Source: Candidatus Poribacteria bacterium (GTDB lineage Bacteria > Poribacteria > WGA-4E > WGA-3G). From it: DNA of 64,000 bases. The notes under the pieces are model-generated. The model saw only the letters and a list, made by a program, of their open reading frames with translations. It did no database searches and had not been told where the DNA came from. Shown piece by piece: positions 1 through 64,000 of this stretch; position 1 is the first letter of the stretch, and every line of letters begins with the position of its first letter. The translations under genes and the position numbers were made by a program. The DNA lies in the NCBI GenBank assembly GCA_026710795.1, contig JAPOQK010000066.1, positions 1 through 64,000 on the forward strand. Reading direction: 5' to 3'.

Positions 1-81
1 ACGCCTGGCGGCTTCGGCTTTACTGCCGCCTGCCTCAACAAAATCTAAAACGCGTTTACGTAAGTCTATTGAATATCTCAT
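1..81 (-). CDS. IS630-like transposase, N-terminal fragment (cut by window edge)
   Basis: Reading the minus strand from an ATG at 81 gives 27 codons starting MRYSIDLRKRVLDFVEAGGS and continuing with a helix-turn-helix-like stretch (KAEAARR) to the window edge. This is the typical start of the IS630 / Tc1-mariner-type transposase DNA-binding domain, so an insertion sequence probably lies just left of the window. It is transcribed away from the VWA gene. A TTGACA/TAATAT promoter ends a few bases before the ATG and no ribosome-binding site is visible. The family call rests on only 27 residues; whether the element is intact cannot be seen. Confidence 0.6.
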   Translation of the reverse strand, partial: MRYSIDLRKRVLDFVEAGGSKAEAARR

Positions 82-88
82 AATATGG

Positions 89-117
89 ATATTAAATCAA
101 AAATGAAAAACTGTCAA
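89..117 (-). promoter_or_regulatory. Putative sigma70 promoter of the IS630-like transposase
   Basis: On the minus strand TTGACA (complement of 112-117) and TAATAT (complement of 89-94) are separated by 17 nt, leaving under 10 nt of leader before the transposase ATG. Confidence 0.4.
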
Positions 118-196
118 CTTATTTCTATAATCTACTATAATATACGAAAACCGATAATTCTTAAAACTAATAATTCTATAAGCAAATTAAAACATA

Positions 197-226
197 TTGA
201 CAGTGACCACATTAACAGGATATAAT
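197..226 (+). promoter_or_regulatory. Consensus sigma70 promoter for the VWA gene
   Basis: TTGACA (197-202) and TATAAT (221-226) are separated by 18 nt and lie about 30 nt before the ATG at 259. The -35 boxes of this and the divergent transposase promoter form an inverted pair (CTGTCAA 111-117, TTGACAG 197-203). Confidence 0.6.
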
Positions 227-258
227 TTTATAGAATATTCTAAGAAAGCATACATAGA

Positions 259-2568
259 ATGCAGTTTACATACTATCTGCCACTTTGGGCAGTAATTTTC
301 GGTATTATCATTTCAATTTGCATCACCATATACGGGTATATTAAAGCAGGTCAACCTTTACCTAAATTTCTACGATATTCTCTCATTTCCCTACGTTTTA
401 TTGCATTGGTTATTTTACTTTGCTGCCTATTAGCACCGGTGATAATTCAGAAGAAAGATGTCACTCCAATGTCACATCTTTCAATTTTGGTAGATACATC
501 ACTTAGCATGGAACTGGAAGATAACTATCTTGGTAAAACCGATACCTCACGTATTAATCAAGTAAATAAACTGCTTTTTGATGAATCAAGTCAATTTCTA
601 CAGAATGTGAACAGTGAACATAAAATTCATCTTTACCAGTTTGATAAATCTCTACATGAAAGCACAACAGAAATAGTCAAATTTGAACCAGTCGGGGTAA
701 TCACAGATATTACTTCAGCGATTACGGAGACGGTGCATGCATGGAAAGGACAACCTAATGCTGGGATAGTCTTAATATCTGATGGGGCACATAATGCTAC
801 AATGCTGTCAATAGAGGATATCGCAGCATTAGATACACCTATTTATTCGATAGGTGTTGGTTCTCCACAGCCACCGAAAGATATTCAGATACAAAAGGTT
901 GATGTGTTGCCTATTGCCTATACAGGACATGAAACGCTTATTCGTATCACAGTGGGACAGACTGGATATACAAATGAATCAATCAGAGTATCTCTACGAG
1001 ACATAGGAACTAATCGTCTCGTTGATGCGTCGATACTAAATTTTCCACAAGTTAGTGAAGACCAAAAAGTTACAATTAATGGACAACGTATATTAAAAGG
1101 TAGTCAACATGTCACTGAACTAAAGATGACACCACAGACCGAAGGAAATTTCCAATATAAGGTAGTACTTCCTACATTAGACGGAGAATTAACCGACACA
1201 AACAATGAAAAGTCGTTTTCATTAAAGGTTGTTAAAGCGAGACTAAAAGTCCTTTATTTTGAAGGAAGACCTCGTTGGGAATATGCATTCCTAAAACGCA
1301 CATTAGAGCGTGATCCTGATATTGAACCATCTTTTGTAGTTCAATCAAAAAAATCTACAAACGAATCATTACTATCTCGCAATGATGGATATTATCTGCA
1401 AAACGGCAATTCTCAAATTTCTCGGTTTCCTGAAACCCGTGATGAACTCCTCCAATATGATGTGTTGATTTTAGGGGATATATCTGAAGGACATCTGACA
1501 ATAGCACAGCAGCAAGCGATTGTTGATTTTGTTGAGCAACGGGGAAAAGCAGTGATATTTCTACCTTCAAATATTGCCTTAGGTGTCAATGGATTTAGAA
1601 GCACACAGATTTCAAGGATACTGCCGATCCAGATATCTGCGAATGGATGTATTGAGCAAAAGGGAGAATTTGCACTTAACCTGACACAAACTGGTATGTT
1701 TCATCCTATTTTGCAACTCACCGACAAATTAGATCGTAATACAGAAATATGGCAAAATCTACCTGCACTCTCACATTCATATCGTGGATTCCAACTCAGA
1801 GCAGGAGCAACAACGCTGATCCAAAAGTCAAACGGAGAACCAATTCTGATATTTCAACGAGTAGGTCTTGGAAAAAGCCTTCTTTTTGTTGCAGAGGGTA
1901 TATGGAACTGGGATTTTGGTGTAAATTCTTATAAGGATACTGTCTATCAAACAGTGTATCCCCGTTTTTGGGCGCAGACACTGAGGTGGATGTCGCAGCT
2001 GTCTGATGAAAATCAGGTATATATCACAACAGATACCTCCACATATTCACAAGGTGAAATTGTCCAGATAAACATAAAAACATATTCCCATACCGTTGAT
2101 CCACAAATTGACACGGAAATTCAACTATACGTTACATCTCCAAGTGGTAGCACATTTCCTCTGAAAACACATGCAGAAGCAATGGAAACACAAACGCGAA
2201 ATGCAGGTAATTATATTGCACAGTTGAGAGTAGGAGAAAAAGGAACATATAATATTCGTGCTGTAGGTAAAGCAGGAAATATACCATTAGGAGAGGATGA
2301 AATTGATTTATTCGTACATCCTCAACTAATTGAATTAGAAGCACCTCAACTTAACGAACCGTTACTGAAAGAACTCGCAACGAAAACGGGTGGTGTCTAT
2401 CTTACAATTGATGATGCGCAGTCACTTCCCGATAAGATTAAGGTAGAACAGGACCCTATCTTTGTGGATACTGAACGCGATTTATGGGCACATCCCATAA
2501 TCCTAATAGCAGTTGCTGGTCTGTTAGGTACGGAATGGTTCCTACGAAAACGTGTGGGATTGGTTTAA
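259..2568 (+). CDS. Membrane protein with VWA and glutamine-amidotransferase-like domains (BatA-type)
   Basis: A 769-residue membrane-anchored protein of the large VWA/GATase1-like family that in Planctomycetes and relatives sits in MoxR-BatA-type clusters. Seen: two N-terminal membrane segments (about 8-30 and 42-62), a von Willebrand A domain whose metal-site motif DTSLS is at 79-83, a family motif YFEGRPRWEY near residue 333, a GATase1-like stretch near 395-460 (DVLILGDISEG), a beta-sandwich region, and a C-terminal membrane segment near 745-764. DUF4159- and DUF4175-type proteins follow on the same strand, the usual partners. The MoxR ATPase and DUF58 genes normally upstream are absent; a transposase lies there instead. 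The exact role of the cluster (envelope stress or complex assembly) is not established. Confidence 0.75.
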   Translation: MQFTYYLPLWAVIFGIIISICITIYGYIKAGQPLPKFLRYSLISLRFIALVILLCCLLAPVIIQKKDVTPMSHLSILVDTSLSMELEDNYLGKTDTSRINQVNKLLFDESSQFLQNVNSEHKIHLYQFDKSLHESTTEIVKFEPVGVITDITSAITETVHAWKGQPNAGIVLISDGAHNATMLSIEDIAALDTPIYSIGVGSPQPPKDIQIQKVDVLPIAYTGHETLIRITVGQTGYTNESIRVSLRDIGTNRLVDASILNFPQVSEDQKVTINGQRILKGSQHVTELKMTPQTEGNFQYKVVLPTLDGELTDTNNEKSFSLKVVKARLKVLYFEGRPRWEYAFLKRTLERDPDIEPSFVVQSKKSTNESLLSRNDGYYLQNGNSQISRFPETRDELLQYDVLILGDISEGHLTIAQQQAIVDFVEQRGKAVIFLPSNIALGVNGFRSTQISRILPIQISANGCIEQKGEFALNLTQTGMFHPILQLTDKLDRNTEIWQNLPALSHSYRGFQLRAGATTLIQKSNGEPILIFQRVGLGKSLLFVAEGIWNWDFGVNSYKDTVYQTVYPRFWAQTLRWMSQLSDENQVYITTDTSTYSQGEIVQINIKTYSHTVDPQIDTEIQLYVTSPSGSTFPLKTHAEAMETQTRNAGNYIAQLRVGEKGTYNIRAVGKAGNIPLGEDEIDLFVHPQLIELEAPQLNEPLLKELATKTGGVYLTIDDAQSLPDKIKVEQDPIFVDTERDLWAHPIILIAVAGLLGTEWFLRKRVGLV

Positions 2569-2645
2569 CGACTATTACATCTATAGTAGACTTTGAAATA
2601 ATTATCAATTTAAATCCAGTGGGTTCTAATCTGGGTAATAAGAAT

Positions 2646-3353
2646 ATGACAGTATTTTATAAAAACAGGAAATTGTTAAACATCAATCTAAGAAAACTGC
2701 TGATATTTCTGATCTGTGGTTTGTTTTCCTGTATTTTGATTAGTCCTCAACAGGCAGGAGAACTATTTACAATCGCACAAGTTCAGTATGGGGGTGGAGG
2801 TGATTGGTATGGTGATCCGTCTGCTATAAACAATTGGCTTCGTCTACTCAGAGAACGGACTGAAATCGAAACAGCAGATGACCGTGTGATTCTCAAGTTA
2901 ACTGACCATGAATTATATCAATACCCAATGTTATATTTGGTGGGGCACGGGAATATCCGACTCACTGAAGACGAAGTTACTACTCTACGACAATATCTAA
3001 ATAATGGTGGCTTCTTATTTGTTAATGACGACTATGGATTAGACAAGAGTTTTCGCAGAGAGATCAGTAGGGTTTTTCCTAAGCAAGAATTGCAACCGAT
3101 ACCCAATTCGCATCAGATATACCGTTGTTTTTACGATTTACCCGGACTCCCGAAAATACATGAACATGATGGTGATCCTGCACAAGGATATGGTATTTTT
3201 CATGATGGCAGAATGGTCGTCTTTTACGTTTACAGTGCTGACATTGGAGATGGGTTGGAAGACCCAAGAGTCCATCCAGAAGACACCCCAGAGGTCCGTG
3301 AGTTAGCATCAAAAATGGCTGTAAACATTGCTGTATATGTTCTGACCAATTAA
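2646..3353 (+). CDS. DUF4159 domain-containing protein
   Basis: A 235-residue protein with an N-terminal hydrophobic segment (about 18-36; signal or anchor) followed by a DUF4159 domain: the opening YGGGGDWYGDP, an INNWLRLLRE helix, and the conserved LVGHGNIRLTEDE and LNNGGFLFVNDDYG blocks typical of the family. I chose the ATG at 2646; the open frame extends to 2484 inside the preceding gene, but that part is out of frame with it and lacks a start signal. It sits between the VWA and DUF4175-type genes, its usual neighbours. DUF4159 has a GATase/flavodoxin-like fold and no assigned enzyme activity. Confidence 0.75.
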   Translation: MTVFYKNRKLLNINLRKLLIFLICGLFSCILISPQQAGELFTIAQVQYGGGGDWYGDPSAINNWLRLLRERTEIETADDRVILKLTDHELYQYPMLYLVGHGNIRLTEDEVTTLRQYLNNGGFLFVNDDYGLDKSFRREISRVFPKQELQPIPNSHQIYRCFYDLPGLPKIHEHDGDPAQGYGIFHDGRMVVFYVYSADIGDGLEDPRVHPEDTPEVRELASKMAVNIAVYVLTN

Positions 3354-3425
3354 GTATTACTGTGGTAAGTTATATTACTCTAAATGTGATAAACAATACA
3401 TCCATAAAAGAGAACAAGGAATCAG

Positions 3426-6400
3426 ATGTCAAATCAAAACACAAATCAGATTTACCAATCTATCATCAACAAACTCAATAGAATTCGGTATACTTGGCGA
3501 TGGCTAATTCTTTCTGAAAATCTCTTAAAATGGATTGCGGTGCTTTCAGTTATAATGACTGTTGTTCTCCTGAGTTTTCAATTACCGCTACCCCAATTGC
3601 TTCGAGTCACCACAGTCGTTCTCTCAACAGGAATAGCACTTTATCTCACTATCCGTGTTATACTCCGACCATTGCTTCGCAAATTCACATATACTTCAGT
3701 AGCAGCCTATCTTGAAAAGGCATACCCGAATATAGAAAATAGAGTACTCAGTGCTGTACAACTCAAACCTACACTTGAAAACAATCGGTTAGGGTATGCA
3801 CAAGAATTTGTTGAACAACTGATATATCAAACACAACATGATATTGATAAAATTGAGTTGAAAAAAATATTTCAGAGAGAATATAAAAAAATAAGAAAGT
3901 CCGCTGGTTTTGCTGTTATTGCAGTGTGTGTTTTGATGATTACTAATTTCTTATTACCTTCAGCTTTAAAGGGTTTCACGCAAACATTTGAGACGTTACC
4001 AAAAACAACATTTGAGGGTTTTACTGCACAAATTACGGATGTAAGTCCAGGAAATATCCAAATTAAACGTGGAGAAAATGTTACTATTGAAGCAAAGGTC
4101 AGTGGACATCTTGATGCATCTGTTTATGTGTATTACAAATTAACACAAACAGATGAGATGAATACGCAGGATGCTCAAGAATCAGACAATAACTTAGACA
4201 AAAATGAGAATCTATTACCCCATACACAAGAAAGTGAAACGTGGCAATCCATACTGATGAACCGTGAACCCACGGATATTCCTTATACAGCAACAATTGA
4301 AAATATCGACAGATCACTACAATATTATGTATCAACGAAGGACATAGCATCTGAACGTTTTCAAATTGCAGTAAGCCATGAGCCGATAGTTGAATCCTTT
4401 CAGCTTCAACTCAACTATCCAACATACACACAACTTCCTCCACAAATACTTGAAACCAACACAGGAAATGCAGATGTTCTCTATGGAACTGAAGTATATA
4501 TTTCCGGTAAAAGCAATAAACCACTCAAAGAATCACATCTGATATTTGATGAATCTGATCCTGTCACATTACAAATAGAATCTGAAACTGGGATCAAAGG
4601 TAGTTTTGTTGCTAAGGAAGCAGGAACATATCACATACAGATATTGGACAAGGATGGTCTCACAAACACTGCCCCGCTTGTTTATACTCTCAACGTATTC
4701 AAAGACAATGTCCCTCAAGTGGAAATAGTTGAGCCGGGTAAAGACCTTGATTTAGATAACGATATGCTGATAGAACTCAAAGTGGAAGCAACTGATGATT
4801 ATGGACTCCAGACACTCCAATTGGTACATAGTATACAAAAAGAAAATGCTAATGATGTAATTGTCACGCTCAAACAAATTCTTCCAAACACATCTCCACC
4901 ACAAACTTCCCAGTTCATAACATATACTTGGGATATTGACCCGATTGGTCTTTTCCCTGGAGAGATACTTACGTATTATGTTCAAGCACTTGATACCGAT
5001 AATGTATCCGGTCCCAACATAGGAAAATCGCGGACTTATTCACTCCGTTTTCCAACGCTTGATGAACTATATGAAGAACTTGCTACCGAACAGGAAACTG
5101 AACAGTATAGTCTGGATGAGTTATTTGACGAACAATCTGAAGCAACTGGTATGGTTGAAGAACTCCTTGAAAAGATTCAGAAATTCAATGAGTTTTCTCT
5201 AACTGATAAGAAACGACTACAACAGGTAGTTGAAACCCAAAAACAAATTGAAAAGAAAGCAAATGAACTCATCACAGATATGCAACAGACTACCACAGAT
5301 ATAGAGAAAAACCAACTCTTTGCTCCAGAAACCATACAAAAGTACCAAGAACTACAAGAATTGATGAAAGAGGCACTGACAGAAGAGCATCAGGAACTCC
5401 TGAAAAAATTGAATGAAGCATTAGCACAACAACAATTATCCGAGCAGGAAAGAGCAATGACTGAAGCAAATTTCAATCAGGAGTTGTTTCAGCAACAACT
5501 TGAACGTATGAAGTCGCTTTATCAACAGATGATAATGCAACAGAAACTTGAGGCAGCAGCGAAACAAGCTCAATCCCTTGCAGAACAGCAGAAAAAACTC
5601 ATGGATTCTATAGACCCAACATCTACTGAGAACACAGATGACTCAAACTCATCAGAAGGTGTTGAATCCACAGATTCTCAGCAATCTTCTAATCCTGAAC
5701 AAGAACAAACAACAAAAAATACATTAGAAAAAGCAGAACTAAATGATACTGCACAAAAGGAAGACAGGATTAAAGAAGAATCGAATAAACTCAGCGATAA
5801 ATTGGATTCACTTGGTAACGAAATGTCTGATATGGCAGAATCTCAAGAGAATACTGCTCCACAAATACAGAAAATCGCTGATGAAGTCAAACGACTCAAC
5901 CAATATACTAAGGATCAAAAATTATCTGAGAATCTTCAGAATACAAGCGATAATCTACGGAATGAACAGCAACAAGAAGCATTGCAAACCGGTAGAGAAG
6001 CGGAACAAACAATGACTGAATTAGCACAGGGATTAGATAATGCCTTGGAATTTATGGAGGGGGCAAATTCAAATCAGGCATTGGCAGCAATGCGAGACGC
6101 AGTAAAGAGTAGTCTGTATTTTTCGCATCTTCATGAGAAAACGATACAACAAACAAATGAACTGGTTGTTACTAACATACAGGATTTCATCCCAAGTGAA
6201 GTACATCGATTACAAAAATTAGCTTCAGATGAACTAAGTTTTGCAAATGGCATATCACAACTTGCAAATAAATTATGGGAACTCGGAAAGCAACGGATGC
6301 AAATTGATCCTGAAATTGTATGGCGTTTGAATGCATCAAGTGATGCCCTAAACCGTGCTGCACGAGCATTGGAAGATAGACAAACCAACCTTGCTCTCCC

Positions 6401-7052
6401 AATACAAAGACAAGGTTTGGAAGATCTCAATCAAGCAATATTTGACTTACTTAATGCAATGGATCAGATGAATCAGCAGATGGGTGCAGGTGGTCTACAG
6501 GATATGCTGGAGCAACTACAACAACTTGCACAAAGTCAAGAACAATTGAATCAGATGGCACAGACCCTTAGTCAGCAAATGCAAGAACAGGGGAGAACAC
6601 CGGGACTTCAACAACGCCTTGAAAGACTCGCTGCCCAACAACAACTCATCCGAGAAGCAACCGAAAGACTTGCTGAATTAGCTGAAGAGGCAGCAGAAAT
6701 ACTCGGAAGTCTAAAAAATGTTGCTGAAGAAATGGCTGATGTTGAGAGAAAACTTGAACAAGGAACACTCAACGATCAAGTCATTGATCAACAAGAACGA
6801 ATTGTAACACGAATGCTTGATAGTCTAAAATCCTTACAAAAACGTGATGTCGGTAGACAGAGAAAAGCACAGGTTGCCAATAGACCATCAGTACCACCCC
6901 AAGATATACCGCCACTGCATCCAGAACTTTTAGATATAGTCCGAAAATTTGAAACTACACCAAATGCTAAGGAATTGGAGAATATTCCATTTCAATATCG
7001 CGAACAACTAAAACAGTACTTCAAAGCACTTTCACAAAAAATACAGCAATAA
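3426..7052 (+). CDS. Large DUF4175-type membrane protein with Q/E-rich coiled coil
   Basis: A 1208-residue protein with two N-terminal membrane helices (about 34-52 and 58-80) and a third at 160-178, a beta-rich periplasmic part (about 190-540), then very long Gln/Glu/Leu-rich predicted coiled coil to the end, interrupted near 715-760 by a Ser/Thr/Asn-rich linker. This layout matches the DUF4175-like proteins encoded beside VWA and DUF4159 genes. The ATG at 3426 follows AAGGAATCAG. The C-terminal region has repeated LEQLQQLAQ-like segments. It probably forms an envelope complex with the two preceding products; no enzymatic motif is seen. Confidence 0.7.
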   Translation: MSNQNTNQIYQSIINKLNRIRYTWRWLILSENLLKWIAVLSVIMTVVLLSFQLPLPQLLRVTTVVLSTGIALYLTIRVILRPLLRKFTYTSVAAYLEKAYPNIENRVLSAVQLKPTLENNRLGYAQEFVEQLIYQTQHDIDKIELKKIFQREYKKIRKSAGFAVIAVCVLMITNFLLPSALKGFTQTFETLPKTTFEGFTAQITDVSPGNIQIKRGENVTIEAKVSGHLDASVYVYYKLTQTDEMNTQDAQESDNNLDKNENLLPHTQESETWQSILMNREPTDIPYTATIENIDRSLQYYVSTKDIASERFQIAVSHEPIVESFQLQLNYPTYTQLPPQILETNTGNADVLYGTEVYISGKSNKPLKESHLIFDESDPVTLQIESETGIKGSFVAKEAGTYHIQILDKDGLTNTAPLVYTLNVFKDNVPQVEIVEPGKDLDLDNDMLIELKVEATDDYGLQTLQLVHSIQKENANDVIVTLKQILPNTSPPQTSQFITYTWDIDPIGLFPGEILTYYVQALDTDNVSGPNIGKSRTYSLRFPTLDELYEELATEQETEQYSLDELFDEQSEATGMVEELLEKIQKFNEFSLTDKKRLQQVVETQKQIEKKANELITDMQQTTTDIEKNQLFAPETIQKYQELQELMKEALTEEHQELLKKLNEALAQQQLSEQERAMTEANFNQELFQQQLERMKSLYQQMIMQQKLEAAAKQAQSLAEQQKKLMDSIDPTSTENTDDSNSSEGVESTDSQQSSNPEQEQTTKNTLEKAELNDTAQKEDRIKEESNKLSDKLDSLGNEMSDMAESQENTAPQIQKIADEVKRLNQYTKDQKLSENLQNTSDNLRNEQQQEALQTGREAEQTMTELAQGLDNALEFMEGANSNQALAAMRDAVKSSLYFSHLHEKTIQQTNELVVTNIQDFIPSEVHRLQKLASDELSFANGISQLANKLWELGKQRMQIDPEIVWRLNASSDALNRAARALEDRQTNLALPIQRQGLEDLNQAIFDLLNAMDQMNQQMGAGGLQDMLEQLQQLAQSQEQLNQMAQTLSQQMQEQGRTPGLQQRLERLAAQQQLIREATERLAELAEEAAEILGSLKNVAEEMADVERKLEQGTLNDQVIDQQERIVTRMLDSLKSLQKRDVGRQRKAQVANRPSVPPQDIPPLHPELLDIVRKFETTPNAKELENIPFQYREQLKQYFKALSQKIQQ

Positions 7053-7079
7053 ACTTACCCTACCACATTGGAGCATATA

Positions 7080-8750
7080 ATGTATTTTATCAATAAAGCT
7101 CTCCTAAGTTTTTTCTTAATTATCCTTACTGCTTCCAATTCATTTGCCCTTACAGATGCTGAGATTGAAGGACTCCTCGGTAGAATGTCGTTAGAAGAGA
7201 AGATCGGTCAACTTTTCATAGTTGGAACTGGTGGGAGGCAGGTAGGACGAGTACCTAAAGCACACATTTCCAAACGATTTGTAGGTGGATTTATTCTGTA
7301 TGAAAAGAATGTTAGCACACCCGATCAGGTAGCAGCCCTAACAACAGAACTTCAACTACATGCACAAAAAACTCCTAACGGAATTCCATTATTCATTGCC
7401 ATTGACCAAGAGGGAGGAAAAGTATCAAGGTTTAAGAGAGGTACAACAATTTTCCCAGGAAACATGGCTTTAGGGGCTACACAATCTCAACCCTTAGCAT
7501 TAAGAGCAGGTAAAATCACTGGTATAGAATTAAAAGTAATGGGAATCAACCTAAATCTTGCTCCTGTTCTTGATGTCAACACCAATCCAAAGAATCCTGC
7601 AATCGGCATCCGTTCCTATGGTGAATCCCCTGAACTTGTTTCACAACTTGGTACTGCCTATATCCGTGGCATCCAAAGTCAAGACGTACTTGCTACTGCC
7701 AAACACTTTCCCGGACACGGAGATGCGAACGCTGATTCATATAAAAAATTGCCATTAGTTACAAAAAGTCATAAGGGTTTAGACAAAGTTGAATTGGTTC
7801 CGTTTTGTAATGCAATTGATGCTGGTGTGGCAGCTATTATGACTGCACATATACTATATCCTGGACTTGACAATCAGATGCCTGCAACACTTTCACACAC
7901 GATTCTAACCAAACTTCTACGAGAAGAACTCGGTTTTGAAGGTCTTATCATTACCGATGATCTTGAGATGAAGGCAATAGAGGAACGATACGACATCAGT
8001 AAAGCAGCAGTCTTAACTATACAAGCAGGCGCGGATATGCTACTGATTCCTTGGACATTACAAAAACAACAAAACGCATTTAATGCTGTACGTCAAGCAA
8101 TAAAAACCAAAAGAATTACAAAGACAAGATTGAATGATTCACTACGACGTATATTAAAGGCTAAGAATGCTATCGGTATGTTTGAACAACGGATAGCTCA
8201 TATTGAAAACCCGCAAGCTATAAATTCACCACTGTCGGTTGTCGGAAACAGAGAACACAGAGATATAGCTCAAAAAATCTCAACACAGGCAGTATCCATT
8301 GTAAAGGATACCCCCGGTATATTGCCTTTGGATGCTGAACCGAAGAAACCAGTGCTTATCATCAGTCCATCACGTGACTTTTCAAACACTTTCATGAAGG
8401 CACATTTAGATCTTACACATGTCACAACGATTTTGATTCCACCTATAATTATCACGCGGCAATACATACCACATCTCTTATCTTCAAAACCAACAGTTAT
8501 CGTCGCGGGAATTGCAAATTTAAAACAGGCACAACTTGTTCATCAATTGAGTAAAACCACAGATGTGCCTATAATTGCTATTTCTGTTACCTCACCATAC
8601 CTACTTAGTGAATGTCCTAATGTTGAATGTGCAATTGCAGCCTATGACAATAACTATTTTTCTCTACTCGCTGCAGTAGAAGTATTATTGGGTAAAAAAC
8701 AGGCTAAAGGTAAGTTACCTGTTACAATACCTTTCCAACTGAAGAATTAA
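7080..8750 (+). CDS. Exported GH3 beta-N-acetylhexosaminidase-like protein (NagZ family) with catalytic-His substitution
   Basis: A glycoside hydrolase family 3 protein of 556 residues: a signal peptide (about 1-24, ending SNSFA), a TIM barrel, and a C-terminal alpha/beta domain. NagZ-type enzymes remove N-acetylglucosamine from cell-wall muropeptides. The barrel motifs KHFPGHG (208-214) and TDDLEM (292-297; nucleophile Asp293) are present. The catalytic loop that normally reads D-S-H reads D219-S220-Y221 here, so the usual acid/base His is Tyr. I chose ATG 7080, preceded by TTGGAG, over an upstream TTG at 7068. It follows the DUF4175-type gene by 27 nt. It could have altered catalysis or a non-catalytic role. 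Confidence 0.8.
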   Translation: MYFINKALLSFFLIILTASNSFALTDAEIEGLLGRMSLEEKIGQLFIVGTGGRQVGRVPKAHISKRFVGGFILYEKNVSTPDQVAALTTELQLHAQKTPNGIPLFIAIDQEGGKVSRFKRGTTIFPGNMALGATQSQPLALRAGKITGIELKVMGINLNLAPVLDVNTNPKNPAIGIRSYGESPELVSQLGTAYIRGIQSQDVLATAKHFPGHGDANADSYKKLPLVTKSHKGLDKVELVPFCNAIDAGVAAIMTAHILYPGLDNQMPATLSHTILTKLLREELGFEGLIITDDLEMKAIEERYDISKAAVLTIQAGADMLLIPWTLQKQQNAFNAVRQAIKTKRITKTRLNDSLRRILKAKNAIGMFEQRIAHIENPQAINSPLSVVGNREHRDIAQKISTQAVSIVKDTPGILPLDAEPKKPVLIISPSRDFSNTFMKAHLDLTHVTTILIPPIIITRQYIPHLLSSKPTVIVAGIANLKQAQLVHQLSKTTDVPIIAISVTSPYLLSECPNVECAIAAYDNNYFSLLAAVEVLLGKKQAKGKLPVTIPFQLKN

Positions 8751-8776
8751 CTTCCAATTTACAAATCATAAATACA

Positions 8777-10762
8777 ATGAATACAAATCTTATGAAGAAT
8801 AAAATCTTTTCTATTACTTTGATGTTGATTCTTCTAACCATTTCTTATACATTTTACACCTTAGCCGAGGAACCCACACGTATGAGTCTACCTGAGGGTG
8901 CCAAAGCGCGTCTTGGGAAAGGTATTATCAATGAGATTGCGTATTCACCCAATGGTAAACATTTAGCAGTAGCGAGTAGTATCGGTATCTGGATCTACGA
9001 TATGACAACATATCAAGAAGTATCACTATTTACCGGTCATATTGGTAATGTTACAAGTGTGGTATTCAGTCCGGATGGAAACACTATCGTAAGTGGAAGT
9101 CGGGACGGTACCGTCCGTCTATGGGATATTACCACCGGTGAATCTCAGCAAACACCGATACAAATAGACTGGGTTAATACCGTGGCTTTCAGTCGGGATG
9201 GAAACACTTTCTCAAGTGCTGGTGGTGGTTGGGAAGGCTTTAACCCCGGAATCTATCTGTGGAATGCACACACTGGTGAACTCATCAGGACATTTGGTCA
9301 GTTTTCTTATGATACCTTGTGTTTAGCGTTCAGTCCGGACGGTGAAACAATTGTGTGTGGAAATCAACATAGAGACAATCTACTTTATCTGTGGAATGCA
9401 CACACTGGCGAAATCATCAAGACATTCACAGGACATACAGGTGATGTCAATAGTGTGGTATTCAGTCCAGATGGTAAAACAATCGTGAGTGCAGGCGCGA
9501 GTTTGGGCGCAAAATCATGGGAACAGGTCGGTGGAGAAATCCATTTGTGGGATGTTCATACAGGAGAACTCCTCAAAACACTCACAGTACACACGAAGAG
9601 CGTCAATAATGTGGTATTCAGTCCAGATGGCAGAACAATCATGAGTGGTGGGGGAGATGGTATTCGCCTATGGGATGCTCACACAGGTGAACCTGTAAAA
9701 ACACTCATAGGATATACTGTGAGCGTAGTATTAAGTCCAGACGGTAAAACAATCGTGGGTGGCGGGGGAGATAGTATTCGCGTATGGGATTTTCACACAG
9801 GTAATCTTCTCAAAACAATCGTAGGATATACAGATAGCGTCAATAGTGTAAGTTTTAGTCCGGATGGTAACAAACTCGCCAGTGGAAGTAGAGATAATAG
9901 CATTCACCTATGGGATGCACAAACTTACAAACGTATCAAAACACTTACAGCACATATGGAATTTGTAGAATGCGTGGTATTTAGTTCAGATGGTAAAACA
10001 ATTGCCAGCGGGAGTTGGGACGACACCATCCGCCTGTGGGACTCTGTCACTGGTAATGAAATCAAAACCCTCACTGGACATTCGCTTAGTGTCAATAGCG
10101 TTGCGTTCAACCCGGATGGTAACATACTTGCCAGTGGAAGTTCCGACGACACTATCCGCTTGTGGGATGTTGTTACTGGCAAACACATTAACACTCTCAC
10201 CGGACACGCTACTTCTGCAAACAACACGATCACGAGTGTAGTGTTCAATCCGGATGGTAACATACTTGCCAGTGGAAGTCAAGATGAAACGATCCGTGTG
10301 TGGAATGGACAAACCGGTGAACATTTATATACACTCGGGGAGTCACCTACATCCGGACGTTATGGGGCTTGGGTTAATGGTGTGGCATTTAGTCCAGATG
10401 GGAATACTATCGTCAGTGGCAATGGGAGTTGGGCAGGTGAGGAAGGCACAAGTGTGGACAACGGAATCCAGCTATGGGACACCGTTACAAGAAAACTCCG
10501 TCATACACTTACAGGTCATAGTGGAGTAATCAATAGTGTAGCATTCAGTCCAGATGGGAACACTGTGGTTAGTGGTGCCTCAAATTATGGATATTTGGGT
10601 GAGGAAATCCGTATATGGGATACTCATACTGGAGAAAACATTAAAACCTTTAAAGGACATACAAGTGGGGTCACAAGCGTGACATTTAATCGTGATGGAA
10701 ACACTATCGCAAGTGGAAGTTTAGATGGCACGATACTACTCTGGGACTTCTCAACTCCATAA
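8777..10762 (+). CDS. Exported WD40-repeat protein, 14 repeats
   Basis: 661 residues with an N-terminal signal/anchor (hydrophobic 9-27, likely cleavage near TLA-EE at 30) followed only by WD40 repeats. I count 14 occurrences of the F-S-P-D-G-type turn, most followed by IRLWD-like strands, enough for two seven-bladed propellers. Several repeats are nearly identical at the DNA level (the blocks near 10,108 and 10,249), which points to recent internal duplication or conversion. WD40 propellers are binding scaffolds; no enzyme domain is attached. The partner is unknown. Confidence 0.85.
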   Translation: MNTNLMKNKIFSITLMLILLTISYTFYTLAEEPTRMSLPEGAKARLGKGIINEIAYSPNGKHLAVASSIGIWIYDMTTYQEVSLFTGHIGNVTSVVFSPDGNTIVSGSRDGTVRLWDITTGESQQTPIQIDWVNTVAFSRDGNTFSSAGGGWEGFNPGIYLWNAHTGELIRTFGQFSYDTLCLAFSPDGETIVCGNQHRDNLLYLWNAHTGEIIKTFTGHTGDVNSVVFSPDGKTIVSAGASLGAKSWEQVGGEIHLWDVHTGELLKTLTVHTKSVNNVVFSPDGRTIMSGGGDGIRLWDAHTGEPVKTLIGYTVSVVLSPDGKTIVGGGGDSIRVWDFHTGNLLKTIVGYTDSVNSVSFSPDGNKLASGSRDNSIHLWDAQTYKRIKTLTAHMEFVECVVFSSDGKTIASGSWDDTIRLWDSVTGNEIKTLTGHSLSVNSVAFNPDGNILASGSSDDTIRLWDVVTGKHINTLTGHATSANNTITSVVFNPDGNILASGSQDETIRVWNGQTGEHLYTLGESPTSGRYGAWVNGVAFSPDGNTIVSGNGSWAGEEGTSVDNGIQLWDTVTRKLRHTLTGHSGVINSVAFSPDGNTVVSGASNYGYLGEEIRIWDTHTGENIKTFKGHTSGVTSVTFNRDGNTIASGSLDGTILLWDFSTP

Positions 10763-10846
10763 ACAACCCTAAAGCAGCAATATTAACACTAAAGTTATGA
10801 ATAGATGAAGATATGTTTAGAAATATTACATAACAGGAGATAAACA

Positions 10847-11587
10847 ATGAACGTTCTACTTGTAGGTGGTTCAGGTCACGTCGGAACAATGACACTTCCA
10901 TACATGAAGCAGCATCACAATTTTCGCGTGCTTGACCTTAACCCACCAAAAGACGATTCAATAGAATACATCCGCGGTTCGGTTACGGATGTTGATGTCG
11001 TTCAAGAAGCATTGAAAGGTATGGACACATTCGTCTACATGGTGATGCTTCGTCCCACAAGTGACCGTTCATCTGTTGCAGATTTCCCAGACATCATTGC
11101 AAACTACGATGTAAATGCAAAAGGACTTCATATTCTACTGCATGCCGCGAAAGAAGCAGGAATAAAACAAGGTGTCTACACAAGTACCTTCACAGTACAT
11201 GAACGTACTCGAAATAGTTATCCCTATGAAGACATCGTACCTCGCGATAATCCGGGTGTTTACGGACTCACAAAAAGCTTTGGCGAACAGGTCTGCGAAT
11301 ACTTTGCACGCGAACACGACATGTCTCTTATTGCCTTACGAATTACTGGTCCATCTACACGTGAACAGTGGTTAGAACGTAGAAACCAACCCAAAGACCC
11401 ATCAGTACATATCTGGTGGACAGATGAGGAAGACCTTGCCCGTGCATATCTCGCTGCTATTTCCGTTGAACATCAAGGGTTTGATGCAGTGTTTATCGCA
11501 GGTGATTATGAACAGAAAGAAATTAATCTCTCAAAAGCAAAACGTCTTCTCGGTTGGGAACCGCTTACCCACACGTTAAACTTGTAA
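10847..11587 (+). CDS. NAD-dependent epimerase/dehydratase (extended SDR)
   Basis: A 246-residue extended short-chain dehydrogenase/reductase. The Rossmann motif GGSGHVG is at 7-13, the catalytic Y139-x3-K143 (YGLTK) and Ser113 are present, and the C-terminal substrate domain is short. A good Shine-Dalgarno sequence (AACAGGAGATAAACA) precedes the ATG. The likely substrate is a nucleotide sugar or other sugar derivative, but this cannot be told from sequence. It stands alone between the WD40 gene and the sdh operon. Confidence 0.8.
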   Translation: MNVLLVGGSGHVGTMTLPYMKQHHNFRVLDLNPPKDDSIEYIRGSVTDVDVVQEALKGMDTFVYMVMLRPTSDRSSVADFPDIIANYDVNAKGLHILLHAAKEAGIKQGVYTSTFTVHERTRNSYPYEDIVPRDNPGVYGLTKSFGEQVCEYFAREHDMSLIALRITGPSTREQWLERRNQPKDPSVHIWWTDEEDLARAYLAAISVEHQGFDAVFIAGDYEQKEINLSKAKRLLGWEPLTHTLNL

Positions 11588-11743
11588 CAAATGATAGACA
11601 TTTCCGTATATGGATGTGTAAAGTTATTGGAACTAAACACAATAAATTTGATATATCCGATATTTCACATACACATAACTGTGTTAAAACTTGCAGAAAT
11701 ATTACAATTATGGTAATCTGTTAAATATTGAAGGATAATTCCA

Positions 11744-12553
11744 ATGCAGCAACCAGAACTTACATTAACTGAACATCGACCTTTCCAAACCCAAAGAAAA
11801 GACACATGGTGGGTTCAACCTATGGCTGTTTTTCTCGGGTTAGGAGTTTTCATTGTCTACGCAACCTTTCGTGTTTTTGAAGGGAACCATTTTCTACCTG
11901 AACAAGCATCATATTTGACTCCATTCTATTCACCGCTCCTATTTGGTACTGATGCACATAATATCTCTCACAGTTGGTTTGGTGCAATGCCTGATTGGAT
12001 GCCAGTTTTCATTACCCCTGCAGTCTTAATACTATGGGCACCACTCGGATTCCGCTTTACATGTTATTACTATCGCGGGGCATATTATAAAGCATTTTGG
12101 GCAGACCCACCCTCCTGTTCTGTATCAGAACCACGCAAAGGTTATCGAGGTGAACATTCGTTTCCATTGATTGTCCAAAACATACATCGTTATTTTTTAT
12201 ATGTTGCAATCATAATAGTAGGTATATTGGCGTATGATGTATGGAAGGCTCTCTGGTTTGAAGTAAATGGAGAACATAAATTCGGAATAGGAATTGGCAC
12301 AATCATTTTAGCAGGGAATGTTGTCCTTTTAGGGGGTTATACCTTCGGATGTCACTCATTACGACACTTGGTGGGTGGTATAGTAGATTTGCTGTCTAAA
12401 GCACCAATCCGTCGGAATATGTATAACTGTATCAGTTGTTTGAACCGAAGACACATGCTTTGGGCATGGATGAGTCTGTGTTGGGTCGGTTTATCTGATT
12501 TCTATGTTCGCACAATAGCCGTCACAGGTTGGCAAGATTACATCATTTTCTAA
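11744..12553 (+). CDS. sdhC: Succinate dehydrogenase membrane anchor subunit (Sdh1-type, Cys/His-rich)
   Basis: A 269-residue multi-pass membrane protein just upstream of the flavoprotein and iron-sulfur subunits of succinate dehydrogenase. Membrane segments lie near 24-42, 85-103, 150-172, 183-201 and 238-257. It does not look like the short heme-b SdhC/SdhD anchors. Instead it has conserved-looking Cys/His groups (C107, C125, H148, C203-H204, H208, C229, C232, H237). I recall this architecture from actinobacterial Sdh1 anchors, where a membrane-embedded Rieske-type iron-sulfur cluster has been described. SDH anchor: strongly supported by context. Cluster type: inference. Confidence 0.7.
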   Translation: MQQPELTLTEHRPFQTQRKDTWWVQPMAVFLGLGVFIVYATFRVFEGNHFLPEQASYLTPFYSPLLFGTDAHNISHSWFGAMPDWMPVFITPAVLILWAPLGFRFTCYYYRGAYYKAFWADPPSCSVSEPRKGYRGEHSFPLIVQNIHRYFLYVAIIIVGILAYDVWKALWFEVNGEHKFGIGIGTIILAGNVVLLGGYTFGCHSLRHLVGGIVDLLSKAPIRRNMYNCISCLNRRHMLWAWMSLCWVGLSDFYVRTIAVTGWQDYIIF

Positions 12554-12557
12554 TAGT

Positions 12558-12792
12558 TTGTAGGTTGGGTAGAACCTAGCGAAACCCATGGTGTCAGTTT
12601 AAGGAAATGAATTCGCTCTATGAATGTATAGTCCAGCGGGACGATATGTATATAGTTCAATATGTCACTCCTACGGTGTTCAACTTGTTAGTCTTTAGCT
12701 ACTATATATTTACCCTACGGGACTGAAGAAATCAACCACATACAACGATTAACTACTAAATTGACACTTATGGTAGAGCGTAGTAAAACCCA
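12558..12792. repeat. MITE-like inverted-repeat element, copy 1
   Basis: The gap between sdhC and sdhA holds an element with inner inverted repeats GTGTCAGTTTA (12591-12601) and TAAATTGACAC (12757-12767). Outside them lie directly repeated arms, TAGAACCTAGCGAAACCCA on the left and TAGAGCGTAGTAAAACCCA on the right. The same architecture recurs at 63091-63313 with a different middle. No gene is seen in 12554-12876. Confidence 0.6.
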
Positions 12793-12876
12793 ATAATATT
12801 ATATATTTCTACCGCAAAAAGATAGCAATCATAAACAATATGAACTACATGTTGGTAAAAGTGAGGATATTTTAGT

Positions 12877-14694
12877 TTGGCATCTTATGAAACTTTTGAG
12901 CACGACGTATTAATCATCGGTGCAGGTGGAGCAGGACTACGTGCTGCAATAGAAGCGGCTGCAGACGGTCTAAAAGTCGGATTAGTATGTAAATCCCTAC
13001 TTGGAAAAGCACATACGGTAATGGCGGAAGGTGGTGTTGCTGCAGCATTAGCGAATGTTGATGAAAGAGATAGTTGGCGCGTTCATTTCGCAGACACTAT
13101 GCGGGGTGGACAGTATCTCTCAAATGCACGAATGGCAGAACTCCACGCAAAAGAATCACCTAATAGAGTTCGGGAACTTGAAGCATGGGGTGCACTCTTT
13201 GATCGCACACAAGATGGAAGTATACTACAACGGAACTTTGGAGGACATCAGTATCCAAGACTTGCACACGTTGGTGACCGTACAGGTTTAGAAATGATTC
13301 GTGCGCTGCAAGATCACGGTATTCATCAAGGTATTGATGTGCATATGGAGAATACCATAGTTTCCCTACTAAAAACAGGGGATAGAGTTTCGGGTGCTTT
13401 CGGATATGAACGTGAAAAGGGCAGATTCAAAATCTTTTCTGCAAAATCAGTCGTATTGGCAACAGGAGGAGTTGGAAAAGCATACAAAATCACAAGTAAT
13501 AGTTGGGAATATACCGGCGACGGTCATTCTCTTGCCTATCATGCTGGTGCAGAACTAATTGATATGGAATTTGTACAGTTTCACCCAACAGGTATGGTTT
13601 GGCCCCCAAGTGTAAGAGGAATCTTAGTTACAGAAGGGGTTAGAGGTGAAGGTGGTATACTTACAAATAGTGAAGGCAACCGCTTCATGTTTGACGATAT
13701 TCCTGAATTGTATGTTAACCAAACCGCTGACAATCCAGAAGAAGGATGGATATATACACAGGGGGACAGAGATGCACGCAGACCTCCAGAATTACTGACA
13801 CGTGATCATGTTGCACGTTGCATCGTCAGAGAAGTTAAAGAAGGTAGAGGTAGTCCACACGGTGGTGTGTTCTTAGACATCGCTTGGATTAAGGAAAAAC
13901 TCCCAAATGCTCCTGAACACATCCGAAGAAAACTACCAAGCATGTATCATCAATTTAAAGAACTTGCGGACATAGACATTACACAAGAACCTATGGAAGT
14001 AGGTCCTACAACTCACTATATTATGGGTGGAATACGTGTTGATGCAGACACGCAGATGACTTGTGTACCCGGACTATTTGCAGCAGGCGAATGCGCAGCA
14101 GGTCTACACGGAGCAAACCGTCTTGGTGGAAATTCACTTTCAGACCTACTTGTCTTTGGAAAACGTGCGGGGGAGTATGCAGCACAATTTGCAACCGAGA
14201 ATGGTCATGTTTCGCTTGAGGAAAGTGAGATTGAGGAAATCGCACAACATGTGTTAAAACCTTTTGATAACTCAGAGGAGGGTGATAATCCTTACGAAAT
14301 TCAAGCACAACTTCAAGACAAAATGCAAGAATTAGTAGGTATCGCACGTAGCCAAGAAAGCCTGGCACAAGCTTTAGAAGAAGTCCAGATTTTACGAGAA
14401 AAAGCAGATAATGTTCATACAATAGGAAATCGGGAATACAATTCAGGTTGGCACACCGCACTTGACCTTGACTGTCTACTCACTGTCTCAGAATCAATTG
14501 CACTTGCAGCTCTTGAACGCAAAGCAAGTATCGGAGCACATTCTCGTGACGATTTCCCAGAAAAAGAAGAACCGGGAACAGGTAAATACAATACTATTGT
14601 CCATAAAACACAAGAAAACACGATGGCTATACGACGTGAACCCGTTCCTGAATTGACCGAAGAGTATCAAGAAATTATAGACGAAATGGGATAA
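12877..14694 (+). CDS. sdhA: Succinate dehydrogenase/fumarate reductase flavoprotein subunit
   Basis: A 605-residue flavoprotein that oxidises succinate to fumarate (or the reverse) in the membrane-bound SDH complex. Seen: FAD dinucleotide motif GAGGAG (15-20), H46-T-V in the position that binds FAD covalently, the HPTG block (His236), the active-site Arg in RGEGG (256-260), and the C-terminal FAD block GLFAAGECAAGLHGANRLGG. It starts at TTG 12877: GAGGAT lies upstream at normal spacing, and the next in-frame Met falls inside the FAD domain. sdhB follows by 25 nt; sdhC precedes, separated by the repeat element. Confidence 0.93.
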   Translation: MASYETFEHDVLIIGAGGAGLRAAIEAAADGLKVGLVCKSLLGKAHTVMAEGGVAAALANVDERDSWRVHFADTMRGGQYLSNARMAELHAKESPNRVRELEAWGALFDRTQDGSILQRNFGGHQYPRLAHVGDRTGLEMIRALQDHGIHQGIDVHMENTIVSLLKTGDRVSGAFGYEREKGRFKIFSAKSVVLATGGVGKAYKITSNSWEYTGDGHSLAYHAGAELIDMEFVQFHPTGMVWPPSVRGILVTEGVRGEGGILTNSEGNRFMFDDIPELYVNQTADNPEEGWIYTQGDRDARRPPELLTRDHVARCIVREVKEGRGSPHGGVFLDIAWIKEKLPNAPEHIRRKLPSMYHQFKELADIDITQEPMEVGPTTHYIMGGIRVDADTQMTCVPGLFAAGECAAGLHGANRLGGNSLSDLLVFGKRAGEYAAQFATENGHVSLEESEIEEIAQHVLKPFDNSEEGDNPYEIQAQLQDKMQELVGIARSQESLAQALEEVQILREKADNVHTIGNREYNSGWHTALDLDCLLTVSESIALAALERKASIGAHSRDDFPEKEEPGTGKYNTIVHKTQENTMAIRREPVPELTEEYQEIIDEMG

Positions 14695-14719
14695 TACGAC
14701 ACATTGGAAGGAATCCAAA

Positions 14720-15460
14720 ATGGAAAAAGCAACTTTTAGAATCTGGCGCGGGGATGCTAACGAAGCGCAATTCGTTGATTATGAAACCGAGGTCTCTGAG
14801 GGAATGGTGGTTTTAGACGCTGTTCACCGAATTCAAGCGGAACAGGCAAATGATTTGGCTGTTAGGTGGAACTGCAAGGCTGGAAAATGTGGATCATGTT
14901 CTGCTGAGGTAAACGGTAACCCAAAACTGATGTGCATGGCAAGACTGAACGATTTACCCCTTGACCAACCCGTTACCGTTGAACCGATGCGTGCGTTCCC
15001 ACTTATAAAAGACCTCGTTACAGATGTGTCATGGAATTTTAAAGTAAAAGAGAAAATGAAACCATTTACTCCTCGACCACCAGATGCAGAAGATGGCACA
15101 TGGAGAATGGAGCAAGAGGACATAGACCATATTCAAGAATTCCGTAAATGCATTGAATGTTTTCTCTGTCAGGATGTTTGTCATGTCTTACGAGAACATG
15201 ATTTACACGATGAATTTATAGGACCTCGGTTCTTCGTATATGCCGCCTCCTTAGAGATGCATCCTATTGATACTGAAAATCGACTGCAAGAATTGAAGAA
15301 TCAGGACGGTATTGGTTATTGCAACATTACCAAATGCTGCACAAAAGTTTGTCCAGAACACATAACCATTACCGACAATGCCATCATTCCACTAAAAGAA
15401 CGTGTTGTAGATGAGTTTTATGATCCAATTAGAAGACTATTTAAGGTATTTACTGGTTGA
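14720..15460 (+). CDS. sdhB: Succinate dehydrogenase iron-sulfur subunit
   Basis: 246 residues carrying the three cluster sites of SdhB: plant-type [2Fe-2S] ligands C52, C57, C60 and C72; then C144-x2-C147-x2-C150-x3-C154; then C201, C206/C207 and C211-P for the [4Fe-4S] and [3Fe-4S] sites. It relays electrons from the sdhA flavin to quinone at the membrane anchor. GGAAGGAATCC precedes the ATG. It is the last gene of sdhC-A-B and ends with TGA, one proof that UGA is a normal stop here. Confidence 0.93.
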   Translation: MEKATFRIWRGDANEAQFVDYETEVSEGMVVLDAVHRIQAEQANDLAVRWNCKAGKCGSCSAEVNGNPKLMCMARLNDLPLDQPVTVEPMRAFPLIKDLVTDVSWNFKVKEKMKPFTPRPPDAEDGTWRMEQEDIDHIQEFRKCIECFLCQDVCHVLREHDLHDEFIGPRFFVYAASLEMHPIDTENRLQELKNQDGIGYCNITKCCTKVCPEHITITDNAIIPLKERVVDEFYDPIRRLFKVFTG

Positions 15461-15487
15461 GTAGAAAAATCTCAAACAATGATAATT

Positions 15488-15512
15488 GAGTGGAATCAAC
15501 AGAAATCCACTC
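15488..15512. repeat. Inverted repeat after sdhB
   Basis: GAGTGGA (15488-15494) and TCCACTC (15506-15512) can form a 7-bp hairpin 28 nt after the sdhB stop. There is no T-run, so it is at best a weak or Rho-dependent transcript end. Confidence 0.3.
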
Positions 15513-15598
15513 TAACAAACACGCTGCTTTGGTATGAGTAGATAAATTGACTTAGTTATAGAGTAATTTCATTTTTATGAATCTTGGAGACATAAAGA

Positions 15599-16732
15599 AT
15601 GGCAAGCAAGAATGATATTTTAAGAGTCGGTGTGATTGGACCTGGCGGTGCAGGACGCGGAAATACGATGGGATTTGCAACAAGACCAGATGCACAAGTC
15701 GTTGCCGCTGCAGACGCCTACGAATCAAGTTTAGATGCATTAGAAAACGCACTTCAACAGCGTGTCGAAGACTATAAACCAAATAGCATGACCCGTTATC
15801 TCGGGGAATATGAATTTATTGAGATGCTCAATCACGAAGACTTGGATATTGTAGGAGTTTTCTCGCCACATTCCATGCACGATATACATGTCAAATATGC
15901 TCTCCGTGCAGGATGTCATGTAATCGTTGAAAAACCGATGGCAAATATTGTCGGAGATGCAATAACAATTACAAGAATAGCACTCGGAAGTGATTTACAT
16001 TTGGTCGGTGGATACCAACGCCATTACGAAGATACATACATCACAGGCAGGCGCGGTATTGCTGAAGGTCTCATCGGAAATCTGAAAAAGTTTGAAGTCT
16101 ACATGGCACAACGATGGGGTGCTGGTGGATGGCGCGGTGACCCTCGATTCTCAGGTGGTGGACAACCCAACGATTCAGGAAGCCATCTACAAGATATATT
16201 CTTATGGATGACGAATGCTTTGCCTGCTGAAGTTTACGGTACTACCGACATGAAATTTCAAGACGATGATGGAAATCTCGTACCAAAATATGTTGAGATT
16301 AACTCATACTCTGACGTCAAACTTGACAACGGAGCAGAAGGAACAATCACTATTCTTGGTAATACGCGTGTAGGATTTGAAGAGTGGGTCATTCTTGAAG
16401 GAGACGAAGGAACAATTGAAATCAAAAAAGGGATACGTTATACCCCAAAAGGTGGAGAAACAGAAGACCTTTCATTCCCAAGACCCGAAGGATATCCAAA
16501 AAGCAAGGTCGATCAACTCGTCGGTCTCGTAAAAGGTGTATATGACACAAACTACACTTCAGGAATCAACGGTATACGAACAAGTTGGTTGACAAATTCC
16601 ATTCTTGAAGCAGGAAGAGGTCCAGATGAAAAGAATAGAGTGGATTGTAATGAACTTATTGAAAAAGAAGGATGTAGTCGTCAAGGTGTCTTGGAATTAA
16701 TTGAACAATGTAACTCAAAACAGATGTATTAG
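15599..16732 (+). CDS. Gfo/Idh/MocA family NAD(P)-dependent oxidoreductase
   Basis: A 377-residue oxidoreductase of the glucose-fructose oxidoreductase / inositol dehydrogenase family. The Rossmann motif GPGGAG is at 14-19, the diagnostic E111-K112-P113 follows the second half of the fold, and the C-terminal alpha/beta domain contains SGGGQPNDSGSHLQD, where the family's catalytic His lies. These enzymes oxidise sugars, inositols or related polyols; the substrate is not readable. A good SD (CTTGGAGAC) precedes the ATG. It is a single gene between sdhB and the TPR lipoprotein. Confidence 0.85.
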   Translation: MASKNDILRVGVIGPGGAGRGNTMGFATRPDAQVVAAADAYESSLDALENALQQRVEDYKPNSMTRYLGEYEFIEMLNHEDLDIVGVFSPHSMHDIHVKYALRAGCHVIVEKPMANIVGDAITITRIALGSDLHLVGGYQRHYEDTYITGRRGIAEGLIGNLKKFEVYMAQRWGAGGWRGDPRFSGGGQPNDSGSHLQDIFLWMTNALPAEVYGTTDMKFQDDDGNLVPKYVEINSYSDVKLDNGAEGTITILGNTRVGFEEWVILEGDEGTIEIKKGIRYTPKGGETEDLSFPRPEGYPKSKVDQLVGLVKGVYDTNYTSGINGIRTSWLTNSILEAGRGPDEKNRVDCNELIEKEGCSRQGVLELIEQCNSKQMY

Positions 16733-16805
16733 ATAAATTATTCTCTCAGTGTGGCAGAAAAGATTCAATACTTATTGTCCATTCAGATTAGTAAGGAGTA
16801 ATACC

Positions 16806-18770
16806 ATGAAATTTATCAACTTTTGCTTGATTACTGCTTTCTTAATAGCAACAATCACACTGATTGGTTGTTTAGCCGGTAGTCAAATGGGTACAGCAGA
16901 TAAATTAATTGAAGCAAAAGACTATCGAGGAGCGATTGAGGTTTACCAAAGTATAGTTGATACCAAACCCGGTACTACCGATGCACGTGAGGCACAACTG
17001 GCAATCGGTAAACTGTACATTGAAAAAATGAATCGACCTGATGAAGGAATCAAGGCTTACCAAGCGGTTATCAACGATGCACCAGATAGTGATGAAGCTG
17101 CTGAGGCACGATACAATCTTGGAATGCAATACTATCGTCAACAAGATTATGAAGCTGCACAAACCCAATTTGATGCGATTATCAATGAATTTCCTCAACT
17201 TGAATTGAGCCATAAGGCACAACTGATGTTAGCAGTAAGTTATGAAGAGGGGAAGAAATATGAACTTGCTGTGGAAGTTTTTGACAACTATGCAAATAGG
17301 AACCCGCATAGTGATCGTGCAGCACAAGCACTCGCAAATAAAGCACGGATTCAACGAAATTACCTAAAAGATGATGACGAAGCAAAACGCACGTTACAGT
17401 TTATGGTTAAAAAGTATGGTAATATTGATACCGCACAGACACATATTGAAAAAGCCAAAGAAGAATTAAATGATCTCAACGCTGAAATCCCAAAACCGGA
17501 GAATCCAGAAGAAACTCAAATCGGAAGGGCAATGGCGAGACAACAAGACCGACGGGAAAGAGATCGTCCGCGTGGTGGGGTCGAAAAAAGTCCAACCATG
17601 AAATCCAATGTTGTCGTTCAGGAATCAGGATTTGGTATTACCGCAGAAGAAGTTATGAGAAGTTTTGGTGGTGAAACTTCTATAGCAGGTGACGAACAAG
17701 GCACATATTATGATGCAGAACTGATGATTGCTGGATTTTTCTACGGAGACGAAAACTATCAATATGCGGGTGCGTTGTTCTTTGATGCAATAGCACGCGC
17801 AGAAGCTGAAAAGGTTAGACTTGAACCACTCAACTATCTACGACTCTCTATATGTTATCGGAAACTTGGGATGCATCAAAAAGCCGCAAAAGTTTTGAAA
17901 ACAGCAGCTACTCGTGATCCAAAGGTTATTGATGCAGTAAAATCTACAGGTCAGAATCAATATACCAACGAGGAATATGAAAAAGCACTTGAGACATTCA
18001 AGTCTGTCATTGGACTAAATCGAAACAAAGATTCAGAATTATATTGGTATATTGGTAAGACTTATGAAAAACTCGGTGATTATGAAAAGGAAAGAGAATC
18101 CTTTGAACGGGCTGTTGCAATTAATCCTGAAGATACAGACGCATTGCAAAGTCTCGCTGAAGTCCTACACTTCCGTTTGAAAGAACGAAAACTGGCTGTG
18201 GTTTTCCAAGACTTGGTAGAAAATAAAAGAGATTCTTTTGAAACTATGCAAACACTTGGTGACGTATGTTACAAGTACGGTGAATACAGTAAAGCACAAA
18301 TTAAGTATAAAGCGGCTGCAAGAACCGCAAAACGTCAACTGGAAAAATCTGATAATGTTGCCGAGAAGAGAATACTGCAACATCAATATGGTTACGGAAC
18401 ACTTCTTGCAGCAATTTCTATCTACAAACAAGGTAGGGAAGAGGACGCTTTGAAGCTTATCGATACACTAACAACAGAATATCCCGAGCATACATTGCTA
18501 CCTTATGCAAAGGGTGAAATAGCACTCATTAAAGGGGACGAACAAGTTGCTGTAGATGCATTCAAAGAAGCAATTGAAAAAGACCCTCGCTCAGACATCC
18601 CTGTGATTGCACTTGGAGATTATTATGTATCAAAAGGATACAACGACGAAGCAAAAGCACTATGGGAATTATACTTAGAAACAGATAAGTATAATTCTAA
18701 AGTTATGCGACGTCTAACTTTACTGAAGGAAAACAACGAATCAGAGGAAAGTAAGGAAGGTAACGAGTAG
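16806..18770 (+). CDS. TPR-repeat lipoprotein
   Basis: A 654-residue lipoprotein with signal sequence and lipobox L19-I20-G21-C22, then two groups of tetratricopeptide repeats. The N-terminal set (about 35-230) has the look of BamD/YbgF-type outer-membrane repeats. After a charged linker (about 232-285), more TPRs run to the end. I chose ATG 16806, preceded by TAAGGAG; the frame extends to 16749 without a good start signal. It is likely a scaffold in an envelope assembly pathway. No enzyme domain is seen. Confidence 0.8.
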   Translation: MKFINFCLITAFLIATITLIGCLAGSQMGTADKLIEAKDYRGAIEVYQSIVDTKPGTTDAREAQLAIGKLYIEKMNRPDEGIKAYQAVINDAPDSDEAAEARYNLGMQYYRQQDYEAAQTQFDAIINEFPQLELSHKAQLMLAVSYEEGKKYELAVEVFDNYANRNPHSDRAAQALANKARIQRNYLKDDDEAKRTLQFMVKKYGNIDTAQTHIEKAKEELNDLNAEIPKPENPEETQIGRAMARQQDRRERDRPRGGVEKSPTMKSNVVVQESGFGITAEEVMRSFGGETSIAGDEQGTYYDAELMIAGFFYGDENYQYAGALFFDAIARAEAEKVRLEPLNYLRLSICYRKLGMHQKAAKVLKTAATRDPKVIDAVKSTGQNQYTNEEYEKALETFKSVIGLNRNKDSELYWYIGKTYEKLGDYEKERESFERAVAINPEDTDALQSLAEVLHFRLKERKLAVVFQDLVENKRDSFETMQTLGDVCYKYGEYSKAQIKYKAAARTAKRQLEKSDNVAEKRILQHQYGYGTLLAAISIYKQGREEDALKLIDTLTTEYPEHTLLPYAKGEIALIKGDEQVAVDAFKEAIEKDPRSDIPVIALGDYYVSKGYNDEAKALWELYLETDKYNSKVMRRLTLLKENNESEESKEGNE

Positions 18771-18818
18771 AATAAGAATTTATTGGAAATTCATTATAAT
18801 CTTCAATATTAACCAGTT

Positions 18819-18857
18819 TTCTGTGTAGGTGTGGTATACGATCTCACCTACACAGAA
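18819..18857. terminator. Strong hairpin after the TPR lipoprotein gene
   Basis: TTCTGTGTAGGTG (18819-18831) pairs perfectly with CACCTACACAGAA (18845-18857) around a 13-nt loop, 48 nt after the TPR gene stop. No T-run follows, so intrinsic termination is uncertain. Confidence 0.4.
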
Positions 18858-18923
18858 CTACACTAAAATGTAAATTGCTTAATTGACCAATTTTATATTT
18901 TTTAAGTTGTTTTGAAAAAAGAC

Positions 18924-18952
18924 TTGACAATTTATATAAAATTATGTATAAT
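18924..18952 (+). promoter_or_regulatory. Perfect consensus sigma70 promoter for rho
   Basis: TTGACA (18924-18929), 17-nt spacer, TATAAT (18947-18952). The rho ATG is at 19368, so the predicted leader is about 410 nt. Confidence 0.65.
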
Positions 18953-19367
18953 AGTAGTTGAAATGATTCAAACGATGGATCAACATTCGGTCCAACACAT
19001 AAAGGATGTCATATTCCTTCCAACTTTTCATACGGACCCCTAAAATAAATTCCATATACAGTTTTTATCAGAATGTACCCGCAAACTTAAAATGTTATTT
19101 AATGCTGGTGCTTGTTTGCCTACCGGGCACGATAAAAATTTGCCCTACAATGTATAATACGTTCCAAAGTAACTTTATAATTCTATTTTTTACACACTCT
19201 GGCATTATTGACCGGAGTATAATTTACTATTAGAGACGGATCGGTACTACACGGTCCTGTCAGAAATTCAAGCATTCACCTGTTCCAAATTTAACTATAC
19301 TATACAGTAAATAAGTTAAAGGTATTGGCAAGGTTGGCACAGGTATCATCAAGGAGTATGAAATAAT

Positions 19368-20696
19368 ATGGAGAGCTTGGAAATAGGCAAGCTCCGTGAA
19401 ATGGAGATTTCCACTTTAAAAACTATGGGACAATCCTACGGTATTGATGACGGCAATTCATTACGAAAGGATGAACTCATTGCACGTATTCTTGAAGAGG
19501 TATCAGAAAAGAACATCCCTCTATATGGAAAAGGCGTGTTGCAAATCTTAGACGACCGTGACCAAAACTACGGTTTTCTACGGTCTCCACGCTCAAATTA
19601 TTTTCAGAGTGATGAAGATATATATGTTTCATCTTCACAAATACGATTGTTTGGTTTGCAGACTGGACATGTTGTAGAAGGCTTAGTGCGTCCTCCAAAA
19701 AAATCGGAGAATAAAACTGAACGCTATTATGCTTTGCTGCAGATTGAGAAAGTCAACGGTGAACCACCAGAATTAGTAAAATCTAAAATACCTTTTGATG
19801 ATCCTATGCCGGTTTTTCCGTATGAACAGTTTAAACTTGAGCATAAACCCTTTGAATTCGGCACGCGTATTATTGACCTGATTTCACCTATAGGTAAAGG
19901 ACAACGGGGTTTAATTGTCGCACCACCATACTGTGGAAAAACAACTCTGCTAAAAAATATTGCCTGCGGAATTGAAGCAAATCATCCTGAAACTTCACTC
20001 ATCTTCCTACTTATTGATGAACGCCCCGAAGAGGTAACTGATGTTAGACGCACAGTACAAGGGGAAGTTATCAGTTCAACCTTCGACGAACCTCCCGAAC
20101 GGCACATACAGGTCGGAGAAATGGCTCTTGAAAAAGCAAAACGAATGGTTGAATCCGGAGAAGATGTTGTTATTTTACTCGATAGTATGACCCGATTTGC
20201 CAGAGCACACAATATGATTGCCCCCAGTAGTGGAAGAACACTTACTGGTGGACTCGATGCTATGGCATTTGTGAAGCCACGCCGGTTCTGTGGAGCCGCA
20301 CGAAAATTTGAAGAGGGAGGAAGTCTAACGATTATCGCTTCGGTACTTGTTGATACTGAAAGTAGATCGGACACATACATCTATGAGGAATTCAAAGGAA
20401 CAGCAAACATGGAAATCCACATGGATCGAACACTGTTAGAACTACAGATCTTTCCCGCTATCAACATCGAAAAATCCAGAACTCGTCGCGAAGAACTATT
20501 GTTAAAGCCTGAGGTCCTCAACAAAGTGTGGGCTTTACGAAAGTTTATTAGTCAGATGAGCATGGCTGAATCAATGGAATTATTACTGCAACAATTTAGC
20601 AAGTACAAAACCAATGAAGAATTCCTTGATAGGATGACTGCTGAGGCAGGAGATGGAGGAAAACCGCGACCTAAACCCGTCAGAAATGGAAAATAA
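19368..20696 (+). CDS. rho: Transcription termination factor Rho
   Basis: 442 residues, the normal Rho length. It has the N-terminal helical/OB-fold RNA-binding part (FLRSPRSNY block), then the hexameric RecA-like ATPase with LLIDERPEEVTDVRR, DSMTRFARAHN and the family block GGSLTIIASVL ahead of FEEFKGT-like YEEFKGTANMEIH. The P-loop reads APPYCGKTT (185-193), where most Rho proteins have PPKAGKT. Lys191 and Thr192 are kept, but the preceding Lys and Ala are Tyr188 and Cys189. The start is preceded by AAGGAGTATG. rpmE, prfA and prmC follow in the classical order. Confidence 0.95.
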   Translation: MESLEIGKLREMEISTLKTMGQSYGIDDGNSLRKDELIARILEEVSEKNIPLYGKGVLQILDDRDQNYGFLRSPRSNYFQSDEDIYVSSSQIRLFGLQTGHVVEGLVRPPKKSENKTERYYALLQIEKVNGEPPELVKSKIPFDDPMPVFPYEQFKLEHKPFEFGTRIIDLISPIGKGQRGLIVAPPYCGKTTLLKNIACGIEANHPETSLIFLLIDERPEEVTDVRRTVQGEVISSTFDEPPERHIQVGEMALEKAKRMVESGEDVVILLDSMTRFARAHNMIAPSSGRTLTGGLDAMAFVKPRRFCGAARKFEEGGSLTIIASVLVDTESRSDTYIYEEFKGTANMEIHMDRTLLELQIFPAINIEKSRTRREELLLKPEVLNKVWALRKFISQMSMAESMELLLQQFSKYKTNEEFLDRMTAEAGDGGKPRPKPVRNGK

Positions 20697-20827
20697 TTGG
20701 TCGGTTCTGTACATCCTCAGTTAATGGTAATACTCTATTTTTTATTTGTATTTGTTCTTAATTTTCACTTAAATGGTTATTTATGACCATCAACAATCTA
20801 AAGGAGCTTTTTTACGGGAGTTAACTT

Positions 20828-21040
20828 ATGAAACCTGAAATCCATCCAGAAACAACAGAATGCACTATCAACTGTGTCTGTGGTGCAACTTATCAAACAT
20901 TTACAGTCGGATCTGAGATGAGAGTAGATGTTTGTGCAAAATGCCATCCGTTCTATACTGGTCAACAAACAAGATTTATTGATACTGCTGGACGAGTAGA
21001 AAGTTTCCGGCGTCGTTATGGTATTAAGGATGAATCATAG
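20828..21040 (+). CDS. rpmE: 50S ribosomal protein L31
   Basis: A 70-residue L31 of the zinc-binding type: C16-x-C18 and C36-x2-C39 form the ligand set, and the C-terminal half has the conserved HPFYTG and FRRRYG blocks. AAAGGAG and ACGGGAG lie upstream of the ATG. Its position between rho and prfA is a common bacterial arrangement. Confidence 0.93.
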
Positions 21041-21145
21041 CATACCAAAATAACTTGTACTATGTTCACCAGTTAATACAATTCCTTAGTTTTAACTATT
21101 ATATTCTTGTGTATATTTGGAAATTAGAAAATAAAGTGTAATGTC

Positions 21146-22219
21146 ATGTTAGAGAAACTCAAAGACATACAAAATAAATTCATTGATGTTGAAAAATCCT
21201 TGAGCGATCCTGCACAGATATCTAACCCACAACGTCTGCAGGAACTCTCAAAACTCCATGCAGAATTATCTCCAATAGTTTCGGCATATAAGGATTATAA
21301 ACAGTTAGAAACTGCTATTGAGGATACACAGATGATGTTGGATGAAGAATCTGATGAAGATATGCTGGAGTTAGCACAAGAAGAATTAAATCAACTTGAA
21401 AATCAGCAAGAAAATCTGATTGAATCACTTAAAATGCTACTCGTTCCAAAAGATCCTAACGATGAGAAAAACGTTATTATTGAAATACGTGCGGGAACAG
21501 GTGGAGAGGAAGCAAGTTTATTTGCTGCTGAGATCTTCAGGATGTACACACGATTCGCTGAGAGACATAATTGGAAGGTCGAAATGTTCAGCGCAAATGC
21601 AACTGGCTTAAAGGGATTCAAAGAGGCGATCTTTTCAATTGAAGGTAAATCTGCATATAGCCTTCTAAAATATGAAGGTGGTATTCATCGCGTACAACGT
21701 ATTCCAACTACCGAAACAAGTGGACGCATTCATACTTCTGCAGTCACGGTTGCCGTACTGCCTGAAGCAGAAGAAGTTGATTTGCAAATTGATGAAGCTA
21801 CTGAATTAAGAATAGATACCTACCGATCTTCAGGTCCTGGTGGACAGAGTGTTAATACAACAGACTCTGCTATTCGCATAACACATCTTCCCACAGGTCT
21901 TGTTGTAACACAGCAAGATGAAAAGTCACAGCACAAAAATCGGTCCAAGGCTATGAAGATTTTACGTGCACGGCTGCAAGAAATAAAACAGGCAGAATTG
22001 GACAGTGAACGTGCCGAAACCCGAAGATCGATGGTCGGAAGTGGTGATAGAAGCGAAAAAATACGCACATATAACTTCCCGCAATCACGTGTAACCGATC
22101 ACCGTATCAAATTCACTTCGCATCAATTAGAGTCTGTATTAGATGGAGATTTAGATGCCTTTATCGAAAGGTTGACAACTGCAGACCAAGCAGAAAAGTT
22201 AAAGAACGAAGTAACTTAA
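21146..22219 (+). CDS. prfA: Peptide chain release factor 1
   Basis: 357 residues. The GGQ catalytic tripeptide (232-234) sits in SSGPGGQSVNTT, and the stop-codon recognition tripeptide region reads RIPTTETSGR (P-x-T class), which marks it as RF1 (UAG/UAA) rather than RF2. The ATG has no strong Shine-Dalgarno sequence. prmC, which encodes the methyltransferase for the GGQ glutamine, follows by 137 nt, the usual pairing. Confidence 0.95.
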   Translation: MLEKLKDIQNKFIDVEKSLSDPAQISNPQRLQELSKLHAELSPIVSAYKDYKQLETAIEDTQMMLDEESDEDMLELAQEELNQLENQQENLIESLKMLLVPKDPNDEKNVIIEIRAGTGGEEASLFAAEIFRMYTRFAERHNWKVEMFSANATGLKGFKEAIFSIEGKSAYSLLKYEGGIHRVQRIPTTETSGRIHTSAVTVAVLPEAEEVDLQIDEATELRIDTYRSSGPGGQSVNTTDSAIRITHLPTGLVVTQQDEKSQHKNRSKAMKILRARLQEIKQAELDSERAETRRSMVGSGDRSEKIRTYNFPQSRVTDHRIKFTSHQLESVLDGDLDAFIERLTTADQAEKLKNEVT

Positions 22220-22356
22220 GGACATAGACGCATATTCTGTAAAATCAAAATGAATGGATACAAGTTCGGTATTTATCATTTCTATAGATCCATCCAAGTT
22301 TACACCTTCCATATATAGTTATCTCACTTGTGGAGTTCACGATAAACATTTAGAAT

Positions 22357-23226
22357 ATGGCTACCAAAATCTGGCACGTGCTTGAACTCCTTGAGTGGAC
22401 AACAGGTTATTTTGAAAAACACAACATCCCCAACCCAAGATTAGATGCTGAAGTATTACTTGGACATCTACTCGATAAAAGCCGTCTACAACTATACCTA
22501 CATTTTGATATGCCCGTCTTTCAAAATGATTTGACAGTGTTGCGTGAATTGATTAAGAAACGGGTAGCAAGAACACCAATTAGTTATTTAACTAACTGCA
22601 AGGAGTTCATGTCACTTGATTTCTATGTAGATGAACGTGTGTTAATCCCGCGTCCAGAAACAGAATTCATTGTGGAAAAGATCCTTGATACTGAACAGGA
22701 TACAAGTCAACGTATATTAGAAATAGGAACGGGTAGCGGAGTTATTGCGACTGCACTCGCAGTTAACAGACCTGAATGGGAAATCATCGCAACTGACATA
22801 TCTCACGATGCATTGGAAGTTGCACAAAAAAATACAGATGAACACGAATGTACTGAACGAATTACTTTGCTGCATGGTAATCTCTTTGAACCACTTAATC
22901 ATCTAAATTCCTTGCATTTTAACTGGATTGTATCCAACCCACCTTATGTAAAAACATGTGAACATGATACATTATGTTCTGACATCAGAGACTATGAACC
23001 CCACATAGCACTATTCGCTGGTGAAGATGGTTTATCCATAATACGTTCCTTAATTGCTGAAGCACCGAATTTTCTCTATCCTAAAGGAATACTCATCTTT
23101 GAAATTGGCGATACACAAGCAGAACCTGTTAGAGATTTACTGCAAGAGCAACCAGCGTACAAGGACTATGAATTTATTAAAGATTATGCAGAAATCGAAC
23201 GTGTTGTGGTCGCATGTGTTGAATGA
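22357..23226 (+). CDS. prmC: Release-factor glutamine methyltransferase PrmC
   Basis: 289 residues, an SAM-dependent methyltransferase that modifies the glutamine of the release-factor GGQ motif. Seen: the N-terminal helical domain, the SAM-binding motif EIGTGSGVIA near 127, and the catalytic NPPY at 194-197. The context after prfA supports the name. The ATG lacks an obvious SD. Ends with TGA. Confidence 0.93.
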   Translation: MATKIWHVLELLEWTTGYFEKHNIPNPRLDAEVLLGHLLDKSRLQLYLHFDMPVFQNDLTVLRELIKKRVARTPISYLTNCKEFMSLDFYVDERVLIPRPETEFIVEKILDTEQDTSQRILEIGTGSGVIATALAVNRPEWEIIATDISHDALEVAQKNTDEHECTERITLLHGNLFEPLNHLNSLHFNWIVSNPPYVKTCEHDTLCSDIRDYEPHIALFAGEDGLSIIRSLIAEAPNFLYPKGILIFEIGDTQAEPVRDLLQEQPAYKDYEFIKDYAEIERVVVACVE

Positions 23227-23315
23227 TCTACCTGATCTTAGTTTGTAATGTCTATTTATTGAAGTGCTTTTTTCTAATTCTATATATCCTGTCACTTTAA
23301 AATATCACATAATAC

Positions 23316-23344
23316 TTGACACAAAAGCCACCTAAAGATAAACT
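23316..23344 (+). promoter_or_regulatory. Putative sigma70 promoter for the D-threonine-aldolase-like gene
   Basis: TTGACA (23316-23321), 17-nt spacer, TAAACT (23339-23344), 28 nt before the ATG at 23373. Confidence 0.45.
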
Positions 23345-23372
23345 GAAATAGAATCCATTTGAAGGTATTCCT

Positions 23373-24416
23373 ATGCATATTAATGACCTGGACACTCCTA
23401 CTCTAATCGCTGACTTAGATGTACTTGAGAGAAATATTAGTGGAATGGCAAACCATTGCAGTGAGATTGGTATACCGCTTCGTGCTCATACCAAAACTCA
23501 TAAAGTACCAGAGATTGCAAAATTACAAGTTGATGCTGGTTCTCAAGGGATAACGTGCCAAAAGTTAGGGGAAGCAGAAGTGATGGTTGATGCTGGAATC
23601 GATGACATCCTAATACCTTATAATATCGTTGGGAAACATAAGTTGCAGCGGTTAACAGATTTGGTTAAACGAGCAAAGATTATAGTTGCACTTGATTCTG
23701 AGGAGACAGCAAAAGGTATTTCACATCAAGCGACAGCAGATGGGTGCGTCATCCCTGTTATAGTGGAACTGGATACAGGAAGCAGACGATGTGGAGTCGG
23801 TTCTCCACAAGATGCACACCGACTTGCCCAAAAGGTTGTAGAAATGCAAGGTGTTGATTTTCAAGGTGTGATGACCTACCCAAGCAATGTAAACGCGAAA
23901 CCTTTCATTTCTGAAACAGTTGATCTATTTAGGAAAGATGGTATTCCCGTGAATATTATCAGTGGTGGTGGAACAGGATCTGAAGCAGCATCCAAAGAAA
24001 TTGGTTGCACCGAAACGCGAAGCGGTTCTTATGTATATGAAGGGATGACGCGTATAGGAAATTCAGAAATGTTGTCACATGAGCGATGTGTCCTTAGGGT
24101 CCTCGTTACAGTTGTAAGCACCCCCACTCCTGATAGAATCATCATTGATGGGGGACAAAAGACATTTGCAAGTTACCCTCCTACACCTTATGGACATATA
24201 ATTGAACATCCTGATGCGAAAATATATGGAATGTCTGTTGAACATGGGCATGTTGATGTTAGCGAATGTTCTCATCGGTTTCGTGTAGGTGAAAGGCTAT
24301 CTGTGATACCACTGCACCAGGGAATGACAAGTAACTTGCATGACGAACTCGTAGGTGTACGTGGACATACAGTTGAAACTAAATGGCAAATTGCCGGAAG
24401 AGGAAAGGTGAAATAA
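23373..24416 (+). CDS. PLP-dependent D-threonine aldolase / DSD1-like enzyme
   Basis: A 347-residue fold-type III PLP enzyme (alanine-racemase-like N-terminal barrel). The PLP-lysine region RAHTKTHK is at 37-44 (K41 expected to bind PLP). The C-terminal part has the HGHVDVSE and PLHQGMT blocks that carry metal ligands in D-threonine aldolases and D-serine dehydratases. It likely cleaves or dehydrates a D-hydroxy amino acid. A PhyH gene overlaps its stop by 1 nt (TAATG), so the two are translationally coupled. Confidence 0.8.
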   Translation: MHINDLDTPTLIADLDVLERNISGMANHCSEIGIPLRAHTKTHKVPEIAKLQVDAGSQGITCQKLGEAEVMVDAGIDDILIPYNIVGKHKLQRLTDLVKRAKIIVALDSEETAKGISHQATADGCVIPVIVELDTGSRRCGVGSPQDAHRLAQKVVEMQGVDFQGVMTYPSNVNAKPFISETVDLFRKDGIPVNIISGGGTGSEAASKEIGCTETRSGSYVYEGMTRIGNSEMLSHERCVLRVLVTVVSTPTPDRIIIDGGQKTFASYPPTPYGHIIEHPDAKIYGMSVEHGHVDVSECSHRFRVGERLSVIPLHQGMTSNLHDELVGVRGHTVETKWQIAGRGKVK

Positions 24417-25132
24417 TGATACGACCAACTCCGGAACAGAAAAGACAGTGGGAAAATGAAGGTTATCTCGTATTTGAAAACGCAATTCAAGGTGACGAGT
24501 TGAAGCGGCTGCAATCAACTTTTGATTTTTGGGCTGCAGAATGTAAGGATGAATGGTTGGATAAGGTAGAAACAGGTGACGCAGCAGCTACATTCTATGA
24601 CATTCCAAATCCTCTTGAAAAAGACACTATTTTCATAGACATAATTGATCACCCAAGTTATTATGGGGCGTTGATGGAATTTACGGAAGACGACTTGATT
24701 CTGTTAGGTCCGCAAGTCAGAACAGTTGCACCCTTTCCTGTGAGTTATACAGCTTGGCATCCAGATGTTGGTAAGGACAGTCCGCTTCACATAAAAGTGC
24801 AAATTTATGTAAGTGATGTACCTGCCAAAGGAGGGGAATTTGGGTTTGTACCTGGTAGTCACAAACCGGATTCTGGTCCATACCAGCGTCCATTACTACA
24901 AGAGAGCATGCCGGGACATAAGACATTCCCGGGCAAAGCAGGAACTGCGATCATGTTCAATTCATGCGGTTGGCATGTATCTATGGACAATGCAACAGAT
25001 GAGCCAAGAAAATCAATTATCCTGATTTATGAGAAACGCACGTCTGGAAGGATTGGACCTACGCAGTTCGCATCTATATCAAAATACTGCACAACACCTG
25101 AGCGTCGGAGATTATTCAGTCTACCGGAATAA
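24416..25132 (+). CDS. PhyH-family (phytanoyl-CoA dioxygenase-like) Fe(II)/2-oxoglutarate oxygenase
   Basis: 238 residues with the iron-binding triad H115-x-D117 ... H187 and an Arg (R198) in position to hold 2-oxoglutarate. The typical FVPGSHK strand lies between. I chose ATG 24416, which overlaps the stop of the aldolase-like gene; the open frame extends 11 codons further into that gene. Substrates of bacterial PhyH enzymes vary widely and cannot be inferred here. It is one of three family members in the window. Confidence 0.82.
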   Translation: MIRPTPEQKRQWENEGYLVFENAIQGDELKRLQSTFDFWAAECKDEWLDKVETGDAAATFYDIPNPLEKDTIFIDIIDHPSYYGALMEFTEDDLILLGPQVRTVAPFPVSYTAWHPDVGKDSPLHIKVQIYVSDVPAKGGEFGFVPGSHKPDSGPYQRPLLQESMPGHKTFPGKAGTAIMFNSCGWHVSMDNATDEPRKSIILIYEKRTSGRIGPTQFASISKYCTTPERRRLFSLPE

Positions 25133-25194
25133 CTGTATCGTTAATCTTATCTCTATCAATCCACATTAACAACGTTGGATAAGGATACTTTAAT

Positions 25195-26094
25195 ATGCCA
25201 AGAATTGATGCACATCTACATGTGTTTACTAAAGTAACTCCTGAATTCCCACGGGAAGCTACGCCAATTTGTCCTGCTGAACGAGAGGAACCTGTTGAAA
25301 AACTATTGGATGTTATGGAAAAACACCAGATTGACCAAGCAGTACTTGTTCAAATCGGTGGAACAGGTATAGAACATCACAGTTATCTATTGCACTGTCT
25401 GAATAGATATCCAGATAGGTTTCTCGGTATAGGAGTTGTTCCAATCAATCATCCAGATCCTACTGAACACATGTCAGAATTATCAGAATGCACGGGTCTT
25501 ATTGGTTTTAGACTATTTGAACTTGGTGGACCAAGAGATATTTTTGAAACGAAAGATGTTCGAGAAATTAAGGCATATCATATCTGGAAGTGTGCAGCGG
25601 AAAAAGATTATGTGTTGTGGTTATATCCACGTTCAATTGATGCACACCTTCTTCCATATCTGATACAGGAATTTCCACAAGTCCGTGTTGTTCTCAATCA
25701 TCTTGGCATGACACCCGGTAAAGGTAAATTCACATTGGATGAACTCGGTAGACCACAGATACAGGTATCAGGATATAATCTAAATATGCATACAACATAT
25801 AGGTTGGCGCGGTATGAGAACGTAACGGTTCATCTGTCTGGACAGTATGCATTCAGTAAACAAGATTACCCATACAAGGATTTAGCAGGTATGCATCACA
25901 ATTTGCTAAACGATTTTGGATCAAAGCGATTGATGTGGGCAACAGATTTTCCTTGGATTTTAGAAGAACCGGGTTACGGGGAACTTACGTCAGTAATTGA
26001 AAAATTACTACCAAATCTATCACAACGTGAGTTAGACGACATCATGGGTGGGAATGCTAAACGGATTTTGCGCTTTCCAAACAGAAATACATAG
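25195..26094 (+). CDS. Amidohydrolase-family TIM-barrel hydrolase
   Basis: A 299-residue amidohydrolase_2-type metal hydrolase (related to 2-pyrone-4,6-dicarboxylate lactonase). Seen: N-terminal metal motif H7-L-H9 in RIDAHLHVF, the mid-barrel LNHLGM block, and WATDFPW with the C-terminal metal-site Asp. ATAAGGATAC precedes the ATG. It follows the PhyH gene by 62 nt on the same strand. The substrate is unknown. Confidence 0.8.
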   Translation: MPRIDAHLHVFTKVTPEFPREATPICPAEREEPVEKLLDVMEKHQIDQAVLVQIGGTGIEHHSYLLHCLNRYPDRFLGIGVVPINHPDPTEHMSELSECTGLIGFRLFELGGPRDIFETKDVREIKAYHIWKCAAEKDYVLWLYPRSIDAHLLPYLIQEFPQVRVVLNHLGMTPGKGKFTLDELGRPQIQVSGYNLNMHTTYRLARYENVTVHLSGQYAFSKQDYPYKDLAGMHHNLLNDFGSKRLMWATDFPWILEEPGYGELTSVIEKLLPNLSQRELDDIMGGNAKRILRFPNRNT

Positions 26095-26129
26095 AATATG
26101 AAGGGAAGCTGCAAGTACTCACATCTATT

Positions 26130-27815
26130 CTAATCCGATCTCAGACGCGATAAGCCAACATACAATAGAATAATCCCTCCTGTACCGATAAGGATTCCGA
26201 TCCACGATGATAAACCGAGTGCTGCAGGTAGATAACCACAGATCAATGCGATGACTGCGACGGTCAATGCATAAGGCATTTGTGTTCTCACATGGTGCAT
26301 CGGATCACAACTACTCACAATAGCACTTAAGATAGTCGTATCGGATATTGGGGAACAGTGATCCCCAAAAATAGCACCATCCAGTACCGCAGCTAAGCAG
26401 ATGATCGTCGTGATCCCATAAATATCCCCATCAAGAACAAAGGCGACTGGAATTGCAGTCGGAATAAGTATCGCCATTGTACCCCAACTCGTGCCAGTAG
26501 CAAAAGATGTAAGTGATGCGACTACAAATACCAGAGCAGGAAACCAAAGCGGAGAAACGACATCGCTAAGAAGTGAGGCGATAAAATCTCCCGTCATCAA
26601 TTTATCACAACTTGCTTTTATTCCCCATGCACATAGGATAATTGCTATGGGTAGGAGTGTTCCCGATAGTCCTTCTTTGACTGCTTTACTGATTTGTTGA
26701 ATGGACATTTTTGAAAATACTAATCCACATAGGATTGCAGCAACAAATGAAGTTATAGCAGAAGAAGCGAGAACCTTGACATTGTTAGCATCAGAAAGTG
26801 CGTTTCTCCACGAAGTCAGAGAAAAAATGGATCCACTCCCATTGCCATCAATCCATAATCCGCCTAAAATCATACTAAAAAGAAGTGTAAGTGGAATCAC
26901 AGCAGAAAGTAATTGTGTGTTGGTGTTAACAGTGTTTATATCAGTGGTCATTCCTCCCATGACTTTCGCATCGTGTGCTGAGACTTCACCAGTATTTTGG
27001 GCACGAGATTGAGCATTCCTCATCATACCGTAATCACGACCACTGATAGCGTTTATAATCACGAATAAGATGGTCAACATACAATAGAAACGGAATGGCA
27101 ATGCATCAAAGAACATTGAATAACCATCGGTATTTAAACCGATATTGTCTGCAACTGCTTGAAACAGTCCCACTTCGTATCCAATCCAAGTGCTAACAAA
27201 AGCAAGTCCTGCTATCGGGGCACTGGTAGAGTCTACTATATATGCCAACTTTTCACGACTCACTTTATATTTATCTGTGATAGGTCGCATTGTAGGACCG
27301 ACGAGCATCGCGTTGCTATAATCCCCAATGAAGATAACTGTTCCCATAATTGCGGTAATGAATTGTGTAGAACGGGGACCTATGGCGAAACGAGATAGTA
27401 TTGTAATAACACTTGCAATTCCTCCTGACGCTATGACAACTGAGATCATAGACATCATAAAGAAGACAAATAGGATTACCCAGAAGTTGAATAGGTCGAT
27501 ACCATCATTGCTTATCGTAACTGCGCGTGCAAACCAAACTACTTCCAATCCAAATGACTTTATGGATATGTCGTGTTGAACCAATGCAAGATGAACCCAT
27601 GAAAGAAGTAAACCTGTTCCTACGGCAACACCAAGACTTAGAAATAACCGTGTTGTTATTACTGCTAATGTAATTGCTATTAAGGGGGGTATTACGCTAA
27701 ACCACCACACATCAGTCCCATCATCGGCTGTGATGTTGGGAAATTGCCAGATTAGGACTAAGCATATAACTAAAAAGATTGGAACACAGATCAGTGACTT
27801 TTGCTTATAGTTCAA
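26130..27815 (-). CDS. NhaC-family Na+/H+ antiporter
   Basis: A 561-residue integral membrane protein with about a dozen hydrophobic segments. It carries the family signature GDHCSPISDTT in the C-terminal half and SLTSFATGTSWGTM before it, both typical of NhaC-type transporters (Na+/H+, malate/lactate or Met/Tyr exchange). It starts at TTG 27815, with GAGG seven nt upstream on the minus strand. A TTGAAT/TATGCT promoter lies further upstream. It is a single gene convergent with the amidohydrolase. The transported ion is inferred from the family. Confidence 0.85.
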   Translation of the reverse strand: MNYKQKSLICVPIFLVICLVLIWQFPNITADDGTDVWWFSVIPPLIAITLAVITTRLFLSLGVAVGTGLLLSWVHLALVQHDISIKSFGLEVVWFARAVTISNDGIDLFNFWVILFVFFMMSMISVVIASGGIASVITILSRFAIGPRSTQFITAIMGTVIFIGDYSNAMLVGPTMRPITDKYKVSREKLAYIVDSTSAPIAGLAFVSTWIGYEVGLFQAVADNIGLNTDGYSMFFDALPFRFYCMLTILFVIINAISGRDYGMMRNAQSRAQNTGEVSAHDAKVMGGMTTDINTVNTNTQLLSAVIPLTLLFSMILGGLWIDGNGSGSIFSLTSWRNALSDANNVKVLASSAITSFVAAILCGLVFSKMSIQQISKAVKEGLSGTLLPIAIILCAWGIKASCDKLMTGDFIASLLSDVVSPLWFPALVFVVASLTSFATGTSWGTMAILIPTAIPVAFVLDGDIYGITTIICLAAVLDGAIFGDHCSPISDTTILSAIVSSCDPMHHVRTQMPYALTVAVIALICGYLPAALGLSSWIGILIGTGGIILLYVGLSRLRSD

Positions 27816-27864
27816 AGATTACCTCAACAATTGTGTGACTTTCAGATTTCTAATTACCAAAGTT

Positions 27865-27893
27865 AGCATACCACATATTATTAATTTATTCAA
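27865..27893 (-). promoter_or_regulatory. Putative promoter of the NhaC-family gene
   Basis: On the minus strand TTGAAT (complement of 27888-27893), 17-nt spacer, TATGCT (complement of 27865-27870), about 50 nt before the TTG start. Confidence 0.45.
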
Positions 27894-28019
27894 GTAATGG
27901 CATTGGGTGTGCAAAGTTATTTGCATAGAGATAACAATGAAACACTATACACAGAACTTCGGATATCAGATTGGGCTGCAAATTGTTTGTCTTGTATTTT
28001 CATTGGATTTTCCGCCTTT

Positions 28020-28066
28020 AAAAAGATACCGTATGGTGTCTTTTTTTTACATTACGGTATCTTTTT
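28020..28066. repeat. 14-bp perfect inverted repeat with A/T flanks
   Basis: AAAAAGATACCGTA (28020-28033) and TACGGTATCTTTTT (28053-28066) are exact complements. The A-rich and T-rich ends give the shape of a bidirectional intrinsic terminator, but no gene ends next to it. Confidence 0.55.
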
Positions 28067-28558
28067 GGTGTTGTGGTCTGGTTGTAGTTCCTGTCTGGGT
28101 TTACGAGTTATTTTTATCGGTTTTTTCAGCTTTAAAATTTTCAAAAACGGTATCTTTTGTATTTGCTGGGTTGTATAAGGTTTTTGGTTACTTTCGAATT
28201 GTCGAATTCCCTGTCGGAGGTCGGTATGTTCGTTCCGATCTACGAATCTTTGAATCGTGCCAAATCGCACGATATTTTTTACGCTTATATTGCCTTCTCG
28301 ATTTTTGTTATGGTTTATGTATATTTTTTGGTCGCTTTTTCTGGTTGAGTTGATGGTGTTGTATGTTTTGTTTTTCATAGTGGTAGTATTATAACACGGG
28401 ATTGTGAGGGTTGGAAGAGTGAAGTTGGGTTTGGAACAATATGTTTCATGTATGTTTCAGAATCTTGGAATTGTCTGAACCAGGATTTACCAAATCAACG
28501 GTATGAACCCCTGTTGGCGTTCCCCGGGATTATAGGATTTTCCGGATAAGAGAAGAGG

Positions 28559-28790
28559 TTTTGTCTGAATCACAGAATTCACAAAGGACGCGGAAGACAC
28601 AGAAGGAAGAGGGAAACTCGGAAGATGCATGTGTTTTGTTTGTCAGAATCCTTTTAGGTGCAGAGAACACAGAAAAAACAGAAGTGATTTATTGTATTGT
28701 CAGGTCGTATTTACAGGTTTGGCGTATAGGTAGGATAGATAAATTCTGGGGCTTCTGCGTTCTCCGCGCATTCCGAAATTCCGACAAAAT
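28559..28790. repeat. Inverted-repeat intergenic element (MITE-like)
   Basis: The left end TTTTGTCTGAAT (from 28559) and right end ATTCCGACAAAA (to about 28789) are imperfect inverted repeats. Inside are purine-rich stretches such as ACAGAATTCACAAAGGACGC and, inverted, TTCTGCGTTCTCCGCGC. This is the style of the short-unit intergenic repeats spread through planctomycete-like genomes. No coding capacity. Confidence 0.45.
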
Positions 28791-28939
28791 GTAATAGAGA
28801 ATATAAGCACGCCAGCATGAAAACTGGTATAGTTGATGCAAGAATATTTACATACTATTTACCAATTTCTGGTTGCAATATATATGTTGATATTATACAA
28901 TACGCACAAGTTTTAGAGAATTTCAGGAGTACCTCCCAA

Positions 28940-29890
28940 ATGTTAAAAGCTGGATTTATTGGTGCTGGTGGACGCAGCCAAGGGGCACATTATCCCAGTG
29001 TGAATCGTCTTGAAGATGATGTTGAAATGTCCGCAGCGTGTGAACTTGATGAGGGAAAACTTGCACAGGTCGCACAGAAATATGAGTTTCCGCATACATT
29101 CACTGACCACCGTAAGATGTTGGATACATTGGATATAGATGTCGTTTATTGTGTGATGAATGAAAAGTGGATTTTGCAACCTGCTTTGGACTGCCTTAAC
29201 GCTGGAAAACACATTTTTATTGAAAAACCACCTGGAGCAACGAGTGATGAAACACAGCAATTGTTGGATGCAGCAGTTGCAAATGATGTCTATTGTATGG
29301 TGGGATTTCAACGTAGATTCGCCGCAGTAACACGCGAAGCGATGCGGCGTGTTGCAGAAAAAGGTCCTGTTTCGTTGGCTGTTACAACTTTCAACAAACA
29401 GATGATCGGTGGTAATAGAGAATTTACTACAACACTTTGGAATGATGTATGTCACGTGGTTGACCTGCTTCGTTATATGGCGGGTGGTGAACCTGTTGAA
29501 GTTACTGCACATCAAGATAAATTCGGTGCTGAACAACGTAATTTCTATACTGCGTATGTGCGTTTTGACAATAATGTCACTGGTGTTGTGTTTGGTAATC
29601 GTGCTTCTGGTGGAAGGGTTCTGCGGTCGGAATTACACGGTGTTGGTATCGGTTGTTATATGAAGATTCCTGAAGAGATTGAAATATATGAAAATAACCA
29701 GAGGAATGTAATGGGAGGTTGGGAAGTAGATGGTGTTGACGAACGCGATGGAGCAAGCTATGAAGGTGTGCTAACTATGCATGAACACTTCGTGGATTGT
29801 GTCCGCAATAAGAAAGTGCCCCTTACTGATCTACGCGATGTCATCCATTCTATACATCTTGTTGACCAAATAGAAGGTCCTTTACCTTAA
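28940..29890 (+). CDS. Gfo/Idh/MocA family oxidoreductase
   Basis: 316 residues. The Rossmann motif GAGGRS is at 8-13 and E95-K96-P97 marks the family; the C-terminal domain is shortened compared with the 377-residue paralogue at 15.6 kb. I chose ATG 28940, which has AGGAG about 10 nt upstream and puts the Rossmann strand at the N-terminus; the frame runs open to 28817. A PhyH oxygenase follows 21 nt later, suggesting a two-gene operon for oxidation of an unidentified small molecule. Confidence 0.82.
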   Translation: MLKAGFIGAGGRSQGAHYPSVNRLEDDVEMSAACELDEGKLAQVAQKYEFPHTFTDHRKMLDTLDIDVVYCVMNEKWILQPALDCLNAGKHIFIEKPPGATSDETQQLLDAAVANDVYCMVGFQRRFAAVTREAMRRVAEKGPVSLAVTTFNKQMIGGNREFTTTLWNDVCHVVDLLRYMAGGEPVEVTAHQDKFGAEQRNFYTAYVRFDNNVTGVVFGNRASGGRVLRSELHGVGIGCYMKIPEEIEIYENNQRNVMGGWEVDGVDERDGASYEGVLTMHEHFVDCVRNKKVPLTDLRDVIHSIHLVDQIEGPLP

Positions 29891-29911
29891 CACATTTCAG
29901 GAGGATATTGG

Positions 29912-30775
29912 ATGCTGGATGAACGTCATCTCCAACATCAAATAACTGATGATCAACTCTGTGCATTAAATGCTGAGGGATATTTTATTGTTGAAGATGC
30001 GCTGCCGTTGGAACTTGTTGTTCAGTTAGAAGAACGTGTTGATGCTATATACAAGACTCATTTAGATGCTGAGTATGATCCGCATAGAAAAAAGCAGATG
30101 ACACCACACGATAATTTTTTCTATCCGAATTTTCTTGGAAAGGATCAACTCTTTGTAAATGTGTTGGACTGGTATAAGACTTTTCCAAAGGTGTGGGGAA
30201 TATTGGGTTGGAATATCTACTCATACCATAGTCATTTTATTATCACGCCGCCACGACCTGAACCTTCTCGTGGCAATACATCCCCACTCGGTTGGCATCA
30301 AGATAGTGGTCGTGTGAATATTGAAATTGAGAGTTCTCCACGTCCTCGTTTATCCATCAAAGTCGTGTATTGGTTATCAGATTGTTCGTTGCCAGGACGA
30401 GGGAATTTCTATGTGATTCCGGGAAGTCATTTATGGGATAAATTCCAACGTCCAAAAGATAACTCACTTCCTGAAGGTGCTACTGCGGTATGTTGCAAAC
30501 CCGGAGATGCTGTCTTTTTTGATAGACGGATATGGCATGCACGTAGTGAAAACGATTCTGACATCACACGGAAAGGTCTTTTTTATGGATATGGATACCG
30601 TTGGTTGCGCAGTAAAGACGATATGACTATTCCAAAAGAATTATTTGCACAGAACGATCCAATCCGTCAACAACTTCTGGGTGGTGGGACGAATGCAAAT
30701 GGTCATTTTTCTCCGAAGGATGCTGATGTGCCGCTGAAGGTGTGGCTTGAGGAGAAGGGTGTTTTATCCAGTTAA
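29912..30775 (+). CDS. PhyH-family Fe(II)/2-oxoglutarate dioxygenase
   Basis: 287 residues. Iron ligands H129-x-D131 (GWHQDSGR) and H209 (IWHARSEN) are visible, with the family YVIPGSHL strand between. GGAGGATATTGG precedes the ATG. It lies directly after the Gfo/Idh/MocA gene. PhyH enzymes hydroxylate diverse substrates; no specific one can be assigned. Confidence 0.82.
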   Translation: MLDERHLQHQITDDQLCALNAEGYFIVEDALPLELVVQLEERVDAIYKTHLDAEYDPHRKKQMTPHDNFFYPNFLGKDQLFVNVLDWYKTFPKVWGILGWNIYSYHSHFIITPPRPEPSRGNTSPLGWHQDSGRVNIEIESSPRPRLSIKVVYWLSDCSLPGRGNFYVIPGSHLWDKFQRPKDNSLPEGATAVCCKPGDAVFFDRRIWHARSENDSDITRKGLFYGYGYRWLRSKDDMTIPKELFAQNDPIRQQLLGGGTNANGHFSPKDADVPLKVWLEEKGVLSS

Positions 30776-30778
30776 AAC

Positions 30779-30807
30779 TTGACATTATGTCCAATCTGTG
30801 GTATGTT
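30779..30807 (+). promoter_or_regulatory. Putative promoter of the tandem peroxiredoxin gene
   Basis: TTGACA (30779-30784), 17-nt spacer, TATGTT (30802-30807), about 120 nt before the ATG at 30925. A short hairpin GGGAA/TTCCC (30841-30845, 30852-30856) lies in the leader. Confidence 0.45.
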
Positions 30808-30924
30808 AAATCATAATCATGACCAAAACCACTGTTAATCGGGAATCGGAGTTCCCTCCTACAAAGCAATTAATGATTAATTTATTCCAAGTTCTAATAA
30901 AATTACATTTTTTGAGGTAACAGA

Positions 30925-31938
30925 ATGTTTCAAAAACTATTAATTCAAACTATTGGAGTCATTTTTTTATTTTCAATGATTCTGACTCCAGCAGTCTTAG
31001 CGGAGAAAGAAGTGGAAAAACCGAAAGAACTAACTGTTGGAATGGTTGCACCTGAATTTACACTTAAAGATGAAACAGGCAAAGAACGGAATCTTAACGA
31101 ATATTTAGGTAAGAAAAACGTTGTGCTTGCCTTTTATCCAAAAGACTTTACAGGTGGTTGAACAGCCGAACTCCAGTCGCTCCGGGATAAATTGAGCGAC
31201 ATAGAAAAAACGGAAACTGTCCTGTTTGGTGTTAGTGTTGACAGCGTTGATTCGCATAAAAGGTTTAAGGAACAGGAAAAGTTCGGTTTTTCATTGCTTG
31301 CAGATACAGAATTTGAGGTAAGTAAGCAGTATAGCGGGATTATTGAAAGGTTCAACGCATCAAAACGGACGACTTTTGTCATTGACAAAGCGGGATATAT
31401 ACGTGCTATAGATAAAGACGTTAGTGTTAGGACGCACGGTGAAGATGTCGTTACGTTACTTAATAAAGTTATTCCAAAAATAGAAGTTGGTCAATCTGCT
31501 CCAGATTTCATTGCTAAGGATGCTGAAGGGAAAACTTATCAACTAAGCAAGTTGCATGAGAAAAAGAACGTTGTGCTATCGTTTTATCCAAGAGATTTTG
31601 GTCGTGGCTGAACGCTTCAAGTTTGCTCGCTCCGTGATGAGTCGAGTAGTTTTGAAAAAAATGATGTCCAAGTCTTTGGTATAACACACAACGATGCGGA
31701 CTCACATAAAAAATTTACGGAAGATAATAACCTGAATTTCCCTTTGTTAGTAGATACTAACAAAAATCTCGCTTATTTATACGGTGCTGCAGAAGAGGAT
31801 AAGGATCGATTAAATCGCATGGCAGTGATTATTGATAAGACAGGTAAGATAGTTAAAATTGACAAAGATGTAAAACCAGCAACACACGGCTCAGATTTAG
31901 TGAATTATTTCAAGAATAATCCGCAAACCAGTAATTGA
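30925..31938 (+). CDS. Exported tandem peroxiredoxin, double selenoprotein (Sec79, Sec229; both UGA)
   Basis: One 337-residue frame if the TGA codons at 31159-31161 and 31609-31611 are read as selenocysteine. A signal peptide (about 1-26, ending VLA-E) is followed by two Bcp/AhpC-TSA peroxiredoxin domains (about 35-180 and 185-335). The first active site reads YPKDFTGGU, keeping the family P-x3-T-x2-C pattern with Sec79 for Cys; the second reads YPRDFGRGU with Sec229. Domain 2 has Cys234 five residues later, the Bcp resolving position; domain 1 has Gln there. The supporting Arg occurs in KRTTFVID and NRMAVIID. SECIS-like hairpins follow both UGAs, and the third TGA (31936-31938) is the stop. 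GAGGTAACAG precedes the ATG. It would reduce peroxides outside the cytoplasm. Uncertainty: selA/B/C/D are not in this window. Confidence 0.88.
31176..31200 (+). promoter_or_regulatory. Bacterial SECIS-like hairpin for Sec79
   Basis: GTCGCTC (31176-31182) pairs perfectly with GAGCGAC (31194-31200). The 11-nt loop (31183-31193) begins C-G, with G at its second base, and starts 22 nt after the last base of the UGA. Distance and loop G match known bacterial SECIS elements. Confidence 0.8.
31625..31647 (+). promoter_or_regulatory. Bacterial SECIS-like hairpin for Sec229
   Basis: CTCGCTC (31626-31632) pairs with GAG (31639-31641) and CGAG (31643-31646) around one bulged U; G31625-U31647 can extend it. 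The 6-nt loop CGUGAU has G at its second base and begins 22 nt after the UGA, exactly as in the first element. Confidence 0.75.
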
Positions 31939-32549
31939 TGAATCAAAAGACTATCTCACCATTTACGGAAAGGATTGCTCTGTGGACATCAGCAATATTC
32001 AGTCCGTTTATCGTTCCAATTGTAGCAGCTGTTTTCGTAATTCACAAAAATGCTGGAACAACTGAGGAAGTATTACTTTGGATCACAGTTGTAGCTATAT
32101 TTGTAACTGTATTACCGATATTGGCAATAGTTCTACTTTTTCGGTTATCGAAAGTGAGTAATGTTCATTTACATGCGAAAGAAGAACGACTGTTGCCACT
32201 TAGCTTAACAGTCGTCAGTATGGTTTTAGGTACTATTGTTCTTTACCGTGTGGGGGCAAATGAGAGAATCATCTGGGTATGTCAAGCGTATATCGTTAAC
32301 AGTGTAGTGTTTTCAGCGATTACGCCCTTCTGGAAAATTAGTTTTCACACAAGTGTTGCAACCGGTTGTATTATTGTCTTAGCGTTATTCGTCAATTATG
32401 TTTTGGTATGGCTTTTCCTACTTCTTCCGTTAATTGCATGGGCGCGAATTTACCGTAAACGACATACCCCACTCCAAACAGTTATGGGAACGTTCTTAGC
32501 CGTTGTTAACACAATGCTTTATTATTATATTCTGCCACCATCGGTATGA
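31938..32549 (+). CDS. PAP2-like integral membrane protein
   Basis: A 203-residue membrane protein with about five or six hydrophobic segments. Motif remnants fit the PAP2 phosphatase layout: KEERLLPL (K-x-R-x-x-P-like), SFHTSVATG in place of PSGH, and RKRHTPLQTVMG in place of the SR-x5-H-x3-D block, where the final Asp appears to be Gln. A PAP2-type lipid phosphatase or a degenerate relative is likely. I chose ATG 31938, whose first base is the last base of the selenoprotein stop (TGATG), implying translational coupling; a TTG one codon earlier is also possible. Confidence 0.6.
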   Translation: MNQKTISPFTERIALWTSAIFSPFIVPIVAAVFVIHKNAGTTEEVLLWITVVAIFVTVLPILAIVLLFRLSKVSNVHLHAKEERLLPLSLTVVSMVLGTIVLYRVGANERIIWVCQAYIVNSVVFSAITPFWKISFHTSVATGCIIVLALFVNYVLVWLFLLLPLIAWARIYRKRHTPLQTVMGTFLAVVNTMLYYYILPPSV

Positions 32550-32568
32550 TGTAATTGAGTTGGCTCTA

Positions 32569-33372
32569 TCAACTATCCGAATAACGTGCTAATTTCGGAA
32601 GGTCATCCCAATCGCACTCTAAGCAAAAATAGCTTTTTCCGATTTGTCTTACCTCACCGTTACATTCAGGACATTCCATCATAGGATCACCACCATCTGT
32701 TTCGGTTTCAGATGGTGGAAACATGAGAAGTTGTCCTATCGGCACAGTACTATCACGGTTGGTGATTTCTTGTTGAACAGATTCAATCACTTCTTGAGCA
32801 TTTAAATGGAAAGGTGGCGGAGCATTTTCTGTAAGATCAAGGAATTTGCTACGATAAAAACGGATGGATTCAACATCATTGACCTGTCGCATAAAAACTG
32901 TGAATTTCTCTGGGGCTACCAGATAAGCAGACGAATCTTGTATATGGTGTTTCGCATTAAGAGAAAGTTCATAACCCTCATATTCAAAGATGGAATTACC
33001 TTGTTCTATCCATGAGGTATCTGGTGTATTTTGAAATACCTCATTAAGTTCATAGGAACGGGTAACCGATAAGATTAAGGTATAACGTTGATATGGATAC
33101 TGAGATAGGAGTTCAATTGGGAGAAATGATTCTTCTTCAGATGTATTCCGCAGAAATGTGGTAAATGCCTTGTATGCTGCTTCCTCTGCTTCCTTTAAAA
33201 TCGCACGATTTTCACGATGTAGGCTATGTCTATCCATATTCATATCGGCAACAACGGATTCACCGATGTACATCTCTGTCTCAACGTGAACATCAATAAT
33301 GCTATTCTCATTTCTTAGAAGATGTAGACGTAAAATCGGTTCATCAACAGTTTTTAGGACAAAAGGCAACAT
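32569..33372 (-). CDS. Uncharacterised protein with C-terminal zinc ribbon
   Basis: 267 residues without a family I recognise. The last 40 residues form a zinc ribbon (CPEC ... CLEC), while the rest is mixed alpha/beta with a charged helical stretch (EEAEEAAYKAFTTFL). No signal peptide or membrane segment. CAGGAG precedes the ATG, and a TTGAAC/TAAAAT promoter lies upstream. It is convergent with the PAP2-like gene and stands alone. Confidence 0.7.
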   Translation of the reverse strand: MLPFVLKTVDEPILRLHLLRNENSIIDVHVETEMYIGESVVADMNMDRHSLHRENRAILKEAEEAAYKAFTTFLRNTSEEESFLPIELLSQYPYQRYTLILSVTRSYELNEVFQNTPDTSWIEQGNSIFEYEGYELSLNAKHHIQDSSAYLVAPEKFTVFMRQVNDVESIRFYRSKFLDLTENAPPPFHLNAQEVIESVQQEITNRDSTVPIGQLLMFPPSETETDGGDPMMECPECNGEVRQIGKSYFCLECDWDDLPKLARYSDS

Positions 33373-33400
33373 ATTAGACTCCTGAAATTGAGGATAAATA

Positions 33401-33430
33401 ATTTTACCATATTGAATGTAAACTGTTCAA
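33401..33430 (-). promoter_or_regulatory. Putative promoter of the zinc-ribbon protein gene
   Basis: On the minus strand TTGAAC (complement of 33425-33430), 18-nt spacer, TAAAAT (complement of 33401-33406), about 28 nt before the ATG. Confidence 0.45.
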
Positions 33431-33571
33431 CTAAATTAACCCAAGTTGATACCTACAACTTTTTAGGCATAGGGATACTGTTTTTCTCTGTCATCTGTGA
33501 TTCTGACAAGGACAATTTAATATACCTATAAAATACCAATATATATCCAATAAAACATTTCACTTTTTAAT

Positions 33572-33600
33572 TTGACATCCACAAAAAGATACTATATAAT
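33572..33600 (+). promoter_or_regulatory. Perfect consensus sigma70 promoter upstream of yebC
   Basis: TTGACA (33572-33577), 17-nt spacer, TATAAT (33595-33600). The next gene start is yebC at 33985. Confidence 0.6.
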
Positions 33601-33714
33601 TAACATCTGTTTAGAATATAGAATTATTTGTGAAGGTAAGTCAAGAAAAGTAAAAGGAGCTCCCAAAAAAAAAGTGAAATTCGCGTCACATTCCTTATCC
33701 TGACTGGATTTAAA

Positions 33715-33729
33715 ACGTCACAGTGACGT
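33715..33729. promoter_or_regulatory. ACGTCAC-A-GTGACGT dyad (possible operator)
   Basis: A perfect 7-bp dyad with a single central base. A GCGTCAC motif lies about 30 nt upstream and a GGTCAC motif downstream. Clustered half-sites in a long leader suggest a regulator or RNA element; no factor is assigned. Confidence 0.3.
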
Positions 33730-33984
33730 GCAAAAGGTCACATTTAAAACACATAGAAATGGTATTAAACGGGTAGCTGTCTTTACACTGCATTTCCAAC
33801 AAGAGAAAGTAATATCCATACCAATAACTTTATACACCTTAGCTAACATTTTGTTTTGTATCTTGTGTAACAATCTGCTATACTATCTAAAGGGATATTT
33901 CCGATGCGCGCCATTAGTTTTTGTAGGTCCGATATAAAAACTAATTTTCTTTTTGAAGAACAAAAATAAGAAAGGACACAGATA

Positions 33985-34731
33985 ATGTCAGGACACTCTA
34001 AATGGTCAACGATAAAACATAAAAAAGCTGCTAATGATTCTAAACGTGGCAAACTTTTTTCAAAGGCAGTCAAAGAGATTACAGCTGCTGCCCGCCTTGG
34101 TGGTGGTGATGTAGATATGAATCCGCGTCTTCGTTCTGCGATAGCTGCAGCAAAGTCAGGTAACGTACCTAATGACAATATTGAAAAGGCAATTTTACGT
34201 GGCACTGGTGAACTTGAAGGTGCAACATTAGAAGAAGTTGTGTATGAGGGATATGGTCCGGGTGGTGTTGCAATGATAATTGAGGTGATAACAGATAACC
34301 GTAATCGTGCAGTTGCTGATATAAGACATGTTCTCGGCAAGTATGATGGTAGGATTGGAGAACGGGGTTGTGTGTCATGGGGATTCGATAAATGTGGACT
34401 CATTGTTGTTGAAGCGGGTAGCATTGATGAAGATGAGCTCTTTATGGTTGCTGCTGATGCCGGTGCTGAAGATTTGACACCAATGGATACTGCGATAGAA
34501 ATCATTACACCTTTTGAGCAATTTGATAAGGTTGTAACTGCAATACAATCTACTGAAGCAGACATTCAGTTGGCAGAAATTAGCATGATACCCCAAAATA
34601 CTGTAAAACTTGAAGGAAAAGCAGCAGAAAAGATGCTACGTCTGATGGAATCGCTTGACGAATTGGATGATGTTCAAAAAGTTTATGCTAACTTTGACAT
34701 TCCTGACGATATACTTGAGACTGCAGCCTAA
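33985..34731 (+). CDS. yebC: YebC/PmpR-family regulatory protein
   Basis: 248 residues beginning MSGHSKWSTIKHKKAAND, the family signature, with the acidic C-terminal domains normal for the family. YebC proteins have been described as transcriptional regulators and, more recently, as translation factors acting at proline stretches. AGAAAGGACACAG precedes the ATG. It heads the classical yebC-ruvC-ruvA-ruvB string. Confidence 0.93.
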   Translation: MSGHSKWSTIKHKKAANDSKRGKLFSKAVKEITAAARLGGGDVDMNPRLRSAIAAAKSGNVPNDNIEKAILRGTGELEGATLEEVVYEGYGPGGVAMIIEVITDNRNRAVADIRHVLGKYDGRIGERGCVSWGFDKCGLIVVEAGSIDEDELFMVAADAGAEDLTPMDTAIEIITPFEQFDKVVTAIQSTEADIQLAEISMIPQNTVKLEGKAAEKMLRLMESLDELDDVQKVYANFDIPDDILETAA

Positions 34732-34748
34732 TTTTAGGATTTTTGTTG

Positions 34749-35258
34749 ATGATAATACTTGGGATTGACCCCGGCTTAGCAAACACTGGATATGGTATTG
34801 TCCAATCTAATGTATCCCGTAATCAACTCCTGCATTACGGGAATATCAAAACTGATTCTAAAACTCCTTCAGAGATGCGATTAAAAGCAATATATGACAA
34901 AGTGATAAATCTGATTGATGAATATGATGTTGAGGAAGTAGTTCTTGAGGATGTTTTCTTTAGTAAACAGGTAAAAACAGCATTTATCCTCGGTGAAGCA
35001 AAAGGTATCATCAAGTTAGCTGCAGCGAATAGCGGCACGCCAATGGCTACTTATACTCCCTTACAAGTGAAGACATCTGTTACAGGTTATGGCAAAGCCC
35101 CCAAGACTCAAGTACAAAAAATGGTTCAGATGCTACTGAAATTGAAAGAAATACCCCAACCCGATCATGCAGCCGATGCACTTGCTCTCACAATCTGCCA
35201 TTCACGTTCCCATAAATTAAATAAACTCCGAGAAAAATTTGAGGAATTACCTGCCTGA
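34749..35258 (+). CDS. ruvC: Crossover junction endodeoxyribonuclease RuvC
   Basis: 169 residues: Holliday-junction resolvase with catalytic D7 (GIDPG), the Glu in VLEDVFF near 67, and the C-terminal pair in HAADALAL. I chose ATG 34749; two TTG codons just upstream are in frame but unnecessary, since D7 is the standard position from this ATG. It lies 17 nt after yebC, with ruvA following, so junction processing genes are together. Confidence 0.94.
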   Translation: MIILGIDPGLANTGYGIVQSNVSRNQLLHYGNIKTDSKTPSEMRLKAIYDKVINLIDEYDVEEVVLEDVFFSKQVKTAFILGEAKGIIKLAAANSGTPMATYTPLQVKTSVTGYGKAPKTQVQKMVQMLLKLKEIPQPDHAADALALTICHSRSHKLNKLREKFEELPA

Positions 35259-35299
35259 GTTGATTAATTATTCCAGTTCAATGAAAGGAACTCATCTGC

Positions 35300-35896
35300 A
35301 TGATTGCGCATTTAAATGGAACATTGGCACATATTGATTCGAAAGAGGTCGTTGTAGATGTAAACGGTGTCGGTTATACTGTTGATGTTGCGGAACGGAC
35401 ACTTGCAGAATTGCCTTCCATTGGTGAACCTGTTACTTTTTATACACACTATAGCCAGAATCGCGAAAATGTAATTAAGATATACGGATTCACATCGCGA
35501 GACGCGTTGAAAATCTTTGAGTTAGCTCTCACCGTCAAAGGTGTTGGACCTACATTAGCACAAAATATTGTTACAAGACTGTCACCATCGCAATTTGTAC
35601 AGGCTGTACTTAAAGAAAATATACCAATTTTGCGACGTGTCCCACGACTGAGTGATGACCTTGCTAAGCTTATCATTATAAAACTAAAAAAGAATATTGC
35701 TAAAATCAAGTTAGAAGAGAAATTTGAAGTGAGTGGCGCAGCTTCTACACATCAAGCTGTCATCAATGTTCTGGTTAATCTTGGTGCTTCAGACCTTGAA
35801 GCGGAACAAGCATTAGAAAAAGCGCAAGAAGCTCTCGGTGATTCTGCTGAACGGGAAGATTTAATTAGAGAAGCACTACGATATATCCGAAATTAG
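35300..35896 (+). CDS. ruvA: Holliday junction branch migration protein RuvA
   Basis: 198 residues starting MIAHLNGTLAHI, the RuvA OB-fold, then helix-hairpin-helix motifs (ALTVKGVGPTLAQNIV) and a C-terminal RuvB-binding domain. AAAGGAACTC precedes the ATG. The second HhH segment (LRRVPRLSDDLAKLIII) lacks the usual Gly-rich turn, a modest deviation. Confidence 0.93.
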   Translation: MIAHLNGTLAHIDSKEVVVDVNGVGYTVDVAERTLAELPSIGEPVTFYTHYSQNRENVIKIYGFTSRDALKIFELALTVKGVGPTLAQNIVTRLSPSQFVQAVLKENIPILRRVPRLSDDLAKLIIIKLKKNIAKIKLEEKFEVSGAASTHQAVINVLVNLGASDLEAEQALEKAQEALGDSAEREDLIREALRYIRN

Positions 35897-35931
35897 TCAA
35901 TCTTACTTTATACAATAACCGGGACTACAAT

Positions 35932-36972
35932 ATGGACAACTACGACATTCATGACAATACTGAAGATGAATTTTCATATAGTTTACGTCCAGAAACATTA
36001 GATGAATTTATCGGACAGGATACAGCAAAAGAACAACTACGACTACACATTGAAGCTGTAAAAAGTAGACGAGAAGCAAAAGAAAAGGGAAGTGCCAAAA
36101 GTAGAGATAATGTATTGGAACATGTCCTACTGGTGAGTCCTCCAGGACTTGGTAAAACAACTCTTGCTAAGATAATTGCCAATGAATTTGGCACTAATTT
36201 TAAACAAGCTATCGGTCCTGTGATGGAACGGCTTGATCTTGCTTCTACATTGACCAATCTTGAAGAAGGAGATATCCTCTTTATTGACGAAATCCACAGC
36301 ATGAGAGCACAGATTCAGGAATCGCTTTACCCGGTTCTGGAAGATTTCATATTGGATCTTCCCATTGGTCAAGGTCCTGGTTCAGATGTAGTGCAAGTTC
36401 CAATAGACCCATTCACCTTAGTAGGTGCAACAACACGCGAAGGTTTACTAACCGGTCCTTTTCGTGACAGGCTTGGAATCCATATACATCTTGATTATTA
36501 CACCCCTGAAGATATTCAGCAAGCCATCCGAATCAATAGTATTAAACTAAACATAAAAACAGAAGAAGATGCAGAATATGCTTTAGCATTACGTTCACGA
36601 GGTACAATGCGTATAGCAAATAAATTACTTGCAAGGGTTAGAGATTATGCACAAGTGAAAAGTGGTGGTATTCTGTCACTTGAAGTAGCATTAGAGGCAT
36701 TGGAATTCTTCGGTATAGATGAAAAAGGGTTAAACGCACAAGATTATGCCTATTTCAAAGCATTAATTGATACCTTCAGTGGACGTGCGGGACTAAGATC
36801 ACTTTCTGTCGCTCTCAGTGAAGATGAACGTACAATATCTGAAGTATTTGAACCGTATTATATCAAAGAAGGATTTTTAATGCTTACACCAAGTGGTCGA
36901 GTTGCAACTGAAGCTGCGTATGAATATTTCGGTTATCCAACAGGTAAGCAACCATCACTTTTTGATATTTGA
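35932..36972 (+). CDS. ruvB: Holliday junction branch migration ATPase RuvB
   Basis: 346 residues with RuvB landmarks: the LDEFIGQ entry, Walker A SPPGLGKTT, Walker B LFIDEIH, sensor ATTREGLLTGPFRDRLG and a C-terminal winged helix. It is the motor that drives branch migration with RuvA before RuvC cleavage. Ends with TGA; queA follows after 43 nt. Confidence 0.95.
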   Translation: MDNYDIHDNTEDEFSYSLRPETLDEFIGQDTAKEQLRLHIEAVKSRREAKEKGSAKSRDNVLEHVLLVSPPGLGKTTLAKIIANEFGTNFKQAIGPVMERLDLASTLTNLEEGDILFIDEIHSMRAQIQESLYPVLEDFILDLPIGQGPGSDVVQVPIDPFTLVGATTREGLLTGPFRDRLGIHIHLDYYTPEDIQQAIRINSIKLNIKTEEDAEYALALRSRGTMRIANKLLARVRDYAQVKSGGILSLEVALEALEFFGIDEKGLNAQDYAYFKALIDTFSGRAGLRSLSVALSEDERTISEVFEPYYIKEGFLMLTPSGRVATEAAYEYFGYPTGKQPSLFDI

Positions 36973-37015
36973 TATATCTCCGATTTGCATCAGACACTCA
37001 ATTATAACTATATCT

Positions 37016-38044
37016 ATGAATCTCACAGATTTCGATTACGACCTTCCTCCTGATCGAATTGCACAAGTGCCGCTGCAACATCGGGATGCATCAAGACTAA
37101 TGATTATTGACCGCGGCACCCGTGAATTTCATCATACACATTTTTCAAAGATTGGTGATTACTTACCAGATTCGTCACTTTTAGTCTTGAATGACACAAA
37201 AGTAATACCCGCAAGGTTAATTGGGAATAAATTAGAGACTGGGGGAAGAATCGAACTTCTGCTCATTGAGGAAAAGGATCAGGATACATGGGAAGTCTTA
37301 GCAAAACCACGTCGGAGTCTACGAGTCGGAACAGAAATAGAACTTGGAGATGGCATTCTTAAGGCAGAGGTTATTGCCAAACCTGAGGAAGGTAATTGTA
37401 TTGTACAATTCGTATATCAAGGAGTTTTATCAGAAATCCTTGCAGAAGTTGGTCTGATGCCATTACCACCTTACATCCGTCGTTCTCCAAATCCTGACGA
37501 TACGTTGCGTTACCAGTCTGTATATGCATCTTCCGATGGTGCTATTGCTGCTCCAACCGCAGGTTTGCATTTTACAAAAGAATTATTATATCAATTAAAT
37601 TGCAGTGGGATAGAATCCGCGATGCTTACCCTGCATGTTGGGATTGGGACATTTCAACCTGTCAAAGTTGAAAACGTCAAAAACCATAAAATGCATGCAG
37701 AATATATACACATTACAGAAACGGAAGCGATAAAGATATGTAATGCACGTGAAGAAGGTAAAACAATAGTAGCAATTGGCACAACTGTAGTACGCGCACT
37801 TGAAACTGTTAGCGTAGACGGAATTATCAAACCTTTTACAGGAAAAAGTGAACTATTCATCTATCCAGGTTACCAATTCAAAGCTGTAGATGCCTTGGTC
37901 ACCAACTTCCATCTACCGAAATCAACATTACTTATGCTTGTTAGTGCCTTCGCAGACATACAACTTATACAATGTGCCTACAAAGAAGCACTCTTACATG
38001 ACTACAGATTTTTTAGTTATGGTGATGCCATGCTAATTCTATAA
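37016..38044 (+). CDS. queA: S-adenosylmethionine:tRNA ribosyltransferase-isomerase QueA
   Basis: 342 residues; makes epoxyqueuosine on tRNA by transferring the ribosyl part of SAM. The start reads MNLTDFDYDLPPDRIAQ, and NDTKVIPARL, GAIAAPTAGLHFT and TNFHLPKSTLLMLVSAF are the diagnostic blocks. I chose ATG 37016; the frame extends back into ruvB without need. The position between ruvB and yajC is common in bacteria. Confidence 0.94.
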   Translation: MNLTDFDYDLPPDRIAQVPLQHRDASRLMIIDRGTREFHHTHFSKIGDYLPDSSLLVLNDTKVIPARLIGNKLETGGRIELLLIEEKDQDTWEVLAKPRRSLRVGTEIELGDGILKAEVIAKPEEGNCIVQFVYQGVLSEILAEVGLMPLPPYIRRSPNPDDTLRYQSVYASSDGAIAAPTAGLHFTKELLYQLNCSGIESAMLTLHVGIGTFQPVKVENVKNHKMHAEYIHITETEAIKICNAREEGKTIVAIGTTVVRALETVSVDGIIKPFTGKSELFIYPGYQFKAVDALVTNFHLPKSTLLMLVSAFADIQLIQCAYKEALLHDYRFFSYGDAMLIL

Positions 38045-38068
38045 TAACAAGGAGAGATTTAATCTATC

Positions 38069-38383
38069 ATGGAAAGTCTTACAAGTATTCTTTTTATGGT
38101 CGTTCCTATGATTCTTATCCTGTATTTTCTGATGTTCCGTCCAGAACAGCAAAGACGGAAAAAACATCAGGCAATGCTTGAAGATTTAACAAAAGGTGAC
38201 GAGATCGTAACTAATGGAGGGTTGCACGGTAAAATACTCGGTGTAACAAATGATAAGAAGATTGTTCTTCTCTCAATCGGAGAAATAAACAATCAGGAGG
38301 TAAAGGTTCAAATATCACTAAGTGCAGTTGCTTTTCTCAAAAAGGGTGGTGAACTAATTGGAGACGCACCACGAGGAACTTAA
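38069..38383 (+). CDS. yajC: Preprotein translocase accessory subunit YajC
   Basis: 104 residues: a single N-terminal membrane helix (about 7-23) ending LMFRPEQQRRKKHQ, then a small cytoplasmic domain with the GDEIVTNGG motif. It associates with SecDF. AAGGAGAG precedes the ATG. secD/secF are not in the next region, unlike many genomes; the gene faces an IolB-like gene. Confidence 0.93.
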   Translation: MESLTSILFMVVPMILILYFLMFRPEQQRRKKHQAMLEDLTKGDEIVTNGGLHGKILGVTNDKKIVLLSIGEINNQEVKVQISLSAVAFLKKGGELIGDAPRGT

Positions 38384-38407
38384 GATACTACTATTCATGG
38401 AATATAA

Positions 38408-39052
38408 TTAATTATAGTGAATTGCGTGTGTTATCATGAATTGGTAGCACACATTTTCATAACTAATTAGCCGTGCACGGGCATTTTCTGGAATAACAAG
38501 TATATCATTGTGGTGTAAATCAGTTCGTTTGACATTCTTATCGGAGTCAACAACCTGTAACGTTACTGAGTTTGTTCCATCTTTGAAACGATACAAACAA
38601 ATTGCTTCTCCTGCAATTTCACTTGAAAAATCGTTTTCACGAATGCGAAGTTGGTATTTTGCATCAGTTACTTTCTCACCAGCATCTAATATAATTGCTG
38701 CTGAATCAGAGTGTGATTGGGTTCTACAGATAGCAATTTCAATTCGGTCTGTGTTAGTTATTATTTCAAAGGTAGTATGGTGTGGAATGTAAGCAATACA
38801 TGCATCCCCATCAAATACATCTGCTCTTTTTCCCAATATGCCATTAGCTTTGTTTCCGTTATGACCTACCAAGAGGGTGCATTGTCCACCTAATGCGATT
38901 AGGACTACTTCACAGTCATCAGAATGATCAAAGAAGGTAGCATGTGGGGAAAGATTAAGGATGCCAAAATGTAGCTTACTGAATCCAAACTCACCAGGAT
39001 TGATAAGATTTGATAATCCCTCAGTGGAAGTATATTGTTTAGTAAGATACAT
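38408..39052 (-). CDS. IolB/KduI-family cupin (5-deoxyglucuronate isomerase-like)
   Basis: A 214-residue cupin. The N-terminal half matches IolB: FGFSKLHFGILNLSPHATF, then GGQCTLLVGHNG, GKRADVFDGDACIAYIPHHT and IEIAICRT. IolB isomerises 5-deoxy-glucuronate in inositol breakdown. The C-terminal part is shorter and weaker than typical ~270-residue IolB. I chose ATG 39052, 4 nt after the maf stop; the frame also runs open across the end of maf. No other iol gene is adjacent apart from Gfo/Idh-type oxidoreductases elsewhere in the window. Confidence 0.7.
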   Translation of the reverse strand: MYLTKQYTSTEGLSNLINPGEFGFSKLHFGILNLSPHATFFDHSDDCEVVLIALGGQCTLLVGHNGNKANGILGKRADVFDGDACIAYIPHHTTFEIITNTDRIEIAICRTQSHSDSAAIILDAGEKVTDAKYQLRIRENDFSSEIAGEAICLYRFKDGTNSVTLQVVDSDKNVKRTDLHHNDILVIPENARARLISYENVCYQFMITHAIHYN

Positions 39053-39056
39053 CAGG

Positions 39057-39635
39057 TTAAAAATCCATGAGTTGTTCGACCAGACTTGCAAGTGGAAGTC
39101 CAACGACATTGAAATAACAACCATCAATCCGTTGGACAAATGCTGCTCCTTTTCCCTGAATTCCATAGGCACCTGCCTTATCTGATGTTTCTCCGGATTT
39201 AATATAGTGTTCTATCTCTGTCTGTTGGAGATTCCTGAAATATACCTTAGTAACTTCTGCCCAAGTCTTCTCTTTTCCTTTTTTGAGATTGAACAGAGAT
39301 ACACCGGTCACGACATTGTGGCATTTTCCACTTAAACGCAATAATATCTGTTTCGCATGTTCATCGTTATCAGGTTTACCGAGTAGTTCGTTATCAAACG
39401 CAACCAGTGTGTCTGCACCAATAACAATCCCATCGGTGTACCGTTCAGCGACAGTCCTTGCTTTTAAGGATGCCAGTCTTTGGGTGACTACCTCTGGGGA
39501 CGTGTCATGTTGATGTTCGGCTTCTTGTATATTACTGGGGTATACCTCAAATGTCATACCAATTTGAGATAATAAAGCAGCACGGCGCGGGGACGCTGAT
39601 GCCAAAATGAGTCTGGGAACATTTAATAAAGACAT
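39057..39635 (-). CDS. maf: Maf-like nucleotide pyrophosphatase
   Basis: 192 residues opening with LILASASPRR, the Maf signature, with IGADTLVAFDNELLGKP and the KAGAYGIQGKGAAFV block later. Maf proteins hydrolyse non-canonical or pyrimidine NTPs as housecleaning enzymes. It is the middle gene of a tight minus-strand trio (HTH-like, maf, IolB-like; gaps of 7 and 4 nt). Confidence 0.92.
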   Translation of the reverse strand: MSLLNVPRLILASASPRRAALLSQIGMTFEVYPSNIQEAEHQHDTSPEVVTQRLASLKARTVAERYTDGIVIGADTLVAFDNELLGKPDNDEHAKQILLRLSGKCHNVVTGVSLFNLKKGKEKTWAEVTKVYFRNLQQTEIEHYIKSGETSDKAGAYGIQGKGAAFVQRIDGCYFNVVGLPLASLVEQLMDF

Positions 39636-39642
39636 CGCACTG

Positions 39643-39918
39643 TTATTTCAAACAATACCATTGATCACAGTTTCTGTTTTGGATCAGTAACAGATTAGCT
39701 GCAATTAATTCTGATATTCCACTATCTATGTCAGTCTTTGAAAATCCAACTTTTTCCAACACTTTGTCTCGGTTAGGGGTGCGAAACCATTTAGGTTTTT
39801 CAAGTGTATCTGTTTGAGCACGAAAATCTTCAAGCGCGCAATAGAGACGTAACGTCTTCGCAGAAAGTCCGACAAGTGGATTGACTTGAGTGTAGATTTT
39901 TCTAAATTGATTTTTCAT
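39643..39918 (-). CDS. Small winged-helix-like protein
   Basis: 91 residues. VGLSAKTLRLYCALEDF followed by RDKVLEKVGFSKTDIDSGISE looks like a small winged-helix / DnaD-type helix-turn-helix domain, possibly DNA binding. TAAGGACAG precedes the ATG. It is the first gene of the maf trio, so it may regulate it. The exact family is not recognised. Confidence 0.6.
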   Translation of the reverse strand: MKNQFRKIYTQVNPLVGLSAKTLRLYCALEDFRAQTDTLEKPKWFRTPNRDKVLEKVGFSKTDIDSGISELIAANLLLIQNRNCDQWYCLK

Positions 39919-40061
39919 TTTTCTGTCCTTATGTATATTATTTTTTTACAGGTATGTAAGAAAAACGTATTCAACATAAATTAGTTACACAAACAAGAAA
40001 TAAAGCGATATATGAAAAATAACAATAGAATTTGTCAGGACCTGCCATAACTAACTTCAAT

Positions 40062-40090
40062 TTGACAAATACTCAAGAAGGTGTTAAAAT
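40062..40090 (+). promoter_or_regulatory. Putative sigma70 promoter for the GGGP synthase gene
   Basis: TTGACA (40062-40067), 17-nt spacer, TAAAAT (40085-40090), about 80 nt before the TTG start at 40170. Confidence 0.55.
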
Positions 40091-40169
40091 AGTTTAGTTT
40101 TGTAGAGATTAGAAAGTAGATCGTATTGAACAAGATAATAAGTATAAGTAGACTAAGGAATGTTGGCAT

Positions 40170-40916
40170 TTGGCAACAAAATGTGTTTTAGGATATCTAC
40201 GAGAGGTAATTGAAAAACAGAATGCAGGATATCTCGTTCTGATTGATCCCGAGAAGTGTGAGTTAAACAGTTGTGCTAAACTTGCACGAGAAGTAGAAAG
40301 ATCAGGAGTAGATGCAATCTTGCTCGGTGGGAGTCTTTTAACGATAGACCTACATCCGTTTGCAGCAGCATTGAAAACAGAAACAGAACTACCTATCATC
40401 CTTTTCCCAGGGGATTCAATGCATCTTACACCCCATGCCGATGCAATACTCTATACGAGTCTAATCAGCGGAAGAAATCCAAATTACCTTATAGGGGAGC
40501 AAGTCAAAGCAGCACCAAAGATACAACGATATGCATTGGAACCAATCCCCACAGGATATATACTCATTGATGGGGGCAACCGAACTGCCGTTGAATTTAT
40601 GAGCGGTACTGCACCAATTCCGAGGGAAAAACCGGATATAGCAGGACCCCACGCATTAGCAGCACAATATCTTGGAATGCAATTGGTTTATTTAGAAGCA
40701 GGTAGTGGAGCAAAGTATCCAGTACCTAATGAGATGATAACAGCGGTGAAATCTCAAATTGACATACCACTAATTGTTGGTGGTGGAATCAAAGATCCAG
40801 AAAGTGCAGCTGACAAAGTAAAAGCTGGAGCTGATTTCATTGTCACAGGCAACATCCTTGAAAAATGTAGTTCCTTTGATTTGATGAAGCAGTTTGCAGA
40901 TGCTATACATAATTAG
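40170..40916 (+). CDS. Geranylgeranylglyceryl phosphate synthase family protein (PcrB/GGGPS)
   Basis: A 248-residue (beta/alpha)8 prenyltransferase that joins a polyprenyl diphosphate to sn-glycerol-1-phosphate. Seen: LIDPEK near the start, ILLGGSLL, the LFPGDSMHLTPHADA block, YLEAGSGA, and the phosphate-binding VGGGIKDPE plus GADFIVTGN. It starts at TTG 40170 with AAGGAA upstream; no in-frame ATG precedes the first conserved block. Such enzymes make the ether bond of archaeal lipids and, in some bacteria, heptaprenyl- or geranylgeranyl-glycerol. The prenyl length is not determined here. Confidence 0.88.
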   Translation: MATKCVLGYLREVIEKQNAGYLVLIDPEKCELNSCAKLAREVERSGVDAILLGGSLLTIDLHPFAAALKTETELPIILFPGDSMHLTPHADAILYTSLISGRNPNYLIGEQVKAAPKIQRYALEPIPTGYILIDGGNRTAVEFMSGTAPIPREKPDIAGPHALAAQYLGMQLVYLEAGSGAKYPVPNEMITAVKSQIDIPLIVGGGIKDPESAADKVKAGADFIVTGNILEKCSSFDLMKQFADAIHN

Positions 40917-40989
40917 GTTGTACATCTAACTTTCTATGAGACAACAATAGTAACATATATTTTACATATACTGAAAGAGGTAATTCATT

Positions 40990-41718
40990 ATGTCTGAAAA
41001 TAATGAGGTAGTTATTGAAATAGAAAAAGATAAAAATAACAAACCCGATTTTCTAATTGATGAACCTGAAGAGGAAACAGAAGTATCTTCTGAAGCAGAG
41101 ACGGAAGCAGAAGAACGCACAATTGAGACAGTTGAAGCGGAACTTGAAGAACTTAAAGAGGACTTTAAAAAACAACTTGAAGCAGTAGCCGAATCTGAAC
41201 GAGATCAGTATCAAGCTGAACGTGAACGTTTGCTCAGAACTGCTGCAGAAGCGGAGAATTCAAAAAAACGTATAGAAGCTGATGCTGAAAAACAACTTAA
41301 GTTCGCTAACAGGAATCTGATAGAAGGACTTATTCCTGTGTTAGATAGTCTTGAAGCTGCAATAAAGAGTGCTGCAGAGAAAGTGGATGCAAGTGAATCT
41401 GCATCAGATTTTTCTAATTTCAGTGAAGGGGTGCAACTGGTACATAAGCAATTTATGGATGTATTGAAGATACAGGGACTTACACCAATTCAAGCGGTAG
41501 GCGAACTGTTTGATCCAAATCAGCATGAAGCTGTCATTGCAACAGAATCAGACGACATTCCTGAAGGAAATGTAATTGAGGAGTATAGATGCGGTTATCA
41601 ATTACACGATCAAGTTCTTCGTGCTGCACAAGTAGCGGTCTCTAAAGGAAAAGTTGAAAATGAAACTGAATCTAACGATACTGATGAACAACAGGATGAG
41701 AACACTGCTGAAAAATAG
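40990..41718 (+). CDS. grpE: Nucleotide exchange factor GrpE
   Basis: 242 residues: a long acidic N-terminal tail (to about 55), coiled coil, then the GrpE core (RNLIEGLIPVLDSLEAAI) and C-terminal beta wing (GELFDPNQHEAV, RCGYQLHDQVLRAAQVAVSKG). It is a co-chaperone of DnaK. dnaJ follows 33 nt later; dnaK and hrcA are not in the window. Confidence 0.94.
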   Translation: MSENNEVVIEIEKDKNNKPDFLIDEPEEETEVSSEAETEAEERTIETVEAELEELKEDFKKQLEAVAESERDQYQAERERLLRTAAEAENSKKRIEADAEKQLKFANRNLIEGLIPVLDSLEAAIKSAAEKVDASESASDFSNFSEGVQLVHKQFMDVLKIQGLTPIQAVGELFDPNQHEAVIATESDDIPEGNVIEEYRCGYQLHDQVLRAAQVAVSKGKVENETESNDTDEQQDENTAEK

Positions 41719-41751
41719 ATCAAACCTTATGCAATTCAGGCGGGATAACAG

Positions 41752-42867
41752 ATGAGGCAAAAACGGGATTATTACGATATTTTAGATGTTAACAGAGATG
41801 CTGATGAGAACGAAATTAAGAAAGCATATCGAAAGTTAGCTATCAAATATCATCCAGATAAAAACCCAGGTGATAAAGAAGCAGAAGACAAATTTAAAGA
41901 AGCCACCGAAGCCTATGATGTCCTAAGAACTCCTGAGAAACGTCAACGTTATGATCAATATGGACATGCTGGACTTGAAGGTGTCAGTTCTGACTTCGGA
42001 TTTGGTATAAACTTGGACGATATTCTCAATGATGTCTTTGGAGACGTATTCGGTGGATTCAGTAGAACCCAACAACGTAGACCTAAGCAGGGACGCAGTC
42101 TACAAACGAACATTGAGATTACACTTGAGGATGCATTCAACGGTAAAGAAATTACATTTGATGTTCCACGAATAGAATCTTGTTCAGATTGCAATGGAAG
42201 TGGGTCAGAAGCAGACTCAAAGGTAGACACCTGTCCAGAATGTTACGGTCGTGGTCAAGTCACACAATCACAAGGTTTTTTCACAATGTCTCGAACTTGT
42301 CCTCGTTGTCGTGGAGAAGGGGAAATAATCCAAAATCCGTGTAGAAATTGTAATGGACAAGGTAGGATTAGAGTCAACCGTGAGATCAAGGTTGGTATTG
42401 ACAAAGGAGTCGTCAACGGGTTTGAATATCGTTTGCGTGGAGAAGGGGAGGCTGGCTCACTCGGTGGTCCTCCCGGGGATCTTCTCGTCGTTGTACATAT
42501 CAGACCACACGAAAGGTTTAGTCGTGATGGACACGATTTGATTACCTCCGCAAAAATCTCTTTCGTTCAAGCAGCACTCGGTAGTAGTATTGAGGTTAAA
42601 GGTATAGATGGACTTCACAAGTTAGATATTCCTACTGGAACACAATACGGGGATCGGTTGCGGATCCACGGTAAAGGTATGCCAAAGTACAGAAGTAGCA
42701 GTTTTGGAGATCTTGTAGTTCAAGTTGCTGTTGAAACACCGAGGAAACTAAATCAAGAACAACGCAGTCTCTTAGAAAAGTTTGCTGAATCCCACGGAGA
42801 TAAACCAGAATCTGGACACAATGGGTTTTGGGATAAACTCTTTCGTTTTCACGATGATGATAAATAG
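41752..42867 (+). CDS. dnaJ: Chaperone DnaJ
   Basis: A 371-residue full-length type I DnaJ: J domain (1-70, HPD motif in YHPDKN), G/F-rich linker, the four CxxCxGxG zinc modules ([32 protein letters not shown]), then substrate-binding C-terminal domains. It stimulates DnaK. GrpE upstream and prmA downstream form a familiar gene order. Confidence 0.95.
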
Positions 42868-42907
42868 GACATTACTACAATTTTAATTCAATCCGTGAAA
42901 CCAAATT

Positions 42908-43795
42908 ATGCATTGGGCACAGATTACCGTTACTACCTCTTTTGAGGCATCTGAAGCCGTATCTAATTTCCTTATTGAATTGGACGCTCGTGGTGTAGAA
43001 CAGAAAGATACTACAGATGCAAGTACTTCCCTTATCGCATATTACCCACTTGATGATCTGATAAACACGAGAATAGAGAAGTTGAGAAACTTTCTTTCTA
43101 AACTTCCAAAATGGGGTATACAAGCACATTCTTCAAAAATAGATTTACAACGGATTGAATCTGAAGAGTGGACTGAAGCATGGAAGAGCGAAATCCTACC
43201 TCAGAGTGTAGGCAAAAATTTACGTATACTTCCAACTTGGCATGAGATCTCACCTGATGACACATCCATACATATCCGAATTGATCCGGGAATGGCATTT
43301 GGAACAGGATACCATCCAACTACCCGATTATCTTTGGAAATGTTGGAACAAACGATACGACTGAATCAACAAGTTGCTGATATTGGAACAGGTTCTGGCA
43401 TTCTTGCTATTGCAGCTGTTAAGCTTGGAGCAGAATCTGTTGATGCGGTAGAACTTGATGAGTCGGCAATTCCCGTAGCCGAACATAACTTCAAATTAAA
43501 TGAGGTTGCTGAAAATATTACTCTAATTCAAGGTGACGGAATTAAGTCACTCAATGATAAATATGATATTATAGTTGGTAATATTCTAACAAAGGCGATT
43601 CTACCAATGATTCCACACTGTCCTGCGCGTTTGAATCCTAATGGACACATCATCTTTTCGGGTATTTTAGAAAATGAATTAGGAGTTCTTCAGGAGGAAT
43701 TGGCAGAAAATGGATTGGAATGCGACAGAATAACGCGTCAGGCAGAAGATGAGGTGTTATGGATTGCGCTCAGGGCAAAACATGCAAAGTCATAG
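42908..43795 (+). CDS. prmA: Ribosomal protein L11 methyltransferase PrmA
   Basis: 295 residues: an N-terminal L11-recognition domain followed by the SAM domain with IDPGMAFGTGYHPTT, VADIGTGSGILAIAA and VGNILTKAILPM, all typical of PrmA. It trimethylates ribosomal protein L11. It is convergent with the mini-cytochrome gene, leaving 2 nt between stops. Confidence 0.92.
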   Translation: MHWAQITVTTSFEASEAVSNFLIELDARGVEQKDTTDASTSLIAYYPLDDLINTRIEKLRNFLSKLPKWGIQAHSSKIDLQRIESEEWTEAWKSEILPQSVGKNLRILPTWHEISPDDTSIHIRIDPGMAFGTGYHPTTRLSLEMLEQTIRLNQQVADIGTGSGILAIAAVKLGAESVDAVELDESAIPVAEHNFKLNEVAENITLIQGDGIKSLNDKYDIIVGNILTKAILPMIPHCPARLNPNGHIIFSGILENELGVLQEELAENGLECDRITRQAEDEVLWIALRAKHAKS

Positions 43796-43797
43796 GA

Positions 43798-44058
43798 CTA
43801 ATCACTCTTTTCCGTCGCTAATCCGTGGCATAGAATACATCTACCAACGTTGAGGTGTGGCATCGTTGGGGATGTTTCGTCTCCTTTCAAATGGCATTTC
43901 AAACAGGCTGGTGCTTCAGTTGGTTCAATATGCACATCAATATTTGATCGAGCAGGTGCTGCATTAAAAAAGAGAATGACCATTACGATCATATAAATGA
44001 GACCTATTACACTGACAAGATAAAATAATACCTTTGGATTTCCTTGTTCGGTTGGCAT
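43798..44058 (-). CDS. Small membrane-anchored diheme c-type cytochrome
   Basis: 86 residues: one N-terminal membrane helix (about 9-30) followed by two CxxCH heme-c motifs (CLKCH and CILCH) in a short domain. Methionines and histidines between them could serve as distal ligands. This looks like a minimal NapB/NrfH-like or cytochrome c shuttle protein on the outer face of the membrane. Partner genes are not nearby. AGGAG lies about 12 nt before the ATG. Confidence 0.75.
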   Translation of the reverse strand: MPTEQGNPKVLFYLVSVIGLIYMIVMVILFFNAAPARSNIDVHIEPTEAPACLKCHLKGDETSPTMPHLNVGRCILCHGLATEKSD

Positions 44059-44148
44059 AGATAATTAGAAGACTCCTAATTTGTAGAGGTATGTGAATCA
44101 TCTATAGGATACTCTATATTCAATTGTACTGCAAATGAAATTAGATTT

Positions 44149-44973
44149 TTAGTCGTAAAATGGAAATAGTATCGGTAAATTGTCTGTATTTAGTCGTGAG
44201 CCGTATTCACAGGACTCAAAAGCCTCTGCATATTGTATGCTGTGTCCCTCTTCTTCACCGTAAAGTTCAATTAACATTTCTCGATAATTGTCTGCTATTG
44301 ATCTAAATCGATTTCTTAAACGTTCAGCAAGCCATTCATGTCGTTCGTTTGGACTATTTGGTACTAAATGTAGTGTGCCACTATTGTAAGGTAGCCATTC
44401 ATAAAACTGCGATACATGGCAATGAAGCATATCTATTTTCTTATTAACAACTGTATCAATATCTACAACTACATCTGGAGTAAATGGGTAAGGTTTTCTA
44501 AAGTTATCACTTAGATAGACTATAACAGGATTTTTTTCTAAATGTGGAGTTAGGGCACAGATATTTGGAACAGTAACCATATAGGCAGCATCTTGAACAA
44601 GCATTGATGTGTATCTATGATCAGGATGATAATCGTTTGGTCGGTGTGTCATAATTAAATCAGCACGAAATTCACGAATAGTGCGGATAATCTTATAACG
44701 ATTCTCCAAAGTAGGCATCAGTTCACCATCGTGATTGTCAAGTAACTCATAATCAATACCGATGATTTCCGCTGCTGCTTGTGCTTCTGCATTACGTCTT
44801 TTTGCTAACGGACCACCACCCATTTCATGGTGTCCAGCATCACCATTCGTAGCGGAAACAAATTTGACAAGATGTCCTTTTTGAGCATATAGTGCAGCAA
44901 CGCCACCTGCTTTTATATCACAGTCATCTGGATGTGCACCGATAACTAACACGCGAATCTGTTTGGAATCCAT
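44149..44973 (-). CDS. PIG-L/LmbE family deacetylase
   Basis: A 274-residue zinc-dependent N-acetyl-sugar deacetylase family member. The metal motif AHPDDCD is at 14-20, and a later metal-site His lies in HRPNDYHPDHR. Family members deacetylate GlcNAc-linked compounds (mycothiol and bacillithiol pathways, GPI precursors, antibiotics). It is a single gene; the substrate is unknown. Confidence 0.85.
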   Translation of the reverse strand: MDSKQIRVLVIGAHPDDCDIKAGGVAALYAQKGHLVKFVSATNGDAGHHEMGGGPLAKRRNAEAQAAAEIIGIDYELLDNHDGELMPTLENRYKIIRTIREFRADLIMTHRPNDYHPDHRYTSMLVQDAAYMVTVPNICALTPHLEKNPVIVYLSDNFRKPYPFTPDVVVDIDTVVNKKIDMLHCHVSQFYEWLPYNSGTLHLVPNSPNERHEWLAERLRNRFRSIADNYREMLIELYGEEEGHSIQYAEAFESCEYGSRLNTDNLPILFPFYD

Positions 44974-45064
44974 TTTATTTCACCTATAAGAATAAAAATC
45001 ACCATTTCATTTTTAGAGTATATAGCAAAGTCATATTTTACAGAATGATTAGGAAAAAATACAG

Positions 45065-45883
45065 ATGAATATTATACAATATTACACACATAAAATATAC
45101 CATATTGCCTTATTAATTACAGCAATGCTTAGTGTTGCAACTCTTTCAGGTTGCGAAGATAGGCAGATTATCGGCGGAGAAATCTTTTTTAAAGACGAAA
45201 CCTGTGCCTTCACTGTTGTTGACGGACTGGTAGTTCCTGACTGCAGACCTACATTAAAAATCGAAGATGAAGATGGTGAAATTTCATATTTTGCTTCTGT
45301 CGCGGATATCAACGATGTCTACGATGGAGACACTATAAACCGTCTTATGTTCTTGTTACACCGTTTTGATGAAGGTCCAGAACCTGAAAATCTCGGTGTC
45401 TGGCCTGGTATAGTAAAGCATATAGATGGAATATATGCCTCGACAAATGTACGTTTTTCCGGTGTCGATGCTGCTGAAGTTAGACGGACAGGTCCTTGGA
45501 CAGCAGAGGAAAAAGAACGAATGGTAATCCGAGGGAAACTTACTCGGGACTATCTGAGATCACTTGTAGAAAAATCTGTGTATGGTAACATACAACGAGC
45601 GATTGAAATTCAAAATCCTGAATTCGGTTTATACGTGGGGAGGACTGTCGCAGAAGTATACCTACATATAAATGGTGAACGAATAAACCTTGCACAACAT
45701 CTGTTTGAGACCGGATATGCAGTACCTTATATACAAGGTTATAATTTCAATTGGGGAACAGAAGTACTTGACTATCAAGGACGATATAACATACTTGAAA
45801 TAGAAAATCCTTTCGTTCCAGGTGAGGGTGAACCACCCGATCCCTTCGGTGAGATCGACTTGTCATCAGAAGAAAACGAATAA
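45065..45883 (+). CDS. Staphylococcal-nuclease-like lipoprotein
   Basis: A 272-residue probable lipoprotein (signal sequence with lipobox ending SGC near 30) carrying an SNase-like domain. VYDGDTI (calcium-site Asp/Thr), VRFSGVDAAEVRR (positions of the catalytic Arg, Asp and Glu) and YVGRTVAEVYL (second Arg) match the thermonuclease scheme. The insert between the first two motifs is longer than usual. It is probably an envelope-tethered nuclease. It stands alone. Confidence 0.75.
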   Translation: MNIIQYYTHKIYHIALLITAMLSVATLSGCEDRQIIGGEIFFKDETCAFTVVDGLVVPDCRPTLKIEDEDGEISYFASVADINDVYDGDTINRLMFLLHRFDEGPEPENLGVWPGIVKHIDGIYASTNVRFSGVDAAEVRRTGPWTAEEKERMVIRGKLTRDYLRSLVEKSVYGNIQRAIEIQNPEFGLYVGRTVAEVYLHINGERINLAQHLFETGYAVPYIQGYNFNWGTEVLDYQGRYNILEIENPFVPGEGEPPDPFGEIDLSSEENE

Positions 45884-46017
45884 AGTGAAAATTGATATAT
45901 GTAGTACCGTTCGATTCCACATTGTGTAATAGTGTAAAGTCCTCACTGTGCCGAATGTGCACAGAAATCAATTATTGTTCAAAATTTTAGTCATTTATTA
46001 CGAAAGAGTGTTTACTT

Positions 46018-46485
46018 ATGAATAATTGGAAAGTAGAAGTTTATTACAAACCTGATGTTCCCGATACCGTTGGTCAAGGTATAGTTGAAGACATAACTGA
46101 CTTAGGTATCAGTGGAATAGAATCCGTTCGTGTTGCTGCTGTTTACTGGATTGAGGGTTCTATTGATGCTGAAACAATTGACCGAATATGTTCTGGACTA
46201 CTGACAGATCCAATAACTCAAACATACACTTATGGTGCCAAAACTGACTCTTCTCTAAGTTGGACGATTGAAGTGCAATTCAAACCGGGCGTTACTGATG
46301 CAGTGGGTGATAGTGCTGTCAAAGGTATAAATGATCTTGGAATTACTGATGTCACCACTGTAAAGACTGGACATAAATACTGGTTAACGGGTACGTTGAC
46401 AGCTGAAATTGTTGAGACAATCGCGCAACAATTGCTTATGAACGATGTTATCCAAACATATACATATCAAGAACCGTCAGCATAA
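46018..46485 (+). CDS. Tandem PurS-like domain protein
   Basis: 155 residues made of two homologous halves (about 4-72 and 81-150). Each has the PurS pattern: a beta strand (WKVEVYYKPDVPDTVG; WTIEVQFKPGVTDAVG), a helix with DLGI, a beta strand (V...YWI/LTG), a helix and a final TQTYTY / IQTYTY strand. PurS is a small subunit of formylglycinamide ribonucleotide amidotransferase; it normally has one ~80-residue domain. purL and purQ are not adjacent. It could be a fused PurS or a divergent domain reused elsewhere. Confidence 0.7.
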   Translation: MNNWKVEVYYKPDVPDTVGQGIVEDITDLGISGIESVRVAAVYWIEGSIDAETIDRICSGLLTDPITQTYTYGAKTDSSLSWTIEVQFKPGVTDAVGDSAVKGINDLGITDVTTVKTGHKYWLTGTLTAEIVETIAQQLLMNDVIQTYTYQEPSA

Positions 46486-46492
46486 CATAAAT

Positions 46493-47323
46493 TCACAAAC
46501 TTGCATACACACGAATTACTGTGCCTAAATGTAATCTTACCAACATTGAAGTGGCAACTTGCCTTAGTTTGAATTTGAAATCTTTATCTTGACTGACGCG
46601 TCTTGGTTTACCCAATCTGATGTTACGAAAGCCGTGTTTTTGTAGTAATATCGGCAAAGAATGAGATGAGAAATAGTATAGATGATCCTGTGGATGGACA
46701 TAAGGCCAATCTGCTTTATGAATCCTACTCTGAAGTCCTTCACCATTCGGCACCTCAATAACCAATGTGCTTTCTTTCTCCTCTTTCTCAGATGGTTTTA
46801 ATATTCTATGTAATTCACTAAGAAACGGATTAAGTTCAGAGATATGTTCTAATACATGATAAAGCGTAATAACATCAAAATGTGCTGAAGGAAATTTCGC
46901 ATCAAAAATGTCCCCACACCTGACATCCAGTTTATACTCTTGTTGTGCAAATGTACAGCCGCTCTTTGATGGATCTATCCCGTACGACTCCCATCCTTGT
47001 TCGCTTGCCAAATTGAGAAACGTACCGATCCCACATCCCACATCCAGTATTCGACCTTTTCCCTGATGTTGTCGTTCTAATTCTATGAGACGTTCAGACA
47101 TCTGTAACCATTCCATGTCATCCGCATGGATACGTTCAACTTTTTCCGGAGGATAGTATGTTTCAACGTAACCTTTCTCAAGTGTCAGTCTATTTATTCT
47201 CGGATTTACATACCGCAATTTGCACTGTTTACATGCAACAACCGATAGGTCATCTTTAACAAACAGCAACTCTGTTTCATCGCATTCACAAATGGGGCAA
47301 TTAATATGTTCCAATTTACTCAT
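46493..47323 (-). CDS. Class I SAM-dependent methyltransferase with N-terminal zinc site
   Basis: 276 residues. An N-terminal zinc ribbon (CPIC ... CKQC) precedes a Methyltransf_23-type domain with RILDVGCGIGTFLNLA and FDVITLYHVLEHI. This layout is common in methyltransferases acting on sugars of lipopolysaccharide or glycans. I chose ATG 47323; an upstream Met at 47380 would overlap the SMP-30 gene and lacks an SD. Confidence 0.8.
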   Translation of the reverse strand: MSKLEHINCPICECDETELLFVKDDLSVVACKQCKLRYVNPRINRLTLEKGYVETYYPPEKVERIHADDMEWLQMSERLIELERQHQGKGRILDVGCGIGTFLNLASEQGWESYGIDPSKSGCTFAQQEYKLDVRCGDIFDAKFPSAHFDVITLYHVLEHISELNPFLSELHRILKPSEKEEKESTLVIEVPNGEGLQSRIHKADWPYVHPQDHLYYFSSHSLPILLQKHGFRNIRLGKPRRVSQDKDFKFKLRQVATSMLVRLHLGTVIRVYASL

Positions 47324-47348
47324 TAACTTAATAGATCTCTGGTTCAAC

Positions 47349-48320
47349 CTAAAATAACTGTAGTCCTTGTGCTTCAACATAGACTGAATATAGTGATTGA
47401 CTACCGGTCATAAAGAGTCTATTCCGCTTTACACCACCGAAACAAAGGTTTGAACATATCTCTGGAAGATGTATTTTCCCGATAAGCGTGCCATCAGGTG
47501 CAAAAACATGGACACCATCGTAACCATCGCCAACCCAACCAGCACTTGCCCATAAATTGCCATCAACGTCACACCTTATTCCATCTGCAATACCGGGTGA
47601 CATATCACAAAAGACGCTTTTGTTTTCTAAACGTTCATTGTTCACAACATCAAAGACATAGATGTTTCTTGGAGTTCCTTCTTTGTGTGTAACCCCTGTA
47701 TCAACCACATAGAGTTTATTATAGTTTGGTGAAAAACAGATACCATTCGGTTTTTCGAGTTCCTCTGTTACTACAGTAGCTTCACCGGTATCTGGGTCCA
47801 GACGATATACAGCGGTCGGCAACTCAAATTCAGCAATGTGTCCTTCGTAATTGAGCATGATACCATAACCCGGATCGGTAAACCAGATATGTCCATCCGG
47901 ATGAACAGCAACATCGTTTGGGGCGTTAAGCCTCCGATTGTTATACTTGTCTATTAACACGGTGACAGTACCATCATATTCGGTTCGTGTAACTCGTCGA
48001 GTGCCATGTTCACAACTGATCAACCGTCCCTGTCTGTCACGTGTGTGACCGTTGCTGTAATTGGAGGGTTTACGGTAAACACTAACTTTACCGTTCGCTT
48101 CTTCCCATTTCAAGATTCGGTTGTTCGGTATATCACTCCAAAGGAGATATCCACCATCTCCAAACCAAACGGGTCCTTCTGACCAACGTGCACCAGTCCA
48201 TAACCTTTCAACAACAGAATTCCCAATTTTATATCTTGCAAATCGGGAATCAATAACTTCAATTGCAGGGTCTGGATATCGTGTAATCGTTCCATCCCAC
48301 TTTCTATCAGATTCATTCAT
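47349..48320 (-). CDS. SMP-30/gluconolactonase family protein
   Basis: A 323-residue six-bladed propeller lactonase. Seen: WSEGPVWFGDGGYLLWSDIPN, NGHTRDRQGRLISCEH, LNAPNDVAVHPDGHIWFTDPGYG and KPNGICFSPN, the classic metal-site blocks. It probably opens sugar lactones. The SD is GGAGGT before the ATG. The methyltransferase gene follows by 25 nt. Confidence 0.87.
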   Translation of the reverse strand: MNESDRKWDGTITRYPDPAIEVIDSRFARYKIGNSVVERLWTGARWSEGPVWFGDGGYLLWSDIPNNRILKWEEANGKVSVYRKPSNYSNGHTRDRQGRLISCEHGTRRVTRTEYDGTVTVLIDKYNNRRLNAPNDVAVHPDGHIWFTDPGYGIMLNYEGHIAEFELPTAVYRLDPDTGEATVVTEELEKPNGICFSPNYNKLYVVDTGVTHKEGTPRNIYVFDVVNNERLENKSVFCDMSPGIADGIRCDVDGNLWASAGWVGDGYDGVHVFAPDGTLIGKIHLPEICSNLCFGGVKRNRLFMTGSQSLYSVYVEAQGLQLF

Positions 48321-48410
48321 GAATTATACCTCCAAGATTCAATATTCACACTTTGTAGTATATCACAAGTTGAAGGTTATAGGGGTATTTTCTTCAATGT
48401 TTAATCTACA

Positions 48411-48436
48411 AATTCCAGTTTCAACAAACTGGAATT
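48411..48436. repeat. Perfect 11-bp hairpin between divergent genes
   Basis: AATTCCAGTTT (48411-48421) and AAACTGGAATT (48426-48436) enclose a 4-nt CAAC loop. It lies between the divergent SMP-30 and AAA-ATPase genes, so it is not at a transcript end; it may be an operator or a REP-like repeat. Confidence 0.5.
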
Positions 48437-48514
48437 GATTAGAAATAAGGTATGGATTATCATAAGAGTCTGTGATAAAATTGGTTATATGGATGCATTC
48501 CATAAGGAGACAAA

Positions 48515-50140
48515 ATGAGGACTTTTGGCACACATGGTATTGTATACCCTGATAAGAACTACGTCGTCCCACGTACAGAAGAGACGAGAAATTTTATCCG
48601 CCGTGTAATAGAAGGTAAATACATAGTACTATTTGCACCGCGCCAAACTGGAAAGACAACCTTTTTCAGAATGGCACTTGATGCACTTACCACAGAAGAT
48701 CCAACCTACTTACCGATTCAGTTGGATTTTCAAACAATGCGTAATGTTGCCCCATCCATTTTTTACGATCAGTTGAAATATATGATTAACAAGCAAATCA
48801 ATAGAGCGTTCCAGATACATAGTAGTAACCCATCTGAATCACTCATACAGTTAATCGAGAACGCAACAATCACTGATCATTTGTCTTTGGTCAGGTTTTT
48901 TGATAGTCTTGGAGGATTACTTAACATTGATTCTCACGAACAGACATCTAACTTCAAGCGGGTGGTTCTCCTTATTGATGAATTTGATGGAATCCCACAA
49001 TCTGTTGTAAGTGACTTTCTATATTCCCTTCGCCAGATTTATCTTTCTACCGAAATTAAGTGTCCACACAGCGTAGGTATAGTAGGAGTTAAGAGCATAG
49101 CACAACTTGACTATGATAGGTCAATCTCACCATTCAATATACAGGATGAATTTCGATTACCGAACTTCACAGTCAAACAAGTGGGTGAACTGTTTTCACA
49201 GTATACAGATGAAATTGGTCAAACCATTGACCAAGAGGTTATACAAATTCTACATAAACAGACAGCAGGACAGCCTTTCTTAGTTAATCGTTTAGGTCAG
49301 ATACTTACTGAGGAAATGTCTATACCGAAAACAGAGACGATTACCATATCACATTTTGCTAAAGCTCATACTCATCTCATTGAAGAAAAAAATACAAATA
49401 TTTCACATCTAACCACCAATATCCGAAAAGACCGCAGCTATGAAACGATATTGATGAAAATCTTTACTTCTGATGAAGGTGTACGATACAACCTTCATAA
49501 TAACCAGATCAATGAACTGGCAACCTATGGAGTGATAAAGAAGGGTGAGGATAGCATGTGTGAGATTGTCAATCCGATATATCTGTACTGCATTATTCAA
49601 GCATTCAAGCCAGCTATCAACGGTCTGGAGGATGATTACTTTACCGATGATAACATAACCGGTTATCGAACATTTCTTACTTCAACCGGACATATTGATT
49701 TGGTAGGATTAATAGAAAACTTTCGTGATTTCGTAGCACGTGCAGGTTACAGAATCCTCCAAGTGCCTGAGACCCCTCAAGAATATGTTGGGCAGCATCT
49801 TCTTCTAACATATCTTGAACCATTTATACAGATCATCGGTGGTGGTATGTTTTTAGAAGTTCAGACTGGACGTGGTAAAATGGATCTGCTTATCACACAC
49901 AACCAGAACAAGTACGTCATTGAAATAAAGATATGGAGAGGAGAAAATCGCTATCAAGCTGGGAAGAAACAACTTGCAGCATACCTTAAATCGGAGCTTG
50001 CAACGGAAGGTTATTATATCGTATTCGACCATCGTTCAGAACCAGAACCACGAGAAGAAAAAGAATCAGTCGAAAATGTGATGATTCGAAGCTATGTAAT
50101 TCCTGTGATACAAGACCAACCTTCATCTGCCACGAATTAA
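48515..50140 (+). CDS. AAA-like ATPase fused to a PD-(D/E)XK-type nuclease domain
   Basis: 541 residues. The N-terminal ATPase has Walker A APRQTGKTT (41-49) and Walker B VVLLIDEFDG (near 150), an archaeal-type ATPase / AAA_14-like pattern. The C-terminal domain ends with GRGKMDLLITHNQNKYVIEI followed by K-I-W, matching the D...E-x-K core of PD-(D/E)XK nucleases. Such fusions are common orphan genes in Poribacteria, cyanobacteria and archaea. ATAAGGAGAC precedes the ATG. It stands alone, with no toxin or restriction partner seen. Confidence 0.78.
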   Translation: MRTFGTHGIVYPDKNYVVPRTEETRNFIRRVIEGKYIVLFAPRQTGKTTFFRMALDALTTEDPTYLPIQLDFQTMRNVAPSIFYDQLKYMINKQINRAFQIHSSNPSESLIQLIENATITDHLSLVRFFDSLGGLLNIDSHEQTSNFKRVVLLIDEFDGIPQSVVSDFLYSLRQIYLSTEIKCPHSVGIVGVKSIAQLDYDRSISPFNIQDEFRLPNFTVKQVGELFSQYTDEIGQTIDQEVIQILHKQTAGQPFLVNRLGQILTEEMSIPKTETITISHFAKAHTHLIEEKNTNISHLTTNIRKDRSYETILMKIFTSDEGVRYNLHNNQINELATYGVIKKGEDSMCEIVNPIYLYCIIQAFKPAINGLEDDYFTDDNITGYRTFLTSTGHIDLVGLIENFRDFVARAGYRILQVPETPQEYVGQHLLLTYLEPFIQIIGGGMFLEVQTGRGKMDLLITHNQNKYVIEIKIWRGENRYQAGKKQLAAYLKSELATEGYYIVFDHRSEPEPREEKESVENVMIRSYVIPVIQDQPSSATN

Positions 50141-50182
50141 TTCTAATCATTTTATGCAAAGAAAATATGACGACAAAGAAAA

Positions 50183-51358
50183 TTATCTTTGTGCATGCTG
50201 TGATTCTGCTGGTGGTCTGTATTTAACATTGAGATGCGGAGTTTCTAAACGTACATGACCTTGATGACGAGACATTAGACAACTCTCCAATGTTCCACTT
50301 ACTAACAATGTTCTTTCCGCAGGATATGGTGCATCACCAGTTTCAAAAAGTTCCTCTATTTTAGATACAAGGCAGGCTGAATAAGTGACATTCGGTGTCG
50401 GTGTTAAGAAAAACTGAGTTGATACTGGCACGGGTTCATCTTTTAGTTTCACTGCAACGCAGTAATCTCGGACAGCCCCATTAAGCATAAGAAGTGTTGC
50501 CTTAAATCCATCATTATATTCAATGAAATATGCGGAGGGATTGTCAACAAGACGATATATTTCCCCATTTGCAATCATATCTTGTGTCCTACCATCTTCA
50601 TCAGTCAAACCGCAGGGAGTATCACTTCTGGAGAAAGCCGCTTCCAACAATTCCATAGACCACCGTCCCTCTTTACCTGATTTCCAAACTTCATCTCCAT
50701 CTATCAATTGAACTGCAGCGACTCCAGTTTCGCCACCTTTTCTCCTTTCAACCATACACTGCATTGCCTCTAATGCGTGATAATCCATTGGGTCCGAACC
50801 ACCAACTCCTACCATGAGTGCATCTTCAAGTTCGCATCCTAAAGGCAAATCAACATCTGGTAAACGCCAAGTGACTGGCAAAGACGAACCGGCAAGTAAA
50901 CCAAAATTGAGACGGTGTGCATCATCTACCATCTCCTTTGCTTTTTCAAAACTATAGGAAAGATGTTTGTCATTGAAGATAGGAACAGCCCGTTCATCTT
51001 CTTCAAATACCTTGACACATTCCTTGAAAAATTCATAACGTGGATAAAGGACCTGGCTCATCTCGTTGTGTGGATATTCACCGTGTTCGCCTATGAGTAA
51101 TACAGCATCCACTGCGATTTTATCACCACCACAGCGAAGGGTTTCAGCAATTGTTGGATAGACAGTAAAACCAAATTCTCTTGCACGGTCTTGGCTCTGG
51201 TCCCCTTCAGGTTTCTGGTCAACAAACATGGATACGACTTTCATATTCGGACGATGCCATTTACCCTCTTTAGGGTAGCCTACGAGGAAACGGTCAGCGA
51301 AGTGTTGCGCATGTGTCAAATAACGGTAGATCGTTGTAACAACAGCAATTCGTTTCAT
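50183..51358 (-). CDS. Uncharacterised conserved protein, paralogue of the gene upstream
   Basis: 391 residues of a family I know only as conserved hypothetical in Planctomycetes, Acidobacteria and relatives. Shared blocks: AVVTTIYRYLTHAQH, DRFLVGY, AVLLIGEHGEYP, PIFNDKHLSY, AGSSLPVTWR, MQCMVERRKGGETG. Two His-containing blocks and the Rossmann-like start suggest an enzyme. I chose ATG 51358 (GGAGG about 10 nt upstream); the frame extends into the paralogue's end. It is the last gene of a six-gene minus-strand operon. Confidence 0.75.
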   Translation of the reverse strand: MKRIAVVTTIYRYLTHAQHFADRFLVGYPKEGKWHRPNMKVVSMFVDQKPEGDQSQDRAREFGFTVYPTIAETLRCGGDKIAVDAVLLIGEHGEYPHNEMSQVLYPRYEFFKECVKVFEEDERAVPIFNDKHLSYSFEKAKEMVDDAHRLNFGLLAGSSLPVTWRLPDVDLPLGCELEDALMVGVGGSDPMDYHALEAMQCMVERRKGGETGVAAVQLIDGDEVWKSGKEGRWSMELLEAAFSRSDTPCGLTDEDGRTQDMIANGEIYRLVDNPSAYFIEYNDGFKATLLMLNGAVRDYCVAVKLKDEPVPVSTQFFLTPTPNVTYSACLVSKIEELFETGDAPYPAERTLLVSGTLESCLMSRHQGHVRLETPHLNVKYRPPAESQHAQR

Positions 51359-51362
51359 AGTG

Positions 51363-52556
51363 TCATGTCCTCCAGTAGGTTGATTCTTCAGTAGATTGAT
51401 AGACAATATCAAGGTGCGGTGTATTCTGTAAATTACCACCATCATGTAAGCTATCAACGCCTGCTGCAACCAATCCTGTGGTCAACAGTGTGCGTTCTAC
51501 TGGATATGTTGCTTTGCCAGTCAAGAACATCTGCTCTATGTTATTAACAAGGGGTGAGAAGAAGTTTGCTAAAGTGGTGCGTGCTGGTGGCATGGGAAGA
51601 TACATCTGTGTTGATAGCACGTCGTTATGAGAACCAATATATGCTGCAAAGTTAAAATCCTGCACTAATCCATTCATCAAAATCATTGTAGACTTTAGTC
51701 CATCGTTATGTTCATACTGATAGGCAATAGGATCATTAACAATCTCTTTCATTTCATCTATTGTTGGAAATGGATTGTTAAATCCAGGACGTGATGGAGT
51801 TAGTGTATGACTCCGACAAAGTGCTGCCTCAAAGAGTTCTTTAGACCAGAGCTTGGAATGATGTGCATTCCAAAACGCATCCCCGCGATATGCCTGTAGC
51901 CATTTCACACCGCTTTCACCACCTTTACGTCGTTCCACCATACATTGTAATGTCTCTAAAGCGTGGAAATCGTAACTATCAACTCCTCCATAACCAACAC
52001 ACACCGCTTCTGACACAGTAGTTCCGAGTGGCATGTCAATTGATGGAGTTCTCCATGTAACAGGGAGTGAAGATCCAGCCATAAATGCAAAGTCCATTGA
52101 TTGAGATAAATCGTACATTTCTCTTGCCCAATCCCAATTCCATGAGAGATGTTTATCATTGAATACGGGTACACCACGTCCACTTCTATCAAACACCTCA
52201 ACTATTTGCATATAGTGTTCATAACGCGGATACAGACGTTGTCCCTTATCATTACTGGGATACTCACCGTGTTCCCCGATGAGTAGTACACCGTCGACTG
52301 CTAATTCTTTACCACCAAGGGTGAGTGCTTCCGCTATTGTTGGATATCCTTTCATTGTAGGGAAACGTTCTAATCTATCGCTACTTAGGTCATTGTCCTT
52401 AACTTGTTCAACATATAAAGAGACAAGGTCCATTGGCGGATAATGATGCTGACTATTCCAACCGTATCCTTCTAAGAAACGATCCACGATATGCTGTGTG
52501 TGTGAGTATTTGTGGTAAATGGTTGCAATTGCAGCGATTTTCGGACGTTTATCCAT
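51363..52556 (-). CDS. Uncharacterised conserved protein (family with 50183-51358)
   Basis: 397 residues, the closer match to the widespread family form: AAIATIYHKYSHTQHIVDRF, DLVSLYVEQVKDNDLSSDR, GVLLIGEHGEYPSND, AGSSLPVTWRTPSIDMPLG, QCMVERRKGGESG, LNQ-free C-terminus with TTLANFFSPLVNN. About half of its residues look shared with the downstream paralogue, which suggests a tandem duplication with divergence. AAGGAAGTCACT precedes the ATG. Function unknown; genomic linkage with PhyH, VOC and MBL genes suggests small-molecule metabolism. Confidence 0.78.
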   Translation of the reverse strand: MDKRPKIAAIATIYHKYSHTQHIVDRFLEGYGWNSQHHYPPMDLVSLYVEQVKDNDLSSDRLERFPTMKGYPTIAEALTLGGKELAVDGVLLIGEHGEYPSNDKGQRLYPRYEHYMQIVEVFDRSGRGVPVFNDKHLSWNWDWAREMYDLSQSMDFAFMAGSSLPVTWRTPSIDMPLGTTVSEAVCVGYGGVDSYDFHALETLQCMVERRKGGESGVKWLQAYRGDAFWNAHHSKLWSKELFEAALCRSHTLTPSRPGFNNPFPTIDEMKEIVNDPIAYQYEHNDGLKSTMILMNGLVQDFNFAAYIGSHNDVLSTQMYLPMPPARTTLANFFSPLVNNIEQMFLTGKATYPVERTLLTTGLVAAGVDSLHDGGNLQNTPHLDIVYQSTEESTYWRT

Positions 52557-52578
52557 AGTGACTTCCTTAATTGTTCCT

Positions 52579-53070
52579 TTACGGTGATGGTATTAGTGAA
52601 TCTGTATTTAATGGTTTTTCCATCAAGACAACCGGTGCTTGGCAACAGTCGCAATTTCCTGGTGCAACTGTGCGTATATAACATGTATCACAATAGTAGT
52701 AAAGTTCATGAACAACTCCATTTCGGATTGACATAAAACGGAGCACTTCCAACAATTGTGAATTTGGAAATACCCGACCATTGATTATCAAGTCTTTTTC
52801 GTGAAGTCTTTTGTCAATAAAAAGTGCCTTTGATAAAGGTGTGTTTAGAAGCGTATAGTATTTGTCCTTGTCAGTTTTGAATCCGTATAGATGTATGTGT
52901 TCACCATCCAATTCAACATTATAGAGTGTCTTCATCTCTTCTGCTATACAAAGCACTTTACCATTAAGTTTAACTTCCTGTGGTCTTGGTTTTTCAATTG
53001 TTGTCTTTGCACCAATGAAAATAAATCCTATGATGATTAATAATGGTGTCATCACAAAGTATTTACGCAT
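52579..53070 (-). CDS. Membrane-anchored protein with C-terminal Cys cluster
   Basis: 163 residues: an N-terminal signal/anchor (about 6-21), then a small beta-rich domain, and a C-terminal metal-site candidate CDTC ... CDCC. The first part (KVLCIAEEMKTLYNVELDGEHIHLYGFKTD) resembles an OB-like domain. No family recognised. The start has GAAGGAGTAG; it follows the PhyH stop by 3 nt inside the operon. Confidence 0.65.
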   Translation of the reverse strand: MRKYFVMTPLLIIIGFIFIGAKTTIEKPRPQEVKLNGKVLCIAEEMKTLYNVELDGEHIHLYGFKTDKDKYYTLLNTPLSKALFIDKRLHEKDLIINGRVFPNSQLLEVLRFMSIRNGVVHELYYYCDTCYIRTVAPGNCDCCQAPVVLMEKPLNTDSLIPSP

Positions 53071-53073
53071 CTT

Positions 53074-53946
53074 CTACTCCTTCTTTGCCCATCGGTTTGG
53101 ACCGGGACCCGGTTTATGTTCATCACGAAGGCGTTTGAATTCTTCGGGTGTGGTGACAACATCATTTGGATGTAGTTGGCTCCTTGCCAGAAATCCAGCC
53201 TCTGGTTCATATCCGACCGGTTTCGCAGCGTCCTGATAGCGTGAATCAACGCTCCATCTAACTTGGTTGCTAACATTTGGGATTGAACGATGTGGTGTCA
53301 AATTAGTAAGTAGTAGGACACTACCAAAATTAACAGGAACAACAACCGGATCTACCTGAGGCAAGGCATCATCTGGAATTTCAAGGTAGAAACGTTCTGA
53401 AGGACGGTGTAGGAAAACACCATCACGATGTGCATGTGGGATAACTTCCATACAACCGTTCTCTACCGTCGCATCAATCAACGGAATCCAGATTGTCAGT
53501 TGTAAAACAGAATCACATTTTGGTTCCATATACCCTGCATCTTGATGCCATGGCACTAATGTTCTGTCATGGTCTGGAAGTTTGGGACGGACACGATATG
53601 CAGGGTGACACATTATCTCTGGTCCTACAAGTGACTCAGCAATATCAAGTAGTTTCGGATTCACAAGGAGATCAAAGAGAGCAGGACCGGTATACACTCC
53701 ACTAAATACTTTCTGAAACAACAATTCAGATTGTTCCGATATTTTTGCTAAACGCGTGTCAAATCCTTCAGTCTTAAATTCGGAATCAATTTCACCATCT
53801 GCATAGAGTTGAGCTGCCCCATTTTCTACAACCTCCCCAAACTCTTTAATGAGCGGATTTAAGTCATTAGGTTCAAGCGCATTTTCGATTAATAGATAGC
53901 CGTTTTCGCTAAAGTCATGGATTTGAGAATCAGTTAATGTCTTCAT
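53074..53946 (-). CDS. PhyH-family Fe(II)/2-oxoglutarate dioxygenase
   Basis: 290 residues; iron ligands H134-x-D136 (PWHQDAGYM) and H219 (LTPHRS), with R230 for 2-oxoglutarate. This one is closer to the canonical bacterial PhyH form (CMEVIPHAHRDG) than the other two in the window. GAGGTGAT precedes the ATG; it lies 8 nt after the VOC gene stop. Confidence 0.85.
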   Translation of the reverse strand: MKTLTDSQIHDFSENGYLLIENALEPNDLNPLIKEFGEVVENGAAQLYADGEIDSEFKTEGFDTRLAKISEQSELLFQKVFSGVYTGPALFDLLVNPKLLDIAESLVGPEIMCHPAYRVRPKLPDHDRTLVPWHQDAGYMEPKCDSVLQLTIWIPLIDATVENGCMEVIPHAHRDGVFLHRPSERFYLEIPDDALPQVDPVVVPVNFGSVLLLTNLTPHRSIPNVSNQVRWSVDSRYQDAAKPVGYEPEAGFLARSQLHPNDVVTTPEEFKRLRDEHKPGPGPNRWAKKE

Positions 53947-53954
53947 ATCACCTC

Positions 53955-54374
53955 TTATATCTGGACAAGTTCAATAAGGATACCGTCAGGATCTCTCGCA
54001 CACACGACACCCGCGGCATCAGGGGCACTTATAGGTTCTGAAAGGAATTCAACCCCGTAAAGTCTTAAGTCTTCAACAGTTTTCTGAATATCGTCTACAA
54101 TGAAGGTAAGCCATCTAACACCTGCTGAGAAATTGTTTTGCGGAGTCTGTGGTGGAGATTCTATATCCATCAGTTTAATTAGTGTATTACCAGCCTTTAG
54201 CCGCACTTGACGAAATCCCGTTGGGGCAAGTCCGACATCCTGAGCCAGTTTTTCAGGTATATCCAGATCCAACACAATTTCAAAACCCAACTTGTTGTGA
54301 TAGAAATCCAATGACTTCTCAAAATTGCTACAAGTTATAGCAATGTCAACTGTTGGGTGCGATAATTCTAACAC
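53955..54374 (-). CDS. VOC-superfamily (glyoxalase/dioxygenase-like) protein
   Basis: 139 residues with two beta-alpha-beta-beta-beta modules: VDIAITCSNFEKSLDFYHNK and GVRWLTFIVDDIQKTVEDL, ending CARDPDGILIELVQI with the metal-site Glu. It starts at GTG 54374 with GGGAGGAT upstream, 3 nt after the double-MBL gene stop. Reaction unknown; it probably acts on the same pathway as its operon neighbours. Confidence 0.83.
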   Translation of the reverse strand: MLELSHPTVDIAITCSNFEKSLDFYHNKLGFEIVLDLDIPEKLAQDVGLAPTGFRQVRLKAGNTLIKLMDIESPPQTPQNNFSAGVRWLTFIVDDIQKTVEDLRLYGVEFLSEPISAPDAAGVVCARDPDGILIELVQI

Positions 54375-54377
54375 TGT

Positions 54378-56207
54378 TTATCCTCCCGTAATTACAAAGA
54401 TTGCTTCACGAAATTGACCAAGTGGACGTGCGTTATAGGTAATGTCTACAGGAACGACTATTCGTCCTGATATAGAGACGTGTTGCGGAATCGGAATAGA
54501 AAAATCAATGAATCCATCTGTCCTCGGTGGAATTGTTGTCTCTTTCGGATCGATACCCACACCCCATGGTCCGGGAAAAATTGGTTGCACAGTTGCTGTC
54601 CGCGGTTCATGTGAATGGTTCGTTATCTCTACGTGCAATTGTGCTGTACCTCCCTGTGCAACTTCCTGTTCATAAGGATAGCAACGCACCCAATGTTCAT
54701 CCATGCCGTAGTTAGCATGATCCCAAGGAAAGAGTTCTGTATAGCACTTTTCTCGTTCAGCAAGAGTGTTTAACATAAAGTCAATCTCAGTATCAGTAAA
54801 ATCAAACGCTGGATCAACATGACAGTTAAAGATATGTGTAGGTTTGAGTTCTTGAATTAGACGTATGCATTTTTCGTAACCGACATCCGCACCGAGTAGA
54901 TTCCTATTTCCAGAGCAGTAATCGTCAATTCCTGCCATCGTGAAAGAGTCACCCGAAAAGAACATACGTACGCCATGTCCTTCCACAAGCAATCCACCGT
55001 GATAATAAGTCTGACCCGGAAAATGGTATGCAGTCATTGTGAACTCATTCCACTGCCAAGAATCACCATCACCTGTGGTACGATCCACCCGAGTAACAGA
55101 GGGCGAAATACAGGGAAGCCTGAAACCGATCGGATTTGTGATTACACGCGCAACAATATCATCGGTTATTGATTCACAAGGAAAAGTCTCCTGAAACTCA
55201 GGAATGGCATTTACGTGGTCGTCGTGATAGTGCGTTATCCAAAACTGTGTAACCTCAGATATTTCACCGTTTTCTTCCAACTGCTGAATCTGTTTGATTA
55301 TATTCGGTGAACCACAATCCATCACAAACGCTTCACCGTTTTCAGAAATGATAATCCATGTGGTGCCAAAGTGTCGTAGGAAATCAGGAGATGCTTTGCC
55401 TTCACGGATAGGCATGTGGTCAGCACGTCCTTCAAATTCAGTAAAAAGTTTCGGAAAATAGTGACGGAGTGCTGAGATGGACACATATTTATCATAACAC
55501 TCCTCCAACCGTTCAAAAAGCATGTCAATAGCCTTGTCAGGGTTAGGCATGATATTACCGTGTGTGGGAATTAGTGCAGTTGGCGATGTCTGACGGACTT
55601 TTTCAAGACTCTCCTTGAGTTCATCACGCGCTCCAAGAAAGCCGTGATAGTCGCTGGTCTGCTGTCCCTTCTGTAGGCTATAGAGTTCCCAAATCTTGCC
55701 TTCATCATAGATAAGATCCCCTGTAAAAGCAAAACGTTTATCATCAACATCAATGAGGTAGGTAACACTACCATCCGTATGTCCGGGTGTTTCAAGGACT
55801 GTCAGCAATGCTGAACCCCACTCAATCTGTTGACCGTCAGTATATGTATCTGCCACTCGGATAGATTTGGCAAGCATAAGATTGTGCGGATGGCAGTTGT
55901 AGAGGTGCCATCGGTACTGAGAATTGTTCCAAAAAGTGTCAACCTTTGCAAACCACGATTCCTCTTTTGCAGGCACCCCAATACGGACATTATCTCCAAT
56001 TGGACAATTGAGTATACTATCGCGATGGTGATGTGTAAAGAGAAGATTCTCCGCGTTAGTGATACCAAGTTCTACACATGTCATATTGAATGTAGGACCA
56101 CTTGGATCAATCAGTATCGCCTTACTATCATCAAGGAGAATACCAGTATTTACATGTCCATGGTGAACATACAAGTTTTCACTCAGTTGAGTATAGTCTA
56201 ATTTCAT
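54378..56207 (-). CDS. Tandem metallo-beta-lactamase-fold hydrolase
   Basis: 609 residues with two MBL-fold domains and a C-terminal beta-sandwich (about 520-609). Domain 1 (about 10-230) has THHHRDS, where the last His of HxHxDH is Ser, with ETPGHTDGS and FTGDLIYDEG. Domain 2 (about 275-500) has the complete THYHDDH. It may hydrolyse an ester, lactone or thioester. It is the first gene of the six-gene operon; VOC, PhyH, the Cys-cluster protein and two paralogues follow. The fusion with a CARDB-like tail is unusual. Confidence 0.78.
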   Translation of the reverse strand: MKLDYTQLSENLYVHHGHVNTGILLDDSKAILIDPSGPTFNMTCVELGITNAENLLFTHHHRDSILNCPIGDNVRIGVPAKEESWFAKVDTFWNNSQYRWHLYNCHPHNLMLAKSIRVADTYTDGQQIEWGSALLTVLETPGHTDGSVTYLIDVDDKRFAFTGDLIYDEGKIWELYSLQKGQQTSDYHGFLGARDELKESLEKVRQTSPTALIPTHGNIMPNPDKAIDMLFERLEECYDKYVSISALRHYFPKLFTEFEGRADHMPIREGKASPDFLRHFGTTWIIISENGEAFVMDCGSPNIIKQIQQLEENGEISEVTQFWITHYHDDHVNAIPEFQETFPCESITDDIVARVITNPIGFRLPCISPSVTRVDRTTGDGDSWQWNEFTMTAYHFPGQTYYHGGLLVEGHGVRMFFSGDSFTMAGIDDYCSGNRNLLGADVGYEKCIRLIQELKPTHIFNCHVDPAFDFTDTEIDFMLNTLAEREKCYTELFPWDHANYGMDEHWVRCYPYEQEVAQGGTAQLHVEITNHSHEPRTATVQPIFPGPWGVGIDPKETTIPPRTDGFIDFSIPIPQHVSISGRIVVPVDITYNARPLGQFREAIFVITGG

Positions 56208-56258
56208 AAGTTAATCTCATACGATATTGTTATTCTACTGGTTTAGGTGTCTTAACAT

Positions 56259-57665
56259 TCAATCCATCTTTTCAATCACAGCCATCTGTGTTCTTCCACC
56301 GGGTGCACCTTCATCCACTCTCTCCCAACGTCCTTTTGTTGTCATGATGACATAGTCTTTCGTAGCAGCTTGATTACCACGAGGAACAAAAACTCCCGGT
56401 GTAGAAATATTATCCATTTTCCAGTTCAGATAAGAAAATGGTTCACCAGATTCCCACACCCATTGACTTTCATCAGGTTCATACTTCAATCCAATCCAAT
56501 ACCATATATCTTCATAAACAACATCAAGCCAAACTTGCTCATCTTCACTTGTAATTGAGACGAGATTGGCGCCTTCAGCTTTTGCTTTAGCTTCAGCATC
56601 TTTTCTCGTTCCATCACACTGAATTGCTTTGTATGCATGCCCATTTTCTGGATTAACTACCCATACGTTCGGAAAATTTATTTGTAGTGGTAAAGGGAAT
56701 TCGTTTAAAGATTCTCGCTGGATATTTTCTGTATTATTGTCCTTAGGTGGTGAATCCGTAAGTTCAGATGGATCAATATCAAGGGTAAAGACCAAATCCT
56801 CATATATTTGTCTGTCTCTTACAATAAAAAGATCTGAGAGAGATTTCTGTCCAAGATAGGCAAGTGTTAAGGAATAAATACCGTAATCATGTACATTGAG
56901 TTCAAAGTTACCATTAGTATCGGTCTGTAGTGTAGAGATGTAATTGGAACTATTTGTTCCATTCATATCAAGTTGAAATATATTAACTTTAGCAGTCTTA
57001 TCAACAAGCGGCTGTCCATTCTTGAAAACAACCTTACCTCGGATTTTCTGTGGACTTATGTCCCCAGACTTCATTATAATCTCTACGTTTTGTATGTTTG
57101 CACCGGGTTTTATGGCAAAAGTTACCGCACCAGTATCAGGTGAGAATGGAAATGGATGCGGGTAGAACAATGCTTTTCCAAACTTTATTGCAGCAATTTC
57201 TGGTAAAGATGGCTGCCTATGTGGAGCTTGTTCCTCCGGTGGATTTTCCTGTTCAAGCAGATTATCAGGTATCACTATTAATTGAACTGTTCCAGACACA
57301 ATACCTGTAAGAATGAAGTTTCCTTCTCCATCTTTTACCGATTTTATATATGGTGGCTGCTCCCTTAATGCTTGTTCATCGGGTAACGGTTTTTGTAAGT
57401 GTTCTCTAAATCCTGGTGGATCCTGACGTAAGAAAGGATACAGTGTTTTGTCATATAGTGGATCTAATCCTCCGTATCTGCGGAGTTTCATATAGATTAA
57501 TACCACAGTTGAATCTACAACCGGTTCTCCACTTTGGTCTACTACACGTCCGGTTATTATTGGTGGTTTTTCCTCAGCCCAACTTTTGGAAGGTGCAACA
57601 AGGATTGACAAACTAAATGATATAAGTATTGTAAAGACGACTTTTGAAATGTTTGATTGTATCAT
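56259..57665 (-). CDS. Exported protein with regulatory-like beta-sandwich and C-type-lectin-like domain, type A (copy 1)
   Basis: 468 residues: signal peptide (about 6-30), two carboxypeptidase-regulatory-like beta-sandwich modules (ITGRVVDQSGEPVVD; RGKVVFKNGQPLVD) and a C-terminal C-type-lectin-like domain with GHAYKAIQCDG, WYWIGLKYEPDE, WVWESGEPFSYLNW. I chose ATG 57665 (GGGAGA upstream); a TTG at 57695 is unlikely. It is the last of four related genes; its type is shared with the gene at 58934-60175. Surface adhesion or glycan binding is a guess from the fold. Confidence 0.75.
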   Translation of the reverse strand: MIQSNISKVVFTILISFSLSILVAPSKSWAEEKPPIITGRVVDQSGEPVVDSTVVLIYMKLRRYGGLDPLYDKTLYPFLRQDPPGFREHLQKPLPDEQALREQPPYIKSVKDGEGNFILTGIVSGTVQLIVIPDNLLEQENPPEEQAPHRQPSLPEIAAIKFGKALFYPHPFPFSPDTGAVTFAIKPGANIQNVEIIMKSGDISPQKIRGKVVFKNGQPLVDKTAKVNIFQLDMNGTNSSNYISTLQTDTNGNFELNVHDYGIYSLTLAYLGQKSLSDLFIVRDRQIYEDLVFTLDIDPSELTDSPPKDNNTENIQRESLNEFPLPLQINFPNVWVVNPENGHAYKAIQCDGTRKDAEAKAKAEGANLVSITSEDEQVWLDVVYEDIWYWIGLKYEPDESQWVWESGEPFSYLNWKMDNISTPGVFVPRGNQAATKDYVIMTTKGRWERVDEGAPGGRTQMAVIEKMD

Positions 57666-57703
57666 CGCGAATATCTCCCATTCGGATTCGTCCAAAGTCT
57701 TTT

Positions 57704-58930
57704 TTATTTTTTTACATCTGGAACAGTTATGTTTTCTTTATCCTTTTCAATGATAGCTTGTTTTACCGCTCGCGAAAATGGACTGTTTTGTCCGATTGTC
57801 ATCCATTTTTTGGATGAGAATTCCATTGCAATACCAGCCATTCCACTGTTGGTAGTTATGTTGTCAGGTTTCTGTCCTTTTCTCCAATTTGTATATGTAA
57901 GGGGTTGTCCACTATCCCACTGCCAAGGTGCATCATTGACAGGCACACGCAAACCAATCCAGAAAAATGCTCTATCTTTATACAGTCCCTGTAACCATTT
58001 CTGTTCTGCTTCATCATTGATTGCAACAAGGTATGCATTTTCACTTTCTGCTTTAGATTTTGCGTCTTTACAACTATAACATTGGATTTTCTTGTAGGCA
58101 TTACCATTTGCCGGATTAACTACCCATACTGACTCGCGTTTTTTAGTCTTTTTTGTGTTTTTCAAGATAAAAACAAGTTCATCATGCCGTTCCCCTTCTC
58201 CAAGGACTATTGTATCAGATTGTAATGTAAAACCCTTATATGTCATTGAGATTTTGTAATTTGCTGCTTCATCCTGAGAGTATGTAACAAAATACCCTTC
58301 GTTATCAGTTTCAAAGTTTCTGCCCAATGTTCCACTGCTGGTAGTGGTAATACCACCTTCACGGATTTGTGTGCTACGCGAGCTTATTGACAAGCTTATC
58401 TCTTCATTCATAAGTGGAGTGCCATCTTCATATAGCACACGTCCTCGAATTCGCATACGTGGTGTTTTAATGTTGACAATCACATTCTCAAGATGTTCCC
58501 CCGGTTCAATAGAAAACGTCAATTTACCGAACCATGTTGGCATTGCCCTACGAAATGCAATTGAATAAAATGTTAGGTCACCGATTTCAATCGATTGGAG
58601 TTCAAAATCTGATCCATGTTCTGGGAATAGGGTTAGTTGTGATGAGACTGGATCGATATTTTTTATAGTAAAATTTCCATCCATATCTGTCAATGTCCTT
58701 AACCATATTGGAAAAGGAGTCCGTTGTTTTAAACTTATATGAGGTCCAAACTTTACTGGTTTAATAGCAATCAATAGATCTGGAACTCCTTGACCGTTTT
58801 CATCTAATACGCGTCCAGAAATACTTGACAGAATATTCTCGGCATTGTTATCGCTTATGATAACAAAGGTTAGAAAGATTATTATGAAAATAACTATGAA
58901 ATTAGAGATGCGAATTTTAAATCGTGCCAT
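57704..58930 (-). CDS. Exported beta-sandwich plus C-type-lectin-like protein, type B (copy 1)
   Basis: 408 residues: signal peptide, then ISGRVLDENGQGVPDLL, a family-specific middle (FPEHGSDFELQSIEIGDLTF, AFRRAMPTWFGK, IEPGEHLENVIVNI), second sandwich (IRGRVLYEDGTPLMNEE) and a lectin-like domain (FFWIGLRVP, WQWDSGQPLTYTNW). A KPDN follows at the place of the Ca-site EPN/QPD motif. AAGGAGG precedes the ATG. It starts 3 nt after the type A gene upstream. Confidence 0.75.
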   Translation of the reverse strand: MARFKIRISNFIVIFIIIFLTFVIISDNNAENILSSISGRVLDENGQGVPDLLIAIKPVKFGPHISLKQRTPFPIWLRTLTDMDGNFTIKNIDPVSSQLTLFPEHGSDFELQSIEIGDLTFYSIAFRRAMPTWFGKLTFSIEPGEHLENVIVNIKTPRMRIRGRVLYEDGTPLMNEEISLSISSRSTQIREGGITTTSSGTLGRNFETDNEGYFVTYSQDEAANYKISMTYKGFTLQSDTIVLGEGERHDELVFILKNTKKTKKRESVWVVNPANGNAYKKIQCYSCKDAKSKAESENAYLVAINDEAEQKWLQGLYKDRAFFWIGLRVPVNDAPWQWDSGQPLTYTNWRKGQKPDNITTNSGMAGIAMEFSSKKWMTIGQNSPFSRAVKQAIIEKDKENITVPDVKK

Positions 58931-58933
58931 ATC

Positions 58934-60175
58934 TTACTTTACCTCCTTCTCTATTATAGCCATGCGGACTCTACCTATAAAGTGTGGACCATGTGAGTGT
59001 GGACTATCTGGATTTATTTTCTTCCATTTCCCTATCATCTGTTTCGATCCCGAAAAAGTCATGATTGCATAATCATGCATAATATCTTTATGACGTTCTT
59101 TTTCATCTTTCATTCCGAAGAACCTTAGAAATGCTGGCGGTTGGTTAAGTTCAAGATTATCCTCAGCCTCGAACTCTTCCCAGTTTGTGTATATGACAGG
59201 TTCTCCGTTCTCCCATAGCCATTTTCCTTCCTCAGCGATGTCCGTAATTCCAATCCAATAATTATCTGCACCAAATGCAGTTTCAAGCCAAACTTGTTCA
59301 TGCAAATTTGTTATTGTCACCAGATACGCATTTTCTTTTTCTGCTTGAATTTGTGCATCAGTCCTATCTTTACATATAATTCTCTTATATGCATGTCCAT
59401 TTAACGGATTAATTATCCACATTCCTGGTATATCAGATACATTCTGTCTTCGATTGCGTTCATTTTGTTCTGGTACTGGTGGAGGTTCGGAAAAGTCTTT
59501 TGGATTACCGTTCAGCCTTAAAACTTGGGAAACAACTTCTCCTTCAGAAAGAACGAGAAACGGGTCAACTTCTGCAGAAAGACCACGGTGATTTATTGAT
59601 AATGAATATACACCATTTTGATATATCACAACTTCAAAATTTCCTTGTCCATCTGTTTGAATCGAACGACTGAAGGAATTATTGCCTGGAAAATCTAATG
59701 TAATACAATCAACATCTATATCTAAGAAGTCATTTGCCAAGGGTTCACCATTTTTGAAAACAATTCTGCTTCTAATTCTCAATGGATTTTCGGTGATTAT
59801 TTCAGCGTTATTAATGTTCTTTCCGGGAGTAATAGTAAATGGGACAGCTCCATCCTGACCAAATCCAGTGTAGAAGAAAGACACATTTCCAATCCTGATA
59901 GACTGTATTCCAACATTCTGACCGGGTAGACTAAGTTTAACTTGTCCTGATGGTATATCTGTAAGAATGAACCGTCCTTCAGAATCTGTTTTCATACTTG
60001 ATGTTGGGAGTGTTACAGTTACACCAACAATTGGTTCCCCATCGCTATTGATAACGCGTCCGGAAAATGTTGACAAGTCATCTTGTGCAACACTATCATA
60101 GGTTGTAAGTTGCCCCGTTAAAATTGACATTGATGTTATAAACAGTAATAGCCCTAAAAAACTTATACGTGTCAT
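58934..60175 (-). CDS. Exported beta-sandwich plus C-type-lectin-like protein, type A (copy 2)
   Basis: 413 residues with signal peptide, sandwich modules FSGRVINSDGEPIVGVTV and IRSRIVFKNGEPLANDF, and a C-terminal lectin-like domain (YWIGITDIAEEGKWLWENG, YTNWEEFE). The middle part (NNAEIITENP, NGVYSLSINHRG) parallels the type A gene at 56259-57665. GGAGAATTAAG precedes the ATG. Confidence 0.75.
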   Translation of the reverse strand: MTRISFLGLLLFITSMSILTGQLTTYDSVAQDDLSTFSGRVINSDGEPIVGVTVTLPTSSMKTDSEGRFILTDIPSGQVKLSLPGQNVGIQSIRIGNVSFFYTGFGQDGAVPFTITPGKNINNAEIITENPLRIRSRIVFKNGEPLANDFLDIDVDCITLDFPGNNSFSRSIQTDGQGNFEVVIYQNGVYSLSINHRGLSAEVDPFLVLSEGEVVSQVLRLNGNPKDFSEPPPVPEQNERNRRQNVSDIPGMWIINPLNGHAYKRIICKDRTDAQIQAEKENAYLVTITNLHEQVWLETAFGADNYWIGITDIAEEGKWLWENGEPVIYTNWEEFEAEDNLELNQPPAFLRFFGMKDEKERHKDIMHDYAIMTFSGSKQMIGKWKKINPDSPHSHGPHFIGRVRMAIIEKEVK

Positions 60176-60235
60176 TTCTTAATTCTCCATTTAAGCAGAT
60201 AGAAATTCAATCGACAATAGGTGCTAATTATAGAT

Positions 60236-61492
60236 TTAGTATACGTCTTTTTCTAAAATCGCATGCTTAACAATCTGTTTAATCGGGTTCGTTTGGTCTA
60301 TTGTCATCCATTTTTTTGTTGAAAAAATTAGTGCGATTGGAATTTCTTTACTACTGTTTAACTGATTATCTGGTTTGCCGGATGGTCCCCAATTGGTATA
60401 TGTGAGAGGTTCACCACTATGCCATTTCCAAGCATTACCTTTTGTTGGGAGATGCAGTCCAATCCAATAGAATTTTCTTTCATTAAATGTTGACTCAATC
60501 CACTTCTGTTCCGCTTCGTCGTTTATTGCAACAAGATAAGCATTTTCTTCCTCTGCCTTCGCTTTCGCATCCTCCCAACTTTTACACGCAATTTGTTTAT
60601 ATGCATGGTTGTTCTCAGGATTCCCTATCCACATAGCTTGTCGTGCTCTCACTCTTTCAGTTTGATTTATGAGGTGTTTTTCAAGTCCTCTAAGTCTTAG
60701 AATTAGATTTTCTTTACTTTGTCCTTTTTTTACTTTAAACCATTTTGTTTTCGCTGTTATCCCTTCATATTTTACTACAACTGAACCTTCTGGATCATTA
60801 CCTATAGCATACGACACAAAATAACCTTCTGCATCAGTCGTGACATCTCTTGATGAAGATCCACCGCCACCTCCTGAACTAAAGAAAAAGAAATCTCTCT
60901 TTATTCTTCTACGCTTAATTGTCAGATAAATCTCCGTATTTCTAAGCGGTGTTCCATCTTCTAACAACACTTGACCACTAATGTGTCTGGGTTTCTTAAT
61001 TACACTAACTACCACGTTTTCAAGATGTTCACCTGGTGCGATTCCAATCTTTGGTTTACCAAACCATGTTGGTGCACTCCGACGAAACGCCGTTGAGAAA
61101 ATTGTTATGTCACCGAATTTCAACGAACTAATACCATAACCAGAACCGTGTTCTGGGTAGACAATTAACCTTGATGTAACTGGCATAATATCTGTTATTG
61201 TAAAATGTCCATCCTTATCGGTCACTGCTGTTTGCCATGAAGATACTGGAGCGAGAAGTCCCATCTCAAAACCTCTGCTGATTTTAACAGGTTTAACCGC
61301 AAGTTTTAGATCTGGAATAGGTTTACCGTCTTTATCTATTACACGTCCAGAAAGGCTCGATAAGTTATCTTGTGCGTGTATATTTGATGTAAAAGCAAGG
61401 ATGAATGATAAAGTGATTACCAAGATGGTAATCACAGATACTCTGCACTGTACCAAGTGTATCAAGAAGTTCATAGAGTGGATGTTTTTCAT
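60236..61492 (-). CDS. Exported beta-sandwich plus C-type-lectin-like protein, type B (copy 2)
   Basis: 418 residues, first gene of the lectin operon. LSGRVIDKDGKPIPDLKL, VYPEHGSGYGISSLKFGD, AFRRSAPTWFGK, IAPGEHLENVVVSV and the second sandwich SGQVLLEDGTPLRNTE align block by block with the type B gene at 57704-58930. The lectin-like domain shows FYWIGLHLP, WKWHSGEPLTYTNW and a KPDN. I chose ATG 61492 (GAGGTGGG upstream); its 5' end overlaps, in another frame, a remnant of an antitoxin-like gene. A Gly/Ser/Phe-rich insert (FFFFSSGGGGGSSS) lies mid-protein. Confidence 0.75.
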   Translation of the reverse strand: MKNIHSMNFLIHLVQCRVSVITILVITLSFILAFTSNIHAQDNLSSLSGRVIDKDGKPIPDLKLAVKPVKISRGFEMGLLAPVSSWQTAVTDKDGHFTITDIMPVTSRLIVYPEHGSGYGISSLKFGDITIFSTAFRRSAPTWFGKPKIGIAPGEHLENVVVSVIKKPRHISGQVLLEDGTPLRNTEIYLTIKRRRIKRDFFFFSSGGGGGSSSRDVTTDAEGYFVSYAIGNDPEGSVVVKYEGITAKTKWFKVKKGQSKENLILRLRGLEKHLINQTERVRARQAMWIGNPENNHAYKQIACKSWEDAKAKAEEENAYLVAINDEAEQKWIESTFNERKFYWIGLHLPTKGNAWKWHSGEPLTYTNWGPSGKPDNQLNSSKEIPIALIFSTKKWMTIDQTNPIKQIVKHAILEKDVY

Positions 61493-61580
61493 TTGTTCCC
61501 ACCTCATCAATCAATTTATTTAGAGCTGCTATTGCCTTATCATATTCCATCTCATTACGAATTGAAAAGAATGGTTGCAC
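61440..61580 (-). pseudogene. HigA-antitoxin-like N-terminal remnant
   Basis: In one minus-strand frame the sequence reads IRNEMEYDKAIAALNKLIDE then HPLYELLDTLGTV, which closely fits the N-terminus of HigA-type antitoxins (I-R-T-E-x-x-Y-x-A-A-L...). The match stops after about 47 residues; the helix-turn-helix domain is missing and no HigB toxin lies beside it. It overlaps the signal-peptide region of the lectin-like gene in a different frame. Confidence 0.45.
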
Positions 61581-61641
61581 GACATACCAATGATTTTAGA
61601 AATCTTTATCTAAGATATTCATTTTCTATGTTGTGCAACCA
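61572..61641. repeat. 15-bp inverted repeat between the sulfatase-like and lectin genes
   Basis: TGGTTGCACGACATA (61572-61586) and TATGTTGTGCAACCA (61627-61641) are complementary at 14 of 15 positions around a 40-nt spacer, just after the sulfatase-like stop on the minus strand. It may be a terminator or the scar of a small mobile element. Confidence 0.45.
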
Positions 61642-61653
61642 CCATATGTATGA

Positions 61654-63042
61654 CTACTCTTCAGCAAACTGCGGTCTACCAAGAGCATCTGTTCTGCCTT
61701 GACGTTTATAGTTTGGCAGGTTTCCATCTGCATCTGCTAAGAGACGTTCATGTGCAAGAGCAATCCTATCTGCCCCTTTATCCGAAATATCATTCTGACA
61801 AGTTGGATCCGCTTCAAGATCAAACAGACGCATACCACTATTGAGATCAACACTTGAAAAATACCAACTTTTCGCGTCTTTATACCACACAGAGTTAACA
61901 TAACGACAGGTGAGATATTCACGTGAAGTGAATCCGCTTTTACCTTCAACCAAGGGAAGCAGACTCTGTCCTTGAATTTCACCCGCAGGTTCAACTTCAC
62001 TTGCAGCCATGACGGTAGCAGGGACATCAAGCGTATATACAAATTCTTCACACGTTGTACCAGCACCAGCACCGGAAGGATGTCTGACGAGTAACGGTAT
62101 ATCCATCGTACCAGGATACATGAAGTTAGCAGGTTTTCCTGTGGCTTTATCAGGATTCTCGGCAAAATTAGTGCCATGGTCACTTAGGAACATTATTAAT
62201 GTGTTATCCTTTAATCCGAGACGATCAATCGTATCCACCAATCTACCAAACCAAGTATCAACAAGGGTTACCAAACCTGCGTAGTTTGCCCTAACACTTG
62301 GTAAACGGTTTTCGAGTTCCTCATCTTTGAGTGAACCGTAGGGTAAATTGAGACAGATCGGTTCACGATCTTCTCGACTACCGTAAAGATCATAGTAGTG
62401 GATAGGTGCTTCCCAAGTTTCATGAGGTGTGAATCCGTCCACATAAAGGTAAAAAGGTGTATTGTTGTGATTGTGTTCTACAAATTCAATTGCTGATCGG
62501 AACAACCTTGCGGTTGGCCAATTTTCTTCTTCACGTTCAGGTTGAACATTAACAATATGAGATTTGACACGGGGTGCATTACCACGATATCTGGCAACTT
62601 GTGAAGGATCAGCATGTGCCCCACCTCGATATCTATCCTCTGCTTGCCCTCGGACAAACTGCCACTGTTGGAATCCTCGTGTGAAATTCATTCCCGGCAC
62701 AAAATAGTGCGGTACATCCGCAAAAAAGCCTGTATGATACCCATTCCTGACAAGAGATTCAGCTATTGCCGGTTCATCTGATGACATGGGCTGCCAACCT
62801 GGTGTATATACATTATCCCACGGCACGGGATTATATGAACTTATAGGATAAACACGCCTGCCTGTATGTAAAGTCCGGCGCGTCGGAATTGTTGGCAAGA
62901 CTTCAGGATGGGCATTGGTAAATTTAACACCCTCTTCTGCAAATCGCGCTAAATTCGGTGTATGTACCCAGTCGTTTCCGTAAGGACTGAGAAATGCTGT
63001 TCGAAGCGTATCTGAAACAACAACGACAATGTTCCAACTCAT
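61654..63042 (-). CDS. Sulfatase-family (alkaline-phosphatase fold) hydrolase with Thr at the catalytic position
   Basis: 462 residues with sulfatase architecture: metal Asp11 (VVSDTLR), THTPNL-like VHTPNLARFAEEGV, TPFY-LY block, and FLSDHGTNFAEN for the second metal pair. The nucleophile signature, normally C/S-x-P-x-R, reads T51-I-P-T-R55 followed by LHTGR. The Cys/Ser needed for formylglycine is therefore absent. It may be a phosphodiesterase-like branch using Thr directly, as in nucleotide pyrophosphatases, or an inactive form. No anaerobic maturase gene is nearby and no signal peptide is seen. Confidence 0.8.
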   Translation of the reverse strand: MSWNIVVVVSDTLRTAFLSPYGNDWVHTPNLARFAEEGVKFTNAHPEVLPTIPTRRTLHTGRRVYPISSYNPVPWDNVYTPGWQPMSSDEPAIAESLVRNGYHTGFFADVPHYFVPGMNFTRGFQQWQFVRGQAEDRYRGGAHADPSQVARYRGNAPRVKSHIVNVQPEREEENWPTARLFRSAIEFVEHNHNNTPFYLYVDGFTPHETWEAPIHYYDLYGSREDREPICLNLPYGSLKDEELENRLPSVRANYAGLVTLVDTWFGRLVDTIDRLGLKDNTLIMFLSDHGTNFAENPDKATGKPANFMYPGTMDIPLLVRHPSGAGAGTTCEEFVYTLDVPATVMAASEVEPAGEIQGQSLLPLVEGKSGFTSREYLTCRYVNSVWYKDAKSWYFSSVDLNSGMRLFDLEADPTCQNDISDKGADRIALAHERLLADADGNLPNYKRQGRTDALGRPQFAEE

Positions 63043-63090
63043 AAATTACCTCCAAAATATATCTGAAAATTGTTGATCTTGTAGTTTAAT

Positions 63091-63313
63091 TGTAGGTTGT
63101 GTTGACCGTAGTGAAACCCAGGGGTGTCAATTTAGTGTTGGAGGCTCTTGTAGGTCGGAGCGAGCTTGCGACCTCCGACATGTGAACCCCGATGAAATGA
63201 TACGTGTCGTAGGTCGCTTTACTCGTTCCGCCTACGTATATTTTTCAGACGCGCTGAAGGCATAGAATTGTCCTTAAATTGACACCAATGGGTTGACCAT
63301 AGTGAAACCCAAC
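63091..63313. repeat. MITE-like inverted-repeat element, copy 2
   Basis: Inner inverted repeats GTGTCAATTTA (63124-63134) and TAAATTGACAC (63275-63285) are exact complements. Direct arms GTTGACCGTAGTGAAACCCA (from 63101) and GTTGACCATAGTGAAACCCA (from 63292) flank them. The middle holds two further hairpins (GTCGGAG 63154-63160 with CTCCGAC 63173-63179; CGTAGG 63208-63213 with CCTACG 63231-63236). It fills the gap between the sulfatase-like and Dabb genes. Confidence 0.65.
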
Positions 63314-63343
63314 ATTTTCGCAAACTAATCCTGTAGAAGAGTA

Positions 63344-63643
63344 TTAAACGGTATAATCAAATACCAGAACATCTTCAACGAGTGGACGGATAGACTCACC
63401 AGCAACTTTTTGGTGAAAAGGATGTGGTAAATATGCATCTCGTGCGGCTTCATCAATAAATCGCACGATAAATCCGTAGCTATATCCTTGACTCTTACCT
63501 TCAGGACTGTTGTTAGTGCCAGCAGTAATTGATTCAATTCCCGGTATTTCATCTCCCATTGCATACAAAATATCAGGTAAAGCATCTATTTGTGCCGAGG
63601 TGACATCCGATTTCAACTTGAGTAACACAATATGTTCAACCAT
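63344..63643 (-). CDS. Dabb-family stress-responsive alpha/beta-barrel protein
   Basis: A 99-residue dimeric alpha/beta-barrel protein of the Dabb family: VEHIVLLKLKSDVT, a helix, IPGIESITAGTN, YSYGFIVRFID and HPFHQKVAGESIRPLVED. Family roles include small-molecule binding and some cyclases. I chose ATG 63643 because AGGAG lies 7 nt before it; an in-frame ATG two codons earlier would leave almost no spacing. Confidence 0.85.
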   Translation of the reverse strand: MVEHIVLLKLKSDVTSAQIDALPDILYAMGDEIPGIESITAGTNNSPEGKSQGYSYGFIVRFIDEAARDAYLPHPFHQKVAGESIRPLVEDVLVFDYTV

Positions 63644-63829
63644 ATACATACTCCTAATTTAAATGTGAGTTAAGATTGTTTGAGTGGAATAGTTCGAGGA
63701 TTTGGTATATAATGTTTAGTATTACACATCTCCTATAATTAAACAAGATAATTGTCTGAGACTAACAGTACTCACTATTGCCACAGAAAGCATATATTCC
63801 TATCTAAACCTAAGTTGCTACTATGTGTA

Positions 63830-63850
63830 GCACAATCTGTTAGATTGTGC
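63830..63850. repeat. 9-bp perfect hairpin
   Basis: GCACAATCT (63830-63838) and AGATTGTGC (63842-63850) enclose a 3-nt GTT loop, with no T-run. REP-like or regulatory. Confidence 0.5.
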
Positions 63851-63912
63851 CTATGGATGCACAAACTGACAGTGTTCGCTCCGAATACTTGCGAAATATG
63901 GATTTTTACCAT

Positions 63913-63940
63913 TTAACAATGGTGTTAGACTGTCTAAAAT
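63913..63940 (+). promoter_or_regulatory. Putative promoter of the gene at the window end
   Basis: TTAACA (63913-63918), 16-nt spacer, TAAAAT (63935-63940), about 40 nt before the ATG at 63981. Confidence 0.4.
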
Positions 63941-63980
63941 CTTGTAGGTAACAACTTGGGTTATCTTAAAGGAGAAGATA

Positions 63981-64000
63981 ATGTATAGAAAATCTTCCAT
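63981..64000 (+). CDS. Start of an unidentified gene, cut by window end
   Basis: ATG at 63981 follows a strong SD (AAAGGAGA) and a plausible promoter; only MYRKSS is visible. No function can be assigned. Confidence 0.45.

Follow-up and report, generated by a model that had tools for sequence, protein, structure and literature searches.

A tandem peroxiredoxin of Candidatus Poribacteria with two in-frame UGA codons, very probably both read as selenocysteine

Main finding

A single gene in the 64,000-nucleotide stretch of Candidatus Poribacteria DNA analysed here (the window) very probably encodes a peroxiredoxin (Prx) made of two fused domains, each of which would carry selenocysteine (Sec, U) where the peroxidatic Cys is expected, both internal UGA codons being read as Sec. 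The bacteria that carry it live in sponges. The tandem double-Sec protein is considered genuine and, as far as the search extended, previously undescribed; peroxiredoxins with Sec are already known, as are proteins of other families with two Sec residues. The first-pass annotation of this DNA had singled it out as an unusual two-Sec tandem selenoprotein, a view that is supported; no tandem double-Sec peroxiredoxin was found in NCBIfam or in the open literature searched (subscription papers and preprints were outside the scope); its occurrence outside Poribacteria is not excluded. The interest of the locus lies in a deeply conserved gene that needs two Sec insertions per chain, with a separate hairpin mapped for each, and that offers a natural test of how one message achieves both insertions and of whether Sec-Sec relays exist.

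The gene and its predicted product

The gene spans positions 30925-31938 as a single open frame, with internal TGA codons at 31159-31161 and 31609-31611 and a closing TGA at 31936-31938. Translation with TGA read as U reproduces the 337-residue read-through product described earlier, with U79 in the motif YPKDFTGGU and U229 in YPRDFGRGU. Of this frame, ordinary ORF calling recovers just a piece of 139 residues (31192-31611), and standard gene callers would miss such a gene or split it. Its features are:

30925..31935, + strand: coding sequence for the 337 aa of the tandem double-Sec peroxiredoxin when UGA is read as Sec, followed by the terminal TGA (31936-31938)
30925..31002, + strand: probable signal peptide at the N terminus (residues 1-26, with K4, a hydrophobic stretch and V-L-A before E27; assigned by eye)
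31027..31467, + strand: domain 1, peroxiredoxin fold, PxxxTxxU, without resolving Cys in the window's genus
31159..31161, + strand: UGA codon, Sec79, peroxidatic position of domain 1
31477..31917, + strand: domain 2, also of peroxiredoxin fold, with PxxxGxxU-x4-C, Gly standing for the catalytic Thr in the window's family
31609..31611, + strand: UGA codon, Sec229, peroxidatic position of domain 2
31624..31626, + strand: Cys234 codon; this +5 resolving residue is Cys in 52 of 52 sequences and is the mature protein's sole Cys
31936..31938, + strand: terminal UGA, the true stop; no hairpin downstream, and UAA at this place in most orthologues

Both domains satisfy the profile and fold criterion for a peroxiredoxin: Pfam PF00578 (AhpC-TSA) matches each of them (E 5e-70), and the AlphaFold model, based on a 38-sequence alignment, contains two peroxiredoxin folds (mean pLDDT 90, pTM 0.84), the nearest solved structures being those of Bcp proteins and of the 1-Cys peroxiredoxin AhpE. 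Domains 1 and 2 of the window's protein have 62 of 147 residues in common. Export of the protein is probable, an inference drawn from the hydrophobic N-terminal stretch with V-L-A before E27; the hydrophobic start is common to the orthologues, and the pLDDT of the model in this region is low (41-53).

Conservation of the two UGA codons

The tandem double-Sec peroxiredoxin is an order-wide family of Poribacteria. Among 85 genomes of the phylum that were searched, 63 carry the gene with exactly two in-frame internal UGA codons, all of them belonging to one order and encoding proteins 50-89% identical to that of the window; two fragmented copies were found besides. Several of the double-UGA genomes are single-contig assemblies, and the named close relatives are Candidatus Poribacteria genomes. 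Of the fully aligned orthologues, 52 span the two sites, and every one of them has UGA, never Cys, at both, a retention that is not due to chance. Cys-containing homologues from other phyla have Cys in the same aligned column, in agreement with the earlier placement of both UGAs at the peroxidatic Cys, and the fixed positions of the codons among homologues remove the randomly placed stops that would have refuted it.

Purifying selection acts along the whole gene, the Nei-Gojobori pN/pS ratio being 0.16 before U79, 0.165 between the two UGAs and 0.195 after U229; the similarity of these values implies that translation goes past both codons in nature.

In the protein tree all domain 1 sequences form one supported clade and all domain 2 sequences another, and the fusion must, therefore, be older than the diversification of the order; the tree leaves unresolved whether the two domains are mutual closest relatives. 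No tandem Cys precursor was seen among the best 77 loci, and plasmid records returned, among the matches listed, just ordinary single-domain Bcp proteins, all below 60% identity. As to variants, one genome (G045) has a second copy of the gene (L073) in which the Sec of domain 1 is replaced by Ser and its Thr and Arg are lost, the U-x4-C motif of domain 2 being kept, and another (G016) has a lone single-Sec peroxiredoxin that resembles domain 2 (L074).

Hairpins downstream of the UGA codons

The criterion of a SECIS-type hairpin inside the coding region, just downstream of a Sec UGA, is satisfied at both sites, hairpin 1 being weak in the most distant families:

31176..31200, + strand: SECIS-like hairpin 1, GUCGCUC-loop-GAGCGAC, beginning 15 nt after the UGA
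31616..31656, + strand: SECIS-like hairpin 2; conserved core at 31625-31647, GCUCGCUC-CGUGAU-GAG-U-CGAGU; z -3.80

Folding of the window sequence gives -10.6 kcal/mol (z -1.69) for hairpin 1 and -16.7 kcal/mol for hairpin 2, and no hairpin after the terminal UGA (z +0.75), as the first-pass annotation had stated. At the equivalent stop, 56 sequences (one paralogue and one single-domain gene included) have UAA in 43 cases, UGA in seven and UAG in six.

A scan of 20 orthologues extended the comparison to 313 codon positions. At each of them, 39 nt (7-45 nt downstream) were folded and their energy was set against that of shuffles that leave the encoded protein unchanged and keep to the codon use of the gene itself. 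The two UGAs rank first (mean z -1.78) and second (-1.67) of the 313 positions, against a background over all positions of mean z -0.08 (sd 0.36). The offset was picked after the hairpins had already been seen, yet it is the same for every position; the sequences are related and adjacent positions are correlated, so that the rank is to be taken as evidence and not as a probability.

In the window's family hairpin 1 has a 7-bp stem, the outermost pair of which is G-C, C-G, A-U or U-G depending on the species and is mismatched in some orthologues; outside this family the hairpin is weaker and shifted. Hairpin 2 conforms to CUC(G/A)CUC-CGKGAU-GAG, with compensating changes in the lower stem from C-G to U-A and from G-C to A-U. 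A joint RNAalifold analysis of site 1 with all families together yields no structure; once the families are split a structure does appear, the partner strand of the stem lying at different places in different clades. No known RNA family was detected in the window by Rfam at the gathering threshold.

Selenocysteine machinery of the source genome

The first-pass annotation had named the Sec machinery as a check on its reading, and the Candidatus Poribacteria source genome (4.70 Mb, 94% complete) satisfies the criterion of having SelA, SelB, SelD and tRNA-Sec together: the tRNA-Sec scores 73.9 bits and has a UCA anticodon, with the SelB gene directly adjoining, SelA scores 612 bits, and the SelD gene itself contains a UGA in frame, at the active-site CAGU, after which comes a GCUC-loop-GAGC hairpin. 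In 50 of the family's 58 genomes SelA exceeds the cut-off. SelA and SelB are reported to be enriched in sponge symbionts with respect to their relatives (PMC5649159), and the tandem gene is consistent with this enrichment; no literature joining Poribacteria and selenoproteins was found, again with subscription papers and preprints outside the scope.

The tandem peroxiredoxin is not the only Sec redoxin of this genome. In four other redoxin genes an in-frame UGA is followed by a common CUC-GGU-GAG hairpin, with its loop starting at about +22 nt, and a search of the whole genome with this pattern gives five matches, four of which are those redoxin genes, the reversed control giving none. The redoxins of loci L003-L006 (contigs C44, C60 and C47), two of whose genes adjoin each other on C47, have UGA in frame close to a Cys, e.g. 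RTGGUTLC and ATGGUPFC, share the CUC-GGU-GAG hairpin and are probably exported or lipoproteins.

Asymmetry of the two domains

Beyond what the first-pass annotation had noticed, the two domains are not equivalent as judged from their motifs, domain 2 of the window's family being without the catalytic Thr and with a resolving Cys. In domain 1, Thr76, U79 and Arg148 are invariant in the orthologues and Pro72 is found in all but two, and the predicted catalytic motif, PxxxT/SxxC(U) plus Arg, is satisfied; its +5 resolving position is taken by Gln, Lys, Asn, Arg or Ser, with Cys in genus g4 only. In domain 2, U229, Cys234 and Arg298 are kept in all orthologues, Cys234 being the single Cys conserved across the mature protein (52/52). 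Here Gly takes the place of the catalytic Thr in every one of the 41 sequences from the window's family, and Thr is retained in families f2-f4, so that, on its residues, domain 2 fails the motif in the former and meets it in the latter.

Given that the Thr is lost from domain 2 and the resolving Cys lies there, we propose a division of labour in the window's family, with domain 1 reducing the peroxide and domain 2 acting, through its Sec and Cys, as the resolving or relay partner; the assignment is inferred, and no activity is known. The complete motifs of families f2-f4 suggest that both halves are probably peroxidases there.

Relation to known peroxiredoxins and selenoproteins

PrxU of Eubacterium acidaminophilum (Prx PF00578, TxxU; PMC13188914) likewise has Sec at the peroxidatic position of an AhpC/TSA fold, within PxxxTxxU. 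This known form has one Sec per chain, whereas the tandem protein has two domains, two Sec residues and a predicted signal peptide; against the PrxU model NF040737 the whole protein scores 110.7 bits, far below the curated cut-off of 270 bits. The best NCBIfam match of each domain is the Bcp/PrxQ thioredoxin-dependent thiol peroxidase (NF006960), whose C-x4-C spacing is retained in domain 2 as U-x4-C. Unlike Bcp/PrxQ, the tandem protein is fused, probably exported and has Sec in place of Cys; the domains alone score 96 and 97 bits against a cut-off of 140 bits, which the whole protein passes only by the sum of its two domains. No dedicated family for it exists in NCBIfam. Domain 1 is matched in sequence and fold by Mycobacterium tuberculosis AhpE (1-Cys; 1xvw, 4x1u), both being without the +5 resolving Cys, but AhpE is a single domain with Cys.

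A 2026 review of prokaryotic selenoproteins (PMC13188914) gives peroxiredoxins one Sec per chain and double-Sec proteins in other families only: MbdU, the HUGP/GUXX-star fusion and methyltransferase/UXPK-star also have two Sec per chain, but belong to unrelated families, none being a tandem peroxiredoxin. In the ocean survey of 2008 (PMC2398784) the fusion partner of a Sec-Prx is a phosphatase and not another Prx. A further related arrangement comes from Acidobacteria (loci L147, L149, L155, L160, L161 and L163), where two neighbouring exported Prx units each have one Sec-UGA with a hairpin and are without resolving Cys; unlike the tandem protein, they are two separate genes, not one chain, and form their own clade in the tree. 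Most of these Acidobacteria genes have a near-identical GGCGUAUCAG-type hairpin after the UGA.

Proposed mechanism and alternative explanations

Sec insertion at both sites is strongly indicated, albeit without experiment: the two internal UGA codons would be decoded by SelA, SelB, SelD and tRNA-Sec, with a separate hairpin, some 15-40 nt downstream, guiding the insertion at each. The product would be exported via the signal peptide and fold as two peroxiredoxin domains. Domain 1, with Sec79 and the full PxxxTxxU, would most likely be the peroxidase, a hydroperoxide oxidizing its Sec to the selenenic acid, and Sec229 and Cys234 of domain 2 may form a selenenylsulfide like that of atypical 2-Cys Bcp/PrxQ proteins. 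By inference, domain 2 of the window's family would serve mainly as the resolving/electron-relay half that regenerates domain 1, and would itself be reduced by envelope thioredoxin-like proteins supplied by DsbD; one DsbD-type transmembrane protein is found in the genome and could supply the electrons. Against the proposal as a whole stand the lack of protein or selenium data for the tandem protein, the outermost pair of hairpin 1 that does not form in some orthologues, the weakness and displacement of this hairpin beyond the window's family, and the expectation that two UGAs per message should reduce the yield of full-length chain.

Other accounts of the two UGA codons have to be weighed. That the gene is a pseudogene, or its stops an assembly or sequencing error, has nothing for it beyond the stops themselves and is ruled out for all practical purposes: the same TGAs recur in 63 independently assembled genomes, some of them single-contig, which excludes the sequencing error that the first-pass annotation had allowed for, and pN/pS is about 0.16-0.2 throughout. 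A genome-wide recoding of UGA, e.g. to Trp or Gly, deserves as little credit; several other genes of the genome do have in-frame UGA, but at Cys positions of redox proteins and in SelD, and next to a full Sec machinery, none being seen in non-redox housekeeping genes among the genes examined. UGA is, moreover, otherwise a stop, as stated earlier, closing 9 of the 50 main ORFs of the window, those of RuvC and RuvB among them. Bacterial Sec decoding competes with termination, and one may imagine that only the first UGA is efficiently decoded and that the second often terminates, leading to a regulated mixture, dependent on the supply of selenium, of a 228 aa single-domain product, in which domain 1 plus the linker would make a complete Prx fold according to the AlphaFold model, and the two-domain one. 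This is judged improbable, though not negligible: hairpin 2 is at least as strong as hairpin 1 and purifying selection is equal after U229, both of which argue that the full-length product matters; a truncated form as a by-product is still not excluded.

With both UGAs read as Sec, how the two domains cooperate is far less settled. Peroxiredoxin domains frequently dimerise, and the two halves may be independent peroxidases, the fusion doubling the active sites or making a built-in dimer without electron transfer between domains. This possibility, which we put just short of an even chance, draws on families f2-f4, with the full PxxxTxxU and the catalytic Arg in both domains, and on the separate adjacent Sec-Prx genes of Acidobacteria, with similar domains; it sits poorly with the window's family, in which domain 2 has Gly for the catalytic Thr and domain 1 keeps Thr, and with a resolving Cys that is invariant in domain 2 only. 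The selenium-relay reading, which would pair a 1-Sec peroxidase with a Sec/Cys domain devoid of peroxidase activity in an intramolecular selenium-to-selenium redox relay (Sec79-Sec229/Cys234) outside the cytoplasm, is offered as a tentative one that may well not hold. Its relay step, from domain 2 to domain 1, is equally doubtful, resting on motif loss alone with no data on the Sec79-Sec229/Cys234 distance, and the loss of Thr might leave the peroxidase activity of domain 2 altered rather than absent. The origin that forms part of the same reading, two Sec peroxiredoxins that fused and then specialised, remains similarly speculative.

Neighbouring genes

The peroxiredoxin stop is overlapped or abutted by a downstream gene (31935-32549, + strand; ATG at 31938) with a weak PAP2 match. 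Of 60 loci examined, 44 have a homologue of this PAP2-like gene, frequently just a few bases 3' of the stop, and the overlap or close spacing suggests that the two genes may be co-translated. Near the locus, two genes of the phytanoyl-CoA dioxygenase (PhyH) family lie at 24383-25132 and 29912-30775, both on the + strand.

Follow-up and report, generated by a model that had tools for sequence, protein, structure and literature searches.

Paired C-type lectin-domain genes form a conserved two-gene cassette in Poribacteria, with sigma-factor fusions at several loci

Introduction

The closest described relatives of the sigma-fused proteins reported here, in terms of overall design, are found among ECF sigma factors. 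Members of ECF52, for example SCO4117 of Streptomyces, consist of a sigma factor, a zinc finger, a transmembrane (TM) segment, a proline-rich stalk and a carbohydrate-binding module, and have been reported only from Actinobacteria (PMC5826349, PMC8999054). IutY (ECF243) has an anti-sigma domain and is part of an iron-starvation cell-surface signalling system (PMC8999054). Certain poribacterial proteins with a C-type lectin domain (CTLD) resemble ECF52 in that a sigma factor, a TM helix and an extracytoplasmic domain of a carbohydrate-binding type are joined in one polypeptide, and resemble IutY-type sigma/anti-sigma fusions in being one-piece transmembrane sigma factors. They differ from ECF52 in their CarboxypepD_reg stalk, in the CTLD that takes the place of the sensor, in the second CTLD gene that follows, in the phylum, and in that no zinc finger was found; unlike IutY, they have no anti-sigma domain or iron-starvation signalling parts that we could see. 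Our literature search returned no paper linking Poribacteria, a sigma factor and a lectin, ECF52 and IutY being the nearest entries in ECF reviews, and neither lectins nor sigma factors come up in the main texts of the Poribacteria genome papers that we consulted. The sigma-factor fusions to first-position CTLD genes are new.

Two further groups are related to the parts of these proteins rather than to the whole. CTLDs of the mannose-receptor family (PF00059) share with the poribacterial ones their fold, profile homology and the core motifs WIGL and W.W..G.P..Y.NW, whereas the poribacterial domains lack the usual disulfides, do not conserve the canonical calcium/sugar site and are carried on bacterial stalk domains. 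Surface stalks of the CarboxypepD_reg or SdrD-B-like kind (PF13620) are similar, every protein studied here having two of these domains ahead of its CTLD; what differs is their union with a CTLD in proteins whose genes come as a near-obligate pair. For the recognition of host and neighbours by sponge symbionts, animal-like CTLDs are obvious candidates, and a CTLD family that is widespread, paired, repeatedly amplified and linked to sigma factors at several loci offers a concrete, testable signalling hypothesis; if true, it would mean a one-protein lectin-to-sigma signalling route in Poribacteria.

Materials and Methods

The window is the whole analysed stretch of 64,000 nucleotides from a Candidatus Poribacteria bacterium (GCA_026710795.1 JAPOQK010000066.1:1-64000). 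The locus set comprised 84 loci from 34 poribacterial genomes, i.e. the window and 83 loci from its own and 33 other genomes, in which ORFs and CTLDs were called. CTLD genes were typed as F (first, B) or S (second, A) with HMM profiles in a leave-one-genome-out manner, the tested genome being absent from training. The slot that holds the window array, from a sulfatase gene to a metallo-beta-lactamase (MBL)-fold gene, was compared with its counterparts in 13 further genomes, which belong to two genera, and a tree of 40 proteins of this orthologous slot was built in IQ-TREE under a mixture model, with forced groupings judged by the AU test.

Results and Discussion

The window array consists of four CTLD genes, all found as ORFs with Pfam support on the minus strand. 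In transcription order these are B1 (60236..61492, 418 aa) and A1 (58934..60175, 413 aa), which form pair alpha, followed by B2 (57704..58930, 408 aa) and A2 (56259..57665, 468 aa if counted from ATG 57665, a TTG at 57695 being a possible earlier opening of the ORF), which form pair beta. Thus the B-A-B-A order proposed in the earlier note is confirmed, and HMM typing gives the same alternation, F-S-F-S, at +94, –126, +79 and –147 bits, respectively. With leave-one-genome-out margins of 79–147 bits the typing of the array as FSFS is far beyond chance, and each pair is what we define as such, an F-type gene followed by an adjacent S-type gene on one strand. All four proteins share an architecture of a hydrophobic N-terminal segment, two CarboxypepD_reg-like (transthyretin/Ig-like) domains and a C-terminal CTLD. 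The latter matches PF00059 at 60308..60583 in B1, 59168..59347 in A1, 57797..58075 in B2 and 56397..56600 in A2 (all on the minus strand) with 32–48 bits against a Pfam cut-off of 22.6, which places the proteins in the C-type lectin domain superfamily; NCBIfam gave no useful name for any of the four.

Pairwise comparison, suggested in the earlier note and made here by BLASTP, shows that like genes give the highest bit scores: B1 and B2 (46% identity, 348 bits) and A1 and A2 (30%, 179 bits) each outscore the B-A cross pairs (27–32%, 113–162 bits). The sequence blocks named there as type-specific are mostly as described, with PEHGSGYGISSLKFGD/PEHGSDFELQSIEIGD, AFRRSAPTWFGK/AFRRAMPTWFGK and PGEHLENV common to B1 and B2, and NGEPL/NGQPL and GVYSL/GIYSL to A1 and A2, while the A block written as NxxEII is better given as NxEII (NAEII/NVEII). 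Since the cross pairs are similar over their whole length and have their domains in common, A and B are old paralogues.

The description of these proteins as lectin-like holds for the fold and has no support as regards sugar binding. AF2 models built from family alignments reached pLDDT 87.7 for B2 (pTM 0.62) and 83.3 for A1 (pTM 0.54), and in Foldseek searches with both models the C-terminal domain resembled the CRDs of SRCL and CD23 (TMt about 0.77), the N-terminal part matching SdrD B domains and pilins at low TM. Profile searches against PDB sequences led likewise to the mannose-receptor family, with PLA2R, DEC-205 and the mannose receptors as the best matches. A regex search, on the other hand, found no W-N-D calcium-site motif in 59 firsts and 74 seconds, and an EPN/QPD-like motif in just 10/59 and 4/74 of them; the CTLDs mostly contain one Cys per domain, too few for the two conserved disulfides. 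A canonical calcium-dependent sugar-binding lectin is rejected, as its site motifs are not conserved.

The search for B-A pairs in other genomes revealed that F-S alternation is the rule across the 84 loci from 34 genomes. Array types include 44 FS, 10 FSFS and 3 FeS (where e stands for a contig end), as well as 10 *FS and 1 *FS*FS, in which the asterisk marks a sigma fusion; not a single pair of F-F neighbours was detected by HMM typing in this set. The CTLD genes of an array lie on one strand in twos, fours or more, with a median gap of 33 nt from F to S in typed arrays. In a FastTree phylogeny of 196 proteins the first/second label changes 4 times among the 166 members of even arrays. There are exceptions: solitary S genes exist as a clade of 690–700 aa proteins, whose members follow a CTLD-free sigma protein in L017 and L066 but not in L046 and L048, where they stand alone, and as L083; odd arrays are seen in L026 (FSS) and L088 (FSF); and in order-level genomes, where typing is weak (margins <35 bits), the neighbours in L093 and L099 come out as S-S and the sigma-fused L094 as S. 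A search with the first-type profile detected members in 67/85 genomes of the phylum, namely 59/59 in family f1, to which the window belongs, 2/2 in f2, 5/9 in f4 and one in f5, and none in f3 or the remaining genomes. In named genomes every related locus is from Candidatus Poribacteria, bar three weak matches in Flavobacteriaceae (123–543 bases, E 2e-4). The window's own genome has 11 CTLD genes at four places, i.e. the window, C51, C68 and C94. The paired genes are almost always together, and are duplicated and lost as a unit, in sponge-associated Poribacteria.

Near-obligate pairing of this kind, read from gene order, suggests that A and B probably have a joint function. First and second proteins also diverge in step, the distances correlating at r 0.878 over 82 pairs (Mantel), while shuffling of partners within genomes gave a mean r of 0.25 and a maximum of 0.46, with 0/2000 shuffles reaching the observed value. 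This correlation reflects co-inheritance of the pair; linkage alone predicts such co-divergence, hence it is no sign of binding, and we dropped it as proof of A-B interaction. Indeed, an r of 0.88 is equally what one expects if A and B are hitch-hiking tandem duplicates, which have no joint function, stay together through adjacency and are copied together by duplications, and the homology of A and B fits a pair born by an older tandem duplication. What makes this explanation quite improbable is that single firsts are nearly absent despite high-to-saturated synonymous divergence, that both genes are under purifying selection and that the orthologous slot loses whole pairs.

The history of this slot is seen most clearly from its flanks. 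Upstream of the array lies a sulfatase-family gene (61654..63042, minus strand) that is 88–97% identical in 13 other genomes, and downstream a two-domain MBL-fold hydrolase gene (54378..56207, minus strand) that is 69–89% identical in the same number. Between them eight genomes have one pair (G002, G003, G007, G008, G009, G011, G014 and G016) and five genomes in addition to the window have two (G001, G004, G017, G021 and G023). Outright loss of one pair member was found neither in the window nor in the 13 other slots; in G004, the first pair has its second member split by a frameshift (317 + 117 aa). In the slot tree all firsts form one clade and all seconds another (both 100/100, 40 proteins), and within them B1 and A1 each group with the single pairs that G008 and G014 have in the same slot, whereas B2 and A2 each group with those of G009 and G016. 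Pair alpha is thereby orthologous to the former and pair beta to the latter. L044 and L064 are orthologues of pair alpha, with B1 at 83–84% and A1 at 63–66% identity, and L071 and L047 of pair beta.

The earlier note explained the array by duplication of a B-A pair and named a closer kinship of A and B from one operon as the result that would speak against it. Such kinship is not observed: within-operon clades are rejected at p<1e-7 (p 4e-8 for B1+A1 and 7e-50 for B2+A2), and with them an origin of A from B within the operon. The pair was correctly seen as the unit of duplication, and its two members are kept together across the phylum. A simple local duplication, however, does not hold, because the two pairs have separate single-pair orthologues and a forced exclusive sister grouping of B1 and B2 is rejected (p 3e-6); A1 and A2 also fall in separate clades of the unconstrained tree. 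A recent local B-A duplication inside the window genome is likewise rejected, both pairs having separate orthologues elsewhere. Since slots with one and with two pairs occur, and both lineages are present in several genomes, B-A-B-A in the window is one of the states of a slot that gains and loses pairs as wholes. Both pair lineages date far back, and the split between B and A predates the genera compared. This evolutionary part of our model (pairing, an old A/B split and gain or loss of whole pairs) we regard as close to certain.

Nei-Gojobori counting between orthologues, a simple method with several dS values saturated, gave dN/dS of 0.10–0.34 for the CTLD genes, mostly 0.16–0.34, as compared with 0.02–0.04 for the sulfatase, 0.04–0.10 for a phytanoyl-CoA-dioxygenase-like gene and 0.11–0.14 for the MBL gene among the flanking genes. 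The CTLD genes are constrained, yet diverge faster than their neighbours. CTLD folds are typical targets of diversity-generating retroelements (DGRs), and a C-terminal CTLD combined with fast divergence would suit variable DGR targets in the window. Divergence, however, is not concentrated in the CTLD, the stalk being more divergent in pair alpha, and the search of the genome turned up a single reverse transcriptase, a 580-aa ORF on another contig that on inspection looks like a group II intron maturase carrying an HNH-like segment at its C-terminus. We consider this origin of variation extremely improbable and reject it, no DGR-type reverse transcriptase having been found in the genome.

The reading that we favour, with a reasonable though far from complete confidence, is of a conserved cassette for an extracytoplasmic recognition pair that is sometimes wired to transcription. 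The window genes are two copies of this two-gene poribacterial cassette, each giving two paralogous, predicted-exported proteins, first (B) and second (A), with stalk domains and a CTLD, that would probably act jointly in the extracytoplasmic space as a recognition module on rod-like stalks. A host glycan, a glycoprotein and a self or non-self polymer are candidate ligands. Unfused pairs, such as those in the window, would make a secreted or anchored module for recognition or adhesion, while a sigma-fused first subunit might have its state read out as transcription.

These fusions are found in 13 family members, in which ECF sigma regions 2 and 4 (approximately residues 1–200) are followed by one hydrophobic helix, a stalk and a CTLD, the helix starting at about residue 223–251, directly after region 4. 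Twelve of the 13 are typed as firsts; the remaining one, L094, occupies the first position and receives an S call with a margin of 9 bits. In a quick tree the fused sigma domains occupy three places, with L091 and L094 in one, L018, L032 and L050 in another, and L017, L023, L030, L035, L039, L057 and L069 in the third. Sigma regions 2 and 4 with a C-terminal extension are seen, for example, in L017:3048-5117 and L018:5030-7186; the window genes are without them, no sigma factor was found in cis at the window array, and in this the window's own pairs differ from ECF52. Pfam hits of the sigma-CTLD proteins include no zinc-finger anti-sigma domain, which sets them outside the definition of ECF52. 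The fusions suggest sensing, an aspect that the label of paired surface proteins in the earlier note overlooks. It should be noted, however, that any fusion with a sigma gene lying upstream would involve the 5' gene of the operon regardless of biology, and a signalling role for the family as a whole is a tentative proposal. More specific, and in our opinion doubtful, is the idea that paired CTLD receptors constitute a large repertoire of interchangeable sensor cassettes, in which an F/S heterodimer would bind a sponge or community ligand, sigma-fused firsts would pass the signal to transcription and unfused pairs would serve as co-receptors or spare parts.

Alternatively, the pairs could be secreted adhesion or matrix proteins and nothing else, as stalked CTLD adhesins for contact with the sponge or a biofilm, the sigma fusions being incidental shuffling within a large sigma-TM-X family. 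Most pairs, including those of the window, indeed have no sigma factor, their stalks resemble domains of surface adhesins (SdrD B and pilins in Foldseek), and the window's own genome joins sigma domains to a variety of ectodomains that are unrelated (WD40, BNR/sortilin-like, M16-like). We nevertheless hold adhesion alone to be unlikely: fusions to firsts lie at three places of the sigma tree and nearly always adjoin a second-type gene, and adhesion leaves the two-member stoichiometry unexplained.

A peculiarity of the window concerns the start of B1. In most orthologous slots the first pair is preceded by an antitoxin gene that we presume to be higA-like, and in some of these slots by a presumed higB-like gene ahead of it, both names being based on the look of the sequences rather than on a profile match. 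In the window the first 35 codons of the higA-like gene remain (61446..61550, minus strand) and are joined to about codon 17 of B1 by a deletion with its junction at 61442..61450, located at a short common sequence; about 320 bp are missing in comparison with L064. The native start of B1 (MNQFHCRES... in L064) is lost, and ATG 61492 sits inside the remnant in another frame. As the B1 frame thus opens in the higA-like remnant, the B1 N-terminus is chimeric, and export of B1 in the window is putative.

Sequence changes in the CTLD genes

Different parts of A1, the second-type member of the window's first pair (58934–60175), have diverged to different degrees: its stalk domains share 47–55% identity with those of the G008 and G014 poribacterial orthologues (dS ∼1.1–1.4), whereas the CTLD retains 77–81% identity (dS ∼0.4–0.5). 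Judged by these sequence comparisons, A1 is mosaic relative to both orthologues, and the difference in identity and dS between its parts hints at recombination in the history of the gene. Gene conversion is a possible reading of two adjoining genes in G021 (L085, 8493–11210), numbers 7 and 8 of an eight-gene array, which are sisters in the FastTree phylogeny despite standing as first and second, with leave-one-genome-out HMM margins of only +2 and –13 (positive for first-type, negative for second-type). A frameshift divides the first pair's second-type gene in G004 (L031, 6757–7993); this is either an assembly error or decay.

At window positions 61442–61550 a higA-like remnant is joined to B1 with a deletion of ∼320 bp, and the B1 reading frame now starts within this remnant, out of frame with it. 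In the orthologous slot of G008, the higA-like gene is split by an insert bearing transposase-like ORFs (L044, 3623–5555).

Sigma-domain fusions in the genome

Sigma-70 region 2 has 65 matches in the window's own genome, G000 (contigs C104, C70, C68, C105, C110, C55, C108, C38 and C98; loci L141–L150). On the contigs inspected, most of these matches lie in ORFs of 400–1100 aa that encode a large C-terminal part fused to an ECF sigma domain, as a rule with a single transmembrane helix after the sigma domain. Domain scanning of ten such fusion proteins found WD40 propellers in four, BNR/sortilin-like repeats in four (one of them from G009), an M16-peptidase-like domain in one and no recognised domain in the remaining one. 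The G000 proteins look like a large repertoire of one-piece membrane-sigma sensors, possibly worth separate study; many of their genes are arranged in tandem arrays.

Follow-up and report, generated by a model that had tools for sequence, protein, structure and literature searches.

A sulfatase relative of Poribacteria with a strictly kept threonine at the formylglycine position

We found that P0001, a protein encoded in the window (the whole stretch of 64,000 nucleotides of Candidatus Poribacteria DNA that was analyzed), is a sulfatase relative in which Thr is strictly kept at the formylglycine position and which, judging from its sequence, most likely cleaves phosphate esters by the Thr itself. 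P0001 is probably a soluble phosphodiesterase or phosphonate monoesterase that uses Thr as its nucleophile together with one divalent metal. Features of the window are listed in Table 1.

Table 1. Features of the window discussed in the text
Feature	Positions	Strand	Remarks
Coding sequence of P0001, a Thr-type PF00884 protein	61654..63042	-	462 aa; ATG start
T51	62890..62892	-	Predicted nucleophile; codon ACA
R55	62878..62880	-	Retained from the C/S-x-P-x-R motif; codon CGC
D11-T12-L13-R14	63001..63012	-	D11, predicted first metal ligand; T12 replaces the second Asp/Gln; R14, fixed in the Thr type
D109-V-P-H112	62707..62718	-	Replaces GK-x-H of classical sulfatases
D202-G-F-T-P-H207-E208	62419..62439	-	H207 on the column of the conserved PH motif of sulfatases; acid at 202, not present in classical rows
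D288-H289	62176..62181	-	Predicted metal ligands
K303	62134..62136	-	On the column of the second Lys conserved in sulfatases; low model confidence there
Dabb-domain protein (PF07876)	63344..63649	-	Same-strand upstream neighbor in 49/52 loci
Metallo-beta-lactamase-fold protein	54378..56207	-	609 aa; 5.4 kb downstream of the P0001 gene

Conservation of threonine in P0001 and its relatives

P0001 matched the Pfam Sulfatase profile PF00884 with an E-value of 9e-35 and 120.9 bits (curated cut-off, 25), and the match covered positions 2–298 of the 301 in the profile; P0001 is thus a member of this domain family. The stretch at the formylglycine site reads P-E-V-L-P-T51-I-P-T-R-R-T-L-H-T-G, and T51 aligned on the column of the formylglycine Cys/Ser. 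The original prediction, made from the sequence of the window, of Thr in place of this Cys/Ser was therefore correct, with T51-I-P-T-R55 lying within 62870–62895. The predicted motif, T-I-P-T-R-R-x-x-x-H-T-G, was right in TIPTR but not in its spacing, as two residues rather than three separate R56 from H59. The accompanying statement that formylglycine cannot form from Thr agrees with the SulfAtlas paper, according to which there is no demonstrated case of formylglycine arising from Thr (PMC5066984; cited papers are drawn on here in excerpt). The same paper reports Thr at the nucleophile place in 30 of 59 PF00884 seed sequences and a TXNXE motif in eleven named seed sequences (PMC5066984). Thus, Thr in PF00884 members is already known from the SulfAtlas authors, and the group of P0001 is a variant. 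In excerpts of the literature searched, mostly from non-subscription journals, we found neither a Thr-x-Pro-x-Arg group with the sulfatase frame retained nor a Cys branch nested in such a group.

A pattern-based scan of 84,980 species (one genome per species; not a census) yielded 70 loci. Fifty-two of these (L031–L082; 63–97% identity to P0001) were close homologues, of which 50 were titled Poribacteria, one Gemmatimonadaceae (L075) and one Caldilineaceae (L078); all 52 possessed Thr at position 51. The other 18 loci (L083–L100; best segments 25–33% identical) all possessed Cys in CxPAR. In a set of 51 full-length sequences, comprising the window and 50 Poribacteria loci, T51 was encoded by ACA in 27, ACG in 18, ACT in three and ACC in three. 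Because all 52 close homologues carry Thr and all four Thr codons are used in the 51 sequences, Thr51 is fixed and is neither a mutation nor a sequencing error. An artefact or private mutation, which Cys in the closest homologues would have indicated, was accordingly rejected, its probability being practically nil with Thr in 52 of 52 homologues on different contigs. Position 48, three residues before T51, is Cys in 44 of the 51 sequences and Val or Ile in the window and six others.

The gene is under purifying selection: the median dN/dS was 0.029 and the maximum 0.054 over 545 of the 1275 pairs of the 51 sequences, namely those with at least 15 differences and dS < 1.5. A profile match with E ≤1e-50 was detected in 56 of 59 genomes (the host genome, G000, and 58 relatives of the same class or nearer). 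An orthologue, counted as a match >760 bits, was present in 44 of the 59, G000 included; the sequences were read for part of them.

The host genome (4.70 Mb, 114 contigs) contained 55 PF00884 matches, some of which are pieces of one gene, and the FGE-sulfatase domain PF03781 was matched at 20 places; Cys-type sulfatases and a possible modifying system thus coexist with P0001. Besides P0001, Thr was found at the nucleophile place in L113 (PTLQIRR), L114 (PTVPIRG), L103 (PTIPYRT), L115 (PTIPHRT), L107 (PTHPAHT) and L007 (PTTSAYA), and Cys was found in 42 other rows of G000. When stretches of relatives were picked by a good score with the Thr-type profile, 19 of 20 had Thr and one, L135, had Pro; L135 is cut at a contig end and reads P-P-L-P-A-R. 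Outside the phylum, Thr was found only in L075, L078, a Martelella plasmid protein (35.7% identity, PTVPARR) and the IMG/VR contig L152; the remaining eight plasmid matches fetched all had Cys. L152 is classed as viral, and its Thr-type gene (PTIPHRN) lies at the contig start, at 1–1455. Two ORFs further along this contig presumably resemble a phage prohead protease and a major capsid protein.

When 23 Thr-type sequences with identities as low as 26% were aligned, 31 columns were invariant, among them D11, R55, D109, H112, H207, E208, D262, D288, H289 and K303; the alignment was composed of Thr rows only, so that T51 is invariant by construction. The chance that seven sulfatase positions (D11, R55, H112, H207, D288, H289 and K303) all fall among 31 of 462 columns was 3e-9, a value that assumes independent columns and applies to positions named after the alignment was seen. 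A separate Thr lineage of G000, L007 and L107, was without R55, D-x-x-H and K303. In NCBIfam, arylsulfatase models scored best with both proteins; weak matches below the cut-offs included those to lipoteichoic acid synthase and phosphoethanolamine transferase for L007 and to phosphoethanolamine transferase and phosphopentomutase for L107.

The strong constraint on the aligned pocket argues for activity. A catalytically dead binding protein, in line with the missing modifiable Cys/Ser and with the Pro of L135, is a very unlikely reading, as the metal and catalytic positions stay the same across a large divergence and Thr is kept with all four codons.

The pocket compared with known enzymes

We tallied pocket residues in a 94-row alignment from which 15 rows (near-copies, duplicates and one short row) had been removed beforehand. 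The 33 Thr rows, 11 of which came from the window or from close orthologues of P0001, had largely been reached via a Thr-type profile; L119 and L120 of G000 were missed by the profile search and are therefore unclassified, and the PF00884 place C27:83059 is outside the counts. The tally included L090, L091, L093, L095 and L096, which are not in alignment A2. L099, with a stop codon inside its coordinates, and L100, which is cut and contains N, are outside A2 and the trees and inside the count of 18 Cys loci given above.

The position after the first Asp was T in 28 and S in four of 32 readable Thr rows. In the second Cys branch, to which the loci with CxPAR belong, it was T in 11 and S in five of 16 rows. 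In 42 classical Cys rows it was D in 20, Q in 17, E in four and H in one, and never T or S. The D-x-x-H motif was present in 33/33 Thr, 16/16 second-branch and 4/42 classical rows, GK/GR in 1/33, 0/16 and 39/42, and D or E at position 202 in 33/33, 16/16 and 0/42, respectively. Position 14 was R in 32/32 readable Thr rows and 19/42 classical rows, and N in 14/16 second-branch rows. H207 and D288 were kept in all tallied rows of the three classes; K303 was missing from a single row, of the second branch. H289 was present in 33/33 Thr rows and is a weak discriminator, as His is also found there in 32/42 classical rows. Since the second Cys branch possesses the same features, D-T/S, D-x-x-H and the acid at 202 are, by this alignment, not tied to Thr.

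P0001 therefore does not possess a sulfatase pocket with a single changed letter: there are further differences at position 12, in the GK-x-H motif and at position 202, and R14 is fixed. The claim that the metal-site motifs are complete stood for D11, D288 and H289 but failed for the second Asp, which is T12, and for GK-x-H, which is D109-V-P-H112. The survey of conserved residues proposed at the outset bore out D11, R55, D109, H112, H207, D288, H289 and K303, all invariant in the 23 Thr-type sequences. Thr as an alternative nucleophile is favored, but the nearest parallel by ligand set is with the one-metal LtaS/EptA/YejM enzymes, not with the two-metal nucleotide pyrophosphatases originally invoked.

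P0001 has in common with formylglycine sulfatases (SulfAtlas S1/PF00884) the fold, the overall sequence and the positions D11, R55, H112, H207, D288 and K303. It differs from them in its predicted Thr nucleophile, in T12 where they have Asp/Gln, in D-x-x-H where they have GK-x-H, in the additional acid at 202 and in the fixed R14; C/S-x-P-x-R, Asp/Gln after the first Asp and GK-x-H, which mark these sulfatases, are absent. With the phosphonate monoester hydrolases/phosphodiesterases RlPMH, BcPMH and ArPMH (SulfAtlas S1_0), P0001 shares the fold and His for the classical Asn ligand. Both are without the classical GK-x-H Lys, which is Tyr in these hydrolases; in contrast to T51 and T12 of P0001, they possess a Cys-derived formylglycine and Gln after the first Asp (PMC5488252).

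LtaS, EptA, MCR-1 and YejM are Thr enzymes that share this fold and have a metal next to the Thr (PMC7576196). The Mn of LtaS is surrounded by Thr300, Glu255, Asp475 and His476, and MCR-1 has Thr directly after its first Glu in addition to the Thr nucleophile (PMC7576196). By alignment, P0001 carries residues corresponding to those of the LtaS/EptA/MCR/YejM transferases and phosphatases, namely a predicted Thr nucleophile and an acid, an Asp and a His that would lie near the metal, and it resembles MCR-1 in the Thr after the first acid. Unlike these enzymes, P0001 keeps the sulfatase-type P-x-R context, and their models matched P0001 at E 0.08 or worse (NCBIfam LapC, MCR-12 and EptA, 0.083, 0.1 and 0.16, far below the cut-offs); P0001 is thus not a member of the LtaS/EptA/YejM sequence family. 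LtaS, EptA and MCR are membrane-anchored. The same holds for YejM (PMC7576196), in contrast to P0001, which is soluble as judged from its ORF and the strand start in its structural model. The first beta strand of the model comprises residues 4–11 and the ORF starts at this strand, leaving no room for a leader; the N-terminal membrane domain of the LtaS/EptA/YejM type is absent.

Proposed mechanism and substrates

We propose that unmodified Thr51 would be the nucleophile of a soluble enzyme of the alkaline phosphatase superfamily. A single divalent metal with D11, T51, D288 and H289 as predicted ligands would activate the Thr hydroxyl, which would attack the phosphorus (less likely the sulfur) of a diester or phosphonate monoester. 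The oxyanion may be held by R55, R14 and K303, and the leaving group may be protonated by H207. Water or an alcohol serving as acceptor would then release the phospho-Thr ester formed, and the gem-diol step of formylglycine enzymes would thus be unnecessary. Replacement of formylglycine by Ser in nine enzymes, of which five were arylsulfatases and four phosphonate monoester hydrolases, caused a mean loss of catalytic efficiency of approximately tenfold for phospho- and sulfoesters (PMC5488252), so that pockets of this kind can function with a hydroxyl as the nucleophile. EfAS, an Mn enzyme, is inactivated by D20N, D311N or H312A, and its C61S variant retains 20–35% of activity, which the authors ascribe to oxidation of Ser (PMC12421950).

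The structural model of P0001 (pLDDT 81.4, pTM 0.89; mean pLDDT 52–54 in residues 291–310 around K303) matched sulfatases and phosphonate monoester hydrolases with Foldseek E-values down to 8.2e-28. Among the best 50 fold matches listed, Z-scores were 30–35, with 35.3 to 6hhm and, on the side of the phosphonate monoester hydrolases/phosphodiesterases, 33.5 to 4uph and 33.0 to 2w8s. LtaS, EptA and nucleotide pyrophosphatases were not among the best 50 matches listed in either fold search, which excludes nothing. Because the nearest models and structures are sulfatases, family resemblance favors sulfatase-type substrates.

P0001 may alternatively be a sulfatase that dispenses with formylglycine, sulfate passing to Thr and then being hydrolyzed off. 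We consider this rather improbable: P0001 has lost the GK-x-H Lys and the second Asp/Gln found in classical sulfatases, and a sulfo-Thr ester would be expected to hydrolyze slowly. It is consistent, however, with the closest sequence and structure matches of P0001 and with the residual activity kept by Ser variants of formylglycine sulfatases (PMC5488252).

A two-metal enzyme like the nucleotide pyrophosphatases, in which D109, H112, D/E202 and H207 would form a second metal site beside D11/T51/D288/H289, is also unlikely. The candidate second site is a guess from D109, H112, D202 and H207; three of these, D109, H112 and H207, show no variation, and position 202 is acidic in every Thr row and in no classical row. 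P0001 matched PF01663 with 39.6 bits (cut-off, 23), but the match covers just 38 residues, 258–295. Further, two-metal relatives possess the spacing D-x3-H, which differs from D-x4-H of P0001, and the second Cys branch carries the same residues, so these need not go with Thr.

The neighborhood was rejected as a clue to the substrate of the proposed Thr phosphoesterase, as the Dabb and metallo-beta-lactamase-fold genes do not point to a phosphoester. A metallo-beta-lactamase-fold relative was found in the fetched flank of 39/52 loci (flanks differ in length), and neither gene was found near L075 or L078. Ten ORFs tested near these two loci comprised an aminotransferase, a GHL10 hydrolase, a DUF4249 protein and two enolase-superfamily proteins; the other five had no match in Pfam. 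The gap between the Dabb and Thr-type genes is 301 bases in the window and approximately 50 in the close relatives L031 and L032. This gap contains a stretch of approximately 210 bases (63098–63311) bounded by 23-base direct repeats that are 91% alike, with inverted arms of 20 bases (63115–63134 and 63275–63294, 90%), which resembles a small non-coding mobile element. Four tandem minus-strand genes at 56259–61510 look like paralogues, and the two tested (58934–60175 and 60236–61510) encode a carboxypeptidase-regulatory-like domain and a C-type lectin domain.

A second cysteine branch within the threonine group

CxPAR was found in all 26 second-branch loci, comprising L083–L100 and L153–L160; the latter are seven plasmid proteins from annotated records and one plasmid stretch without annotation. 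The hosts of L153–L160 are bacteria and haloarchaea, and the seven annotated plasmid records are named 'sulfatase'. The second branch resembles P0001 in D-T/S, D-x-x-H, E before F-x-P-H-E, D-H and K, and differs in CxPAR versus TxPxR and, in 14 of 16 rows, in N versus R at position 14. A single tblastn query (E 1e-5) detected a formylglycine-generating-enzyme-like gene in the fetched flank of 3/26 Cys-branch loci and 0/52 Thr orthologue loci, which suggests that the Cys of the second branch may be modified. The three loci, L089, L099 and L154, belong to Streptomyces, a Rhodobacteraceae MAG and Chelativorans.

Phylogeny was the check suggested with the original prediction, and in trees built without the active-site columns the Cys branch nested inside the Thr group. 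In the unrooted tree, the second Cys branch formed a single clade (99/94) inside this group. The set comprising this branch, L114, L115, L103 and L152 was supported at 98/96. At least two nucleophile changes are needed, and forcing all Thr rows together was rejected (p-AU 0.0117). A second tree set, for which the classical rows were exchanged, some long rows taken out and the columns filtered more strictly (12 rows out, nine others added), again required two changes (p-AU 0.00019); its classical rows formed one weakly supported clade (78/50). Both AU tests were run after the first tree had been seen, the classical rows all belonged to a single genome, and the trees did not include phosphonate monoester hydrolases. 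A quick 92-row tree, which excluded L135 and L149 (truncated N-terminus), also gave two changes, with support of 88 for the set holding the second Cys branch, L114, L103 and L115. L007/L107 switched sides between the two tree sets.

Rooting with E. coli LapC and OpgB gave no root: their end branches were 2.8 and 3.84 changes per column and the outgroups did not group together. LapC fell among Cys rows, and OpgB was gapped at the nucleophile column. With the Cys branch nested in the Thr group, the unrooted trees would indicate either that Cys was gained twice on a Thr background or that Cys changed to Thr and back to Cys.

We tentatively suggest, as a possibility short of an even chance, that one lineage with a single altered pocket (D-T/S, D-x-x-H, D/E-x-F-x-P-H-E) exchanged Thr and Cys/formylglycine, with R14/N14 changing alongside. 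Formylglycine would then have been recruited a second time, from a Thr-using ancestor and independently of classical sulfatases.

The one Thr-type protein found in an annotated record, that of the Martelella plasmid, bears the name 'sulfatase' though Thr cannot give the sulfatase cofactor. Sulfatase counts of genomes with such labels may thus include enzymes of different chemistry. If the exchange of Thr and Cys took place, it would provide a natural before-and-after pair for asking why enzymes adopt formylglycine. The pocket common to both branches would make the gain of formylglycine over a plain hydroxyl directly testable.
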